Part shown: one piece after another, positions 1 through 64,000 of the stretch | How the letters are laid out: each line of letters opens with the position of its first letter | Position numbering within the stretch: the stretch's first letter is position 1 | From: Croceibacterium mercuriale | Lineage (GTDB): Bacteria > Pseudomonadota > Alphaproteobacteria > Sphingomonadales > Sphingomonadaceae | Direction of reading: 5' to 3' | DNA length: 64,000 nucleotides | Assembly (NCBI RefSeq): GCF_000802385.1 | Contig: NZ_JTDN01000001.1 | Coordinates: forward strand, 1,619,501 to 1,683,500 | Made by a program: the position numbers and the translations under genes | Notes under the pieces: model-generated | The model's database searches: none | The model's input: only the letters and a program-made list of their open reading frames with translations | What the model was told of the DNA's origin: nothing

Positions 1-1
1 G

Positions 2-1879
2 CGCGCCGCCTATACCGTCGCCTCCGCCCAGCCCGACCTGGACGCGGGTGTCGCCGCCATTCGCGAAACCGTGCGCACGCTGAAGCCCAGCCCCGGCGTG
101 TACCGGATGCTGGATGCGCGGGGGGAGGTGCTGTATGTCGGCAAGGCGCGCGCGCTGAAGAACCGCGTCGCCAACTACACGCAGATCGCCCGCCTTTCCA
201 ACCGCCTGCGCCGCATGGTCGGCCAGACACGCAGCATGGAGATCGTCACCACCGCGTCGGAAGCGGACGCGCTGCTGCTGGAAGCGCAGCTGATCAAGCG
301 GTTCCGTCCGCCCTACAACGTGCTGCTGCGCGACGACAAAAGCTTCCCCTTCATCCTGCTGCGCGCCGGGCACGATTTCCCGCGCATCCAGAAGCATCGC
401 GGCGCGCGCAAGATGCAGGGGCAGTATTACGGCCCCTTCGCCAGCGCCGGTTCGGTCAACACGACCATCAACGCGCTGCAGAAGCTGTTCCTGCTGCGCA
501 GCTGCACCGACAGCTTCTTCGCCCGGCGCGACCGCCCTTGCCTGCTGTACCAGATCAAGCGCTGCTCCGCCCCGTGCGTGGGTCGCATCGACAAGGAAGG
601 CTATCGCGAGCTGATCCAGGAGGCGAAGGACTTCCTGGGCGGCCGTTCGGGCGCGGTGCAGAAGAAGATCGAGGTGCAGATGGCCGCGGCGGCGGAGGCG
701 CTGGACTATGAGCGCGCCGCCATGCTGCGCGACCGGCTGCGCGCGGCGACCTTCATCCAGGGCGCGCAGGCGATCAATGCCGGCGGCGTCGGCGATGCCG
801 ATGTGTTCGCGCTGGCCAGCAAGGGCGGCCATGTCGGCCTGCAGGGCTTCTTCATCCGCGGCGGGCAGAACTGGGGCCACCGCGCCTTCTTCCCCACCCA
901 TACGGCCGAGGTGAGCGAGGAAGAGGTGCTCGCCCGCGTGCTGGCGCAATTCTACGAGGAGGTGCCGCCACCACCGACCATCCTGGTGGACCGCGAACTG
1001 CCTGACCGCGCCCTGCTGGAAGAAGCGTTCTGCGCCCTCGCCGGCCGCCGGGTCGAGATCAGCATCCCCCAGCGTGGTGACCGCCGTCGGCTGCTGGAAC
1101 AGGCACGCCGCAATGCGGAGGAAGCGCTCGACCGCCGCATGGCGGAGAGCGGCACGCAGGCAAGGCTGATGACGGAGCTGGCCGAGTTCCTGGAGCTGGG
1201 CGATGTGCCGCAACGTATCGAGGTCTACGACAACAGTCATATCCAGGGCAGCAAGGCCGTGGGTGCGATGATCGTGGCCGGTCCTGCGGGTTTCATCAAG
1301 AACCAGTACCGCAAGTTCAACATCCGCACCGCACAGACCAACGATGATTTCGCCATGATGCGCGAGGTGATGGGCCGGCGCTTCGCCCGTGCACTGGAAG
1401 AGGATCCGGACCGCGACGGCGGCATGTGGCCGGACCTGGTGCTGATCGACGGCGGAAAGGGGCAGATGTCCAGCGTGCGCGATACGCTGGAGGAGCTGGG
1501 GATCGAGGATGTGCCGCTGATCGCCATCGCCAAGGGGCCGCATCACGGGCGCGACGGGCGCGAGGTGTTCCACTTCCCCGATGGCCGGGAAAAAATGCTG
1601 CCGGTCAACTCGCCGCTGCTGTTCTACCTCCAGCGCCTGCGGGACGAGGTCCACCGCTACGTCATCGGCGCCCATCGGGAGAAGCGCAGCCGCGCCATCA
1701 CCGCCAGCCCGCTGGACGAGATCCCCGGCATCGGCCCGGCGCGCAAGCGCGCGCTGCTTCTGCACTTCGGCACTGCCGGCAAGGTCCGCGCCGCCGGGCT
1801 GGAGGATCTGCAACGCGCACCCGGCGTCAGTGCGGCGGTGGCGCAGGTCGTGTACGACTTCTACCATCATCGGGGTTGA
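2..1879 (+). CDS. uvrC: Excinuclease ABC subunit C (5' end outside window)
   Basis: UvrC makes the dual incisions around bulky DNA lesions after UvrA/UvrB loading in nucleotide excision repair. The frame is open from base 2, and coding-quality sequence (AGVAAIRETVRTL) precedes the GTG at 71, so the real start lies upstream of the window and 71 is not the start. 625 residues are visible, near full length for the family. In order: GIY-YIG nuclease domain (PGVYRM, LYVGKARALKNRV), a UVR UvrB-binding motif around fragment residues 220-250, the RNase H-like C-terminal nuclease domain (YDNSHIQGSKAVGAM, LVLIDGGKGQM), and a helix-hairpin-helix near the end (IPGIGPARKRALL). Nothing looks broken. It reads toward the GH43 gene and is followed by a 70 bp gap. 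Confidence 0.97.
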   Translation, partial: RAAYTVASAQPDLDAGVAAIRETVRTLKPSPGVYRMLDARGEVLYVGKARALKNRVANYTQIARLSNRLRRMVGQTRSMEIVTTASEADALLLEAQLIKRFRPPYNVLLRDDKSFPFILLRAGHDFPRIQKHRGARKMQGQYYGPFASAGSVNTTINALQKLFLLRSCTDSFFARRDRPCLLYQIKRCSAPCVGRIDKEGYRELIQEAKDFLGGRSGAVQKKIEVQMAAAAEALDYERAAMLRDRLRAATFIQGAQAINAGGVGDADVFALASKGGHVGLQGFFIRGGQNWGHRAFFPTHTAEVSEEEVLARVLAQFYEEVPPPPTILVDRELPDRALLEEAFCALAGRRVEISIPQRGDRRRLLEQARRNAEEALDRRMAESGTQARLMTELAEFLELGDVPQRIEVYDNSHIQGSKAVGAMIVAGPAGFIKNQYRKFNIRTAQTNDDFAMMREVMGRRFARALEEDPDRDGGMWPDLVLIDGGKGQMSSVRDTLEELGIEDVPLIAIAKGPHHGRDGREVFHFPDGREKMLPVNSPLLFYLQRLRDEVHRYVIGAHREKRSRAITASPLDEIPGIGPARKRALLLHFGTAGKVRAAGLEDLQRAPGVSAAVAQVVYDFYHHRG

Positions 1880-1949
1880 GCACCGGCTCGACAGCGCGCC
1901 TCCTGATCGGCAATGTCCGACAAAAGCAGACCATTCAGGAGAGTTGCCC

Positions 1950-2969
1950 GTGATCCATCCCCGTTCGATCCTGTTCGCAACCTGCGCCCTGGCGACGCTG
2001 CTGGCCGCCGGCTGCGCCATGCCGCTACCGGAAGGGGCCACAACCGGGGCCCTGGCCGCAGCCGACGGCTGCAATCCGCTGTTCCGCAATCGCTGGACCG
2101 CCGACCCGGCCCCGCTGACGGTGGGCGACCGGATGTACATCTATGCCGGGCACGACAATGGCGAGGATAATTTCCGGATCGACGAGTGGGTCGCCTATTC
2201 CACCACCGACATGCGGACCTGGACCGACCACGGCGCCTTCATGAAGCCGACCGATTTCGCTTGGTCTACCGGCGAGGCATGGGCGTCGGAAATGGTGGAG
2301 AAGGACGGCAGGTTCTACTTCTACACCACCGTGCAGCATCAGAAGCCGCATGGCGGCAAGGCGATCGGGGTCGCGGTGGGCAACAGCCCGTTGGGGCCGT
2401 TCACCGATGCGCGCGGATCCGCCCTGGTGCTCGACAACAAGGATACCTGGCGCACCTGGAGCGAGATCGACCCGACCGTGCTGGTCGATGATGATGGCAC
2501 CGCCTGGATCGCCTGGGGCAATTCCAACCTGTATCTGGCCAGGCTGAAGCCCAACATGATCGAGCTGGACGGCCCGCCACAGGAACTGGAGCTGACCAAC
2601 TATCTGGAAGGCCCTTGGCTGCACAAGCGCGGCAACCTGTATTACCTGACCTACGCCTCCATCAAGGAGCCGGAGCAGAAGAACGAGCGCATCTCCTACG
2701 CCACGGCATCATCCATGGCCGGCCCGTGGACCTACCGTGGCGAGCTGACAGGGGAGGCAGAGAACAGCTTCACGATCCATGCCGGGATCGAGGAATTCAA
2801 GGGCGACTGGTACTTCATCTATCACAACGGCAGGCTGACGATCGACGGCAAGCCCGGCTCGGAGTTTCGTCGTTCGGTGGCGGCGGAGCGGATCACCTAT
2901 GACGAGAACGGGCTGATGCGACCGATCGCGCAGACCCGGCAGGGCGTGTCCGCGGGGCCGTGCCGCTGA
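1950..2969 (+). CDS. Glycoside hydrolase family 43-type lipoprotein
   Basis: Predicted secreted lipoprotein of the GH43 five-bladed beta-propeller family, whose members cleave arabinose- or xylose-containing glycans. The GTG at 1950 is chosen because CAGGAGAG lies just upstream and the protein then opens with a lipobox signal peptide (TLLAAGC, Cys about residue 24); the frame is open further upstream but that part overlaps uvrC. 339 residues. The three acidic positions expected of GH43 are visible: Asp in TADPAP (about residue 52), Asp in SEIDPTVL (about 173) and Glu in YLEGPW (about 220). Substrate cannot be read from the sequence; beta-xylosidase or alpha-arabinofuranosidase is the usual annotation. 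The neighbouring secreted PKD protein could act on the same glycans, but it is on the opposite strand and not in an operon with it. Confidence 0.88.
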   Translation: MIHPRSILFATCALATLLAAGCAMPLPEGATTGALAAADGCNPLFRNRWTADPAPLTVGDRMYIYAGHDNGEDNFRIDEWVAYSTTDMRTWTDHGAFMKPTDFAWSTGEAWASEMVEKDGRFYFYTTVQHQKPHGGKAIGVAVGNSPLGPFTDARGSALVLDNKDTWRTWSEIDPTVLVDDDGTAWIAWGNSNLYLARLKPNMIELDGPPQELELTNYLEGPWLHKRGNLYYLTYASIKEPEQKNERISYATASSMAGPWTYRGELTGEAENSFTIHAGIEEFKGDWYFIYHNGRLTIDGKPGSEFRRSVAAERITYDENGLMRPIAQTRQGVSAGPCR

Positions 2970-2986
2970 GGCGCGGGGAGAAGGTG

Positions 2987-3961
2987 CTACCGCCTGTCGT
3001 TCCGCCGGCTCAGCAGCACGCCGCCGGCCACGATTGCAAGGGTCAGCACGCCGGCAATCCCGGCCGCCGCGGCCCGCTGCTCCGCCCGGCGGAAGCCGCC
3101 ATCGACCTGTCCGTCATCGATCGGCGGCGCGAACAGGTTGCCGGACGTAGCTGGCGCCGGATCAGCCTTCGCGAAATAGCGGCCCATGAACCGGTTCATG
3201 CTGCTGGCCGTCAGGCCGGGTGCCAGTTGCGCCAGCTTCATGGCGAACGCCGGGGCGCCAACCGCCGTCGTGTCATGCGGATGATCAGCGAGCCGCACGA
3301 CCGCCTTGGCGACACTCCGCGGATCCAGCACGCCGGGCGGCACAGATGTCTTGCCACCGGTGTAATTGCCGGCATGGCGGATGGCCGGCGTGTCGACGAA
3401 GGTCGGATATACGTCGCAGATGTGGATGTCGCGATAGGGCGCCACTTCGCCGCGCAGCGCCTGGCTGAAGCCGCGCAGGCCGAACTTGCTGGCCGTATAG
3501 GCCGCGGCCCATGGGGCCGGCGCGAACCCGCCTACCGAAATCATGTTCACGAATGTTCCGCGCCCCTGTGCGATGAAGATCGGCAGCACGGCGTGAGCAT
3601 CGTTCAGATGGCCGATCAGGTTTGCCTCGATCACCCGGTGATGATCGGTGATCGGCACCTCGTGGAACTTCCCGACCACTCCGATTCCGACATTGCTGAA
3701 CCACAGGTCGATGGCGCCCAGCCATTCCTGCGCCCGGCGGGCCAGCCCGGCCACCGCCTCCGTATCGGTCACGTCGACCGGATGGACCAGCACCTGGGCG
3801 CCGTGCTGGCGGCAGGTCTCCGCAATGGTCTCCAGCGCATCCTCGCTGCGCGCTGCCAGCACGATCCGCGCACCCTGCGCAGCAAATGCCTGCGCCGTCG
3901 CCGCGCCGATCCCGCTGGAAGCGCCGGTGATGACGACGCGCTTGCTGTCCGATCCGTTCAC
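2987..3961 (-). CDS. SDR family oxidoreductase with C-terminal membrane anchor
   Basis: Short-chain dehydrogenase/reductase of the classical type, NAD(P)-dependent, substrate unknown. The cofactor motif TGASSGIG is at the N-terminus; the active site shows Ser in NMISVGG and Tyr/Lys in AYTASKFG. The usual NNAG motif is replaced by SNVGIG, common in this subgroup. At 324 residues it is longer than the usual 250: a linker follows and then a hydrophobic segment (IAGVLTLAIVAGGVLL) and a basic tail, suggesting inner-membrane anchoring. Two GTG starts are possible; 3961 is preferred over 3988 because GAGGAGAAG sits 5-12 bases before it. Gene ends 17 bp from the convergent GH43 gene. Confidence 0.9.
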   Translation of the reverse strand: MNGSDSKRVVITGASSGIGAATAQAFAAQGARIVLAARSEDALETIAETCRQHGAQVLVHPVDVTDTEAVAGLARRAQEWLGAIDLWFSNVGIGVVGKFHEVPITDHHRVIEANLIGHLNDAHAVLPIFIAQGRGTFVNMISVGGFAPAPWAAAYTASKFGLRGFSQALRGEVAPYRDIHICDVYPTFVDTPAIRHAGNYTGGKTSVPPGVLDPRSVAKAVVRLADHPHDTTAVGAPAFAMKLAQLAPGLTASSMNRFMGRYFAKADPAPATSGNLFAPPIDDGQVDGGFRRAEQRAAAAGIAGVLTLAIVAGGVLLSRRNDRR

Positions 3962-4028
3962 GATCTTCTCCTCGCCAGCCCAACGCACGAGGGCGCGAAA
4001 GGAAGCGGGTCAGCGCGCTATTCGGACA

Positions 4029-5192
4029 TCACTTCTGCGGGTCTCCGCTGAACGAGACATCCCACACCCTGGTCAAGGCGGAACGGCCATCCGGCCCGTC
4101 CACTTCCAGCGTGACGACGAAGTTGCCGGGCGCGGCGTAGGTGTGGATCGGGTGCTGCTCGGTCGAGCTGGTGCCGTCGCCGAAATCCCATGCCCATCGG
4201 GTGACGCTTCCCGCCGTCCGATCCTGGAACGCGACGGCCCGGCGCTGCTGGTCGAGGATGGTGAACGACCAGTCGGCCCTCACGGATTGCTGCGCGGCCG
4301 GCTCGATCGGCATCAGCCGGAAGGAACAGAGCTGCGACGCCTGGCCGTACATCGTGTGGAAGGGCGACAAGTTCCAGAAGTGTCTCCGCCGCGTGTTTAG
4401 CCCGTCATAGTCGATCACCGCCCAGGCCATGCCGACGACGCCATTCTCCGCCAGCACGCTTTCCACGGAGCGGTCGGAGCCGGACGGATCAGCATGGTCG
4501 AATGGCGTGATCCAGAACTCCGCCACCAGCTTGCCGCCTTCCCCGTGCGAGAAGCTGTAGTCGTAGGCGATATTGGACCAGGGCAGGCGCTTGATCCAGC
4601 GTGCCTGCGGACCCCATGCCATTGCCCAGTCCTTCTGAAACGCCGGGGTGAAGATATGGTAGTTCTGGGCATGGATGTTCTGGAACGAGAGCCAGGCCTC
4701 CTCCGGCGTGACATAGCGGGCGGAGGAGGCCGGATCGGTCCCGGCCGGCGCAAGATCGGGATGGAACCGCGCAATCAGCGGCCCGCCGGAACGGTTGCCG
4801 TCGACCACCAGTTCGAACGTGTCGTTGTGCAGGCCGCGCTCGGCGAAGTCCCAGTAATCGTCGGTCGCTTCATACAGGACGTAGAGCCGGTTCAGTCCCT
4901 TGACCCAGCCCACGCGGACGCGGACGTCCAGATTGTCCGGAGCCGGGCTCTCGCCGGAGCCGTCTGTGACTTTCAGCTTGTCGCTGCCGATGGCGTACTC
5001 TCCGCCAACTGGGTCCCAGTCATCCGTGCGGCCGTCGATCCGTGGAATGGCATCGGCGGCAAACTGGAAGATCTTGTACTCGCAGTCAGGCCGGTCCTGC
5101 GCCAGCGCGACGGGGCCGCTCACCAGCAACGCCCCGCCCAGCAGCCAGCCGGTGGCGGGCACGACATTCCGTAGAACCTGACGATCAAGCAT
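4029..5192 (-). CDS. Secreted CBM9-like and PKD domain protein
   Basis: 387 residues. An N-terminal signal peptide (WLLGGALLVSGPVALAQ) implies export. The central part (about 40-290) resembles the carbohydrate-binding CBM9/DOMON-like fold of sugar-binding proteins (AIPRIDGRTDDWDPV, LYVLYEATDDYWDF, DTFELVVDGNRSGG); this is a pattern judgement. The C-terminal 60 residues are a clear PKD domain (WDFGDGTSS, HTYAAPGNFVVTLEV). No catalytic domain is visible, so a binding or scaffolding role on polysaccharide is inferred. It lies upstream of the SDR gene with a 67 bp gap on the same strand and near the GH43 lipoprotein. Exact ligand unknown. Confidence 0.75.
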   Translation of the reverse strand: MLDRQVLRNVVPATGWLLGGALLVSGPVALAQDRPDCEYKIFQFAADAIPRIDGRTDDWDPVGGEYAIGSDKLKVTDGSGESPAPDNLDVRVRVGWVKGLNRLYVLYEATDDYWDFAERGLHNDTFELVVDGNRSGGPLIARFHPDLAPAGTDPASSARYVTPEEAWLSFQNIHAQNYHIFTPAFQKDWAMAWGPQARWIKRLPWSNIAYDYSFSHGEGGKLVAEFWITPFDHADPSGSDRSVESVLAENGVVGMAWAVIDYDGLNTRRRHFWNLSPFHTMYGQASQLCSFRLMPIEPAAQQSVRADWSFTILDQQRRAVAFQDRTAGSVTRWAWDFGDGTSSTEQHPIHTYAAPGNFVVTLEVDGPDGRSALTRVWDVSFSGDPQK

Positions 5193-5231
5193 GACAGGAT
5201 CGTAGCAGCGCGCAGCCGGTCAGCACCAGCG

Positions 5232-7937
<2,706 letters not shown>

Positions 7938-7942
7938 GATCG

Positions 7943-9010
7943 TCACGCCATCGAAAAGGGTTCGAGGCCGGCCAGCCGGGTCCGCACCGGCGGCACAGGG
8001 ATCGCGCGCGGCTTCAGCGATGCGACTGCGCCGGCGATCGCCTTGATATGAGCAGGCGTGGAGCCGCAGCAGCCGCCCAGGATATTGACCTGTCCCTGCT
8101 CTGCCCACTCCCCCACCAAGGCTGCCGTGGTGGCTGGCGCCTCGTCATACTGGCCCAGCTCGTTGGGCAGGCCGGCATTGGGGTAGATCATGATCAGCGT
8201 GTCGCAGGTATCGCTCAGCACCTTAACATGCGGGCGCAGCTGCTCAGCACCGAAGGAACAGTTCAGCCCGATCGTCACTGGCCGCGCATGGCGCACCGCG
8301 TGCCAGAACGCTTCCACCGTGTGGCCCGACAGGTTGCGGCCGGACAGGTCGGTCAGCGTCATGGACAGCATGATCGGCACGTCACGGCCGAACGCATCCG
8401 CCGCCTCCTGCGCGGCCATGATCGCCGACTTGGCGTTCAGCGTGTCGAACACCGTCTCGATCAGGATGAAGTCCGCGCCCCCTTCGATCAGCGCGTCGGC
8501 CTGCTCGCGATAGACATCCTTCAGCTGGTCGAAGTCGATCTCGCGATAGCCGGGATCGTTGACGTCGGGGCTGAGCGACAGGGTCTTGTTGGTCGGCCCG
8601 ATCGCGCCCGCCACGAACCGGCGCCGGCCGTCCTGTGCGGCGAACTCGTCCGCGATGCGCCGGGCCATGCCTGCGCTTTCGTGATTGATCGCGCGCACCA
8701 GACTCTCCGCGCCGTAATCGGCCTGGCTGATGCGGTTGGCGGAAAACGTGTTGGTCTCTGCGATGTCCGCGCCCGCGGCGAAATAGGCGCGATGGATGCT
8801 TTCGGGCACTTCCGGCCTGGTCAGCGCCAGGATGTCGTTGTTGCCCTTCTGGTCATGACCCAGCGCCAGCGTACCGGCATAATCGCCCTCGCCCAGCTTC
8901 CAGTTCTGGATCTCGGTCCCGAAGGCGCCATCGGTGATAAGGATGCGTTCCTGTGCGGCGGCGATCAATGCCTCGCGGGCACCGGGCGGGGCAAAGTTGA
9001 GGATGGCCAT
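7943..9010 (-). CDS. metH: Homocysteine S-methyltransferase part of split MetH
   Basis: 355-residue homocysteine-binding barrel equivalent to the N-terminal module of full-length MetH. It activates homocysteine on zinc and presents it to methylcobalamin on the partner protein. Visible motifs: [11 protein letters not shown] near the N-terminus, ETNTFSAN, and the zinc-binding cysteines in [14 protein letters not shown] and the adjacent pair in [15 protein letters not shown]. It starts at the ATG at 9010, with a poor ribosome-binding site, 31 bp after btuD; that gap is almost filled by a palindrome (9020-9039). The second half of the enzyme follows after 5 bp, so the two halves are certainly co-expressed. 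Confidence 0.95.
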
Positions 9011-9019
9011 GCCGGCCGG

Positions 9020-9039
9020 ATATAAGTGTTTGCTTATAT
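9020..9039 (-). promoter_or_regulatory. Palindrome between btuD and split metH, possible operator
   Basis: Perfect 7-base arms ATATAAG (9020-9026) and CTTATAT (9033-9039) around a 6-base centre TGTTTG. It is AT-rich in a GC-rich region and sits 10-29 bases ahead of the metH start codon, inside the 31 bp btuD-metH gap. Too short and with no T-run to be a convincing terminator. Dyads of this size suit ArsR-family repressors, which are known to control methionine genes in proteobacteria; which protein binds here is not shown. Confidence 0.45.
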
Positions 9040-9041
9040 TT

Positions 9042-9791
9042 TCAAGCGGCCGCCTGCGGCACGATCACCGGCCCCTCCGGCTGTGCTAGGATTGCCACCC
9101 TGACGCCATACGCCGCCGCCAGGTTCGCCTCCGTCAGCACCTCCGCAACCGGACCGGCGGCAAGCGCCATGCCGTCCTTCAGCAGCAGCACATCATCGGC
9201 CACCCGCGCGGCGAGCGTCAGGTCGTGCAGCACGAGCACTACGCCCATTCCGCGCCCTGCCGCAGCCCGCAGCAGCGCCAGGGTTTCCAGCTGGTGCAGC
9301 GGGTCCAGGCTGGCGAGCGGTTCGTCCGCCAGCAGCCAGCGCGGCTCCCCCGCCAGCACCCGTGCCAGCAGCACGCGGGCGCGCTCCCCGCCGGACAGCG
9401 CGCGAACCGGCCGGTCGGCCAGCGCGGCCGTGTCGGTCGCCGACAGCGCCGCAGCGATCGCAGCGGTGCCGGCATCGCCATGCGGCAGGCGGCCCAGCTT
9501 CACCAGATCGCGCACGAGCATGTTCCAGTGGACCGCGGCATCCTGCGGCAGGTAGCCGAGCGCCATTGCCCGCTCGCGGGGCGGCAGCACCGCAACGTCG
9601 CGCCCGTCCAGCATCACCTGTCCGCTGCTGGCCAGCAGCAGCGCGACGCAGGCGCGCAGCAGGGTGGACTTGCCCGCGCCGTTCGCCCCCAGCACCGCCG
9701 TCACCCGGCCAGGCGCAAGGCTGGCCGTGATCCCGCGCAGCACTGCGCGTCGGCCGAGCTCGACATGCAGGTTGTCGATCGTCAGGCCCAT
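9042..9791 (-). CDS. btuD: Cobalamin ABC transporter ATP-binding protein
   Basis: 249-residue ABC ATPase of the FecE/BtuD type that powers vitamin B12 import across the inner membrane. Walker A LGANGAGKST, Q-loop LGYLPQDA, signature ALSGGERARVLLARVLAGEP and Walker B WLLADEPLASLD are all present. The ATG at 9791 is chosen because the protein then begins in the normal family position (MGLTIDNLHVELG) and overlaps the permease stop by 10 bases. Substrate is inferred from the cobalamin riboswitch that heads the transcript and from metH downstream; by sequence alone an iron-siderophore ATPase would look similar. Confidence 0.92.
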   Translation of the reverse strand: MGLTIDNLHVELGRRAVLRGITASLAPGRVTAVLGANGAGKSTLLRACVALLLASSGQVMLDGRDVAVLPPRERAMALGYLPQDAAVHWNMLVRDLVKLGRLPHGDAGTAAIAAALSATDTAALADRPVRALSGGERARVLLARVLAGEPRWLLADEPLASLDPLHQLETLALLRAAAGRGMGVVLVLHDLTLAARVADDVLLLKDGMALAAGPVAEVLTEANLAAAYGVRVAILAQPEGPVIVPQAAA

Positions 9792-10750
9792 GACCGCCCC
9801 CGCTCCCCCAGCAGCAGCACCAGGAAGTACGGCGCGCCGATCAGCGCCATGGCCACGCCCAGCCGCACCTCGCCGGCACCGGGCGCGAGCCGGCATACCA
9901 CATCCGCCGCCAGCACCAGCGCCGCCCCGCCCAGCGCGCTCGGCACCAGCAGCGCGCCCGGCCGGGCGCCGGCCACGGGCCGCAGCATGTGCGGCACCAC
10001 CAGCCCGACGAAGCCGACCACCCCTGTCACCGCCACACCGGCGCCGACACACAGGCCTGCACCCGCGATGACCTGCGCCTGCAGTCGCGGCAGGCCGATC
10101 CCCAGCGACCGTGCCGCATCCGGCCCCAGCGTCAGCGCATCCAGACTGCGCCCGGTCGCCAGCAGCACGCCGCATCCCGCCAGCATGAATGGTGCGGCAT
10201 GGGTCAGGTCCTCCACCCCCCGATCAGTCAGGGCGCCCATCAGCCAGTCGATCGCCGCAGCCACGATGTACGGATCGGGCGCGATGGAGATCAGGAATGC
10301 GGTCAGCGCCGCGGCCAGACCGGCCAGAACCGTGCCCGCCAGCACGAAAGCGGCCGGCGTCTCCGCGCGCCAGGTCAGCGCCGCCAGCAGCGCCAGCCCG
10401 CCGGCGGCGCAGGCCATGGCGGCGGCAAAGATGCCCCATTGCGTCGCACCGCCCAGCACGATCGCCGCCACCGCGCCCAGCGCCGCCGCACCCGACGTAC
10501 CCAGCACGCCCGGATCGGCCAGCGGATTGCGCAGCCAGCCCTGCATCACCGCACCCGACAGCCCCAGCGAGCCGCCCAGCAGCACCGCAAGCACCGCGCG
10601 CGGCAGGCGCAGTTCGGCGATGATGGCCCAGCGCGGATCATCCGACCACCAGGCGGACAGCGGCACCACCGCCTTGCCCACCATCAGCGATGCCACGAAC
10701 AGACCCGTGACCAGCACGGACAGCCCGACGAGCAGCAGCGTGCGCCTCAT
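9782..10750 (-). CDS. btuC: Cobalamin ABC transporter permease (FecCD family)
   Basis: 322-residue polytopic inner-membrane permease of the FecCD/BtuC family, forming the channel for B12 import. Hydrophobic segments run through the whole protein; the family motifs LGGSLGLSGAVMQGWLRNPLADPGVLGTSGAAALG and GVVGFVGLVVPHMLR are visible in pieces (for example GGSLGLSGAVMQG and GFVGLVVPHMLR). The start is the ATG at 10750, which overlaps the btuF stop as ATGA; an alternative start further upstream would lie inside btuF. Translationally coupled to btuF before it and btuD after it. Confidence 0.93.
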   Translation of the reverse strand: MRRTLLLVGLSVLVTGLFVASLMVGKAVVPLSAWWSDDPRWAIIAELRLPRAVLAVLLGGSLGLSGAVMQGWLRNPLADPGVLGTSGAAALGAVAAIVLGGATQWGIFAAAMACAAGGLALLAALTWRAETPAAFVLAGTVLAGLAAALTAFLISIAPDPYIVAAAIDWLMGALTDRGVEDLTHAAPFMLAGCGVLLATGRSLDALTLGPDAARSLGIGLPRLQAQVIAGAGLCVGAGVAVTGVVGFVGLVVPHMLRPVAGARPGALLVPSALGGAALVLAADVVCRLAPGAGEVRLGVAMALIGAPYFLVLLLGERGRSWA

Positions 10751-11556
10751 GGCGCCACCTGCCGCCGTACCGTCGCCAGCCGCGCCAGCGCCGCGGGGAT
10801 CGTCGGGCCGCCGCAATTGATCAGCTCACGCGGGAAGGCGACCTCCTGCGTGCCGGCGTCGGTCCGCGCCAGCAGCCGCCGGCGGATCGCCGCCGTGCGC
10901 CCCTCCGCATCGGGCCGCAGGATCAATGCCGGCGGGTGCGCCAGGATGGTTTCGACCGGCAGCGTGCCGGTCAGCGCCAGCCCGTAATCCGCCGCCGCGT
11001 TCCGCAGGCCGGCCATTTGCATCATCTCGTGCAGCAAGGTGCCGTCCCCCGTCGCCAGATCGCCCGAGATGTACAGCAGTGCCGGCACCTGCGCACCGGT
11101 CCAGCGCGCCTCCGCCAACGCCCGGTCGATGCGGGCATTGATCGCCATGCCCTGCCCGGAAGCGCCAACCGCAGCGGCCAGTACGGCCACCTGCGCCTTG
11201 CTGCCGGCAATCGTGGTCGGTGAATCCAGATACAGCGTCCGCAAGCCCGCCCGCTCGAACGCGGCGCGGGTGGCGGGCGGCGTGTAGCTGGTGGCGACGA
11301 CCAGGTCGGGCGCCAGCGCGATCACCTCCTCCGCCGTCCCGCCGGTGGTGCGGAACCGGCGGGCCACGTCCAGCGGCATGGAGGTGGCGCCCGCCGCCTG
11401 CGAATAATGGCTGATCGCCGCAATCCGCTCCGCCGGCACCAGCGCCAGCAGCAGCTGGTCCGAACACGGGTTCAGCGACACGATGCCGCCGCCCCGCTGC
11501 CCGGCCGCCGGGGCGCACCCGGCGAGCAGCAGCAGCAAGGGCAGCAGCCGACGCAT
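10747..11556 (-). CDS. btuF: Cobalamin-binding lipoprotein of ABC importer
   Basis: 269-residue periplasmic-binding protein of the type III (BtuF/FepB) fold. It begins with a short lipoprotein signal peptide ending in LLLLLAGC (Cys about residue 14), so it is probably tethered to a membrane rather than free as in E. coli. The body shows the two-lobe pattern of the class (IVSLNPCSDQLLLAL, AEEVIALAPDLVVATSY, GGPTIPAALARL). It captures cobalamin delivered by BtuB and hands it to BtuCD. It starts 2 bp after btuB stops and overlaps btuC by 4 bases. Assignment to B12 rather than haem or siderophore rests on the riboswitch context. Confidence 0.88.
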   Translation of the reverse strand: MRRLLPLLLLLAGCAPAAGQRGGGIVSLNPCSDQLLLALVPAERIAAISHYSQAAGATSMPLDVARRFRTTGGTAEEVIALAPDLVVATSYTPPATRAAFERAGLRTLYLDSPTTIAGSKAQVAVLAAAVGASGQGMAINARIDRALAEARWTGAQVPALLYISGDLATGDGTLLHEMMQMAGLRNAAADYGLALTGTLPVETILAHPPALILRPDAEGRTAAIRRRLLARTDAGTQEVAFPRELINCGGPTIPAALARLATVRRQVAP

Positions 11557-11558
11557 CC

Positions 11559-13406
11559 TCAGTCGAACCGCAGGCGGACACCGCCAAAGGCGGCCCGGCC
11601 GATCGTGCCGTATCCGCTGACGACCTGATACTGTTCGTCGAACAGGTTCTCGACCCGGCCGTAGACCGACCAGCGATCCGCCACCGGCATCTCGGCCCGC
11701 AGGCTGACCAGCGTGTAGCCCTCCAGCCGGGTGGTGTTCCCGGCATCGTCGAAGCTGTCGCCGACCAGCTGCACCGTGCTGCCCAGCGAGAGGCCGAAGG
11801 TGAAGCGGTAATCGGCCGACAGGCTGCCGCTGTTGCGCGGACGGCGGGCCAGGTGATTGCCGACGAAGCCGGCGCTGCGGTTCTCCGTATCGATCAGGCT
11901 GTACGATCCGGAGATGGTCAGCCCGTCTACCGGCCGCGCGACCAGCCCCAGCTCCAGACCCTGCGCACGCGTGCGGGCGATGTTGGAATAGGTGAAGGTC
12001 AGGAGGTCGAAATCGATCTGGTTGGTCGTGTCACGGTGAAACAGGGTGGCGCTTGCCACCAGCGCATCGCCCAGCAGGCGCTGCTCCACGCCGGCATCCC
12101 AGCTTTCCGCAGTCTCCGGCTCCAGCGTCGTCGTGCCGTAGAACGGGGCATAGAGCTGGTACAGGGTCGGCGCCTTGAAGCCTTCGGCGTAGCTGCCGCG
12201 GAGGGTGGTTCCCGGACCCACGGCGAGCGCGGCATTCGCGCCGAAGGTGGTACGGCCGCCGAACGCGTCATCATCGTCACGCCGGACGGCACCGGTGATC
12301 GTCAGCGGATCCAGCGGGGTCAGGATCGCCTCGCCCCAGAAGCTGGTGGTGCCACGGCTGTAATCCTGCACGCCGTCGTCGAAGCGGGTATCCTCATGCT
12401 CCGCGCCGATCACCAGCCGCACACGGTCCATCGCGTCGACGTCGCCCTTGTAGGTGTAGCGTTCCGAGCGGCCCCGCGACACGAACAGCGGCGCCGCCCC
12501 GGCATCCCGGTCGTAATTGTCGCGGTCCACATCGGCGATCTGGAACGCGACCGTGTTGCGCCAGCGGCCGTCGAGGATGTCGCCATGCAGCCCGGCATAG
12601 CCGTACAGCTCCTGCGCGGTCGAATACTCGTTCGTGTCGGCAAAGGCGAAAGCGGGTGCGGGGAATCCGTCCAGATCGGTCCGGCTGTCGGCCCAGTATC
12701 CGCGCAGGTCCAGCCGCAGGTCGGGTGTGAACGCGACCTCGGCCCGGCCGCTGGCACCGTACTGCCGGTACCCGTCCCGCTCCGTGCCGCCATCGAAGGC
12801 GGAGATGCCGTCCGTGCGCAGATAGCCGCCGGTCAGCGCGCCTGACACGATCCCGCTGCTGCCCGACACGCCGCCGCTGGCGAACAGCGTGTCCATGCTG
12901 CCATACTCGACATTGCCGCGCGCCTGCAGGCCGGCGGACGGCGCCTTGGTCATGACATTGACCACGCCGCCGATCGCCTGGCTGCCCCACGGCACGGAGT
13001 TCGGGCCGCGCAGCACCTCCACCCGCTCCACACTGGAGGCGAGCAGGTGAGCGAAGTCGAACCCGCCGCCGGGCGCCGATGGATCGTTCACCCGCACACC
13101 GTCGATCAGCACCAGCGTCTGGTCGCCCTCCGCCCCACGGATGCGCAGGCTCGTCACAGTACCCAGCCCGCCATTGCGCGTCACCGTGACGCCGGGCGTG
13201 GTCGCCAGCAGATCGCTGATCGCGACGGTCTGCCGCTGCTCGATCGTGTCGCGGTCGATCACCGTGACGGCCTGCCCGGTGGTGGCGGCATCCTGTGGCG
13301 CACCGATCGCAGTTACGATGATGTTCGCATCTGCATCCGTATCCTGCGCTGCGGACGGCAGCGCAAGCAGGGCGGCCGGCGCCGCCAGAAGACAGGGAAT
13401 TCGCAT
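11559..13406 (-). CDS. btuB: TonB-dependent vitamin B12 outer-membrane receptor
   Basis: 615-residue outer-membrane beta-barrel that imports cobalamin with TonB energy. Signal peptide at residues 1-20 (LLAAPAALLALPSAAQ), TonB-box-like NIIVTA, plug domain (TIEQRQTVAISDLLATTPGV, TLVLIDGVRVNDPS, GPNSVPWGSQAIGGVVNV), then the long barrel. The ATG at 13406 is chosen because it opens the signal peptide; the frame stays open upstream through the riboswitch, but that is not coding. It is the first gene after the cobalamin riboswitch and heads the btuB-F-C-D-metH run. The length fits BtuB (about 600) better than larger siderophore receptors. Confidence 0.93.
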   Translation of the reverse strand: MRIPCLLAAPAALLALPSAAQDTDADANIIVTAIGAPQDAATTGQAVTVIDRDTIEQRQTVAISDLLATTPGVTVTRNGGLGTVTSLRIRGAEGDQTLVLIDGVRVNDPSAPGGGFDFAHLLASSVERVEVLRGPNSVPWGSQAIGGVVNVMTKAPSAGLQARGNVEYGSMDTLFASGGVSGSSGIVSGALTGGYLRTDGISAFDGGTERDGYRQYGASGRAEVAFTPDLRLDLRGYWADSRTDLDGFPAPAFAFADTNEYSTAQELYGYAGLHGDILDGRWRNTVAFQIADVDRDNYDRDAGAAPLFVSRGRSERYTYKGDVDAMDRVRLVIGAEHEDTRFDDGVQDYSRGTTSFWGEAILTPLDPLTITGAVRRDDDDAFGGRTTFGANAALAVGPGTTLRGSYAEGFKAPTLYQLYAPFYGTTTLEPETAESWDAGVEQRLLGDALVASATLFHRDTTNQIDFDLLTFTYSNIARTRAQGLELGLVARPVDGLTISGSYSLIDTENRSAGFVGNHLARRPRNSGSLSADYRFTFGLSLGSTVQLVGDSFDDAGNTTRLEGYTLVSLRAEMPVADRWSVYGRVENLFDEQYQVVSGYGTIGRAAFGGVRLRFD

Positions 13407-13534
13407 GTAAAAAGCCCCAAACCACACAGGGCCGGCGCCGCGCAGACCATGCGCGTGCGTCGGCCTGACGCCCGTGTCGCCACTCGAGGGTTTCTGCCTC
13501 GTCCGCGCGGCGCACCCCGTCCGCACGATGGATC

Positions 13535-13735
13535 GACTGGCGACCGGCAGGTCTCCTGGCTCTCGGATCACCATGTCGCCCGGCCTTCCCGGATCTGCAC
13601 CCAGTGGCCAGTTCGGGCGACATTCCCCGATCACAGTTGCGGGGGCAGCGCGGGCTGCAGCCAGTGGCCGATCCCGACTTCCCTTTTCATCCCCGTCACC
13701 GGGGAGCCGTTCGCGCAGCGCGCCCTAGCTCCCGC
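13535..13735 (-). ncRNA. Cobalamin (AdoCbl) riboswitch upstream of btuB
   Basis: Reading the minus strand, the hallmark elements occur in the right order: a GGGAA segment near 13682, CCCCCGCAACTGTGA at about 13631-13645, GCCACTGG, GGGAAGGC, and finally the B12 box AGCCAGGAGACCTGCC at 13546-13561. Such aptamers bind adenosylcobalamin and shut off expression of B12 uptake genes when B12 is plentiful. It lies between the cobO stop and the btuB start, about 140 bases before the btuB ATG. End coordinates are approximate; the expression platform is not resolved. Confidence 0.93.
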
Positions 13736-13747
13736 CGGGGCATCGCG

Positions 13748-14389
13748 TCAATATTCCACGCCCTTCTGCGCGTTGAACCCGGCATTGAACGGGTGCTTCA
13801 CCTCACCGAATTCCGTCACCAGATCGGCCAGCTCGACCAGCTCGGGCCGGGCACCGCGCCCGGTGATGCAGACGTGCTTGGTCAGCGGCCGCTCGCGCAG
13901 GAAGGCCAGCGCGTCGTCAAAAGGCAGCGTGTCGTCAGCCAGCACGATGTTCAGTTCGTCCAGGATCACGAAATCGATTTCGGGATCGAGGATCAGCGCC
14001 TGCGCCCGTTCCCATCCGCGCGCCGCGGCGGCGATATCCTTGGCGCGGTCCTGCGTGTCCCAGGTGAAGCCCTCGCCCATGCTTTCGAAGCTGACGAGTC
14101 CGGGCGGCAGGGCGGCGAAGAAGTTGCGCTCCCCCGTCTCCCAGGTGCCTTTCACGAATTGCAGGATCGCCACCCGCATCCCCCATCCGACGGAACGGAT
14201 CGCCATGCCGAAGGCGGCGGACGACTTGCCCTTGCCGTTGCCGGTATGCACGATCAGCAGGCCGCGCTCCGCCGTGCGGCGCGCCTGCAGCTTGTCGCGC
14301 GCCACCTTCATCCGCTTCATCCGGGCATTGTGCCGCGCGTGATCGGCGTCGGTCGTCGGCGCGGGTTCCGTCACGGGGGTGCCAGTCAC
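13748..14389 (-). CDS. cobO: Cob(I)yrinic acid a,c-diamide adenosyltransferase
   Basis: 213-residue CobA/CobO-type ATP:corrinoid adenosyltransferase that attaches the 5'-deoxyadenosyl group to reduced corrinoids, giving adenosylcobalamin. P-loop HTGNGKGKSSAAFGMA, then VAILQFVKGTWETGERNFF and the LILDEIDFVILDELN-type Walker B region are characteristic. No other cobalamin synthesis gene is in the window, so a salvage role for imported corrinoid is inferred. Start is a GTG at 14389 overlapping the S46 peptidase stop as GTGA. It ends just before the B12 riboswitch, so the riboswitch controls btuB onward and not cobO, unless transcripts read through. Confidence 0.94.
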   Translation of the reverse strand: MTGTPVTEPAPTTDADHARHNARMKRMKVARDKLQARRTAERGLLIVHTGNGKGKSSAAFGMAIRSVGWGMRVAILQFVKGTWETGERNFFAALPPGLVSFESMGEGFTWDTQDRAKDIAAAARGWERAQALILDPEIDFVILDELNIVLADDTLPFDDALAFLRERPLTKHVCITGRGARPELVELADLVTEFGEVKHPFNAGFNAQKGVEY

Positions 14390-16434
14390 CCGCCGGCCAG
14401 CTCCCGCACCAGCGCCGGTGCCGGATAGATCGTCTCCAGCGCCTCCTGCACCGCCTCAGTCGAGACGACGACCGTCCGGTTCAAGGCGGGGTCGTAGCCG
14501 TAATTGCCGCCGAGCGAATGGATGTTGCCGTCGAACGCCGCCCCGATCACCGTGCCGGCCCGGTCGATCACCGGGCTGCCGGAATTGCCGCCGATGATGT
14601 CGTTCGTGGTCACGAAATCATAGGTCGCATCGCGGTCGATCTCGTTCTCCCTGGCAGCAAACCCGCGGGCGAGATCAAATGGCGCACTGCCGGTCGCCCG
14701 GTCGAAGGTGCCGCCCAGATTGGTGGCGAAGGGCACCGTCGTGCCCCGCTCCTCCCACCCGGCCACCTTGCCGTAGCTGATGCGCAGGGTGAAGGTCGCA
14801 TCGGGATACTGGCTGTCGCCATAGGCGGCGAACCGCGCATCGGTCAGCTTCGCACCGGCGGCGGCCAGCGGCCCGCGATATTGCGCATCCACCTGCTGCT
14901 GCAGTTCCCGCTGGCGCGGCTCCAGCTGCAGGGCATAACGGATCAGCGGATCGTCCGACGCCTGGATCGCAGCCAGACCGCCCTCCCACAGCTGCCGGCG
15001 ATAGGCGGGGTCCGCCAGCTTCGTGCCGGCGACCAGCCGCGCGGCCAGCTGCTCCGGACTTTCACGGCCCAGCAGCAGCCTGGTGTCGGCATCATCCACG
15101 CCGAGATATTCACGCGCCTTGGACAGGCTCCACGAAAGCCGCAGCTCCTCCAGCCAGGGATAGATCGGGCGCTCGTCCAGCACCTCCTTCTCCAGCAGCG
15201 GCAGTGCGCTGTCGCTGTAGGCGGGCAGACGCTCCGCATTGGGCTTGGCCCGTTCCTGCGCCGCCATCACCAGATCGTGGGCATAGGCATACAGGTCGGC
15301 CGATGGCTGGGTGTAGCGATACGGCAGGTACAGCGTGCGATAGGCGCCGACCGCCTCGCTCACCTGCTCCCACGGATCGCCGGCGGTCACGTCGGTGCGC
15401 CCGCGCAGATCCGTCTCGGCACTGGCCAGCCGGGCGGTGAAGGCAGGATCGTTCAGCGCGCGCTGCCGGCCGATATAGACCTTCAGCGAGTTCTCGATCC
15501 CGTTCAGCAGGTCCAGCCCTTCACGCGCGCGCTCCTCGCTACCCTGCATGGCGGCGATCAGCCGGCCGCGCAGTTCGGAAAAACTGGTGACGCTGGCCGG
15601 CAGCGCGACCTCCCGCTCGAACGCCAGCTGGCTTTGCGTGTAGAGGCGGCTGGTGGAGCCGGGATTGCCCACCACGAAGGTCGGCTCGCCTTCCTGTGGC
15701 GCGCGCGGGTTCCACTTCAGATGCGCTGCGGGCTGCACCGGCTGGCCGTTCTCGTATGCGCGCAGGAAGCTCGCATCCATGGAATAGCGCGGAAAGTTGA
15801 AATTGTCCGGATCGCCGCCGAACGTCGCCGCGCGATCCTCCGGCGCCCAGACCAGGCGCACGTCCGAGTACTTGCGGTAGGTGTACAGCTTGTACTGCCC
15901 GCCGCCGAACAGGGTCACCACCTGGCAGCGCGTGGTCGCCCGGTCGGTGCAGTTCTCGTCCTCGATCGCGGCGATCGCGGCATCCCGCGCGCGGGTCAGC
16001 GCCTCGCCGCCAAGACCCTCCAGCGCGGTGCGCACGCGGCCAGTCACGTCGGTGATGCCGGTCACCACCTCGGCCTGCTGACCGGGGCAGGCGACCTCGT
16101 CCTCGCGGCGCCCGGCGATGAAGCCGGCGTCAAGCAGGTCGGCGGCAGCCGTCGAATTGTCGAACAGGCAGGATGCGACGCAGTGATGGTTGGTCAGGAT
16201 CAGGCCCTGCGGCGAGACGAAGCTGGCCGAACAGCCACCCGTCAACCGCACCGCCGCCTGGCGGGTGTGGTCCAGCCACGCCTGGTCCGGTGCCCAGCCA
16301 TACGCTTCGCGCACTTGCGCCTCCGGAAAATTGTCAAACGTCCACATGCCTTCCTCGGCAGCGGCGGGCGTGGTGCCGGCAATCGCCAGCAAAGCGAGGG
16401 GGGAAGTCGCCAGGAGTGCGCGTCGGTTCGTCAT
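14386..16434 (-). CDS. S46 family serine peptidase (dipeptidyl-peptidase 7/11 type)
   Basis: 682-residue exported serine exopeptidase of MEROPS family S46, which removes dipeptides from oligopeptide N-termini in the periplasm. A signal peptide follows the ATG at 16434 (MTNRRALLATSPLALLA...AAAE). Family hallmarks: EGMWTFDNFP at the mature N-terminus, the catalytic His in ILTNHHCVAS, and the nucleophile Ser in GGNSGSPVIDRAG near the C-terminus. P1 specificity (DPP7 hydrophobic or DPP11 acidic) is not resolved by eye. The stop overlaps the cobO GTG start by 4 bases, an unexpected pairing of a nutrient peptidase with a B12 gene that may simply reflect compaction. Confidence 0.93.
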   Translation of the reverse strand: MTNRRALLATSPLALLAIAGTTPAAAEEGMWTFDNFPEAQVREAYGWAPDQAWLDHTRQAAVRLTGGCSASFVSPQGLILTNHHCVASCLFDNSTAAADLLDAGFIAGRREDEVACPGQQAEVVTGITDVTGRVRTALEGLGGEALTRARDAAIAAIEDENCTDRATTRCQVVTLFGGGQYKLYTYRKYSDVRLVWAPEDRAATFGGDPDNFNFPRYSMDASFLRAYENGQPVQPAAHLKWNPRAPQEGEPTFVVGNPGSTSRLYTQSQLAFEREVALPASVTSFSELRGRLIAAMQGSEERAREGLDLLNGIENSLKVYIGRQRALNDPAFTARLASAETDLRGRTDVTAGDPWEQVSEAVGAYRTLYLPYRYTQPSADLYAYAHDLVMAAQERAKPNAERLPAYSDSALPLLEKEVLDERPIYPWLEELRLSWSLSKAREYLGVDDADTRLLLGRESPEQLAARLVAGTKLADPAYRRQLWEGGLAAIQASDDPLIRYALQLEPRQRELQQQVDAQYRGPLAAAGAKLTDARFAAYGDSQYPDATFTLRISYGKVAGWEERGTTVPFATNLGGTFDRATGSAPFDLARGFAARENEIDRDATYDFVTTNDIIGGNSGSPVIDRAGTVIGAAFDGNIHSLGGNYGYDPALNRTVVVSTEAVQEALETIYPAPALVRELAGG

Positions 16435-16568
16435 CAATCCGCTTTCGGTTTGCCGGCTGCGGCCAGCCAGATAGCGGCATATCGCTGTCATCGGCCGGCC
16501 GAGCGTTGTTGCTGGCCCGGGTGTAATCGGATCGACAGCCAACGGCAATCGCCGCGCGGTCCGGCGGG

Positions 16569-16970
16569 CTACGTGCGGTGGTAGCTTTGCGGCGCCTGTG
16601 CATCCTGCACGTCATAGGCGAACCATGCCGCCGCTCCGTGATCGTAGACCTGCACCAGACCATCGGCGATGTGAGCGTCATAGAAGGTGCCGGACGCCCG
16701 GTCGTATCCCTTCACCCGATCGCCATCCCGTTCGAACGAGACGAAGCTCTGCTCGCCACTGTCGAAGATCTCCGGCAAGGTGCCGCCGAACCTGGCCGAA
16801 CGATCGCCGTCGAAGCCCTGAAGCTGGTCGCCACGGCACTCGGCGGCGATCCGCAGATCCTGACCGGCGGCGTGATCGAACAGGCCGGCGACTTTTCTGC
16901 CCGTGATGGAGGCGAAGGTCGCGGCGGCGACCATGGCGCGAATATGTGGGTCCATGACCCCGTGTGGCAC
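16569..16970 (-). CDS. Hypothetical protein
   Basis: 133 residues, no family recognised. A short hydrophobic-leaning N-terminus (RAMVAAATFAS) could start at an internal Met near residue 13. The rest is rich in Asp, Gly and aromatic residues with alternating polar/hydrophobic pattern (SFVSFERDGDRVKGYDRASGTFYDAHIADG), suggestive of a beta-rich small domain. It lies between tesB and the S46 peptidase, same strand, with 134 bp to the latter. The reading frame is plausible but overlaps competing open frames, so coding status is moderate. Confidence 0.55.
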   Translation of the reverse strand: MPHGVMDPHIRAMVAAATFASITGRKVAGLFDHAAGQDLRIAAECRGDQLQGFDGDRSARFGGTLPEIFDSGEQSFVSFERDGDRVKGYDRASGTFYDAHIADGLVQVYDHGAAAWFAYDVQDAQAPQSYHRT

Positions 16971-17017
16971 CGCGGCGGACGGCAGGGCAAGCGCTCGTTG
17001 CCGGAAAGCGTCGGCTG

Positions 17018-17911
17018 TCAGGCCAGCCGCACCATGCCCTCCTGCGCCACGCTGGCCACAAGCCGGCCGTCGCGGGTAAAGATCTGCCCGCGGCCATAGC
17101 CACGCGCCATCCCCGACCAGGGGCTCTCGATCACATAAAGCAGCCAGTCATCGGTGCTGAACTCGCCATGGAACCACAATGCATGGTCCAGGCTGGCCGC
17201 CTTCACGTCGCCGCGCGGGAAGCTGAGGCCATGCGGCTGCAATGCTGTGGAAAGCAGCTGGAAGTCGCTGGCATAGGCCAGCACCGCATTGTGCACGGAG
17301 CGATGGTCGGGCAGCGGCGCCACGGTGCGGAACCACACATGCGCCACTGGCGGACGCGGACGCGGGTCCAGCCAGTCGCGTGGCTCCACGGAACGGAAAT
17401 CGATCGGCCGGCTGCGGATCATGAACTGCTTGGCCAGGCCTTCCGGCATCCGCTCGGCCACTTCGCGGCGGATCTGCGCGTCGGACACCAGCTCTTCCGG
17501 CGGCGGCACGTCGGGCATCCGGGCATACTGATGCACCGGTCCGTCCTGCGGCTCCTGAAAGGAAACGAGCAGATTCAGGATCGGCTGGCCCTGCTGGCTC
17601 GCCACCACGCGCCGGTTGGAAAAGCTCTTGCCGTCCAGATCGCGCTTCACGCGGAACTCGATCGGCTCCTTGTCGGTACCCGCGCGCAGGAAATAGGCGT
17701 GGAGCGAATTGGCGGTGCGGCTGTCCGGCACCGTTCGGCGCGCTGCACCCAGCGCCTGCGCGATCGCCTGCCCGCCGAACACCCGTCCGGCCGCATCGGG
17801 CTGGCGGCGGCCGATGAAGCGGTCTCCCCCGCGCGGTTCCAGATCCAGCAGCAGGCTCAGCTCGGCCACCAGCTGTTCGGGCGTCGGTCCTTTGAGGTCA
17901 CGGCTAGCCAT
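17018..17911 (-). CDS. tesB: Acyl-CoA thioesterase II
   Basis: 297-residue double hot-dog thioesterase that hydrolyses medium to long acyl-CoA to free acid and CoA in the cytosol. Motifs: GRVFGGQAIAQAL in the first hot-dog, LHAYFLRAGT, and in the second half SLDHALWFHGEF with the catalytic Asp, followed by WLLYVIESPWSGMARGYGRGQIF. Length matches E. coli TesB (286). No convincing ribosome-binding site precedes the ATG at 17911. Stands alone between hppA and the small hypothetical gene. Confidence 0.95.
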   Translation of the reverse strand: MASRDLKGPTPEQLVAELSLLLDLEPRGGDRFIGRRQPDAAGRVFGGQAIAQALGAARRTVPDSRTANSLHAYFLRAGTDKEPIEFRVKRDLDGKSFSNRRVVASQQGQPILNLLVSFQEPQDGPVHQYARMPDVPPPEELVSDAQIRREVAERMPEGLAKQFMIRSRPIDFRSVEPRDWLDPRPRPPVAHVWFRTVAPLPDHRSVHNAVLAYASDFQLLSTALQPHGLSFPRGDVKAASLDHALWFHGEFSTDDWLLYVIESPWSGMARGYGRGQIFTRDGRLVASVAQEGMVRLA

Positions 17912-18014
17912 CGTGCGACGCAGATGCGCGGCACAACAAGGCTAGTCAACAATATTGCAGGGTGCGGCAATGAACCGTCACCCGATCATTGTGTCCCTCC
18001 GTGCCGTCATCCGG

Positions 18015-20177
18015 TCAGGTTGCAAGTGCCGCCAGCAGCAGCAATGCGACGATGTTGGTGATCTTGATCATGGGGTTGATCGCCGGGCCGGCCGTGTCCT
18101 TGTACGGATCGCCCACCGTGTCGCCGGTCACCGCCGCCTTGTGCGCCTCCGACCCCTTGCCGCCATGATTGCCGTCCTCGATGAACTTCTTGGCATTGTC
18201 CCACGCGCCGCCGCCGCTTGTCATGGACAGGGCCACGAACAGCCCGCTGACGATCACCCCCAGCAGCAACGCACCCAGTGCGGCGAAGCCGTTCTGCTGC
18301 CCGGCCACCGCCGTGATCCCGAAATAGACCGCGGGCGGTGCCAGCACCGGCAGCAGGCTGGGCAGGATCATCTCCTTGATCGCGGCCTTGGTCACCAGGT
18401 CCACCGTACGGGCATAGTCCGGCTTGGTGGTGCCGGCCATGATGCCGGGATCGGCATGGAACTGCGCGCGCACATCCTGCACCACGTCCCCCGCCGCGCG
18501 GCCAACCGCGGTCATGCCCATCGCGCCGAACAGGTATGGCAGCAAGGCACCGAGCAGCAGGCCGACGATGACGTAAGGATTCTCCAGGCTGAAATCGACG
18601 TCCAGCCCGGGGAAGAACTCGGTCAGATCGGTGGTATAGGCGGCGAACAGCACCAGCGCCGCGAGCCCGGCGGAGCCGATGGCATAGCCCTTGGTCACCG
18701 CCTTGGTGGTATTGCCGACCGCGTCCAGCGCGTCGGTCCGTGCGCGCACCGTGGCATCCAGCCCGGCCATCTCCGCGATGCCGCCGGCATTGTCGGTCAC
18801 CGGGCCATAGGCATCCAGCGCCACCACCATGCCGGCCAGCGCCAGCATCGCGGTCGCGGCATAGGCGATGCCGATCAGGCCGGCGATCTCGTAGGCGCCG
18901 ATGATCCCCGCCACGATCAACAGCGTGGGCAGCGCGGTCGCCTCCAAGCTGATGGCCAGGCCCTGGATCACGTTGGTGCCGTGCCCGGTCTCGCTCGCCT
19001 TGGCGATGGAGCGGACCGGCCGGTAATTGGTGCCGGTATAGTATTCGGTGATCCAGATGATCGCCGCCGTGATCGCCAGGCCCACCATGCAGCAGGCGAA
19101 CAGCGCCCAGCCGGTGAACGGCCGCACCTGAGCGGCCATGCCTTCCGTGTCGATCGGCTGACCGGGCATCACGTCCTGTGTGCCGCGCAGCAACGCATCG
19201 CCACCGATCACCGCGTTCATGTCGCCCAGCGCCAGGTTGATCGCGAACCAGATGGCGGGGATCGACAGTAGCGCGGTCAGGCCGAAGCCCTTGTACATCG
19301 CCAGCATCACTTTGGTGCCGCCCCCAAGCCGCACGGCATAGGTGCCGATGATGGAGGTGACGATGCACACCCCGCCGATCAGCAGCGGCAGGCTCATCAG
19401 CGGCAGCAGCAGGTCACCGATGTCGCGGACCAGCAGCGCGGTCAGCACCATGGTCGCACCGACGGTGACCACGTATGTCTCGAACAGGTCGGCCGCCATG
19501 CCGGCGCAATCGCCGACGTTGTCGCCCACATTGTCCGCAATCACCGCGGGGTTGCGCGGATCGTCCTCCGGGATGCCGGCTTCCACCTTGCCCACCAGGT
19601 CCGCGCCCACATCGGCCGCCTTGGTGAAGATGCCGCCGCCCAGCCGCGCGAAGATGGAGATCAGGCTGGCGCCGAAGGCCAGCGCCACCAGCGCGTCCAC
19701 CACCTGCCGGTCATCCGGGTTCAAGCCGAACACACCGACGAGCAGGCCGAAGAACACGGCGATAGACAGCAGCGCAAGGCCCGCCACCAGCATGCCGGTG
19801 ATGGCACCCGACCGGAACGCCAGTGTCAGTCCCTGCTGCAGCCCTTCCCCCGCCGCGGCGGCGGTGCGCAGGTTGGCGCGGACGGAGATGATCATGCCGA
19901 TAAAGCCCGCCGCACCCGACAGCATGGCCCCGATGACGAACCCGCCGGCGCTGATCGGGCCGAGCAGCAGCAGCACGAGCAGCGCCATGCCGGCGCCGAC
20001 CACAGCAATGGTCGTGTATTGCCGGCGAAGGTAGGCTTGCGCGCCTTCCTGGATGGCGGCGGCGATCTCGCGCATGCGGTCCGTGCCGGTCGGTGCGCGC
20101 AGCACCTGCCGGCCGGTCACCAGGCCATAGACGATGGCCAGCAGGCCCAGCGCTACCGCGATCCCGATCAAGCCCAT
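18015..20177 (-). CDS. hppA: Membrane-bound H+-pumping pyrophosphatase
   Basis: 720-residue polytopic inner-membrane enzyme (about 16 helices) that couples PPi hydrolysis to proton export. The substrate-binding signature [13 protein letters not shown] and the acidic loop [21 protein letters not shown] region are intact. The subtype residue lies in [10 protein letters not shown]: Lys here is the known mark of the K+-independent group, where K+-dependent pumps have Ala. A strong GGGAGAGG site precedes the ATG at 20177. It follows thiL by 104 bp on the same strand and may be transcribed separately. Recovers energy from biosynthetic pyrophosphate, for instance from histidine and nucleotide synthesis. 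Confidence 0.97.
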
Positions 20178-20281
20178 GGGCTATCCTCTCCCTGTGGCCC
20201 GATCATTGTCGCCGGGTCCATCAATGCAGTCAGGCTAGTCGCGATGATCCTGAATGTGCAAGCAAAAAGCTGCGAAGCTAA

Positions 20282-21157
20282 TCAGTTGTGTTGCCAACCC
20301 AACCCTTCGGCATTGGCGATCGGCTGCCCGTCCACGAACAGGGGCACAAAGCCGCGCTGCTCCACCTGGCCGATTTGCGTGGCGGGGACCGGCGGCTGCG
20401 TGCCGGGCGGCAGGGAGAACAGCAGCTGGTAATCGTCACCCCAGCTCAGCGCCTGCAACCGCCGGCTTTCCGGAGTCGCGATCGGCACGGCGGCGGTGTC
20501 GATGGCGATCGAAACCTCGCTCGCTTCCGCCAGCCGCCAGCTGTCCAGCAGCAGGCCATCGGACACGTCCATCATCGCCGTGACCAGCGGGGCAAGCGCC
20601 CGGCCCTCCGCCAGCAGCGGCAGCGGCCGCCGATAGGCGGCGCTGTCCGCGCCGGTGCCGTCGCGCAGGGCCTCGAAGCCGAGCAAGGCGGCGCCCAGCT
20701 CGCCCGTTACCCACAGCCCGTCGCCCGGCAGCGCGCCGGATCGGCCCGGCACCGGGCGGTGCGTGGCGCGACCGATCGCGGTCAGGCCCCAGCTGCGCGG
20801 CGAACCTCCGGCCACGGTATCCCCGCCCAGCAGCGGCACGCCGTAGCGGCCTAGCACCTGCGCCAGCCCCAGCAGGAAACATTCGTCATCATCGCCCAGC
20901 ATGTGCCCCAGCAGCACGCCCACCGGCTCCGCACCCTTGGCGGCGAGATCGGACAGGTTGGTGGCCACCAGCTTCCACGCGATATCGGCCGCGTCCTGCC
21001 CGGGCAGGACATGGATGCCCTCCACCAGCATGTCATGCGTCAGGACCAGCGCCTCGCCGCCGACCTCCAGCACCGCGGCATCGTCCAGCAGGCCGCGCGC
21101 CGCCTGATGGCCAGCGAGCATCCGCAAGCCGTCGATGAAGGCGGCCTCGCGGCTCAC
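20282..21157 (-). CDS. thiL: Thiamine-monophosphate kinase
   Basis: 291-residue ThiL, phosphorylating thiamine monophosphate to the diphosphate cofactor (needed by SucA, encoded further along). Motifs of the family: GLLDDAAVLE, LTHDMLVEGIHVLP, DIAWKLVATNLSDLAAKGAEPVG in part, and MDVSDGLLLD near the middle, all metal or ATP binding. Start is the GTG at 21157 that overlaps the nusB stop (GTGA); the open frame upstream of it lies inside nusB. Last gene of the hisG-hisD-nusB-thiL run. Confidence 0.94.
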   Translation of the reverse strand: MSREAAFIDGLRMLAGHQAARGLLDDAAVLEVGGEALVLTHDMLVEGIHVLPGQDAADIAWKLVATNLSDLAAKGAEPVGVLLGHMLGDDDECFLLGLAQVLGRYGVPLLGGDTVAGGSPRSWGLTAIGRATHRPVPGRSGALPGDGLWVTGELGAALLGFEALRDGTGADSAAYRRPLPLLAEGRALAPLVTAMMDVSDGLLLDSWRLAEASEVSIAIDTAAVPIATPESRRLQALSWGDDYQLLFSLPPGTQPPVPATQIGQVEQRGFVPLFVDGQPIANAEGLGWQHN

Positions 21158-21618
21158 CGGCTGGCGGAAGGGCGCACTGCCTTGGCCACCGCGTCCAGCA
21201 CGCCATTGGCGAACTTGGCCTCCTTCGGATCGAAGAAGGCATGGGCGACGTCGAGATATTCGCTGATCACCGTGCCGACCGGCACGTCGTGACGGGCCAG
21301 CAGCTCGTAAGTGCCGCAGCGCAGGATCTGCTTCATGGTGCGGTCCAGCCGCGCCAGGGTCCAGCCGCTGGCGAGCTTGCTTTCCAGCAGCACGTCGATC
21401 TCCTCCGCCCGGGCCAGCGCGCCCTTCACCACATCGTCGAAGAAGGTCATCTCCGCCGGTGCGATCGGCTCCTCCTCGATCGGACGACCCAGCCGGTGCT
21501 GGTGGAATTCGTCCAGCAGCAGCGGCAGCGGGGTGTTCTCCATCTCGCGCTGGTAGAGCGCCTGCACCGCACCCAGGCGGGCGGCGGAGCGGGCGACGGA
21601 CTTGGACTTCGAACTCAT
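21154..21618 (-). CDS. nusB: Transcription antitermination factor NusB
   Basis: 154-residue all-helical NusB, which with NusE (S10) recognises boxA RNA and promotes rRNA antitermination. Family landmarks are SAARLGAVQALYQREM at the N-terminus, MTFFDDVVKGAL, and LARLDRTMKQILRCGTYELLARHDVPVGTVISEY toward the C-terminus (shown here in part by the motif RLDRTMKQILRCGTYEL). Start is the ATG at 21618 overlapping hisD by 4 bases. The nusB-thiL link is common in proteobacteria. Confidence 0.95.
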   Translation of the reverse strand: MSSKSKSVARSAARLGAVQALYQREMENTPLPLLLDEFHQHRLGRPIEEEPIAPAEMTFFDDVVKGALARAEEIDVLLESKLASGWTLARLDRTMKQILRCGTYELLARHDVPVGTVISEYLDVAHAFFDPKEAKFANGVLDAVAKAVRPSASR

Positions 21619-22907
21619 GGCAGGCGCAACTCCACCGAACGGGCATGGGCGGGCAGCCCTTCGGCATGGGCAAGGGCAATGGCGGCCGGACCGATGCGGC
21701 CCAGAGCCGCCGCATCGAGCGAGATGAAGCTGGTCCGCTTCATGAAATCGAGCACCGAGAGGCCGCTTGCAAAGCGGGCGCGGCGGCCGGTGGGCAGGAC
21801 GTGGTTGGGGCCGGCGACATAGTCCCCGACCGCTTCGGGCGTATGGCGCCCCAGGAACACGCTGCCGGCATGGCGCAGCAGTGCGAACAGCGCCTCCGGA
21901 TCGTCCACCGCCAGTTCCACATGCTCGGCCGCCAGCCGGTTGGCGAGCACCGGCGACTCTGCTGCAAGATCGCTGACCAGGATGATCACGCCATGCGCAT
22001 CCCAGCTTTCGCGGGCGGTCCGATGGGTCGTAAGCTGGGCGCATTGCACGTCCACCGCATCGGCCACCAGATCGGCGAAGGCGGCATCGTCGGTGATCAG
22101 GATCGACTGCGCGGCGGGATCATGCTCCGCCTGGCTGAGCAGGTCGGCGGCGATCCAGTCGGGATCGTTCCGCCCGTCGGCAATCACCAGGATCTCGGAC
22201 GGGCCGGCGACCATGTCGATGCCGACCACACCATAAAGCTGGCGCTTGGCCTCCGCCACATAGGCATTGCCGGGACCTACGACCGCATCGACCGGCGCGA
22301 TGCGCGCCGTGCCATAGGCCAGCGCACCGATCGCCTGCGCCCCGCCGACGCGCCACACCTCGTCCACGCCGGCCAGATGCGCCGCGGCGAGTACCAGCGG
22401 ATTGCTCTGCCCGTTGGGCGTGGGGGTGACCACGACCAGCCGCTCCACGCCCGCCACCTTGGCGGGAATGGCGTTCATCAGCAGGCTGGAAGGATAGGCC
22501 GCGCGGCCACCGGGCACGTACAGGCCGGCGGCATCGACCGCGCTCCACCGCGCGCCCAGCCGAACGCCAGCATCGTCAGTGAAATCGCGCTCCGCGGGCA
22601 ACTGGTCGCGGTGATAGGCGGTGATGCGGTCGGCGGCGAGTTCCAGCGCCTCGCGCAAGGTCGGATCAAGCGCCTCGAAGGCGGCGCGGCAATCTTCCGC
22701 CGGGATCCGCCAGTCGGTGTCGCTGGCGAGCGTGTGCCGGTCCAACCTCTGCGTGTAGTCGGCCAGCGCCGCGTCGCCGCGTGCCCGCACATCGTGCAGG
22801 ATGTCGGTCACGGCGCGAGCGACGTCGCCGTCACTCTCCCGCCGATCATCGACCAGCCGGGCAAAGCGGCGTTCGAAGTCGGCGTCGCTGGTGCGGAGGC
22901 GCAGCAT
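21615..22907 (-). CDS. hisD: Histidinol dehydrogenase
   Basis: 430-residue enzyme catalysing the last two oxidations of histidine synthesis, L-histidinol to L-histidine, with zinc and NAD+. Diagnostic stretches: GRAAYPSSLLMNAIPAKVAG, VDAVVGPGNAYVAEAKRQ, GPSEILVIAD, LLSQAEHDPAAQ with the metal-site Gln/His, and GPNHVLPTGRRARFASGL. Length is normal. It starts at the ATG at 22907, sharing one base with the hisG stop (TGATG), and overlaps nusB by 4 bases: tight translational coupling. Confidence 0.97.
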   Translation of the reverse strand: MLRLRTSDADFERRFARLVDDRRESDGDVARAVTDILHDVRARGDAALADYTQRLDRHTLASDTDWRIPAEDCRAAFEALDPTLREALELAADRITAYHRDQLPAERDFTDDAGVRLGARWSAVDAAGLYVPGGRAAYPSSLLMNAIPAKVAGVERLVVVTPTPNGQSNPLVLAAAHLAGVDEVWRVGGAQAIGALAYGTARIAPVDAVVGPGNAYVAEAKRQLYGVVGIDMVAGPSEILVIADGRNDPDWIAADLLSQAEHDPAAQSILITDDAAFADLVADAVDVQCAQLTTHRTARESWDAHGVIILVSDLAAESPVLANRLAAEHVELAVDDPEALFALLRHAGSVFLGRHTPEAVGDYVAGPNHVLPTGRRARFASGLSVLDFMKRTSFISLDAAALGRIGPAAIALAHAEGLPAHARSVELRLP

Positions 22908-23578
22908 CAGGCGGGCTCCACCACACGCGTCAGGGCACGGAAGCGATCCACCAGTCCCGCCACGCGGGGATCGGTCTTCAGCGCGGCGCGGTTGACGATC
23001 AGGCGGGCGGACACGTCCATGATGCGGTCGGTTTCCACCAGCCCGTTATCGGCCAACGTGCGGCCGCTGGACACCAGATCGACGATGCGGCCGCTGAGCC
23101 CCAGCGAAGGCGCCAGCTCCATCGCCCCGTTCAGCTTGACGCATTCGGCCTGGATACCGCGGCGTTCGAACCAGCGGCTGGCGATGTTGGGGTACTTGGT
23201 CGCGATCCGCAGATGGCTGGCACGGGCGGACAGGTCATCCACGCCGAGACCTCCACGTGGTTCCGCCACGGACAGGCGGCAGTGGCCGATGGCGAGATCG
23301 ACCGGCGCGTAGAGTTCGGAATAGTCGAACTCCTCGATGACGTCGGACCCGACAATGCCGGCCTGCGCCGCGCCGAACGCCACGAAGGTGGCGACGTCGA
23401 AGGCGCGCACGCGGATGATGCGGGTCGCCCCGTCATCGCTGGCGAAGCTGAGCGCGCGGTTGGCCTTGTCGTGGAACGCAGCCTCCGGAACGATGCCGGC
23501 GCGCGCCATCACGGGCAGCGCCTCTTCCAGGATGCGCCCCTTGGGCACGGCAAATGTCAGTGGTCGGGAATGGCCCAT
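22907..23578 (-). CDS. hisG: ATP phosphoribosyltransferase, short form
   Basis: First step of histidine synthesis: ATP + PRPP to phosphoribosyl-ATP. 223 residues from the ATG at 23578 ([21 protein letters not shown]). Motifs: [11 protein letters not shown], the PRPP-binding loop in [18 protein letters not shown]. The protein ends shortly after this catalytic core, so it lacks the C-terminal regulatory domain of long-form HisG. Short forms are known to need HisZ as regulatory partner; no hisZ is in the window. Heads the hisG-hisD-nusB-thiL run. Confidence 0.95.
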
Positions 23579-23643
23579 GGCGGGGCCGCACATAAGGGCG
23601 GCCGGGGCAAAGGGCAATCGGGCGGCGGACCACAAGGAGGGGG

Positions 23644-24156
23644 TTACACGGAACGACGGATCTGTCGCCGCACGTCCAGCCAGGCGAACGGGTCGTCCGG
23701 AAAGCCCGGCAGGAGGTCGCCAAGCGCCCGGTCGAGCCGGCCGATCACGCCCAACAGTCTGGAATCATCAGGCTTTCTCCAGATCGTGCGCGCCCGGCCG
23801 CGATGAAGCGCAATGTGGAACGCGCCCTGGAGCGCCAACGCGCGCGCCTCGACCGGTGTGAACTTCCACCGCGGCTGCCGTGTCCCCCGCACCGCGGTGT
23901 CCCATGCAGCGCAAAATGAGCCGGCACCAGGATGCTTGCGCAGCCGGTAGGCGGACTCGCGGGTCATGCCGAGCAGCTGTGCGGCCTTCCGTACGCAGGC
24001 GCTCTCGGCCAGCAAGGCGATGAAGCGTGCCTGCCGCGCAGGGGTCCAGCCGTCCTTGCGCGTGCGCAGCGGAACGGGAAGAAATGGCGGCAGCTTGAGG
24101 TAGGCAGCCCACCGCCTGTGGCGAGGGCGTTTGCTGGAGTTGCGGCGGTTGCTCAT
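23644..24156 (-). CDS. Putative helix-turn-helix protein
   Basis: 170 residues, no named family. Starts at the ATG at 24156 with a very basic N-terminus ([16 protein letters not shown]). Residues about 38-75 read as a DNA-binding helix-turn-helix of the transposase/terminase-small-subunit style ([20 protein letters not shown]), followed by [24 protein letters not shown]. Similar small HTH proteins are frequent in sphingomonads, but function is not known to me. It is on the same strand as hisG with a 65 bp gap, so it could be the first gene of that transcript or an independent regulator. Confidence 0.7.
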
Positions 24157-24256
24157 ACCGAAGCGCGTAGGCGCGGGAAGCGGATGTAGGAAAACGCTTT
24201 GGCTGTGCCGGTGCCGTTCAGGCCTCGCGACCGGTTCAGCCTTCGACAGCAGACAC

Positions 24257-24296
24257 GGCAAGGCCCCCTGCCACCATAGTGGAAGGAGGCCTTGCC
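24257..24296 (-). terminator. Stem-loop after the Pro/Thr-rich gene
   Basis: Nine-base perfect arms GGCAAGGCC (24257-24265) and GGCCTTGCC (24288-24296) with a 22-base loop that has some further pairing. It lies 18 bp beyond the stop of the minus-strand gene at 24315 and before the oppositely ordered HTH gene start. No clear U-run follows, so it may be a weak or Rho-assisted terminator. Confidence 0.5.
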
Positions 24297-24314
24297 TGCG
24301 AATTCATCAATGGG

Positions 24315-24692
24315 TCAGAGCGTCGGCGGGCGGGTCGCATCCGGCTCCGGGCTCGTCGACAGGCCATTCTCGCCCATCGGATCGGCTGTGGTCCCGTCCA
24401 TCGTATCATCTGTCGTCATGCTGTCATCCGGCATAGGCGCTTCGGGCGTCGGCGTCGTGGGAGACGTCGGTGCGGGCGTCGGCTCCATCGGCTGGGTCGT
24501 GGTCGGACCACGCGGGTCGAGCGGATCGGTCGGCGCCATCGGATCGGTCGGCGCCATCGGATCGGTCGGCGCCATCGGATCGGTCGGCTGCGGGGCAGTC
24601 TGCTGCGTCGTCGTCGTGTCCTGGGCCTGGGCAACGCCGCCCAGACCAACCATCATCGTAGCGGCGAGCAGACTATTGAGAGCAATCTTCAT
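24315..24692 (-). CDS. Secreted Pro/Thr-rich protein with TDPMAP repeats
   Basis: 125 residues. Signal peptide after the ATG at 24692 (MKIALNSLLAATMMVGLGGVAQAQ), with AGGAG well placed upstream. The mature part has almost no hydrophobic core: Thr, Pro, Asp, Met dominate, with three exact TDPMAP units in a row and then TDPLDP, followed by Pro-Thr tracts. Likely an intrinsically disordered periplasmic or surface protein; no family recognised. The repeats are coded by an 18-bp DNA tandem repeat. Preceded by about 330 bp of non-coding DNA and followed by a stem-loop. Confidence 0.75.
   Translation of the reverse strand: MKIALNSLLAATMMVGLGGVAQAQDTTTTQQTAPQPTDPMAPTDPMAPTDPMAPTDPLDPRGPTTTQPMEPTPAPTSPTTPTPEAPMPDDSMTTDDTMDGTTADPMGENGLSTSPEPDATRPPTL
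24523..24591. repeat. 18-bp in-frame tandem repeat
   Basis: Unit GGATCGGTCGGCGCCATC occurs three times exactly (24523-24540, 24541-24558, 24559-24576), then a fourth copy matches for its first 12 bases. It encodes the TDPMAP repeats on the minus strand. Exact nucleotide identity indicates recent expansion and likely copy-number variation between strains. Confidence 0.95.
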
Positions 24693-25020
24693 TTCGTAAA
24701 ACTCCTGAGTGGCACTGTATGTCGACTGGACGCACGACCTGCCGCGAAGGTCCCCGAAATGCGGCGAGATGATGGCACTGCTCGTTGAGAAGAAATTGTT
24801 TATCTGACGTTCAGCAAGTATTTCAGACGAACGGAAGCGGGTGAGATCTTTTTGATATGCCTCGAGCAACAATAAGCATGCCTGTCCTAGTGCAACAGGA
24901 AACTTCCCGCCGTGCGGACTTTCTCAATGGCCCCCTTTGGTCGCGACATAGTATCCAGAGAGCGAAGGAATGGTGACGAAGCCTTCCTAGACCGCTCAGG
25001 TTGCCCAGCCCGGTCTTGGC
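24693..25020. other. Intergenic region, no gene seen
   Basis: About 330 bp between the start of the TDPMAP-repeat gene and the end of the radical SAM gene, both on the minus strand. It is less GC-rich than its surroundings (for example around 24780-24870) and must hold the promoter of the repeat-protein gene. No convincing coding frame, RNA gene or palindrome was seen. Confidence 0.6.
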
Positions 25021-26118
25021 TTACGTCCAGTACAGGATGCGCCCGGCCGGCAGTTCCTGCGCAATCCGCTCCTCGAAGAAGCGGCGGAGTTCCCGCATGG
25101 TAGCCGTGTCGTAGACCTGCTTCTCGCTGCCGAACTTCGTACGCTTGGTGACCCGGTTCGTTTCGGTCATGTCGAGCGAGGAGCCGGGATACCAGCTGGT
25201 GAGCACGGCCTTCGAGCCGGGCGTGTAACGATGCGTGATCAGCTCGACAGTCAGGTCCAGTCCGGCAATGTCTGCCAGCGCGGTGGCGGCGTCGCCGATC
25301 AGGGTGGCGTAGGCGTCCTGCCAGCCGGGCGCGGCGATGATCGGAGCGATCGTCAGCCCCACCGGGTAACCGGCACGGGCCATGGCCGCCAGTGCCGCGA
25401 GGCGCTGCGCCACCGGCGAGGTGCCGCCTTCGAAGCGGGCAAAGGCGGCGGGGTTGATCGAGGCGCGCATTCGCGTGCGGCCGGCATGGTCCAGCGCCAG
25501 CAGCGGCGCCACATCGGCGAACTTGGTGGTGAAGCGCAGCTGGGCATCGGCCTGCCAGCGGCCGAACCAGGCGATCGTGGCGGACAGCGATCCGGTCAGC
25601 GGCTCCAGCGCCAGCGGATCGGTGTAGCAGGACGCCTCGAAGGTGGTGCCTTCCGCCACGCGCGCTTCGTTGCGCGAGGTGATGGTGCCCTGCCCCAGAT
25701 AGGCCGGCAGCCCGTCCAGGATCTCCTCCAGATTGGCATAAACGCGGGTGATCGGCGGCCCCTTGAGGGAGCCGGCGAGATAGCAGTAGCTGCAATGCGC
25801 CGGACACCCTTCCGCCAGGTCCACGCGCCAGTCCGCACTGGGGGCAATCGGTTGCAGGCGGCGCTTGGACGGTGGCGCGACGGTAAGCGCCAGCGTGGCC
25901 TTCGCCTGCGCGTAGGCCCGGCGGGGATCGTCAGGCAGGTCCAGCCTCAACCGGTCGCCCGGGAGTTCCACCACCTCCACGCCCATGGCAGTGGCGCGCT
26001 CCACGATGGTGCGGCCATGGGCGAAGGTCAGCGCAGCGCGGGTGGCGAGCAGGCGACGCGGGCGCCATACGGAGAGCGGGCGAGACGATGAACGCGACGG
26101 GGTGGGTGCGGACTGCAT
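25021..26118 (-). CDS. SPL-family radical SAM protein
   Basis: 365 residues. Resembles spore photoproduct lyase-like radical SAM proteins: the CxxxCxxC cluster motif is present as CPAHCSYCYL (about residues 105-112), followed by a TIM-barrel-like body (TFEASCYTDPLALEPLTG, LRFTTKFADVAPLLAL, GLTIAPIIAAPGWQDAY) and the end typical for the group (TKFGSEKQVYDTATMRELRRFF). True SPL repairs UV spore photoproduct in endospores; this lineage does not sporulate, so the substrate is unknown and DNA photoproduct repair is only one possibility. Stands alone, 52 bp after the aminotransferase stop on the same strand is its start side. Confidence 0.82.
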   Translation of the reverse strand: MQSAPTPSRSSSRPLSVWRPRRLLATRAALTFAHGRTIVERATAMGVEVVELPGDRLRLDLPDDPRRAYAQAKATLALTVAPPSKRRLQPIAPSADWRVDLAEGCPAHCSYCYLAGSLKGPPITRVYANLEEILDGLPAYLGQGTITSRNEARVAEGTTFEASCYTDPLALEPLTGSLSATIAWFGRWQADAQLRFTTKFADVAPLLALDHAGRTRMRASINPAAFARFEGGTSPVAQRLAALAAMARAGYPVGLTIAPIIAAPGWQDAYATLIGDAATALADIAGLDLTVELITHRYTPGSKAVLTSWYPGSSLDMTETNRVTKRTKFGSEKQVYDTATMRELRRFFEERIAQELPAGRILYWT

Positions 26119-26170
26119 GGATCATGCAACGAGCACCCGCCCCATTCGGGTTCACATGGTTGGCCTCAGC

Positions 26171-27325
26171 TCAGGCGAGCACCTTGTCCACCGCCGCGCT
26201 GAAGGCGGCCATGTCCTGCGCCGACCCGATCGTGACGCGCGAGACGTTGGGCCAGATCGGCCAGGAGCGGCCAATCTGCACATTCTCGGCCAGCAGCGCC
26301 TTCTGGATGTCGGCCGCGGGGCCACGCTTCCAGTCGATCATGATCATGTTGGCTTCGGAGCCGCCATGGACCTCGACATCGTGGCGCGCCAGGCTGGCAA
26401 TGGTCTGTTCGCGGTTGGCAATCATCTCTGCGCGGCGGGCGGCGATCCGGTCGGCCAGCGGGTAGGCAGCGGTGCCGCAGGCCAGCGCCGTGATCGGCAG
26501 CGTGCCGGACACCTGCCGCCCGTCATAGCGCATCATGCGGTCGTGCAGCGCGGGTGCGGCGAAGGTCAGGCCCAGGCGGATGCCGGCCATGCCGAACAGC
26601 TTGGAGAAGGTGCGCATGACCACGACGTCGTCCCGCGTGGCGGCGAGCTGCGCGGCGCTCGGCGCTTCGGAGAAGTGCAGATAGGCCTCGTCCACCAGCA
26701 CGACCGAGTCGGCCGGCTTGTTGGCCACCAGCCATTCGATATCCGCCAGCGGCGTCACCGTGCCGGTCGGGTTGTTGGGCGTGCAGATATAGTACAGGCC
26801 GGCCTGCGGATTGGCGGCCAGCATGGCGCGCACGTCCAGCCCCTTGCCCGGTTGCAGCGGCACCTTGGCCAGCGGCGCCTCCAGCCAGGCAGCGGCGCGC
26901 CAGGCCGATTCGAAGGTCGGATCGGCGGTGACGAGCCCGCGCGTCGGCGAGCAGAACGAGATCACGGAGCGGACCAGCGGATCGCCGGAGCCCGGCCACG
27001 GCAGGATGCGGTCTTCCGGCACGCCGTCGACCTGAGACACGGTCCGCAGCAGCATGCCGCGCTGATCGTCGGGATCGTAGCGATTGCCTTCGCCGACGAT
27101 ACGCCCCGCCGCAGCGACCGCTTCCGGGAAGGGGCCGGTCCAGCATTCGTTTGCGCCGATGCGCACCGCGCCGGCGATGCCGCGTGCGGCCTGGCTCTGC
27201 GCCTGGGCCTGACCGGCGACCTGCGCCAGCACCGCGCCGCCACCGACCAGCGCGGCGATGCGGCCGAGCTGCCGCCGTGAATAGCCACGGCCCAGCAGAT
27301 CTTCGCGTGCGTCCTGTTCCATCAT
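26171..27325 (-). CDS. Tat-exported HisC-like PLP aminotransferase
   Basis: 384 residues, fold type I aminotransferase closest to histidinol-phosphate/aromatic aminotransferases. The PLP lysine lies in TFSKLFGMAGIRLG, with YICTPNNPTGT and VLVDEAYLHFSE as cofactor motifs and a C-terminal Arg region (PNVSRVTIG). Unusually it begins with a twin-arginine signal: YSRRQLGRIAALVGGGAVLAQVAG followed by AQAQ, so the folded holoenzyme is probably exported to the periplasm. Two adjacent ATGs (27325, 27322) are possible. Divergent from the TauE-type transporter; an Lrp regulator is close. Substrate unknown. Known as a family in sphingomonads only by annotation. Confidence 0.85.
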   Translation of the reverse strand: MMEQDAREDLLGRGYSRRQLGRIAALVGGGAVLAQVAGQAQAQSQAARGIAGAVRIGANECWTGPFPEAVAAAGRIVGEGNRYDPDDQRGMLLRTVSQVDGVPEDRILPWPGSGDPLVRSVISFCSPTRGLVTADPTFESAWRAAAWLEAPLAKVPLQPGKGLDVRAMLAANPQAGLYYICTPNNPTGTVTPLADIEWLVANKPADSVVLVDEAYLHFSEAPSAAQLAATRDDVVVMRTFSKLFGMAGIRLGLTFAAPALHDRMMRYDGRQVSGTLPITALACGTAAYPLADRIAARRAEMIANREQTIASLARHDVEVHGGSEANMIMIDWKRGPAADIQKALLAENVQIGRSWPIWPNVSRVTIGSAQDMAAFSAAVDKVLA

Positions 27326-27608
27326 CTCGATAAACCCCCGATTTTGCCACCACTGGGTCAGGCACAGGCCGGCTGCCGTGCAGGCAGGCCGCTGCCGCTG
27401 GCCCCTCGCCTCGTTGTCCCATTACCGCATTGCAGCGTCAAACACTTTTAGCAACGAAGGCTGGTTTGAACGCATGATTCTTCTGGTTTTACCCTCTTGT
27501 TCAGATTGAACATTGCAACTAACGAGGGATCGGCGACGGCATCCGGGGGTGACACGGAAGATGCGCGCGCTGCGGGAGCGGACCTTTGGAACAGACAGGG
27601 GTTGTGCA

Positions 27609-28421
27609 ATGATCGATATCATCGTGCCGGCATTGGGCCTGCTGGCGGCAGGGCTGGTCGCGGGGTTTGCCGCCGGGCTGTTCGGCATCGGGGGCGGCTT
27701 CGTGGTGGTGCCGGCATTGCTGATCGTGCTGCCGCTGCTGGGGGGCGACCCGCACCATCTGGCGCATGTGGCGATCGGCACCAGTGCGGCGACGATCATC
27801 GTCACCTCCCTACGCTCCCTCAGCGCGCATGCTCGCCGCGGCGCGGTCGAGTTCGAGATCCTGCGCGGGTGGGCCTTGTGGATCGTGCTGGGCTGCGGCG
27901 CGGGCGTGCTGCTGGCGGATCATGTGGACGGGCGCCTGCTGACGCTGATCTTCGGTACCGGCGTGGCGCTGATGTCCGTCAACTTCCTGGTGCCGCAGCT
28001 GAGCGACAAGGTCGTATCGAGCGACATGCCGGGTGGTCCGGTGCGGATCGCCTTCGCCACGGGCCTGGGCGCCTTCTCCAGCCTGCTGGGAATCGGTGGC
28101 GGCACGCTGGCGATCATGATGATGACGCTGTGCGGGCGCACCATCCACCGCGCGATCGCCACCGCCAGCGGCGTGGGCGCGCTGATCGCGGTGCCGACCA
28201 CCATCGGCTTCGTCGCCATCGGCCTCAGCCAGCACGGCCTGCCGTGGGGATCGCTGGGCTATGTCAACCTGCCGGCGACGGCTGCGGTGGCGGCCATGTC
28301 GATCCTGACCGCGCCCCTGGGCGTGGCCGCGGCGCACAGCCTGCCGAGCCGGCCGCTGAAGTTCGTGTTCGGGCTGTACCTGCTGTTCGTGGCGGCGGTG
28401 ATGTTCAGCCGCAGCATGTAG
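27609..28421 (+). CDS. TauE/SafE family (TSUP) anion exporter
   Basis: 270-residue inner-membrane protein of the TSUP family, members of which export sulfite, sulfoacetate or related organic anions. About eight hydrophobic helices; the two glycine-rich repeats expected of the family are visible, GFAAGLFGIGGGFVVVPAL near the N-terminus and SSLLGIGGGTLAIMMM in the second half. The ATG at 27609 is chosen: it follows CAGGGG and begins the first helix directly. Followed 77 bp later by an Lrp-type regulator on the same strand, which could control it. Confidence 0.9.
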   Translation: MIDIIVPALGLLAAGLVAGFAAGLFGIGGGFVVVPALLIVLPLLGGDPHHLAHVAIGTSAATIIVTSLRSLSAHARRGAVEFEILRGWALWIVLGCGAGVLLADHVDGRLLTLIFGTGVALMSVNFLVPQLSDKVVSSDMPGGPVRIAFATGLGAFSSLLGIGGGTLAIMMMTLCGRTIHRAIATASGVGALIAVPTTIGFVAIGLSQHGLPWGSLGYVNLPATAAVAAMSILTAPLGVAAAHSLPSRPLKFVFGLYLLFVAAVMFSRSM

Positions 28422-28498
28422 CAGAAGCCCCGGTCCGCGCCCGGACGGACCGCACCATCCGGCTGGAATCCTTCGATCGCCTAGCCTATGGCCGGGCG

Positions 28499-29014
28499 AT
28501 GAAGCTTAGCACGGTCAGCAACATCGCACTCGACGACGCCGATCTGAAGATCCTGGACGTCCTGCAGGCGGATGGCTCCCTGTCCATTGCCGCCGTGGCG
28601 GAACGCACCGGCCTGTCGCAGAACGGCTGCTGGCGGCGCATCCGCCGGCTGGAGGAAGAAGGCGTCATCAGCGCGCGCGTCACGCTGCTGAACCCCAAGA
28701 AGGTGGGACTGAACCTGACCGTCTTCATCCATGTGAAGGCGAGCGAACATTCGGAGGAATGGTTCGACGCGTTCTACGCCACGGTCGCCGCGATGCCCGA
28801 GGTGGTCGAGTTCTACCGCATGGCGGGCGAGGTGGATTACCTGATCAAGCTGATCGTCGCCGACATCGCCGCCTACGATTCGGTCTACAAGCGGCTGATC
28901 AAGGCGGTGAAGATCGTCAACGTCACCAGCACCTTCGCCGTGGAGGTGCTGAAGCTGACCACTGCGCTGCCGCTGGCGCAGCGGGCGCTGCCGGACGCCG
29001 CGAGCGCCGCCTGA
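28499..29014 (+). CDS. Lrp/AsnC family transcriptional regulator
   Basis: 171 residues. N-terminal winged HTH (ALDDADLKILDVLQADG, AAVAERTGLSQNGCWRRIRRLEEEGVI in part: AERTGLSQNGCWRRI) and C-terminal RAM ligand domain (FYRMAGEVDYLIKLIVADI). Members sense amino acids and control their transport and metabolism. The ATG at 28499 gives the family's normal start (MKLSTVSNIALDDADLK). Neighbours are a TauE/SafE transporter upstream and, divergent from that, an exported aminotransferase, so amino-acid-linked control of these is an inference. Confidence 0.93.
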   Translation: MKLSTVSNIALDDADLKILDVLQADGSLSIAAVAERTGLSQNGCWRRIRRLEEEGVISARVTLLNPKKVGLNLTVFIHVKASEHSEEWFDAFYATVAAMPEVVEFYRMAGEVDYLIKLIVADIAAYDSVYKRLIKAVKIVNVTSTFAVEVLKLTTALPLAQRALPDAASAA

Positions 29015-29023
29015 CACAGAAAA

Positions 29024-29045
29024 GGGCGGAGCCGCGCGGCCCCGC
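29024..29045. terminator. Possible bidirectional terminator between convergent genes
   Basis: Arms GCGGAGCC (29026-29033) and GGCCCCGC (29038-29045) with a GCGC loop and one mismatch. Read on the minus strand, the stem is followed by CCTTTTCTGTG, a short T-run suited to ending the TonB-receptor transcript; it also lies just after the lrp stop. Confidence 0.4.
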
Positions 29046-29072
29046 ACTTCCCTGTTTCACGCTGGTGCCAGT

Positions 29073-31667
29073 CTAGAAGCTGGCGCCCAGGCGGACATAC
29101 CAGAACCCGCCCATGTAGCCGATCGGGGATGCATCGTTGTAGATGCGCCCGCTGCCCTGCGCGCCCGTTTCCGGATAGATGTTGCGCAGTTCCCGATCGG
29201 GATATTCGTCGAACAGGTTTTCCACGCCCGCCGCCAGGCGGAATCGTTCGGCGATGGTGGCGCCCACTTCCAGGTCGAAGGTGAACTCATCCCCGAAGGT
29301 CTGCACCGTGGGGCCGGTCGCCAGCACGTCGTTGTAGGAGGTGATCTCGCCCGAATAGTTCAGGCGCCCGGTGACATACCAGGCATCGGCGTCGAAGGTC
29401 GTGGCCAGCACGGCACGGAACTCCGGCGTGAGCCCTTCGATGTTGAGCCCGCGCTGCGCCGTGATGGCGGCAGGGCGGGTGATGTCGGTCACCTTGCTCT
29501 TGTTGTAGTTGCCCGCCAACGAGGTGCTGAGGCTGCCGAAGCCGAGGCTGGCCCGATGGGTCAGCACCGCATCGACACCCTGGGTGCGGGTGGCGAAGCC
29601 ATTGGTGAAGTAGTTCACCTGCCCCAGATCGAAGGCATTGCCGACGCCCAGGTCGGACAAGGCCTGCTGCTGCGCCGGCGTGACGTTGAACGGCGAGGTG
29701 ATGGCGATACGATCGGTCACCTCGATATTGTAGTAGTCCACCGTCAGGTTCAGCCGCCCGCTGGGCGAGATGACCACGCCGCCCGAGAAGCTGACCGATT
29801 CTTCCGGCGTCAGCGCCTCGGAACCGAAGAACCGGCCCGTCACGCTGTCGGGCGTCACCGTGGCGGTGGCGACGGGCACCGTGCTGCCATTGGGGAAGCC
29901 GGTCTGCACGTTGGAGGTGAAGGACTGCCCCGGCGTCGGCGCGCGGAAACCGGTCGACACATTGCCGCGAATGGCGATCGCATCGGTGAAGGCATAGCGT
30001 GCGCTGACCTTCCCGTTCACCGTCGAGCCGAAGTCGGAGAAGTGATCGAACCTTCCGGCGATGCCCAGCGTGAACGCTTCCACGATATCCGTTTCCAGGT
30101 CGATATAGGCCGAGTAGCTGTTGCGCGACCCGTCTGCGACCGATTGCGGACCATAGCCAGGGAAGCCGTTGGCCCCCACCGCCGCGGTCGCCTGGAAGCG
30201 GGTGCCGTTGGCCCGCTGCACCGTCTGCGTGGCATAGGGACCGATCGCCCACGACGCCTCGTCCCCCTGCCCCACCACATAGGTCTCGCGCCGGAATTCC
30301 AGCCCGGCGGCGATGTTCAGCGGGCTGGCGAAGCCGACCTCCAGCGGATAGCTGGCATCGAAGTTGAAGTTGGTTTCCCGCTGTTCCAGGAAGCCCAGGT
30401 AGAAGTCGGTCGGCGATTGCGGGCCGAGCGACGGATTCAGCGTGTCCGTCATCTCGTACCGGATGCGGTTGCGCCCGGTGGCGGCGCTGAGATCGAAGCG
30501 CATCCCGAACGATGTCTCCCCGCGATAGCCGATGACGCCGTGGACATCTTCGTTCGTGGACAGGAAGATCGGGGTGAAGCCTTCGGGGAAGACCTCGCTG
30601 GCTTCGAAGGTGCGACCGGTAGCGCTGTAGACCGGCGCACCCGCGGCGGTCTGCAATCCGGGGATCGCGTCGAGGTAGATCGTCCCGACAGACTTGCCGA
30701 ACGCCTGCGGTGCCGCCTGTGGACCGCCCGGGAAGGCGACCACGCCCGGCACCGTCACCGCCACGGGGCGGCGATAGTTGAAGTCCACCGCCTGATCGGC
30801 ATAGCCGTAATTGCCGAAGAAATAGAGCTCCGTATCCGCATCGACCGGGATCGCCGAGTTGATGATGATACGATAGGCCTCGTTGTCCGGCTGGCCATAA
30901 CGGGTGGGCGGGAACGGCACGTCGACACCCAGCGCGCGCAGGGCGGCCGAATCCGGCCGGTCACGCGCACGATTGTATAGGCTCTGATCGATGTACTCGC
31001 CGGAGATGTTGAAGAAGCCCTCCCCCAGCTTGAAGCCGGCATTGGCCGACAGCTGCAGGTCTTCACCATCGCCTTCGTAGCTCTGGCCGTAGCGGGCGTT
31101 CAGTTCCAGCCCGTCATCATTGTCGCGCAGACCCAGATTGATCACGCCGGCGATCGCGTCCGAACCATATTGCGCGGCGGCGCCGTCACGCAGCACCTCC
31201 ACCCGGCTGAGCGCGACGGAGGGGATCTGCGACAGGTCGGGGCCTTGCGAGCCGGACGAGAGCGAGTCCCCCGCCACCTGCACCAGCGCGCTGCGGTGCA
31301 TCCGCTTGCCGTTGATCAGCACCAGGATCTGGTCTGGCGGAAGGCCGCGCAGGGTGGGCGGACGGACGAAGGAGGCCCCGTCGGCGCCGGCATTGCGCTG
31401 CTGGTTGAAGGACGGGACGAGGTTGCGCAGGATGGTCTGCAGGTTGGGGCTGGGTTGCGTCGCCAGATCCTCCGCGGTGAACACGTCCACCGGGACGGCG
31501 GATTCGGTCACGGTGCGATCAACCCGCCGGGTGCCCGTGACGATGATGGCTTCGCGATCGAGTTCTTCTTCCACCGCTTGCGCCATGGCCGGCATGGCCA
31601 TGAGCTGCGGCGCAACGCCCAGTGCCACCGCAAGTGCGGCACGGGATACCAGGTGCATCGACTTCAT
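29073..31667 (-). CDS. TonB-dependent receptor, substrate unknown
   Basis: 864-residue outer-membrane receptor. Signal peptide (ALAVALGVAPQLMAMPAMAQA), TonB box-like EAIIVTGTRRV, plug domain with QILVLINGKRMHRSALVQ and LRDGAAAQYGSDAIAGVINL, then a large barrel that ends in the canonical Phe (RLGASF). Divergent from a LacI-type regulator across a 350 bp gap; LacI-linked receptors in this order usually import oligosaccharides, so a sugar substrate is inferred. No glycosidase or sugar permease adjoins it, so the sugar cannot be named. Confidence 0.92.
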   Translation of the reverse strand: MKSMHLVSRAALAVALGVAPQLMAMPAMAQAVEEELDREAIIVTGTRRVDRTVTESAVPVDVFTAEDLATQPSPNLQTILRNLVPSFNQQRNAGADGASFVRPPTLRGLPPDQILVLINGKRMHRSALVQVAGDSLSSGSQGPDLSQIPSVALSRVEVLRDGAAAQYGSDAIAGVINLGLRDNDDGLELNARYGQSYEGDGEDLQLSANAGFKLGEGFFNISGEYIDQSLYNRARDRPDSAALRALGVDVPFPPTRYGQPDNEAYRIIINSAIPVDADTELYFFGNYGYADQAVDFNYRRPVAVTVPGVVAFPGGPQAAPQAFGKSVGTIYLDAIPGLQTAAGAPVYSATGRTFEASEVFPEGFTPIFLSTNEDVHGVIGYRGETSFGMRFDLSAATGRNRIRYEMTDTLNPSLGPQSPTDFYLGFLEQRETNFNFDASYPLEVGFASPLNIAAGLEFRRETYVVGQGDEASWAIGPYATQTVQRANGTRFQATAAVGANGFPGYGPQSVADGSRNSYSAYIDLETDIVEAFTLGIAGRFDHFSDFGSTVNGKVSARYAFTDAIAIRGNVSTGFRAPTPGQSFTSNVQTGFPNGSTVPVATATVTPDSVTGRFFGSEALTPEESVSFSGGVVISPSGRLNLTVDYYNIEVTDRIAITSPFNVTPAQQQALSDLGVGNAFDLGQVNYFTNGFATRTQGVDAVLTHRASLGFGSLSTSLAGNYNKSKVTDITRPAAITAQRGLNIEGLTPEFRAVLATTFDADAWYVTGRLNYSGEITSYNDVLATGPTVQTFGDEFTFDLEVGATIAERFRLAAGVENLFDEYPDRELRNIYPETGAQGSGRIYNDASPIGYMGGFWYVRLGASF

Positions 31668-32017
31668 TCAGCTAACCCCCCGATTCAACGATCTTCCGGG
31701 CGCCTCTCCCCAACACGGCCGGCACGAGTGTCTGGTGCGCTGCGATCCTTCGGTGTGCCCGAGGACGCGGCTGGCCGACCCTGCTTCGTTCCGTTCCGAA
31801 CGCAAAGTACGAACATCACCGTCAAGTGCAAACAGAATTATTGTTTCGGCAGCATGGCCACCGATATTTTACGCAGTTTGCCACGGTATGTGGGATATTT
31901 GTTTGATCAACCAGCGACCTGCCGCCGCGCACCGTGGCCATGCCGGGGATCCCATCCGGGAGAAAGAGCTTGCCGTCGCGCGCCTTAGCTGGCGCAAGGC
32001 GGTGCAGGAGTTTCGCG
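31668..32017. promoter_or_regulatory. Divergent promoter region, TonB receptor / LacI regulator
   Basis: About 350 bp with no coding frame that stands out. It contains an AT-richer core (about 31800-31910) compared with flanks, as expected of divergent promoters, and should hold the LacI operator. The only short palindrome I noted is TTGATCAA at 31903-31910, which is too short to call as an operator. Confidence 0.5.
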
Positions 32018-33013
32018 ATGACACGCAGGCAGGTGACCAGACTGGCGGACATCGCCGCCCTTGCCGGGGTGACCCCGGCGACCGTGTCGCGCGCCCTGTC
32101 CGGCCACGCGCAGATTAGCCCGGCGACGCGGCAGAAGGTGCTGGCGATCGCCCACGATCACGGCTTCCGCATCAATCAGACCGCACGGAATCTGCGGCTG
32201 GGACGGACGCAGGCGATCGGGGTGGTGATTCCGCTGGGCCACCCCAGCGCACAGCGCGTGTCGGACCCGTTTTACACCGCGCTGATCGGCCTGCTGATGG
32301 AAGGGTTGGCGCTGCGCGGACATGCCATGCTGCTGTCCACCGGCGCACCGGAGGATGCCGGCTGGCTGGACAGCCTGGCGTTGAGCGGGCGCGTCGATGG
32401 TATCATCGTGCTGTGCCAGTCCGACCAGGATGCCCGGCTGCGCGAGGTTGCACGTGCCTATCGCCCGCTGATCGTGTGGGGGGAAGCGATGGAAGGCTAT
32501 TGCTGCGTCGGCACCGACAATCGGGCCGGCGGGCGGCTGGCCACGGAGCACCTGCTGGCCGCCGGGCGGCGGCGGATCGCCTATGCCGGGATGACCGACA
32601 TCCCCGAACTGGCGGCGCGCCATGCCGGTTATCTGGCGGCGCTGGCGGCGGCGGGTGTCGCCCCCGGCCCGCAGATCGCGGTGCCGCTGTCGTTCGATCC
32701 GCAAGGGGCGCAGGCGGACATGGGCGCGATCGACGGCACGATCGACAGCGTGGTCGCCGCGTCGGACGTGATCGCGATGGGCGTGATCCGGGCGCTGGCC
32801 GGCAGCGGGCGCACGGTGCCCGATGACGTGGCGGTGATCGGCTATGACGATGTCAGCCTGGCCGCGCATGTGATGCCGGCGCTGACCACCGTGCGGCAGG
32901 ATCTGGAGCGGGCGGCGACCATAATGCTGGACCTGCTGTTCCGCCGCATCGATGGCGAGGAGGCGGCATCCGTCCGCCTGCCGCCGCAACTGGTGGTGCG
33001 GCAGTCGGGATAG
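32018..33013 (+). CDS. LacI family transcriptional regulator
   Basis: 331 residues. N-terminal LacI HTH and hinge helix (RLADIAALAGVTPATVSRAL) and a periplasmic-binding-protein-like effector domain (IGVVIPLGHPSAQRV, VDGIIVLCQSDQD, CVGTDNRAGGRLATEHLL, DVAVIGYDDVSLAAHVMPALTTVRQD). The ATG at 32018 is preferred because GCAGGAG is 8-14 bases before it and the HTH follows at once. Likely represses the divergent TonB receptor until a sugar ligand binds; this is inference from position. Confidence 0.94.
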   Translation: MTRRQVTRLADIAALAGVTPATVSRALSGHAQISPATRQKVLAIAHDHGFRINQTARNLRLGRTQAIGVVIPLGHPSAQRVSDPFYTALIGLLMEGLALRGHAMLLSTGAPEDAGWLDSLALSGRVDGIIVLCQSDQDARLREVARAYRPLIVWGEAMEGYCCVGTDNRAGGRLATEHLLAAGRRRIAYAGMTDIPELAARHAGYLAALAAAGVAPGPQIAVPLSFDPQGAQADMGAIDGTIDSVVAASDVIAMGVIRALAGSGRTVPDDVAVIGYDDVSLAAHVMPALTTVRQDLERAATIMLDLLFRRIDGEEAASVRLPPQLVVRQSG

Positions 33014-33120
33014 AACCGGCGATTGTGTCCGGCCGGGGCGCGGATCACAGCGTCCGTTCAGCCGCCGACGGGCAAGGTCGTCGACGCCGCCAGCGGATGG
33101 CGACTGACCTGGAGCAACTC

Positions 33121-33462
33121 ATGCGTACGATCCTTGCCCGTAGCCTGACCATCGCCGCACTCGGGCTGGCGGCCGCTCCTGTACTGGCCACACCTGCCGC
33201 CCTCCCGATACCGCAGGCGAGCCGGCACCCCGATGCACTCAACACCACGCTGGCCCGGCGCGTGGCGGCGGTCGCCAGCCAGGTGCAGGCCGCGCGTGCG
33301 GCGGGACGTGTCTCGCAGGCGGAAGCCGCGCGCCTGAACGGGAAGATCGCCTGGGTCCGGACCGACTCCGCCCGCCATGTGCGCGAACAGGGTTTCCTCA
33401 GCGCCGGTGAGAGCGCCAGCTACAACCGCTCGCTCGACGAGGTCGAACGCAAACTGCGCTGA
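33121..33462 (+). CDS. Small secreted hypothetical protein
   Basis: 113 residues starting at the ATG at 33121, with TGGAGCAA upstream. Signal peptide (ILARSLTIAALGLAAAPVLATPA) then an Ala/Arg-rich helical region (ARRVAAVASQVQAARAAGRV, AEAARLNGKIAWVRTDSARHV) that may form a coiled coil. No named family. Located 107 bp after the LacI gene on the same strand; role unknown, probably periplasmic. Confidence 0.7.
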   Translation: MRTILARSLTIAALGLAAAPVLATPAALPIPQASRHPDALNTTLARRVAAVASQVQAARAAGRVSQAEAARLNGKIAWVRTDSARHVREQGFLSAGESASYNRSLDEVERKLR

Positions 33463-33490
33463 CCGGGCAGCGTGCCGCCCGGTCCGGCCG

Positions 33491-34219
33491 TCAGAAGCTG
33501 AACCGGGCGCGGGCGATCAGGCGGTCGTCATGGTCGCCCCGGGCAGCCACCTCCGGGATGTCGGTCCCGACATATTCCAGCGACACGGCCAGCGGGCCGG
33601 TCACATGGTCGATGCCGACGCGCCAGTCGATGTAGCGGCCGCCGGGACGCAGCCGGTCGGCACGCACGACATCGTCCACATCACCGGTGGAGCGGCCCAC
33701 ATGGCCATACAGCGTCAGCGGCGTGGCCGGGATACCGGCATCGGCACCGGCGAACAGGTACAGGTTGCTGCCACCGATCGCGCTCTGTTCCGGCGCGTAC
33801 ATGCCGCCGGCGGTCGCCCGCACCGGCCCCAGCGTGTAGGCGGCGGTGATACCTGCCTCCGCATAATCCTGCTTGCCGAAGGCGCCGGTGAACAGGTGCA
33901 CGATGCCCTGCCCGGTCAGCGCGAAGGGCCCCACGTCCTGCGTGGCGGAGAGGCCGAGGTCGAGCACGGTGTCGGCCCCGCCATGCAGGCCCGCATCGCG
34001 CAAGGACACAAGGCGGGCGGTCGCGCCCAGCGCGCCGGCCTCCAGTGCCAGATCGGCGGAAATGGCGGCGCGACCTTCGCTCCAGCTGACGCCGCGGCGG
34101 TTCTCCTCCGTGGCGATCTCGAAAGCGGGGCGCAGCGCCACCGGGCCGAGGGACTGAGCGGCGGCCGCCGTGCCGGGGAGCAGCAGGGCGGCCAGTAATA
34201 CGATGGAAAGCTGTCTCAC
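33491..34219 (-). CDS. TorF-like putative outer-membrane porin
   Basis: 242 residues with an N-terminal signal peptide (LSIVLLAALLLPGTAAAAQ). The body is alternating-pattern beta sequence (ALRPAFEIATEENRRGVSWS, DYAEAGITAAYTLGPVRATA, YIDWRVGIDHVTGPLAVSLEYVG) ending in aromatic Phe (ARARFSF), all pointing to a small outer-membrane beta-barrel of the putative TorF-type porin group. Start is the GTG at 34219 overlapping the upstream gene's stop by 4 bases (GTGA). Substrate unknown. Confidence 0.72.
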   Translation of the reverse strand: MRQLSIVLLAALLLPGTAAAAQSLGPVALRPAFEIATEENRRGVSWSEGRAAISADLALEAGALGATARLVSLRDAGLHGGADTVLDLGLSATQDVGPFALTGQGIVHLFTGAFGKQDYAEAGITAAYTLGPVRATAGGMYAPEQSAIGGSNLYLFAGADAGIPATPLTLYGHVGRSTGDVDDVVRADRLRPGGRYIDWRVGIDHVTGPLAVSLEYVGTDIPEVAARGDHDDRLIARARFSF

Positions 34220-34671
34220 CCGGCGGTCATAGCCAGCTGCCGCTCGACTTGCGAGACCAGGATGTCGCGATCGGCCTCGGCCACGGCCAGCAGCTGCCGG
34301 TGCAGCTCGTCCGAGCGTTCGGCAAAGTGCTGCGCCACGTCGTTGCGGTGGGCATTGCACCAGCCGGCGCGGCTGAGCTTCAGCCCGTCGGCATCGTCGA
34401 TCGTGCGCGACAGCAGGCCGCCACCGGCGTGGCGCGCCTCCCGCTCCACGGCAAGGCCGGCGGTCCATTCGCACCGCAGCGTGGAGGCGCGGCCGCCCGG
34501 CGCGGGCGTGCCGATCTGGCGCGCGGCGAGTGTCACCGTGCCACGATATTCGGCATCCACGGTGCCGCTGGCGTGCTGCACCTGGGTGCGGTGTTCCAGC
34601 GGAAGGTGCGGGGTCACGACAATGGCGCCGAGCGCGAGCGCGGCGGCTGCCAGCATACCAGTCATCTGCAT
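34216..34671 (-). CDS. Secreted hypothetical protein coupled to porin-like gene
   Basis: 151 residues, signal peptide or N-terminal anchor (MLAAAALALGAIVVTP). The mature part has two Cys (LRCEWTAGL, RAGWCNAHRND) that could form a disulfide, and a helical C-terminus. ATTCTCC complement (GGAGAAT) just precedes the ATG at 34671. Its stop overlaps the porin-like gene start, so the two are made together and may work together at the envelope. No family recognised. Confidence 0.72.
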   Translation of the reverse strand: MQMTGMLAAAALALGAIVVTPHLPLEHRTQVQHASGTVDAEYRGTVTLAARQIGTPAPGGRASTLRCEWTAGLAVEREARHAGGGLLSRTIDDADGLKLSRAGWCNAHRNDVAQHFAERSDELHRQLLAVAEADRDILVSQVERQLAMTAG

Positions 34672-34781
34672 TCTCCTGCGATGCCCCGGCCGTTATGGCC
34701 GTGAGCGGTTGGGGCCTGTTAGCCTCCGAACGACCTTGGAGCCCGGGTAGCCTTGTTCAAGTTACAAAGCATTGCATCCGG

Positions 34782-35834
34782 TCAGCTGCCGGGCGGTGCG
34801 CCTTTACGCTCCCGCCGGAGCAGTTCGCCCTTGATCTGCGGGCCATAGGCATAGCCGCCCAGCGCGCCGCCGCTGCGCACCACCCGGTGGCAGGGGATCA
34901 GCACGGCGACCGGATTGGCGCCGTTGGCGCTGCCGGCCGCGCGCACCGCCGCAGGGTGGCCGGCGGCGGCGGCAAGCTGGGCGTAGGAGCGTGTCTCCCC
35001 GGCCGGGATGCGCTGCAGTTCGGCCCAGATCCGTTCCTGGAAAGCGGTGCCGCGCACATCCAGCGGGATCGCCGGTGCCGCCGCGCCGGGCCGTTCGACC
35101 GCGGCGACCACCTGGTCCAGCAACACCCGGAAGGCCACGCTGCCTTCCGCCAGTTCGGCGCGCGGGAAGCGGCGGGCGAGGTCCTCCGCGCCTTCGGCGA
35201 AGGACAGACGGCACACGCCCTTGGCCGTCGCGGCGACCAGCATGGTGCCGAGGCTGGTGGCGACGAGCGCCCACTCGATCCGCGCCCCCTCGCCGCCGCG
35301 CGCCCAGGCGGACGGGCTCATGCCCAGCCGGCCGTCCAAGGCGGCGTAGAAGCGGCTGGGGCTTTCAAACCCGGCATCGTAGATGGCCGGCGTCACCGCG
35401 CCGGCCGCGCTCAGCGCCGCCTGCGCCCGTTCGCGCCTGAGCGCGCGGGCATAGGCGGCGGGGGAGAGGCCGGTGGCGCGGGTGAAGATCCGCTGGAAAT
35501 GAGCCGGCGAGTAGCCGGTCGCCCCGGCCAGTTGCGCCAGCGTGAGCGGCTGGTCGGCGGCGCGGATCAGCGCGGCGGCCTGTTCCACCGCGGCCACGTC
35601 GCGCGCCTGGTCGTCCGGCAGGCAGCGCCGGCAGGGGCGCAGCCCGGCACCTTGCGCCGCCGCCCCATCGGCGAAGAAGCGGACATTCTCCCGTCGGGGA
35701 TGACGCGCCGCGCAGGACGGGCGGCAGTAGATGCCGGTGGACAGCACGCCGGTGACGAAGCGGCCATCCTGGCCGGCGTCACGCCGCAGCACCGCGGCCC
35801 AGGCGGCATCATCGTCGATCGACGGATGGGTCAT
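34782..35834 (-). CDS. ada: Ada: methylphosphotriester sensor and O6-alkylguanine-DNA methyltransferase
   Basis: 350-residue bifunctional Ada. The N-terminal zinc domain has the four Cys (YCRPSC at 37 and 41, CRRC further on); Cys37 matches the residue that takes methyl groups from phosphotriesters and turns the protein into an activator. A middle AraC-type HTH (LTLAQLAGATGYSPAHFQRIF) and the C-terminal methyltransferase with active-site IPCHRVV follow. Start is the ATG at 35834 with AGGAGAAG upstream. No alkB or alkA next to it, so any adaptive-response regulon lies elsewhere apart from self-activation. Confidence 0.95.
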   Translation of the reverse strand: MTHPSIDDDAAWAAVLRRDAGQDGRFVTGVLSTGIYCRPSCAARHPRRENVRFFADGAAAQGAGLRPCRRCLPDDQARDVAAVEQAAALIRAADQPLTLAQLAGATGYSPAHFQRIFTRATGLSPAAYARALRRERAQAALSAAGAVTPAIYDAGFESPSRFYAALDGRLGMSPSAWARGGEGARIEWALVATSLGTMLVAATAKGVCRLSFAEGAEDLARRFPRAELAEGSVAFRVLLDQVVAAVERPGAAAPAIPLDVRGTAFQERIWAELQRIPAGETRSYAQLAAAAGHPAAVRAAGSANGANPVAVLIPCHRVVRSGGALGGYAYGPQIKGELLRRERKGAPPGS

Positions 35835-35936
35835 GGCGCATCTTCTCCTATCACGGCGCGCTTGTGACAAGAGTTGGTGGCCGGCGCATCCCGCGCCTTG
35901 CGTTCAAACAGGTGCAGCGGCAAGGAGCGGGGCATC

Positions 35937-37511
35937 ATGGTCGCATCCCTGTTCCGCCTCCTCCTGTCCGCCGTCCTGCTGGCATTGCTGGTCGCACCAT
36001 CGCCGGCGCGGGCCGACCCGGCAGACATCGACGCCGCGGCGCGAGGCGTGGTGCGGGTGGTGATCATCGACCGGCGTGGCGGACAGGTCACTCCGCTGTC
36101 GCACGGAAGCGGCTTCGCGATCGGTACGGAGCGGGTGGTGACCAACGCCCATGTGGTGCGGCAGGCGGTGGCCGATCCGTCGCTGGCGATCGGCATCGTG
36201 CCATCCGATGGCGGCGATGCGATCTATGCCCGGCTGGTGACGATCTCGGACCGCAACGATCTGGCCCTGCTGGCGACCACCGCGCCCATGGCGCTGCCGC
36301 CGCTGACGGTCAGCGGCAACCCGGCGGTGGATGCCGGTTCGGTCGTCGCGGTCGGCTACCCCATGAATGTCGACCGGGCGCAGGGCCTGTCCGCCGGCGA
36401 CCTGTTCCGCGCGGTGCCCCCGGTGAAGAGTGCCGGCTTCCTGAGCGGGCGGCGTCCGTCCCGTGATTTCGACACGCTGCTGCACACCGCGCCGATCGCG
36501 CGCGGCAACAGCGGCGGGCCGCTGCTGGACGAATGTGGCCGCGTCGTGGGGGTCAACAGCTTCGGCACGGAAAGCGGCAGCGCGGATGCGGAGTTCTTCT
36601 TCGCCGTCTCGACCCGCGAGCTGCTGCCGTTCCTGACCGCCAATGGCGTGGTCCCGCGGGTCAACAGTTCCCCCTGCCGCAGCCTCGCCGATCTGGAGGC
36701 TGCAGAGGCCGGCCGCGCGGAACGCGAGGCGCAAGATGCGGCCCGCGCCGCCGAGGCCGATGCCGCTTCTACCGCGCGACGGCAGGCCGATGCCCGGCGC
36801 GCGATCGAGTTCGAGATCATCGCGGAGCGGGAGAACGGCATGGCCGCCACCTTCCTGCTGCTGATCGCCGGCTTTGCCGCGGCACTGTACGGCATGTTCC
36901 TGCACGAATTCCCGCGCGAGAACGAGACCGCCACGCGCCCGCGCATCGCCTTTGCCGTGGCGGCACTGGCCCTGCTGGGTGCCGGCGGCGCCTGGGCCGC
37001 GCGGCCCGGATTCGCGCAGGTGGAGGGACGCCTGGCGGACAGCCTGCTGGCGCAGCGGACGGCAGAGGCGGGCGGATCGGACGCGGGCGACAATCCGGCA
37101 GGCAGCTATACCTGCGTGCTGGACGAGAGCCGCAGCCGGGTGGTGGGCGACGCGGCGGGCGATGTCGCGATCCGGTGGGCTGCGGATGGCTGCGTCAACG
37201 GCCGCACGCAATATGCGCGCACCGGTGGCGACTGGACCCGCATCCTGGTGCCGGAGGAGGAAGCGGCGGCGACCGTCAACCGCTTCGACCCGGCGACGGG
37301 CGAGTACCGCGTCGACCGGTACCTGCTCGGTCGCGAGGCACGGGAAGCGGCGCGGGCCGCGCGCGGCGGTTACCAGGTGCCGCAATGTGGCGGCGGCGGT
37401 GCGGCGGCCATCCAGCTGGCCCAGCGGCAGCAGGCCATCCTGGCGGTACTGCCGCCTGCGCCCAACGAACGGCTGGTCTATCGCTGCACCAAGAACGACG
37501 CCGGGCGATAG
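35937..37511 (+). CDS. Trypsin-like serine protease with C-terminal membrane region
   Basis: 524 residues. Signal peptide ([21 protein letters not shown]), then a DegP/trypsin-like domain with triad His in VVTNAHVV, Asp in DRNDLALL and Ser in [10 protein letters not shown]. No PDZ domain follows. Instead an Ala/Glu/Arg coiled-coil (about 255-295), a hydrophobic helix ([19 protein letters not shown]), a second one ([19 protein letters not shown]), and a Cys-containing C-terminal domain ([33 protein letters not shown]). The topology suggests both ends in the periplasm and a membrane hairpin. Substrate unknown. Divergent from ada, with AAGGAG before the ATG at 35937. Confidence 0.85.
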
Positions 37512-37657
37512 CCGGCCATCCATTGTGGCAGTCCGGTTGCAAGCTGCCCATGTGGATGCTAGGCGCGCCCCTACTCTGCCGGGGGGCTGATTCAGTGATC
37601 CTTGACCAGGCAGGTCCGTACAAACACCTTTGTCCGTCTCGAGAGGACCATTCCGCC

Positions 37658-39770
<2,113 letters not shown>

Positions 39771-39782
39771 GGACAGCGGCCG

Positions 39783-42151
<2,369 letters not shown>

Positions 42152-42220
42152 AGGGTTATGGCGCGGGGCCGATCGTGCCCCGCGCCCTGCCCGCCGGCGG
42201 CCCGATGATGGAGCAAGAGG

Positions 42221-42712
42221 ATGGCGCAGGACAATCGTGGCTTTGAAGCCGGGCGGCAGCTCCGGATCGACCGGCTGTTGCAACGGCTGACCTGGGCAGG
42301 CATCGCCTGTTTCCTGCTGATTTCGGCCTTCGATATCCATCGCTGGCGGGTGACGCACTGGCAGCAGTTCGATGCCGCCTTTGCCATGCTGAAGGGCCAT
42401 CTGCTGGCCGTGCCGCCGCAACCATTGTGGTTGTATGCCGTCGGCTTTCCCTTCATCGCCGTGAACTTCTACGCCCATGTGCAGATCCTGCGTGGCGCGC
42501 GACGCGGCATCCTGCGCCTGTTCGTGGGCAGCGCGGCGGGTATTGCTCTGGTGCCGCTGGCCGGGTTGCAGACCGTAGGCTACCAGATGCTCTGGCCGGA
42601 ACTGCTGCGGCTGGCCGGCTACGCCATTGCCGGCGCGATCGCCATCATCCTGGCCTTCCGTCTGGACAGCCGCTCCTCCGCGATTATAGACGCGCCCCAG
42701 CCCAAGGATTGA
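42221..42712 (+). CDS. Four-helix membrane protein inserted between atpD and atpC
   Basis: 163 residues, no family recognised. Four hydrophobic segments: about 24-41 ([17 protein letters not shown]), 67-86 ([17 protein letters not shown]), 97-117 ([19 protein letters not shown]) and 128-147 ([19 protein letters not shown]); the termini are probably cytoplasmic with a polar Asp/Ser/Pro tail. Start is the ATG at 42221 with GGAG seven bases ahead. It lies 69 bp after atpD and its stop is 8 bp before the atpC start, so it is in the operon. It is not AtpI by sequence or position. A role in ATP synthase assembly or control is possible but unproven. Confidence 0.8.
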
Positions 42713-42720
42713 ACCTGACC

Positions 42721-42978
42721 ATGCCGCTGCATTTCGAACTCGTGACCCCTGCCAAGCTCGTCCGGTCGGAGGAGGTGCACATGGTCGTCGTCCCCGGCAC
42801 CGAAGGCGAGTTCGGCGTGCTGGAAGGGCATGCGCCGTTCATGTCCACCATCCGCGACGGCGCCGTGCAGGTGTTCCGCACCGAAGGCGCCGCGCCGGAA
42901 CTGATCCAGGTACGTGGCGGCTTCGCCGAGGTGGGCGACAAGGGCCTGACCGTGCTGGCCGAGCACGTCGAGGACTGA
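42721..42978 (+). CDS. atpC: F1 ATP synthase epsilon subunit
   Basis: 85 residues: the N-terminal beta-sandwich of epsilon ([57 protein letters not shown]). It ends right after this domain, so the C-terminal two-helix inhibitory domain found in long forms (about 130-140 residues) is absent; short epsilon is known in alphaproteobacteria, where other inhibitors act. AAGGATTG lies inside the end of the previous gene and serves as its ribosome-binding site. Confidence 0.95.
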
Positions 42979-42992
42979 CGCCGGCGGGCATC

Positions 42993-43277
42993 TCACCGGC
43001 GCTTCGTGCGCGTCGGTGCGTGAAAGTCGGGGGGCTTGTTCGCCACCCACTGCACGAAGCCGGCCAGTTCGGCATTCTCCAGCAGACGGGCACGATCCGC
43101 GCCTTGCCGCATCAGTTGCGCGTTGGTGAAATGCGCATGGATCGCCTTGTGGCAGATCGGGTGCAGCGGCACGGTGGACCGACCACCCTTGGCCTTGGGC
43201 ACGGTATGATGCTGCTGCACGCGGGCGCCGAGGGGCCGGCCGCACAGCCAGCAGACCGGCGCATCAACGTCCGACAT
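42993..43277 (-). CDS. HNH endonuclease family protein
   Basis: 94 residues. Zinc-finger-like CWLCGRPL at the N-terminus, then the HNH core: QQHHTVPKAKGG, LHPICHKAIHAHFTN. This is the compact McrA/HNH type. Function unknown; such orphan HNH proteins occur widely and are not by themselves restriction systems. It overlaps the end of the upstream EamA gene by 14 bases and converges on atpC, leaving only 14 bp between stops. Confidence 0.85.
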   Translation of the reverse strand: MSDVDAPVCWLCGRPLGARVQQHHTVPKAKGGRSTVPLHPICHKAIHAHFTNAQLMRQGADRARLLENAELAGFVQWVANKPPDFHAPTRTKRR

Positions 43278-44181
43278 CGGCCTCGGTCTGCGCCTCCGCC
43301 AGCGGCTGACGCGTGGCGTGCCACATATACAGCCCGGCCCCGATGATCAGCGCCGCCCCGATCAGCGCGGTGCGGTCCGGCACCTCGTCGAAGAACAGCG
43401 CGCCCAGCGTCGTCGCACCCAGCAGCTGACCATAGGTCATCGGCGCCACCGCACCCGCGTCGGCCCGCGCGGTGCCCATGTAGATCATCCCGTGCGCGGT
43501 GCTGGCGATGCCGCCGACCAGCAGCAGTCTGGCCAGCACGCTCCAGTGCGGCCAGGTGAGCTGGAACGGCTCCAGCCCCGTCGCGTGCAGCAGCGGCACG
43601 ACCGGCAGCATGAACAAGGTGGCGGTGATCGCCAGCCAGTATTGCATGCGCAGGACACTGGCTTGCCCGCGGCTGGCACGGTTGGCGACCATGGTGACCG
43701 CCAGGCCGGTTGCGCCCAGCAGGGGCAGCAAGGCCGCAGGTCCGACCGCCGCCAGATTGGGCCGCAGCACGATCGCGACGCCCGCAAAGGCGATGGCGGT
43801 GGCAATCCAGGTCTCGCGCCGGGCAGGCTCCCCCAGCAATACCATCCCCAGGATTGCCGTCAGCACCGGTTGCGTGAAGGCGATGGTGGTCGCTTCGGCC
43901 AGCGGCATGATCCAGAAAGCCATGAACATGCCGACGGCCGACAGCGCGATGGCGATCCCGCGCACCCATTGCAGTCCGCTCCGCGGCAAGGCCAGCGCGG
44001 CCACGCCTTCCTGCCGGGCCAGCACCAGGCCCAGCAGCAAAGCCGCCGCCAGATAGCGGCCGCAGACCATGGCGGGTGCCGCCCAGGTGCCGGCAAGCCC
44101 CTTCACCAGCGCATCGCTGACGGACAGCAGCATGAACCCTGCCAGCGTGTAGAGCAGCCCTGCGCGTTCCCCGCCTTGCAT
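43264..44181 (-). CDS. EamA/DMT family transporter
   Basis: 305 residues, ten predicted helices in two EamA repeats, a metabolite exporter or importer of the drug/metabolite superfamily. Recognisable pieces: SVSDALVKGLAGTWAAPAMV in the first repeat, PLAEATTIAFTQPVLTAILG and MTYGQLLGATTLGALFFDE with the repeat-end pattern. Start is the ATG at 44181 (MQGGERAGLLYTLAGFMLL). Substrate cannot be deduced. Divergent from cpaF. Confidence 0.9.
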   Translation of the reverse strand: MQGGERAGLLYTLAGFMLLSVSDALVKGLAGTWAAPAMVCGRYLAAALLLGLVLARQEGVAALALPRSGLQWVRGIAIALSAVGMFMAFWIMPLAEATTIAFTQPVLTAILGMVLLGEPARRETWIATAIAFAGVAIVLRPNLAAVGPAALLPLLGATGLAVTMVANRASRGQASVLRMQYWLAITATLFMLPVVPLLHATGLEPFQLTWPHWSVLARLLLVGGIASTAHGMIYMGTARADAGAVAPMTYGQLLGATTLGALFFDEVPDRTALIGAALIIGAGLYMWHATRQPLAEAQTEADVGR

Positions 44182-44282
44182 CGTCCCGTGTCGCAATCCT
44201 TGGTCTGCCGCCCTGCCTGCGGATGTAACGGCGATCGCGCGTTTAGGGAAACGCAAGCTTTGCCGCCTAACCATCCCTGGTC

Positions 44283-45800
44283 ATGAGCGCTTTCGGACAA
44301 AGAACCACCGCCGCCCGCCCCCAGTTCGGTGTGGCGCAGCCGATGCAAGGCACCGGCCTGTCCTTCAGCCCGCCTCCGCCAGCCCAGCCCGACATACCGG
44401 CCGGCCTGGAGCCCGGCGCCGCGGGTGCGCTGGCGGCCGGACCGGCGACGCCCGGCGGCAGCAAGGCCGATGCGATGAGCCGGCTGGAGGATCGCGCCCG
44501 CGCGCTGACCAGTACCGGCGCGGACGACAGCGGCGGGTTCGAGGCCAGCATCCATCGCATCAAGGAGCAGGTCCTGCCCCGCCTGCTGGAGCGGGTCGAC
44601 CCGGAAGCGGCGGCGACGCTGAGCAAGGACGAGCTGGCGGAGGAGTTCCGCCCGATCATCATGGAGGTGCTGACCGAGCTGAAGATCACGCTGAACCGGC
44701 GCGAACAGTTCGCGCTGGAAAAGGTGCTGATCGACGAGTTGCTCGGCTTCGGCCCGCTGGAGGAGCTGCTGGGCGATCCGGACGTGACCGACATCATGGT
44801 GAACGGTCCGGACCAGACCTATATCGAGAAGAAGGGGAAGCTGCAGATCGCGCCCATTCGCTTCCGCGACGAGACGCATCTGTTCCAGATCGCCCAGCGG
44901 ATCGTCAACCAGGTCGGCCGGCGGGTGGACCAGACCACGCCGCTGGCCGATGCCCGGCTGAAGGACGGCAGCCGCGTCAACGTGATCGTGCCGCCGCTCA
45001 GCCTGCGCGGAACGGCGATCTCCATCCGCAAGTTTTCCGAAAAGCCCATCACGCTGGACATGCTGAAGAACTTCGGTTCGATGGATCAGGCGATGTGCAC
45101 CGCGCTGAAGATCGCAGGGGCGAGCCGGATGAACATCGTCATCTCCGGAGGCACCGGCTCCGGCAAGACCACCATGCTGAATGCCATGTCCAAGATGATC
45201 GATCCGGGCGAACGCGTGCTGACGATCGAGGATGCGGCCGAGCTGCGCCTGCAGCAGCCGCACTGGCTGCCGCTGGAAACACGCCCGCCCAACCTGGAAG
45301 GTCAGGGCGCGATCACGATCGGCGATCTGGTCAAGAATGCGCTGCGCATGCGGCCGGACCGGATCATCCTGGGCGAGATCCGCGGCGCGGAGGCGTTCGA
45401 CCTGCTCGCCGCGATGAACACCGGTCATGACGGATCGATGTGCACGCTCCACGCCAACAGCCCGCGCGAGGCGCTGGGGCGCATGGAGAACATGATCCTG
45501 ATGGGGGATATCAAGATCCCGAAGGAGGCGATCAGCCGGCAGATCGCCGAAAGCGTGGACCTGATCGTGCAGGTCAAGCGACTGCGCGACGGCAGCCGCC
45601 GCACGACCAACATCACCGAGGTGATCGGCATGGAGGGCGATGTGATCGTCACGCAGGAGCTGTTCAACTTCGAATATCTGGACGAAGGCGAAGACGGGAA
45701 GATCCTGGGCGAGTTCCGTTCCAGCGGTCTGCGGCCTTACACGCTGGAGAAGGCGCGGCAGTTCGGGTTCGACCAGGCCTATCTGGAAGCGTGCCTCTAG
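44283..45800 (+). CDS. cpaF: CpaF/TadA-type secretion ATPase
   Basis: 505 residues. Type II/IV secretion superfamily ATPase of the Flp/Tad pilus group. The N-terminal 60 residues are Pro/Ala-rich and disordered; then the helical domain (HRIKEQVLPRLLERVDPEAA), and the RecA-like core with P-loop ISGGTGSGKTTMLNAM (about 288-296), Asp-box TIEDAAELRL, and LRMRPDRIILGEIRGAEAFDLL with the Walker B Glu. It powers pilus assembly from the cytoplasmic face. No tadB, tadC, cpaE or pilin gene adjoins it, which is unusual; the rest of the apparatus must be elsewhere. Confidence 0.93.
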   Translation: MSAFGQRTTAARPQFGVAQPMQGTGLSFSPPPPAQPDIPAGLEPGAAGALAAGPATPGGSKADAMSRLEDRARALTSTGADDSGGFEASIHRIKEQVLPRLLERVDPEAAATLSKDELAEEFRPIIMEVLTELKITLNRREQFALEKVLIDELLGFGPLEELLGDPDVTDIMVNGPDQTYIEKKGKLQIAPIRFRDETHLFQIAQRIVNQVGRRVDQTTPLADARLKDGSRVNVIVPPLSLRGTAISIRKFSEKPITLDMLKNFGSMDQAMCTALKIAGASRMNIVISGGTGSGKTTMLNAMSKMIDPGERVLTIEDAAELRLQQPHWLPLETRPPNLEGQGAITIGDLVKNALRMRPDRIILGEIRGAEAFDLLAAMNTGHDGSMCTLHANSPREALGRMENMILMGDIKIPKEAISRQIAESVDLIVQVKRLRDGSRRTTNITEVIGMEGDVIVTQELFNFEYLDEGEDGKILGEFRSSGLRPYTLEKARQFGFDQAYLEACL

Positions 45801-45920
45801 GGCGAAGCTGCCGGGAGTCTGCCGACATCTCGCTCTCGCATCCCCGACCCGTTGCGCATATATAGGATGGATGCTGCGCCCGATCCCCGCTTCCGCTGCC
45901 AACCGTGATGGCCGTTGCCG

Positions 45921-46448
45921 ATGACGTGGCTGGAAAGGATCGCCGTTGTCGTCTTCATGGTCCTGTTCATGGAGTGCTTCGCCTGGGCGGCGCATCGCTA
46001 CATCATGCATGGCTGGGGCTGGGGCTGGCACAAGTCGCATCACGAGGCGCATGAGGGCTGGTTCGAGAAGAACGACCTGTATGCCGCCGTCTTCGCCATC
46101 GTGCCGATCGTGCTGTTCGTCGTCGGCCTATGGTGGGAGCCGCTGTGGTGGGCGGCACTGGGCATCACGATCTACGGGCTGATCTACACCTTCGTGCATG
46201 ACATGCTGGTACATCAGCGCGGCGGGTTCCGGTGGGTGCCCAAGCGCGGCTACTTCAAGCGGCTCCTGCAGGCGCACCGGCTGCATCATGCGGTCGAGGG
46301 GAAGGATGGCACGGTCAGCCACGGCTTCCTGTTCGCGCGCAAGCCGGCGGTGCTGAAGGCGCAGCTGCGCGCCCACGCGGAACAGCAGCACAAGCGGGCG
46401 CCTCAGGCCAGGAACCCTGCCAAGACCCCGGCAGCGGCGGACCAGTGA
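45921..46448 (+). CDS. crtZ: Beta-carotene hydroxylase
   Basis: 175-residue non-haem diiron membrane hydroxylase adding 3-OH groups to beta-ionone rings. Histidine clusters of the family: HRYIMHG, HKSHHEAHEG, HDMLVHQR, HRLHHA. Four hydrophobic segments. The ATG at 45921 is preferred to a TTG two codons earlier. Its stop overlaps the crtW start by 4 bases. Together the two give zeaxanthin/astaxanthin-type pigments from beta-carotene; crtY, crtI and crtB are not in the window. Confidence 0.95.
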   Translation: MTWLERIAVVVFMVLFMECFAWAAHRYIMHGWGWGWHKSHHEAHEGWFEKNDLYAAVFAIVPIVLFVVGLWWEPLWWAALGITIYGLIYTFVHDMLVHQRGGFRWVPKRGYFKRLLQAHRLHHAVEGKDGTVSHGFLFARKPAVLKAQLRAHAEQQHKRAPQARNPAKTPAAADQ

Positions 46449-47209
46449 TAGCGACTGCCCCCGCCAGGGTTGATGCCACACGCGGGCAGGCGGTGGTCGG
46501 CGTGTCATTGGCGGCCGCGATCATTGCCGCTTGGCTGGCGATCCACGTCACCGGCATCTTCTTCTGGCACTGGAGCCTGTCCGCCGTCCCGCTCGCCGCA
46601 CTGATGGTGCTGGTGCAGACCTGGCTCAGCACCGGGCTGTTCATCATCGCCCATGATGCCATGCACGGGGCGCTTGCCCCCGGGCACCCGCGTCTGAACC
46701 GCGCGATCGGTACCGCCTCGCTGGCGCTGTATGCCTGCCTGTCCTACGCCGCACTGCTTCCGCGGCACCATCTGCATCATCGGCATACGGGCCGGGACGG
46801 CGATCCCGATTTCCATGGCGGCAATCCCAGCCTGTTCGGGTGGTTCGGGCAGTTCTTCCGCAACTATTACTCGCACGGGCAGATCGTGCGGATCACGCTG
46901 GTGGCGCTGGTCTACACCCTGCTGCTCGGCGCGCCGCTCGGCAACATCGTCATCTTCTGGGCGGTGCCGGCATTGGGGGCGGTGGCGCAATTGTTCGTGT
47001 TCGGCACCTGGTTGCCGCATCGGGAACGGGACGAACCGTTTGCCGATGACCATCGCGCGCACAGCATCAGGATCGCTCCGGTGCTGTCGCTGCTGACCTG
47101 CTTCCATTTCGGCGGCTATCACCACGAACACCACCTTTCGCCGGGAACGCCGTGGTGGGGGCTGCCCGCCCGTCGGCGCGCCGATGCGGCGACTTCGCGG
47201 GAGCGCTAG
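46445..47209 (+). CDS. crtW: Beta-carotene 4-ketolase
   Basis: 254-residue membrane diiron ketolase introducing 4-keto groups on carotenoid rings. Its His motifs are all present: FIIAHDAMHGAL, RHHLHHRHTG and YHHEHHLSP, with DGDPDFHGGN between. Starts with GTG at 46445, coupled to crtZ (GTGA). Combined with CrtZ this predicts astaxanthin or related keto-hydroxy carotenoids. The final residues are basic and run 4 bases into the convergent map gene. Confidence 0.95.
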   Translation: MIATAPARVDATRGQAVVGVSLAAAIIAAWLAIHVTGIFFWHWSLSAVPLAALMVLVQTWLSTGLFIIAHDAMHGALAPGHPRLNRAIGTASLALYACLSYAALLPRHHLHHRHTGRDGDPDFHGGNPSLFGWFGQFFRNYYSHGQIVRITLVALVYTLLLGAPLGNIVIFWAVPALGAVAQLFVFGTWLPHRERDEPFADDHRAHSIRIAPVLSLLTCFHFGGYHHEHHLSPGTPWWGLPARRRADAATSRER

Positions 47210-47976
47210 GTCCGCAGCGGCGTCTCGTCCGCGCGCAGCGTCAGCACTTCGACGCCGTTACCCGTCACGGCGACCGTGTGTTCGAACTGGGCGGAAAGCT
47301 TCCCATCCCTGGTGACCACGGTCCAGCCGTCGTCCCGCGTGACAACCTGGCGACTGCCCTGGTTGAGCATCGGCTCCACCGTGAACACCATCCCTTCCCG
47401 GAGGCGGACGCCCGAGCCGGGGCGGCCGAAGTTCATCACCTGCGGCTCCTCGTGCATCTCGCGCCCGATGCCATGCCCGCAGAACTCGCGCACGACCGAG
47501 TAGCCGTGCTTCCTGGCATGCCGCTCGATCGCGTGACCGACATCGCCGATATGCGCGTCCGGGCGCACCTGCCGGATACCTTGCCACATCGCCTCCTGCG
47601 CCACCCGCACCAGCCGCCTGGTAGCAGGGGGAACATCGCCGACGAGGTAGGTCTTGCTCGAATCCGCGATGAACCCGTTCTTCTCGAGCGTGATGTCGAG
47701 GTTGATGATGTCGCCGTCTCGCACGACCTCGCCTGCATCCGGCACGCCATGGCACACGACTTGATTTATCGAACTGTTGAGCACGAACTTGAAGCCGTAC
47801 TGCCCCTTGCTCGCCGGGCGGGCGGCGAGATCGGTGGTGATGTAATGGTCGACCAGATCGTTGATCTGCAAGGTCGACATTCCTGCCAGATCCTGCCGAT
47901 CGAGCATCTCGAACACGGAAGCCAGCAGCTTGCCGGAGATGCGCATCAGGGCCACTTCGTCCGGGGTCTTGACCAT
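47206..47976 (-). CDS. map: Type I methionine aminopeptidase (parD-like partner)
   Basis: 256 residues. Removes initiator Met from new proteins. The pita-bread fold motifs are complete: SSINQVVCHGVPD, metal ligands Asp in NLDITLEKNGFIADSSKTY, His in EFCGHGIGREMHEEP, Glu in FTVEPML and in QFEHTVAVT. It starts one base after the stop of a ParD-like gene, so the two form an operon. Such parD-like/map pairs suggest this may be an additional, non-housekeeping Map; whether a second map exists cannot be seen here. Overlaps crtW by 4 bases at its 3' end. Confidence 0.94.
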   Translation of the reverse strand: MVKTPDEVALMRISGKLLASVFEMLDRQDLAGMSTLQINDLVDHYITTDLAARPASKGQYGFKFVLNSSINQVVCHGVPDAGEVVRDGDIINLDITLEKNGFIADSSKTYLVGDVPPATRRLVRVAQEAMWQGIRQVRPDAHIGDVGHAIERHARKHGYSVVREFCGHGIGREMHEEPQVMNFGRPGSGVRLREGMVFTVEPMLNQGSRQVVTRDDGWTVVTRDGKLSAQFEHTVAVTGNGVEVLTLRADETPLRT

Positions 47977-47977
47977 G

Positions 47978-48181
47978 TCAGGCGGCAGCCTGGACGAGCG
48001 ACACCCTGGCTGCCGCCAGTTGCGCCTTGACGATCTCGTTGAACGGCATTGTCGGGTTCGCTTCTGCCAGCATGCCGATTTTGAGCCAGAACTCGGCCTG
48101 CGCGTTGATGGACCGGCACATCACCGCGCTGGCCTTGCGCACCTCCGCATGCAGCGCATCATCGATCTTCACGATCCCCAC
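47978..48181 (-). CDS. ParD-like antitoxin family protein
   Basis: 67 residues starting at the GTG at 48181 with GGGAGG eight bases before it. Reads as a ribbon-helix-helix-type ParD-like protein (MGIVKIDDALHAEVRKASAVMCRSINAQAEFW in part: IDDALHAEVRKASAVM, SINAQAEFWLKIG). No ParE toxin is adjacent; the next gene, one base away, is map. It may autoregulate from the palindrome at 48203-48223. The family is annotated as antitoxin, but a toxic partner is not evident. Confidence 0.75.
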   Translation of the reverse strand: MGIVKIDDALHAEVRKASAVMCRSINAQAEFWLKIGMLAEANPTMPFNEIVKAQLAAARVSLVQAAA

Positions 48182-48202
48182 CGCTGAACCTCCCTGTTGA
48201 AC

Positions 48203-48223
48203 AACATACGGTTCGTATATGTT
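48203..48223 (-). promoter_or_regulatory. Palindrome upstream of parD-like/map operon
   Basis: Inner perfect arms ATACG (48206-48210) and CGTAT (48214-48218) around GTT, with AACAT / ATGTT also matching at the outer ends in a slightly shifted register. It is 22-42 bases before the GTG of the parD-like gene, in an AT-rich promoter-like stretch, and is a candidate operator for the RHH protein. Binding is not shown. Confidence 0.4.
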
Positions 48224-48347
48224 CCATATTCCAGCTGGTCAAATCGGCACCGGCACAATTCGATCCGCCGCCTAACAAACTCACCTGATCGCTCGCCTGT
48301 CGCTCTTGCGAACTGTTATCAGCTTCGTTTATAGCAACACCGTTTAG

Positions 48348-49436
<1,089 letters not shown>

Positions 49437-49447
49437 AAGGACGCAAC

Positions 49448-50338
49448 ATGAGCATTCTCGTCGACAAGAACACCAAGGTCATCACGCAGGGGATGACCGG
49501 TGCCACCGGCACCTTCCACACCGAGCAGGCGCTGGCCTACGGCACGCAGATGGTCGGTGGCGTGACACCCGGCAAGGGCGGCACCACGCATATCGGTCTG
49601 CCCGTCTATGACACCGTGGCAGAGGCCAAGGCCGCGACCGGCGCGACCGCCAGCTGCATCTACGTGCCGCCGCCATTCGCTGCCGACTCGATCCTCGAGG
49701 CGATCGATGCCGAGGTCGAGCTGATCGTGTGCATCACCGAAGGTGTTCCGGTGCTGGACATGGTGCGCGTCAAGCGTGCGCTCAGCGGCAGCAAGAGCCG
49801 TCTGATCGGCCCGAACTGCCCCGGCGTCCTGACGCCGGAAGAGTGCAAGATCGGCATCATGCCGGGCTCCATCTTCTCCAAGGGTTCGGTCGGCGTCGTC
49901 AGCCGCTCGGGCACCCTGACCTACGAAGCCGTGTTCCAGACCACGAATGCGGGTCTCGGCCAGACCACCGCAGTCGGCATCGGCGGCGATCCGGTCAACG
50001 GCACCAACTTCATCGATGTGCTGGAGCTGTTCCTGGCCGATGACGCGACCAAGTCGATCATCATGATCGGCGAGATCGGCGGCTCGGCGGAAGAGGAAGC
50101 TGCGCACTTCCTGAAGGACGAGGCGAAGCGCGGCCGGTCGAAGCCGATGGTCGGCTTCATCGCCGGCCGCACCGCCCCTCCGGGCCGGCGCATGGGCCAT
50201 GCGGGCGCGATCGTCTCCGGCGGCCAGGGCGGCGCGGAAGACAAGATCGCGGCGATGGAAGAGGCCGGCGTGCGCGTCGCCAACTCCCCGTCCGAACTCG
50301 GCAGCACGCTTGACGCGCTGCTGAAGGAACGGGTGTGA
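49448..50338 (+). CDS. sucD: Succinate-CoA ligase alpha subunit
   Basis: 296 residues, CoA-binding and phosphohistidine subunit. The CoA-binding N-terminus ([36 protein letters not shown]), ligand motif [20 protein letters not shown], and the active-site His in [16 protein letters not shown] are present. AAGGACGC precedes the ATG, 11 bp after mdh. The beta subunit gene sucC, normally just upstream, is missing from this cluster. Confidence 0.97.
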
Positions 50339-50350
50339 TCGCTTGAATAC

Positions 50351-50375
50351 CGGCGCCCCGCAATCCGGGGCGCCG
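50351..50375. other. Perfect GC stem-loop between sucD and sucA
   Basis: Arms CGGCGCCCCG (50351-50360) and CGGGGCGCCG (50366-50375) are exactly complementary, with a CAATC loop; all ten pairs are G-C. No T-run follows, so it is not a standard terminator. It starts 12 bp after sucD and about 50 bp before sucA; an mRNA processing or stability element, or a partial transcription block, is possible. Confidence 0.7.
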
Positions 50376-50424
50376 CACTGCCCGCCACAGCGAACCGCGG
50401 GAACACGCAGGTCTGGAACCGACA

Positions 50425-53244
50425 ATGGGTAACGAAGCGCAAACCTTTCTCCCCGAGCTGACCGATCAGGAAGGGCCGCAGCCCGGCCCCAGCTGGCGCA
50501 ACGCCAACTGGCCCCTGACGGAAGGCAATGCCGGAACCGCCGCGGGCGACGACCTGGCGATGGCCATGGACCCGACGCGGATGAGCGTCGTGGTCAAGGA
50601 AGCCGCCGCCAAGGCAGGCAAGGCCCTCGACGCCAGCCAGGTGGAGCAGGCCGCGGGCGATTCGATCCGCGCCATGCTGCTGATCCGGTCCTACCGCGTG
50701 CGTGGCCATTTGGCCGCGAAGCTCGACCCGCTGGGCCTGTCGCAGCGTGAGCTGCCCGAAGATCTGACGCTGGAATGGCACGACTTCACCGGCGCGGCGC
50801 TGAACCGTGACGTCTATGTCGGCGGCAATCTTGGCCTCGACTGGGTGAAGCCGGCCAAGCTGCTGGAAGTGCTGCAGAAGAATTATTGCGGCAAGGTCGG
50901 CTTGGAATACATGCACATCGCGGATGTGGATGAGCGTCGCTTCCTGCAGGACCGCATCGAAGGACCGGACAAGGTCATCACCTTCACGCCGGAGGGCAAG
51001 CGCGCCATCCTGCAGGCGGTGATCCGCGGCGAGGGATACGAGCAGTTCCTGGCCAAGAAGTATGTCGGCACCAAGCGGTTCGGCCTGGATGGCGGCGAGA
51101 GCATGATCCCCGCGCTGGAAGCGGTGATCAAGTATGGCGGATCGCTGGGCGTGCGCGAGATCGTGTACGGCATGGCGCATCGTGGCCGGCTGAACGTGCT
51201 CGCCAACGTGATGGCCAAGCCGTACCGCGTGATCTTCCACGAGTTCTCCGGCGGCAGCGCCAATCCGGACGATGTCGGCGGATCGGGCGACGTGAAGTAC
51301 CATCTCGGTACCAGCACCGACCGCGATTTCGACGGCACCTCCGTCCATATGAGCCTGGTGCCCAACCCGTCGCATCTGGAAACCGTCAATCCCGTGGTGC
51401 TGGGCAAGGTGCGCGCGCAACAGGCGCAACGCGATGACCTGACCAAGCACCAGCAGGTCCTGCCCGTGCTGATCCACGGTGATGCCGCCTTTGCCGGCCA
51501 GGGCATCGTATGGGAGTGCCTCGGCCTGTCAGGCCTGAACGGGTACGACACCGGCGGCTGCCTGCACTTCATCATCAACAACCAGATCGGCTTCACCACC
51601 AGCCCGCAATTCGCGCGCTCCAGCCCCTACCCGTCCGACGTGGCGAAGGGTGTGATGGCGCCGATCCTGCATGTGAATGGCGACGATCCGGAAGCGGTGA
51701 CCTTCGCCTGCAAGCTGGCGATCGAGTACCGCCAGCAGTTCCGGCGCGACATCGTGATCGACATGTGGTGCTACCGCCGCTTCGGCCACAATGAAGGTGA
51801 CGAGCCCAGCTTCACGCAGCCGCTGATGTATTCGCAGATCCGCGGGCATTCGCGGGTGAGCGAGTTGTATTCGCAGCGCCTCGCCACCGAAGGCGTGATC
51901 GAAGGGACCGATGCGGACGGGATGCGGGCGGAGTTCGAGGCCGTGCTGGCCGACGAGTTCGAGGCGGCCAAGTCCTACAAGCCGAATGAGGCGGACTGGT
52001 TCGCCGGCCGGTGGAGCGGGCTGCACAAGCCGGCCGATCCCGAGACCGCGCCGCGCAACGTGGAAACGGCAATCAGCCCCAAGCTGTTCGACAGCCTGGG
52101 CCGTACGCTCACCACGATCCCGGACGACGTTACCGTCCACAAGACGCTGTCGCGCGTGATCGATGCCCGCCGCGCCATGTTCGATGGGGGCGAAGGGTTC
52201 GACTGGGCAACCGCGGAGTCGCTCGCCTTCGGCAGCCTGGTGACGGAAGGCTTCGGCGTGCGCCTGTCAGGCCAGGATTCGGGTCGCGGCACGTTCAGCC
52301 AGCGACACGCGATCTGGGTGGATCAGCAGGACGAGCGGAAATACGTGCCGCTCTCCAGCCTGCCGCACGGCAAGTTCGAGGTCTATGACAGTCCGCTGTC
52401 CGAGTATGGCGTGCTGGGCTTCGAATATGGCTTCGCGCTGGCCGATCCCAAGACGCTGGTGCTGTGGGAGGCGCAATTCGGCGACTTCGCCAATGGTGCA
52501 CAGATCATCATCGACCAGTACATCGCGTCCGGCGAGTCCAAGTGGCTGCGAGCCAACGGCTTGGTGATGCTGCTGCCGCATGGTTACGAAGGTCAGGGGC
52601 CGGAACATTCCAGCGCCCGTCTGGAGCGCTTCCTGCAGCTGTGCGCCGACGACAATCTGCAGGTGCTGAACATCACCAGCCCCGCCAACTACTTCCACGT
52701 GCTGCGTCGCCAGATGCTGCGGCCGTTCCGCAAGCCGATGGTTATCATGACGCCCAAGTCGCTGCTGCGCCATCCGATGGCCAAGAGCGCCGCGGCACAC
52801 TTCCAGGGCACCAGCCACTTCCAGCGGCTGCTGTCCGACCCGACCCCGGTGGCGGACGAGAAGGTGCGCCGTCTGGTGCTGTGCAGCGGCAAGGTCGCCT
52901 ACGACCTGTTCGAGGCCCGCGACAAGGAAGCGCTGCAGGATGTGTCCGTCATTCGTGTCGAACAGCTCTACCCCTTCCCGGGCGAGCCGCTGGCCGACCG
53001 CGTGGCGCGCATGCCGAACCTGCAGGAGGTGGTCTGGTGCCAGGAGGAGCCGAAGAACAACGGCGCCTGGTTCTTCGTGGAAAGCCGGATCGAGGAGGCG
53101 TTGGGCGCCGCCGGCAAGACCGGCATGCGGCCGACCTATGCCGGTCGCGACGCCTCCGCATCCCCGGCGACGGGCCTGGCCAGCCGGCACAAGGCCCAGC
53201 AGGAAGCACTCGTCTCGGCCGCGCTCGGCCTTTCGCAGAATTGA
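50425..53244 (+). CDS. sucA: 2-oxoglutarate dehydrogenase E1 component
   Basis: 939 residues, thiamine-diphosphate-dependent decarboxylase of the 2-oxoglutarate dehydrogenase complex. Landmarks: the N-terminal E2-binding region, SYRVRGHLAAKLDPLG, ThDP site around RFGHNEGDEPSFTQPLMY, MAHRGRLNVLAN, and the C-terminal transketolase-like half (VMLLPHGYEGQGPEHSSARLERFLQ in part: LPHGYEGQGPEHSSAR). Weak ribosome-binding site before the ATG. Followed after 15 bp by sucB. Confidence 0.97.
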   Translation: MGNEAQTFLPELTDQEGPQPGPSWRNANWPLTEGNAGTAAGDDLAMAMDPTRMSVVVKEAAAKAGKALDASQVEQAAGDSIRAMLLIRSYRVRGHLAAKLDPLGLSQRELPEDLTLEWHDFTGAALNRDVYVGGNLGLDWVKPAKLLEVLQKNYCGKVGLEYMHIADVDERRFLQDRIEGPDKVITFTPEGKRAILQAVIRGEGYEQFLAKKYVGTKRFGLDGGESMIPALEAVIKYGGSLGVREIVYGMAHRGRLNVLANVMAKPYRVIFHEFSGGSANPDDVGGSGDVKYHLGTSTDRDFDGTSVHMSLVPNPSHLETVNPVVLGKVRAQQAQRDDLTKHQQVLPVLIHGDAAFAGQGIVWECLGLSGLNGYDTGGCLHFIINNQIGFTTSPQFARSSPYPSDVAKGVMAPILHVNGDDPEAVTFACKLAIEYRQQFRRDIVIDMWCYRRFGHNEGDEPSFTQPLMYSQIRGHSRVSELYSQRLATEGVIEGTDADGMRAEFEAVLADEFEAAKSYKPNEADWFAGRWSGLHKPADPETAPRNVETAISPKLFDSLGRTLTTIPDDVTVHKTLSRVIDARRAMFDGGEGFDWATAESLAFGSLVTEGFGVRLSGQDSGRGTFSQRHAIWVDQQDERKYVPLSSLPHGKFEVYDSPLSEYGVLGFEYGFALADPKTLVLWEAQFGDFANGAQIIIDQYIASGESKWLRANGLVMLLPHGYEGQGPEHSSARLERFLQLCADDNLQVLNITSPANYFHVLRRQMLRPFRKPMVIMTPKSLLRHPMAKSAAAHFQGTSHFQRLLSDPTPVADEKVRRLVLCSGKVAYDLFEARDKEALQDVSVIRVEQLYPFPGEPLADRVARMPNLQEVVWCQEEPKNNGAWFFVESRIEEALGAAGKTGMRPTYAGRDASASPATGLASRHKAQQEALVSAALGLSQN

Positions 53245-53259
53245 TGGCAGGAAATCGAC

Positions 53260-54507
53260 ATGGCGATTGAAGTAAAGGTCCCCGTGCTTGGGGAATCGGT
53301 GGCCGAGGCGACCATTGGCGAGTGGCTGAAGAAGCCCGGCGAGGCGGTTGCTGCCGACGAGCCCATCGCCAGCCTGGAAACGGATAAGGTGGCGGTTGAG
53401 GTCCCCTCCCCTGTGGCCGGGTTCATGGGCGACTACCTGGTGCAGGTGGGCGACACCGTGGAGGTCGGCGCGGCGATCGCGACGATCAACGATCAGGGTG
53501 GCGCCTCGTCCGGCGCTGCATCCGCCCCGGCAGCCTTCGCCCCGGCACCTGCTGCTGCCCCCGCGCCCGCAACGGCGCCTGCCGCCGGCAATGGCGATGT
53601 TGCCGGTGACCAGTCGCTGTCCCCCTCCGTGCGCCGTGCGGTGCTGGAGCACGGGATCGACCCGGCCTCCGTCAAGGGCACCGGCAAGGATGGCCGCCTG
53701 ACCAAGGAGGACGTCGTCGCCGCCGCGCAGGCAAAGAAGGACACGCCCGGTGCCAGCACCTCCGCCCCGGCCGTCGCTGCGGCGCCGGCCTCCTCCGGTG
53801 GTGGAGAGCGTCTCGAGGAGCGGGTCAAGATGACGCGCCTGCGCCAGACCATCGCCAAGCGGCTGAAGAGTGCGCAGGAGACGGCAGCGCTGCTGACCAC
53901 GTTCAACGATGTGGACATGAGCGCGGTGATCGCCGCGCGTGAAGCCTACAAGGATGTCTTCGCCAAGAAGCACAACATCAAGCTCGGCTTCATGAGCTTC
54001 TTCGCCAAGGCCGCGTGCCTGGCGCTGAAGGACGTCCCCGCAGTCAATGCGCGGATGGAAGGCGACGAGATCATCTACCACAAGTATGTCGATCTGTCGG
54101 TGGCGGTCAGCGCCCCTAACGGGCTGGTCGTGCCGGTGGTGCGCAACGTGGAATCGATGAGCTTTGCCGAGATCGAGCAGGCGATCGCAGGCTTCGGCAA
54201 GAAGGCCAAGGAAGGCGCGCTGACCATGGCCGACATGTCGGGCGGTACCTTCACCATCTCCAATGGCGGTGTGTTCGGCTCGCTGATGTCCACCCCGATC
54301 ATCAACCCGCCGCAGAGCGCCGTGCTGGGCCTGCACCGGATCGACGAGCGCCCGGTGGCCGTGAACGGTCAGGTGGTGATCCGCCCGATGATGTACATGG
54401 CGCTCAGCTACGATCACCGCATCATCGACGGGCGCGAGGCGGTGACTGCGCTGAAGATCATGAAGGACGCGATCGAGGATCCGATGCGCCTGCTGATCGA
54501 CCTTTGA
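53260..54507 (+). CDS. sucB: Dihydrolipoyl succinyltransferase E2
   Basis: 415 residues. N-terminal lipoyl domain with target Lys in [14 protein letters not shown], an Ala/Pro linker (about 80-120), the peripheral E1/E3-binding domain ([20 protein letters not shown]), and the catalytic domain with [14 protein letters not shown] and the active-site [13 protein letters not shown]. One lipoyl domain only. AGGAAA precedes the ATG, 15 bp after sucA. Followed by a hairpin and then lpd. Confidence 0.97.
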
Positions 54508-54516
54508 GACCACCTG

Positions 54517-54547
54517 GGCCGGCCGCTTCGAACCGAAGCTGCCGGCC
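54517..54547 (+). terminator. Hairpin between sucB and lpd
   Basis: Arms GGCCGGC-C-GCTTCG (54517-54530) and CGAAGC-T-GCCGGCC (54534-54547), 13 pairs with one mismatch and an AAC loop, followed by TTCTGATTTG. It starts 10 bp after the sucB stop. Probably an intra-operon attenuating terminator that lowers readthrough into lpd, or a processing site. Confidence 0.55.
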
Positions 54548-54601
54548 TTCTGATTTGACCCGCTCGTGCCCACATCAGCGGCACGCACGGAAGGAAGACC
54601 A

Positions 54602-56005
54602 ATGGCTGAACACGATTACGACGTCCTTGTCATCGGTGCCGGTCCCGGCGGCTACGTCGCCGCGATCCGCGCGGCGCAGCTGGGGCTGAAGACCGCCTGC
54701 GCCGAGAGCCGCGAGACCCTGGGCGGCACCTGCCTCAATGTCGGGTGCATTCCGTCCAAGGCGCTGCTGCACGGCTCGGAGCTGTTCGAGGAAGCGCATG
54801 ATGGCACGCTGGCGAAGTTCGGCGTGCAGGTCGGCAGCGTCACCCTGGATCTCCCGGCCATGATGGGCGAGAAGTCGACCGCTGTCACCGAGCTGACCGG
54901 CGGCATCGAGTACCTGTTCAAGAAGAACAAGGTCACCTGGCTGAAGGGCCGGGCCAGCTTCACCGGCAACAACAGCGTCGAGGTGGCCGGGCAGACGGTC
55001 ACCGCGAAGAACATCGTGATCGCCACGGGTTCCTCCGTCACCCCGCTGCCGGGCGTGGAGATCGACAATGCGGCCGGCGTGGTGGTCGATTCCACCGGCG
55101 CCATTGCATTGAAGCAGGTGCCCAAGCGCATGGTCGTGATCGGCGGCGGCGTGATCGGTCTGGAGCTGGGCAGCGTGTGGCGCCGCCTGGGCGCCGAAGT
55201 GGTCGTGGTCGAGTTCCTGGACCAGCTGCTGCCGGGCATGGATGGCGAGATCCGCAAGGAAGCTGCCAAGGTGTTCAAGAGGCAGGGCATGGAACTGCGG
55301 CTGTCGACCAAGGTCACCGGCGTGGCCGTGAACGGCGCCTCGGCAACGCTGACGCTGGAGCCTGCCGCTGGTGGCGCAGCCGAGACGCTGGACGCCGATT
55401 GCGTGCTGGTCGCCATCGGGCGCCGGCCGAACACCGACGGTCTCGCCCTCGACAGGATCGGGCTGCAGGTGAACGGCAAGGGCCAGATCGAGACCGATCA
55501 TGATTTCCGCACCAAGGCGGATGGCGTCTGGGCGATCGGCGACGTGGTCCCCGGCCCGATGCTGGCGCACAAGGCGGAAGATGAAGGCATTGCCGTGGCA
55601 GAGAACATCGCCGGCCAGGTCGGCATCGTGAACCATGCCGTGATCCCCAGCGTCGTCTACACCCTGCCCGAATTCGCCGGCGTGGGCCTGTCGGAAGAGG
55701 GCGCCAAGGAAGCCGGGCACGAGATCAAGGTCGGCAAGTTCCCGATGGCTGCCAACAGCCGCGCCAAGACCAACCGTGACACCACCGGCTGGGTCAAGGT
55801 GATCGCCGACGCCACCAGCGACAAGGTGCTGGGCGTGTGGATGGTCAGCTCGCTGGCGGGCACGATGATCGCGCAGGCGGCGCAGGCCATGGAGTTCGGC
55901 GCCACGTCGGAAGACATCGCCTATACCTGCCACGCCCATCCGACCCACTCGGAAGCGATCAAGGAAGCGGCGATGGCGGTCCGGGGCAAGCCGATCCATA
56001 TCTGA
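54602..56005 (+). CDS. lpdA: Dihydrolipoamide dehydrogenase E3
   Basis: 467-residue flavoprotein disulfide reductase shared by 2-oxo acid dehydrogenase complexes. FAD site VIGAGPGGYVAAIRA, redox disulfide GGTCLNVGCIPSKALL, NAD site VIGGGVIGLELGSVW, FAD site GVWAIGDVV, and the interface catalytic pair in CHAHPTHSEA. The ATG at 54602 follows GGAAGGAAG. Last gene of the row, closed by the terminator at 56028-56061. Confidence 0.97.
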   Translation: MAEHDYDVLVIGAGPGGYVAAIRAAQLGLKTACAESRETLGGTCLNVGCIPSKALLHGSELFEEAHDGTLAKFGVQVGSVTLDLPAMMGEKSTAVTELTGGIEYLFKKNKVTWLKGRASFTGNNSVEVAGQTVTAKNIVIATGSSVTPLPGVEIDNAAGVVVDSTGAIALKQVPKRMVVIGGGVIGLELGSVWRRLGAEVVVVEFLDQLLPGMDGEIRKEAAKVFKRQGMELRLSTKVTGVAVNGASATLTLEPAAGGAAETLDADCVLVAIGRRPNTDGLALDRIGLQVNGKGQIETDHDFRTKADGVWAIGDVVPGPMLAHKAEDEGIAVAENIAGQVGIVNHAVIPSVVYTLPEFAGVGLSEEGAKEAGHEIKVGKFPMAANSRAKTNRDTTGWVKVIADATSDKVLGVWMVSSLAGTMIAQAAQAMEFGATSEDIAYTCHAHPTHSEAIKEAAMAVRGKPIHI

Positions 56006-56027
56006 CCCGTCGCAAGCCGGATATCGG

Positions 56028-56061
56028 AAGGGGGCTGTCCATCGCGGACGGCCCCCTTTTT
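56028..56061 (+). terminator. Rho-independent terminator after lpd
   Basis: Stem AAGGGGGCTGTCC (56028-56040) pairs with GGACGGCCCCCTT (56046-56058) including one G-U, loop ATCGC, followed by a five-T run. It is 23 bp beyond the lpd stop and is the clearest intrinsic terminator in the window. Confidence 0.92.
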
Positions 56062-56096
56062 GTTGCGCCGGCCGATGGGCGCGCTACGGCCCGGCC

Positions 56097-56723
56097 ATGA
56101 TCGTGCAGCCGTTCGCCACCCCTGCCCTGCCCCCGTTCCTGGACCTGCTGGGTATCGCGGTGTTTGCCATCAGCGGCGCGCTGGCGGCGGTGAAGATGCG
56201 GCAGACCTTCGTGACCACCTGCTTCTTTGCGCTGGTGACCGGCGTGGGCGGCGGATCGGTGCGTGACGTGCTGATCGGCCTGCGCGCCTTCTGGATCAGC
56301 GATCCCTGGGTGGCGGCCGTGGTGCTCGCCTCCGCCCTGCTGGTCTGGCTGACGCCTTCGCGCTGGTGGGAAGGAATGCTGCTGGAATGGGCGGATGCGC
56401 TGGGCCTGGCGGTGTTCTGCGTGCTGGGCACGGCCAAGGCGCTGGCCTATGGCGTCGCGCCGCTGCCCGCTGCGGTGCTGGGCGTGGTGACGGGCTGTGT
56501 CGGCGGCATGATCCGGGACGTACTGGCCGGCGTGCCGTCCATCCTGATGCGGCCTGAACTGTACGTCACCGCGGCGGCCCTGTCAGCCGGCCTGTGCGCC
56601 ATCTTCACTGCGCTGGACGTGCCGCCCGCGTGGGGGTGGAGCATCGCCGCACTTGCCGGTTTTGCCCTGCGTGGTGCGGCGATGGTATGGAAGATCGAGC
56701 TGCCGACCTACCGCGCGGAATAG
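56097..56723 (+). CDS. TRIC-type (UPF0126) cation channel protein
   Basis: 208 residues, seven predicted helices, two inverted repeats each carrying the glycine-rich/Arg motif: VGGGSVRDVLIG and VGGMIRDVLAG. Prokaryotic members of this family form trimeric monovalent cation channels; physiological role is not established. Starts with ATG at 56097 soon after the lpd terminator. Its last 16 bases overlap the end of the convergent secreted-protein gene. Confidence 0.9.
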   Translation: MIVQPFATPALPPFLDLLGIAVFAISGALAAVKMRQTFVTTCFFALVTGVGGGSVRDVLIGLRAFWISDPWVAAVVLASALLVWLTPSRWWEGMLLEWADALGLAVFCVLGTAKALAYGVAPLPAAVLGVVTGCVGGMIRDVLAGVPSILMRPELYVTAAALSAGLCAIFTALDVPPAWGWSIAALAGFALRGAAMVWKIELPTYRAE

Positions 56724-57325
56724 CTCTGCCCGGCATCCACGCCGTTGCGCGCCTGGTAGTACGTGGCATCGTCATATTGCCGGTCATCGGCGGCGGGGTT
56801 GTAGTAGCCCCCTCCAGCCGGGACGCCGCCCTCCCCGATCTCCACATCAGCGACCCGGCCGTCATTGCCGATCCGGCAGCTGAACGGCGCGCCGCTATCC
56901 ACGGCGCCGGACACGAACCAGCCTTCCGCCGTACGATTGGCACTGTCCACGCCGGAGATGCGCGGCCCGGTCGCCTCGATCTCCGCAACACAGATATCGA
57001 CCGCCCGGTCCAGCCCGCTGCCATCAGCCACGCCGTTATAGCCGCGGGTGTCGACGTCGGGATAGCGGACCGGCACAGGCTCGTTTTCACGGGTCTGGTT
57101 GCCGTCGAACACGCCGGCAATGGCGGCGATGGCCCCCAGCACCGCCACGCCGGCGATCACGTCGCCCGCGCCGATGCCGTTGTCCCGATGGCGCCGGTCC
57201 CAGCCACGATCATGCCAGCCGCGGTCGTTCCAGCCGCCGCGATGGTGATCACGCGCCATGACAGGCGTGGCAAGCAGCGCCAGGCTGGTGGCGGCAGTGG
57301 CAATCAGGCGGAGTGGGCGACGCAT
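56708..57325 (-). CDS. Secreted protein, tandem paralogue A
   Basis: 205 residues from the ATG at 57325. Signal peptide (LRLIATAATSLALLATPVMA), a His/Arg/Trp/Gly-rich stretch (HRGGWNDRGWHDRGWDRRHR), then a hydrophobic glycine-rich segment NGIGAGDVIAGVAVLGAIAAIAG that may insert in a membrane, and a soluble C-terminal domain with two Cys (DICVAEIEATGP, FSCRIGNDGRVADVEIG). The same order (signal, RDD-rich part, NGI-AG-IAG segment, Cys-containing tail ending in CRI..GRV.D) recurs in the next gene, so the two are paralogues. Function unknown. Confidence 0.8.
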   Translation of the reverse strand: MRRPLRLIATAATSLALLATPVMARDHHRGGWNDRGWHDRGWDRRHRDNGIGAGDVIAGVAVLGAIAAIAGVFDGNQTRENEPVPVRYPDVDTRGYNGVADGSGLDRAVDICVAEIEATGPRISGVDSANRTAEGWFVSGAVDSGAPFSCRIGNDGRVADVEIGEGGVPAGGGYYNPAADDRQYDDATYYQARNGVDAGQSYSAR

Positions 57326-57408
57326 CGGTGCAATTCCATCTGTGAAGGTATGATCATGGCAGGCCGGTGCTTGCCCAAGGCTGAACCACCGGCCGCCACC
57401 TGAAGGCA

Positions 57409-57948
57409 TCAGAGCCCGCGGATGCCGCTATAATCGATATCGACCACCCGGCCGCGTTCGATGCGGCAGGTGAACCGGCCGGAGTCCCAGCCGCGATAAT
57501 TGTCGTTCCAGCCGCGGTAATCATTGCCCCACCCGCGGCCATAGCGATTGTCGCCCCGGCGCCAGTCACGATCCATCTGGTTCACCGCGATGCGGCCCCG
57601 TATGCGGTAACCATCGCGGTTGCGATCGACATCGCGGATGTCGGTCACTTCCGAACGGCCACCGTAGGAATAGCGGCTGGCAGTCCGCTCCGCCGCGTTG
57701 ACGCAGCGTTCGACGGCATCACGCGGACTGTCGTAGTAGCGATCGCGATTGTTGCGCCCGGCGGAGGACGCAACCGCGGCGATGCCGCCGATGATCAGAG
57801 CACCGGCGATGATCTCGCCTGCAGAGATGCCATTGTCGTTGCGGCGATCACGATCGCCGCGCCACTGCGCCTGTGCCGGTGCGACGGTGCCCAGCGCCAA
57901 TGCGCCGGCCGTGATCGACCCGACCAGAGTCTTGCCAAAGGTGTTCAT
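57409..57948 (-). CDS. Secreted protein, tandem paralogue B
   Basis: 179 residues from the ATG at 57948, with GGAGAGTAA upstream. Signal peptide (LVGSITAGALALGTVAPAQAQ), RGDRDRRND, the hydrophobic segment NGISAGEIIAGALIIGGIAAVAS, a Cys-containing domain (DAVERCVNAAERTASRY), an Arg/Asp/Gly/Trp-rich low-complexity tract (NRYGRGWGNDYRGWNDNY) and the ending FTCRIERGRVVDIDYSGI. Shared architecture with the gene 83 bp downstream indicates duplication. Envelope location is likely; function unknown. Confidence 0.82.
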   Translation of the reverse strand: MNTFGKTLVGSITAGALALGTVAPAQAQWRGDRDRRNDNGISAGEIIAGALIIGGIAAVASSAGRNNRDRYYDSPRDAVERCVNAAERTASRYSYGGRSEVTDIRDVDRNRDGYRIRGRIAVNQMDRDWRRGDNRYGRGWGNDYRGWNDNYRGWDSGRFTCRIERGRVVDIDYSGIRGL

Positions 57949-58137
57949 GGTTACTCTCCGACTACAACTGGCGGCCTGATCGGACCGCCGACTGTGCCGG
58001 GATAGACCCGGTGCAATGATGCGGGACTGAACCTGCCTGACAAGCAACGTTCATAAATGTCTCTCTTTATCTGAACGCCAGATCGTCGGGCCCAACCCGC
58101 GTTTACTTTCCGTTCCGCCACCGCCATCTAGGTTACC

Positions 58138-60879
58138 ATGCCCCCGCTGCCCCTGCCTGCCCTGCACGCCAGCCATGCCGGTTGCTGGCTGAGCGATCCT
58201 GCGGGTGTCGTGCGGCCGGTCGGCAAGGGCACCGCGCTGAATGCGGCGGCTGACACGCCGGTGTTGCTGCTGAATGCGCCGCTGGTTGCCAGCCGGCTGG
58301 GCTATCCCGACCTGTCGGGGCTGGACCTGCTGGAGCTGTACGCCTTCATCCATCCGGCCCGCTTCGTGGTGCCGACGCCCAAGGGGCTGGCCGAGGCCCT
58401 CGATCTACCCGTACCGGTCAGCGATGACGAGGTGCCAGCCCTGTTGCAGGCCGCCGCCGCGGCGCTGGTGCGGGTCTGCACCGATCCCGCGTGGCCGGAG
58501 CGGGAGGGCGCGTGGAGCGCGCTGCAATCGCTGACCCGGCTCCGCTGGCACTGGGCGCAGGTGTTGTCCCCGCATATTGCCCGACCCGAGAGGGCTGAAC
58601 GATGGCTGTTCGCCCGTCTGCCCGAATGGCAGGAGGCACCGCCGCGAGCCCAGCCCAGACAGGTAGTGCTGGAAAGCGAGGCGGTGGAAGCGCGCCTTGC
58701 CGAGTTGACCGGTGACGGCGCGGAACGGCGGGCCGGGCAGGTCGCCTATGCCAAGGGTGCTGCCGGCGTCTTTGCTCCGCGGGAGGCACGGGGACGGCCT
58801 CACCTGCTGCTGGCGCAGGCGGGCACCGGCATCGGCAAGACCTTGGGCTATCTCGCCCCCGCCAGCCTGTGGGCGGAACAGAGCGGCGGCACCGTGTGGG
58901 TCAGCACCTATACCAAGAACTTGCAACGGCAGCTGCGGCGCGAAAGCACGCGCGCCTGGCCCCAGCAACGCGCCGATGGCAGCCGGCCTGTCGTGGTGCG
59001 GAAGGGGCGCGAGAACTATCTGTGCCTGCTGAACCTAGAAGATGCGCTGCAAGGCGGGTTTGGCGGACGGGCGGCAATCCTGGCGCATCTGGTGGCACGC
59101 TGGGCCGCCTATACGCAGGATGGCGACGTGGTCGGCGGCGATCTGCCCGGCTGGCTGGGCACGCTGTTCCGCCAGCGCGCAATCCGCAGCCTGACGGACC
59201 AGCGCGGCGAGTGCATCTATGCCGGGTGCCCGCATTATCGCAAATGCTTCATCGAACGCGCCGCCCGCGCCAGTGCGGAGGCGGATCTGGTGATCGCCAA
59301 TCACGCGCTGGTGATGGTCAACGCCGCGCGCGGGCGCGATCATGCGCAGCGCCCCACCCGCATCATCTTCGACGAAGGACACCATGTGTTCGAAGCGGCG
59401 GACAGCACCTTCGCTGCAGCGCTGACCGGGCGCGAGGCGGTGGAACTGCGGCGCTGGCTGCTGGGCCCGGAGCGTAGCGGCAAAGGCCGCCGGCGTGGCC
59501 TGGCGGCGCGACTGGCGGATGTCGCCAGCTATGACGAGGCGGGCAGCGAGGCCATCGCCAATGCGGTGGAGGCGGCCGCTGCGCTACCCTCCGATGGCTG
59601 GCTGCAGCGCATCCACGAGGGTCTGCCGCTTGGCGCGGTGGAGGCGCTGCTGAGTGCGGTGCGGGCGACCACCTATGCTCGTGACGAGAGCGCGCAGGAT
59701 GCCGGTTACGGGCTGGAAACCGAAGTCGCCGGGCTGGACGGCCCGGTGGTGGAACTGGCGCAGCAGGCCGGCGCGGCCCTGGCAGCGATCCGCCAGCCGC
59801 TGCTCCAGCTGGGTCAACGGCTGGAAGCGGTGCTGGAGGACGCGCCCGACTGGCTGGATGCGCAAGGCCGCGCCCGGATCGAGGGCGCGCGTCATTCGCT
59901 GAGCTGGCGGATCGACCTGCTGCTGGCGTGGGAGGCGATGCTGGCCCGGCTGGGCGGTCCGGCCGATCCCAGCTTCGTGGACTGGATGGCGGTGGAGCGG
60001 GCTGATACGCGCGAGTTCGACGTGGGCCTGCACCGGCACTGGTTGGACCCGAGCCAGCCCTTCGCCCGCGTGGTGCTGGATCAGGCGCATGGCGCGATGC
60101 TGACCAGCGCGACCCTGTGCCCCGGCGGCACCGGGGGCGAGGAGGACTGGACCGTCGCGCTGGCACGATCGGGCGCGACGCATCTGGAAGGGACGCCGCA
60201 ACTGAGCGCGGCGGCCAGCCCGTATGATTATGCCAGCATGGCCGAGGTGCTGATCGTGACCGACGTGCCGCGCGGCGACCTGCCGGCGCTGGCGGGCGCT
60301 TACGGCCGGATCATAGAGGCGGCCGGTGGCGGCGTGCTGGGCCTGTTCACCGCCATCCGCCGGTTGCGGGCCGTACATGCGCGCATCGCCGACCGCCTGG
60401 CGCGCAGCGGCCTGCCGCTCTACGCGCAGCATGTCGATCCGATCGATACGGGCACGCTGGTGGACATCTTCCGCGATGATCATCGCGCCAGCCTGCTAGG
60501 CACCGATGCCCTGCGTGACGGGGTGGATGTACCCGGCCATTCATTGCGCTGCGTGGTGCTGGAACAGGTGCCCTGGCCCAAGCCGGGTATCCTGCACCGG
60601 GCACGGCGGGCGGCGCACGGCTCGGGCAGCGCATATGATGACATGCTGATCCGCGCGCGGCTGGCGCAGGCGTTCGGCCGGCTGATCCGCAGCGCCGGGG
60701 ATCGCGGGCACTTCGTGGTCCTGTCCGCCGCCTTCCCCAGCCGGCTGCTGGATGCGTTCCCCGCCGGCACGCCGGTGCGGCGCGTCACGCTGGAGCAGGC
60801 TTTACAAGCGCTCGGCGCCAGTGTTTCATATACGACAGAGGCAGGCCCGACTGATCGCGCGCTGCAAGAGGAGCCTTGA
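58138..60879 (+). CDS. DinG/XPD-like ATP-dependent DNA helicase
   Basis: 913 residues, superfamily 2 helicase. Walker A AQAGTGIGKTLGYL, iron-sulfur cluster cysteines between motifs I and II (YLCLLNLEDAL, then ECIYAGCPHYRKCF, four Cys), Walker B as FDEGHHVFEAADS, and C-terminal motifs V/VI (DALRDGVDVPG, QAFGRLIRSAGDRG). A non-helicase N-terminal region of about 200 residues precedes the motor (GLDLLELYAFIHPARFVVP). Likely acts in repair or R-loop/replication conflict resolution. The ATG at 58138 begins the open frame. Followed 6 bp later by a SixA-like gene. Confidence 0.92.
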   Translation: MPPLPLPALHASHAGCWLSDPAGVVRPVGKGTALNAAADTPVLLLNAPLVASRLGYPDLSGLDLLELYAFIHPARFVVPTPKGLAEALDLPVPVSDDEVPALLQAAAAALVRVCTDPAWPEREGAWSALQSLTRLRWHWAQVLSPHIARPERAERWLFARLPEWQEAPPRAQPRQVVLESEAVEARLAELTGDGAERRAGQVAYAKGAAGVFAPREARGRPHLLLAQAGTGIGKTLGYLAPASLWAEQSGGTVWVSTYTKNLQRQLRRESTRAWPQQRADGSRPVVVRKGRENYLCLLNLEDALQGGFGGRAAILAHLVARWAAYTQDGDVVGGDLPGWLGTLFRQRAIRSLTDQRGECIYAGCPHYRKCFIERAARASAEADLVIANHALVMVNAARGRDHAQRPTRIIFDEGHHVFEAADSTFAAALTGREAVELRRWLLGPERSGKGRRRGLAARLADVASYDEAGSEAIANAVEAAAALPSDGWLQRIHEGLPLGAVEALLSAVRATTYARDESAQDAGYGLETEVAGLDGPVVELAQQAGAALAAIRQPLLQLGQRLEAVLEDAPDWLDAQGRARIEGARHSLSWRIDLLLAWEAMLARLGGPADPSFVDWMAVERADTREFDVGLHRHWLDPSQPFARVVLDQAHGAMLTSATLCPGGTGGEEDWTVALARSGATHLEGTPQLSAAASPYDYASMAEVLIVTDVPRGDLPALAGAYGRIIEAAGGGVLGLFTAIRRLRAVHARIADRLARSGLPLYAQHVDPIDTGTLVDIFRDDHRASLLGTDALRDGVDVPGHSLRCVVLEQVPWPKPGILHRARRAAHGSGSAYDDMLIRARLAQAFGRLIRSAGDRGHFVVLSAAFPSRLLDAFPAGTPVRRVTLEQALQALGASVSYTTEAGPTDRALQEEP

Positions 60880-60885
60880 TCCCCC

Positions 60886-61437
60886 GTGAAGCTGCTGGGC
60901 CTGTTGCGCCATGCCAAGTCCGACTGGTCGGAAAGCGAACTTCGCGGCGGGGAGCAGCGTGACTTCGATCGCGGGCTGAACGGCCGCGGACGGCGCGGCG
61001 CCGCGCTGATGGGCCAGCACATCATCGACCATGGCGTAGGTTGGGACCGGCTGCTCGCCAGCCCTGCGGAACGCGTCCGCCAGACGCTGGCAGCGGCGCA
61101 ATTGCCGCAGGAGCCGCAATGGCAGGACCATGCCTATCTGGCGGACGCCGACACGCTGCTGGACCTGGTGCAGACCACCGGGGCGGATGCCGCCAGCCTG
61201 CTGCTGATCGGGCATAATCCCGGCCTGCAGGACCTGCTGCTGCTGCTGCTGCGCGACCTCGACGATCCGCTGTGCCAGGAGGCGGCCGAGAAATTCCCGA
61301 CCGCCACCTTTGCCGTGCTGGAGCTGGATGTGACCAGCTGGGCCGACGTGTCCCCCGGTTGCGCCCGGCTGGTCCACTTCGCCCGGCCGCGCGACCTTGA
61401 TCCTGCACTAGGGCCCGAAACGTCCACGGTCGGCTAG
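60886..61437 (+). CDS. SixA-like histidine phosphatase family protein
   Basis: 183 residues. Histidine phosphatase superfamily: catalytic LLRHAKSDWSE at the N-terminus, LLASPAERVRQTL, and second catalytic His in LLLIGHNPGLQDLLL. Related to SixA, which dephosphorylates phosphohistidine on signalling proteins; target here unknown. Starts with GTG at 60886, GAGGAG about 12 bases ahead within the end of the helicase gene, so the pair is probably co-transcribed. Confidence 0.9.
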   Translation: MKLLGLLRHAKSDWSESELRGGEQRDFDRGLNGRGRRGAALMGQHIIDHGVGWDRLLASPAERVRQTLAAAQLPQEPQWQDHAYLADADTLLDLVQTTGADAASLLLIGHNPGLQDLLLLLLRDLDDPLCQEAAEKFPTATFAVLELDVTSWADVSPGCARLVHFARPRDLDPALGPETSTVG

Positions 61438-61444
61438 GCGGGCG

Positions 61445-61906
61445 CTAGAGCTTGCGTTCCAGTTCCAGGTAGGTCGCCGGGATCTTCAGCGCGTTGGTGG
61501 CAACGCGCGTTTCCCGCAGGAAGGAGAGCAGCGCCGCCATCAACAGGGCGATAGACCCGAAGAAGAAGGCCGCGGCCGCATTCTGCAAAGAGGCGTGGAA
61601 TACCTCCTCGACGAACAGCATGGCGACCGTCATGCCGATCGACAGCCCGCTCATCACCAGCAGCAGCATGGCACTGTTGATCAGGCGGATGCGCCGGTCG
61701 ACGATGCGGATCTCGCGCACGACCGCGTCATGCTCCACCCCGCTGGTCCGGGCATGCGTTTCCTGCAGGAAGCGCGACCGATCAACCACGCGGGCAAGGC
61801 GGTTGGACAGGATGTTCAGGATATTGCCGATGGCCACCAGCACGAAGACCGGTGTCAGCGCCAGCTGGATGGTCTGTGCGATCACACCGTCCAGATTGAG
61901 TTCCAT
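61445..61906 (-). CDS. DUF2721 family membrane protein
   Basis: 153 residues with three hydrophobic segments (TPVFVLVAIGNILNILS, SAMLLLVMSGLSIGMTVAMLF, AAAFFFGSIALLMAALLSFL) and a conserved polar loop (SNRLARVVDRSRFLQE) typical of DUF2721 proteins. Function unknown. The ATG at 61906 is preferred to the GTG at 61921 because GGAG sits at a good distance before it. Converges with the SixA-like gene, 7 bp apart. Confidence 0.83.
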   Translation of the reverse strand: MELNLDGVIAQTIQLALTPVFVLVAIGNILNILSNRLARVVDRSRFLQETHARTSGVEHDAVVREIRIVDRRIRLINSAMLLLVMSGLSIGMTVAMLFVEEVFHASLQNAAAAFFFGSIALLMAALLSFLRETRVATNALKIPATYLELERKL

Positions 61907-62085
61907 GTCCTGCTGCTCCACTGCTGCAAGCGGGAACTCTAGCGGTCGCCGCTGCTTTGAAGCCAGACGGAAATATATTTAATCTGAAGCCTCATCGGTT
62001 CGACCTGTGCGGCTGGCGCGGGTGGGTTTGTCGTGACAGTGTTGCTTAGCATGCCTGACTATCTGTCGGCAGGAATGTCGTAGTC

Positions 62086-64000
62086 ATGGCTAGTCACGGA
62101 TATGATCTGTCCAACTGCGACCGCGAACCAATTCACAAGCTGGGCAGTATCCAGGGCTTCGGGGCCCTGATCGCGCTCAACGCCGACTGGATCGTAGCGC
62201 ATCGCTCCGCCAATCTGGCGGCAGTGCTGAGGCGTCCGACGGCTCCGGCGATCGGCGGCCGACTGGGCGAATACTTCGCGGCGCCCGCCATGCAGTTCCT
62301 GCGTACGGCCGCTGGCCAGCTTGACGAGGATACGGGCGTTGCCGGCGACGGCAAGGATGACGCGACCGATCTGGTAAGCCGCCTGTTCGGCGTGGACCTG
62401 CTGGGTGATGGCGTGCTGTTCGACCTGGCGGTGCACCGCTCGGGATCGCTGCTGATCGTGGAGCTGGAGCCGGGCGAAGGGGCGGGCGAGTTGCATCATA
62501 GCGGCGGCCTGCGATCGCTGATGCAGCGGCTCAGCCGGCACAGCGACGTGGCCGATCTGTGCGCCGAAGCTGCGCGGCAGATGAAGGTGCTGCTGGGGTT
62601 TGATCGGGTGATGGTCTACCGCTTCCACGCGGATGGCAGCGGGGAGGTGATCGCAGAGGCGCGGGAACAGCACCTGGAAGCCTTCCTGAACCTGCGTTAC
62701 CCGCACACCGACATTCCGGCCCAGGCACGGGCGCTGTACCTGCGCAACCTGCTGCGTATCATCGCCGACGTCGACGCAGCCCCCGTGCCGATCGAGCCGG
62801 AACATGCCCTTGGCGGAGAAGCGGTCGACCTGTCGCTCAGCACGCTGCGTGCCGTGTCGCCGATCCATATCGAATATCTGAAGAACATGGGGGTCAGCGC
62901 CTCCCTGTCCATCTCCATCGTGGTCAAGGGTAAGCTGTGGGGCCTGTTCGCCTGCCACCATTATGCCCCGCGCACCCTGCCCTATTCGCTGCGGACCACG
63001 GCCGAACTGTTCGCCCAGCTGTTCGCGCTGCAGCTGGAGGTGGCGATCGCCAGCAGTGGCAGTCGCATGGCCGAACGCGGGCGGCAGTTGCACGACCGTC
63101 TGATGACCCGGCTGGTGGGCAGCAGCGCTCTGGTGGAGAACCTCAGCACGCTGGACAGCGTAATCGGCCAGGTCATCCCGCATGACGGCGCCAGCGCCTT
63201 TGTGGATGGGGCCTACAATGCCCGCGGCGCGGCGCCGACGGAGGCCGAGTTCCTGGCGCTGGTACCAGCGCTCAACGCGGCTGCCAGCAGCCGGATCGTC
63301 CACTCCGATGCCCTCGCCACCATGCTGCCGGCCGCAAGCGCCTTTGCCGACCGTGCCTGCGGGGCGCTGGTGATCCCGGTCAGCCGCCGCCCGCGCGACT
63401 ATGTGGTATTCTGGCGGCGGGAACTGCCGCAGGTAGTCACCTGGGCCGGTCGCCCGGAGAAGGCGATGGAGCACGGCCCTCACGGGCCGCGTCTGTCCCC
63501 GCGCAAGAGCTTCGAGGCCTGGCGGCAGATGGTGGAAGGGCACAGCACGCCCTGGACAACCGAGGAGCTGGCTGTGGCCGAGCATGTGCGCGTCACGCTG
63601 CTGGAGGTGATCCTGCGCATGAGCGACGAGCAGATGCAGGAACGCGCCCGCGCCGCCGAGCAGCAGGAATTGCTGATTGCGGAGCTGAACCACCGGGTCC
63701 GCAACATCCTGACCCTGATCCGCGGCTTGGTCAGCCAGTCCCGCACCGAGGGTACCAGCATCGAACAGTTCGCCGATCTGATCGGCGGCCGGATCCGCGC
63801 ACTGGCACTTGCGCATGACAATATCACGCGGGAGCACTGGTCCCCCGCATCCCTGCACGAGCTGATCGAGACGGAGGCGGAGGCCTATCTGGGCGGCAAG
63901 ACCGACCGGGTCAGCGTGACCGGGCCGGACGTGCTGGTAGCTCCGGAGGCCTATACGGTGCTCGCGCTCGTGCTGCACGAGATGATGACCAATTCGGCCA
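62086..64000 (+). CDS. Bacteriophytochrome with HWE-type histidine kinase (3' end outside window)
   Basis: 638 residues visible, frame open to the window edge. Red/far-red photoreceptor: N-terminal Cys11 in LSNCDREPIHKLGSIQGFGA is the biliverdin attachment site; PAS, then GAF with the chromophore motif YPHTDIPAQARALY and RAVSPIHIEYLKNMGV, SISIVVKGKLWGLFACHHY; a PHY domain with FWRRELPQVVTWAG and SPRKSFEAW; then an HWE-family kinase H-box AELNHRVRNILTLIRGLVSQ (phospho-acceptor His about residue 535) and the start of the ATPase domain (VLHEMMTNSA). It lacks the usual HisKA domain. Neither heme oxygenase nor a response regulator lies in the window. Starts at the ATG at 62086. Confidence 0.93.
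   Translation, partial: MASHGYDLSNCDREPIHKLGSIQGFGALIALNADWIVAHRSANLAAVLRRPTAPAIGGRLGEYFAAPAMQFLRTAAGQLDEDTGVAGDGKDDATDLVSRLFGVDLLGDGVLFDLAVHRSGSLLIVELEPGEGAGELHHSGGLRSLMQRLSRHSDVADLCAEAARQMKVLLGFDRVMVYRFHADGSGEVIAEAREQHLEAFLNLRYPHTDIPAQARALYLRNLLRIIADVDAAPVPIEPEHALGGEAVDLSLSTLRAVSPIHIEYLKNMGVSASLSISIVVKGKLWGLFACHHYAPRTLPYSLRTTAELFAQLFALQLEVAIASSGSRMAERGRQLHDRLMTRLVGSSALVENLSTLDSVIGQVIPHDGASAFVDGAYNARGAAPTEAEFLALVPALNAAASSRIVHSDALATMLPAASAFADRACGALVIPVSRRPRDYVVFWRRELPQVVTWAGRPEKAMEHGPHGPRLSPRKSFEAWRQMVEGHSTPWTTEELAVAEHVRVTLLEVILRMSDEQMQERARAAEQQELLIAELNHRVRNILTLIRGLVSQSRTEGTSIEQFADLIGGRIRALALAHDNITREHWSPASLHELIETEAEAYLGGKTDRVSVTGPDVLVAPEAYTVLALVLHEMMTNSA

Follow-up and report, generated by a model that had tools for sequence, protein, structure and literature searches.

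The F1 operon of Croceibacterium mercuriale contains, between atpD and atpC, a gene (here called X) for a small membrane protein whose family is undescribed, lineage-restricted and confined to the atp operon as far as searched. Sequence comparisons indicate that X is a genuine gene, and that its protein is under purifying selection and faster-evolving than the surrounding F1 subunits. The leading reading, which we hold tentatively and draw from guilt by association and membrane location, is that X serves the ATP synthase at the membrane as an optional accessory; a reading of X as a passenger of the operon ranks close behind.

The X gene and its neighbors

The window analyzed here is a stretch of 64,000 nucleotides from the C. 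mercuriale genome, and positions are counted from its first letter. The features of the operon that concern X are as follows.

37676..38212 (start approximate), + strand: atpH, F1 delta subunit (NF004406, PF00213)
38241..39770, + strand: atpA, F1 alpha subunit (TIGR00962)
39783..40664, + strand: atpG, F1 gamma subunit (NF004146)
40688..42151, + strand: atpD, F1 beta subunit (TIGR01039)
42149..42220, + strand: atpD stop codon and atpD–X intergenic region, GC-rich, with a strong stem-loop (GGCGCGGGGC...GCCCCGCGCC) predicted by folding
42210..42213, + strand: GGAG, Shine-Dalgarno-like sequence 7 nt 5' of the X ATG
42221..42712, + strand: X gene, ATG start, 163-aa protein with four transmembrane segments, family confined to the atp operon
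42704..42708, + strand: AAGGA within the 3' end of X (last codons CCC AAG GAT), likely Shine-Dalgarno sequence of atpC
42721..42978, + strand: atpC, F1 epsilon subunit, short 85-aa form (NF009983, PF02823)

The order atpH-A-G-D-X-C, as given in the original prediction, is correct because the neighbors match curated family models. Also borne out are the other predicted features of the locus, namely a ribosome-binding site of X's own, a spacing of 8 nt between the X stop codon (42710-42712) and the atpC ATG at 42721, and an atpC ribosome-binding site inside the end of X. The sequence AAGGA(T/C)TGA is seen again in four other genomes (G002, G001, G004 and G132). Most carriers have only a few nucleotides between the X stop and the start of atpC, and in several of them X provides the likely atpC Shine-Dalgarno sequence. 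The stem-loop between atpD and X reaches a z of only -1.6 against shuffled sequences; G002 and G001 have counterparts at the equivalent place. It could adjust the expression of the genes that follow atpD. On the other side of atpC, a convergent gene (42993-43277, - strand) encodes a 94-aa HNH-like protein with a PF01844 match just below the cut-off, and an HNH-like gene is also found 3' of atpC in many X carriers.

Relatives of the window's X are 88, 81 and 54% identical to it, the closest being that of Croceibacterium ferulae, and three more species of the genus, like many other genomes, keep the reading frame and the four hydrophobic segments. Values of dN/dS range from 0.05 to 0.18 (NG86, ten pairs), exceeding those of atpD (0 to 0.08) and, for the majority of pairs, those of atpC. 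Because dN/dS is well below 1 and residues are conserved, it is the protein sequence of X that is selected.

Predicted topology and structure

That X is a four-helix membrane protein, as originally proposed, agrees with both the homologues and the structural model. The hydrophobic segments of X (residues ~19-37, 69-87, 96-114 and 128-146) occur at equivalent positions in 21/21 homologues. The AlphaFold model, built from 18 sequences (pLDDT 81, pTM 0.74), starts with a long helix, followed by one at ~45-62 and three more on the hydrophobic segments. Nearly all of X is membrane-embedded in the prediction. In every homologue the loop between the second and third transmembrane segments has 2-4 basic residues but no more than one acidic residue, which suggests an N-in/C-in topology with a periplasmic first loop. 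With that orientation the conserved stretch ending in ...W..FD..F (its first 10 residues are not shown) would face the periplasm, on the side opposite F1.

The model is without a distinctive known fold, and its structure matches are generic helical bundles. Foldseek gave no match at E 0.001 (best E 1.3 in the PDB and 0.5 among viral structures). The best VIA-align hit was TARP (Z 9.9, rmsd 4.0, 127 residues aligned), and no fold is assigned since this Z falls in the range of common helical bundles.

Comparison with known ATP synthase proteins

Sequence searches of X against Pfam, NCBIfam, PHROGs, PADLOC and the PDB returned nothing above noise, which upholds the original view of it as an unrecognised protein, and a search of the open-access literature found no publication on X. 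Small non-catalytic membrane proteins, some of them optional, are encoded in atp operons elsewhere, namely AtpI/UncI and the AtpQ/AtpR of N-ATPases. X is like these in being a small membrane protein encoded in an atp operon, but differs in having four transmembrane helices, in being sited in the F1 rather than the Fo cluster, and in matching no Pfam or NCBIfam model. AtpI/UncI in particular is a two-transmembrane hairpin whose gene opens the Fo operon, whereas X has four segments and lies between atpD and atpC; none of 18 X members matches ATPase_gene1 (PF09527) in Pfam, and X has no NCBIfam match. The zeta subunit (PF07345, DUF1476) is likewise a lineage-restricted extra protein tied to the ATP synthase, but it is soluble and its gene lies outside the atp operons (PMC9317440). 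X does not match PF07345, and the window genome has a separate zeta gene.

Distribution of X and linkage to atpD and atpC

A profile search of the GTDB family identified X in 18/397 genomes, belonging to 6/96 genera, and an order-wide search added one carrier (G506), for 19 homologues. A survey of the atpD-atpC junction revealed a divergent four-transmembrane protein in G033 (locus L048); used as a query, it led to a 32% identical protein at the corresponding junction of G099 (L061). The alignment of these two to the X profile spans 128 columns at ~15% identity (score 36.8, P 2.3e-5); the highest score among 60 hydropathy-preserving shuffles was 19.3, and the reversed profile fails. On this sequence evidence we take the two as distant homologues of X.

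All 21 X homologues adjoin atpD/atpC, linkages that are not independent events because X may be inherited in place. Eighteen lie directly between the two genes, two (L016 and L017) lie between them with extra ORFs in the gap, and one (L018, in G306) has the order atpD-atpC-X. Linkage thus persists down to ~15% identity. The extra ORFs of L016 and L017, which belong to one genus, include putative secreted proteins of ~180-210 aa; one that was tested had no Pfam match, and they are possibly related to putative secreted proteins at the junctions of L027 and L082.

No significant copy of X away from atp genes was found in the family, order or class-wide sample searches, a result that favors the proposed role, since unlinked copies would have counted against it. 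Neither the order search nor the class-wide sample yielded an X homologue outside the GTDB family. Weaker profile matches (single-genome E 0.0008-0.05, and one class-level E of 0.006) were short and partial, many of them within larger ORFs, and we regard them as chance hits; the four inspected (L006 and L057-L059) had no atpD or atpC nearby. A mobile origin of X was considered and set aside, as a single-sequence query found no match in plasmids or viral contigs. The strict genomic linkage expected of an ATP-synthase accessory or assembly factor is present in 21/21 homologues.

X does not accompany the ATP synthase throughout the clade: most genomes of the family with an intact atpD-atpC are without it. 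The same is true of close relatives, which counts against the original prediction. In G003, of the same genus, X is absent and the atpD-atpC gap is 65 bp, with no ORF and no remnant of X; this assembly is 77% complete, with atpD and atpC contiguous. Four further genomes that share genera with carriers (G023, G018, G027 and G104) are without X and have a closed junction. An optional accessory, however, need not co-occur with the ATP synthase throughout a clade.

A permissive junction and a possible passenger

A second reading, which we consider a serious contender though not the leading one, is that X is a passenger with a membrane function unrelated to the ATP synthase, kept by the high and steady expression of the atp genes and by a junction that tolerates inserts. 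In this family the atpD-atpC junction has the look of a place in the F1 operon where insertions are tolerated. In the other genera inspected the gap is mostly <200 bp with no ORF >80 codons, but several hold ORFs unrelated to X: a YHS-like protein (with a YHS match) in L025, putative secreted proteins in L027 and L082, a methyltransferase-like protein in L073 and a coiled-coil-like protein in L049 (names from reading of the sequence), and further non-X ORFs in L047 and L114. Since the junction accepts unrelated ORFs, position is a weak argument for the function of X.

The history of X also fits a passenger. On an atpD+atpC tree of 78 genomes the carriers are scattered, and no fewer than 9 gains or losses are needed to satisfy its starred branches. 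Monophyly of the four Croceibacterium X sequences is rejected (AU p 0.021), that of G004 grouping with genus g7 rather than with its own genus, and a single clade of all g7 sequences is rejected as well (AU p 0.035), p-values that are indicative only because the groups were chosen after viewing the sequences. This conflict between the X tree and the genera could stem from loss, from lineages exchanging X at the atp locus, or from an old duplication. Against a passenger, one free to settle anywhere would be expected elsewhere at times, and none was found; the X of G306 has moved, yet still lies beside atpC.

Epsilon, zeta and control of the enzyme

The original prediction had also noted the short epsilon, which is real (85 aa), and had suggested that control may come from another protein. 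A role of X as an F1 regulator or inhibitor, substituting for the inhibitory C-terminal helices of epsilon, would suit a gene that adjoins atpC in a genome with short epsilon, but we regard it as improbable. Most relatives that lack X also have an epsilon of 85-90 aa, the short form being usual in the family and having an NCBI model of its own. Published work describes a truncated epsilon for most alphaproteobacteria (PMC9317440), where zeta acts as the main inhibitor (PMC9317440, PMC10469736). Zeta (PF07345) is encoded in the window genome, in 21/21 X carriers and in 35/36 non-carriers tested, which rules out its replacement by X. Because short epsilon is general with or without X and zeta occurs in all carriers, X is not needed to explain control, and its almost wholly membrane-embedded prediction also speaks against this role.

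The zeta proteins of the window genome (L024) and G001 score 113 and 116 bits against PF07345, where most relatives reach ~127-149; by sequence, zeta may be relaxed or altered in these two genomes.

Least probable is that X sets gene dosage, its frame spacing atpC from atpD and coupling the two translationally while the protein hardly matters, a notion in keeping with the tight X-atpC junction and the Croceibacterium stem-loop but at odds with the selected protein sequence.

A candidate accessory of the ATP synthase

The optional-accessory reading has in its favor the linkage of every homologue to atp genes with none elsewhere, purifying selection, the tight atpC junction and the common topology; weighing against it are the patchy distribution, evolution faster than that of atpD, the permissive slot, and linkages that are not independent if X is inherited in place. 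As such an accessory, X would be a small inner-membrane protein, presumably sharing a transcript with the F1 genes and linked to them in translation. It would help the complex to assemble or to stay stable at the membrane and would not inhibit the catalytic site. A narrower form of the proposal, which we find possible but doubtful, is that X is an undescribed F1Fo membrane subunit or an assembly or stability factor, acting at the membrane or periplasmic side in some sphingomonads and repeatedly lost or exchanged at atpD-atpC.

Few gene sets are as well studied or as conserved as the ATP-synthase operons. In this family the atpD-atpC junction is seen to accept different genes. A membrane protein family that is under selection and has been found only within the atp operon offers a candidate lineage-specific accessory that can be tested, and the existence of congeners with and without X makes the comparison a natural one.
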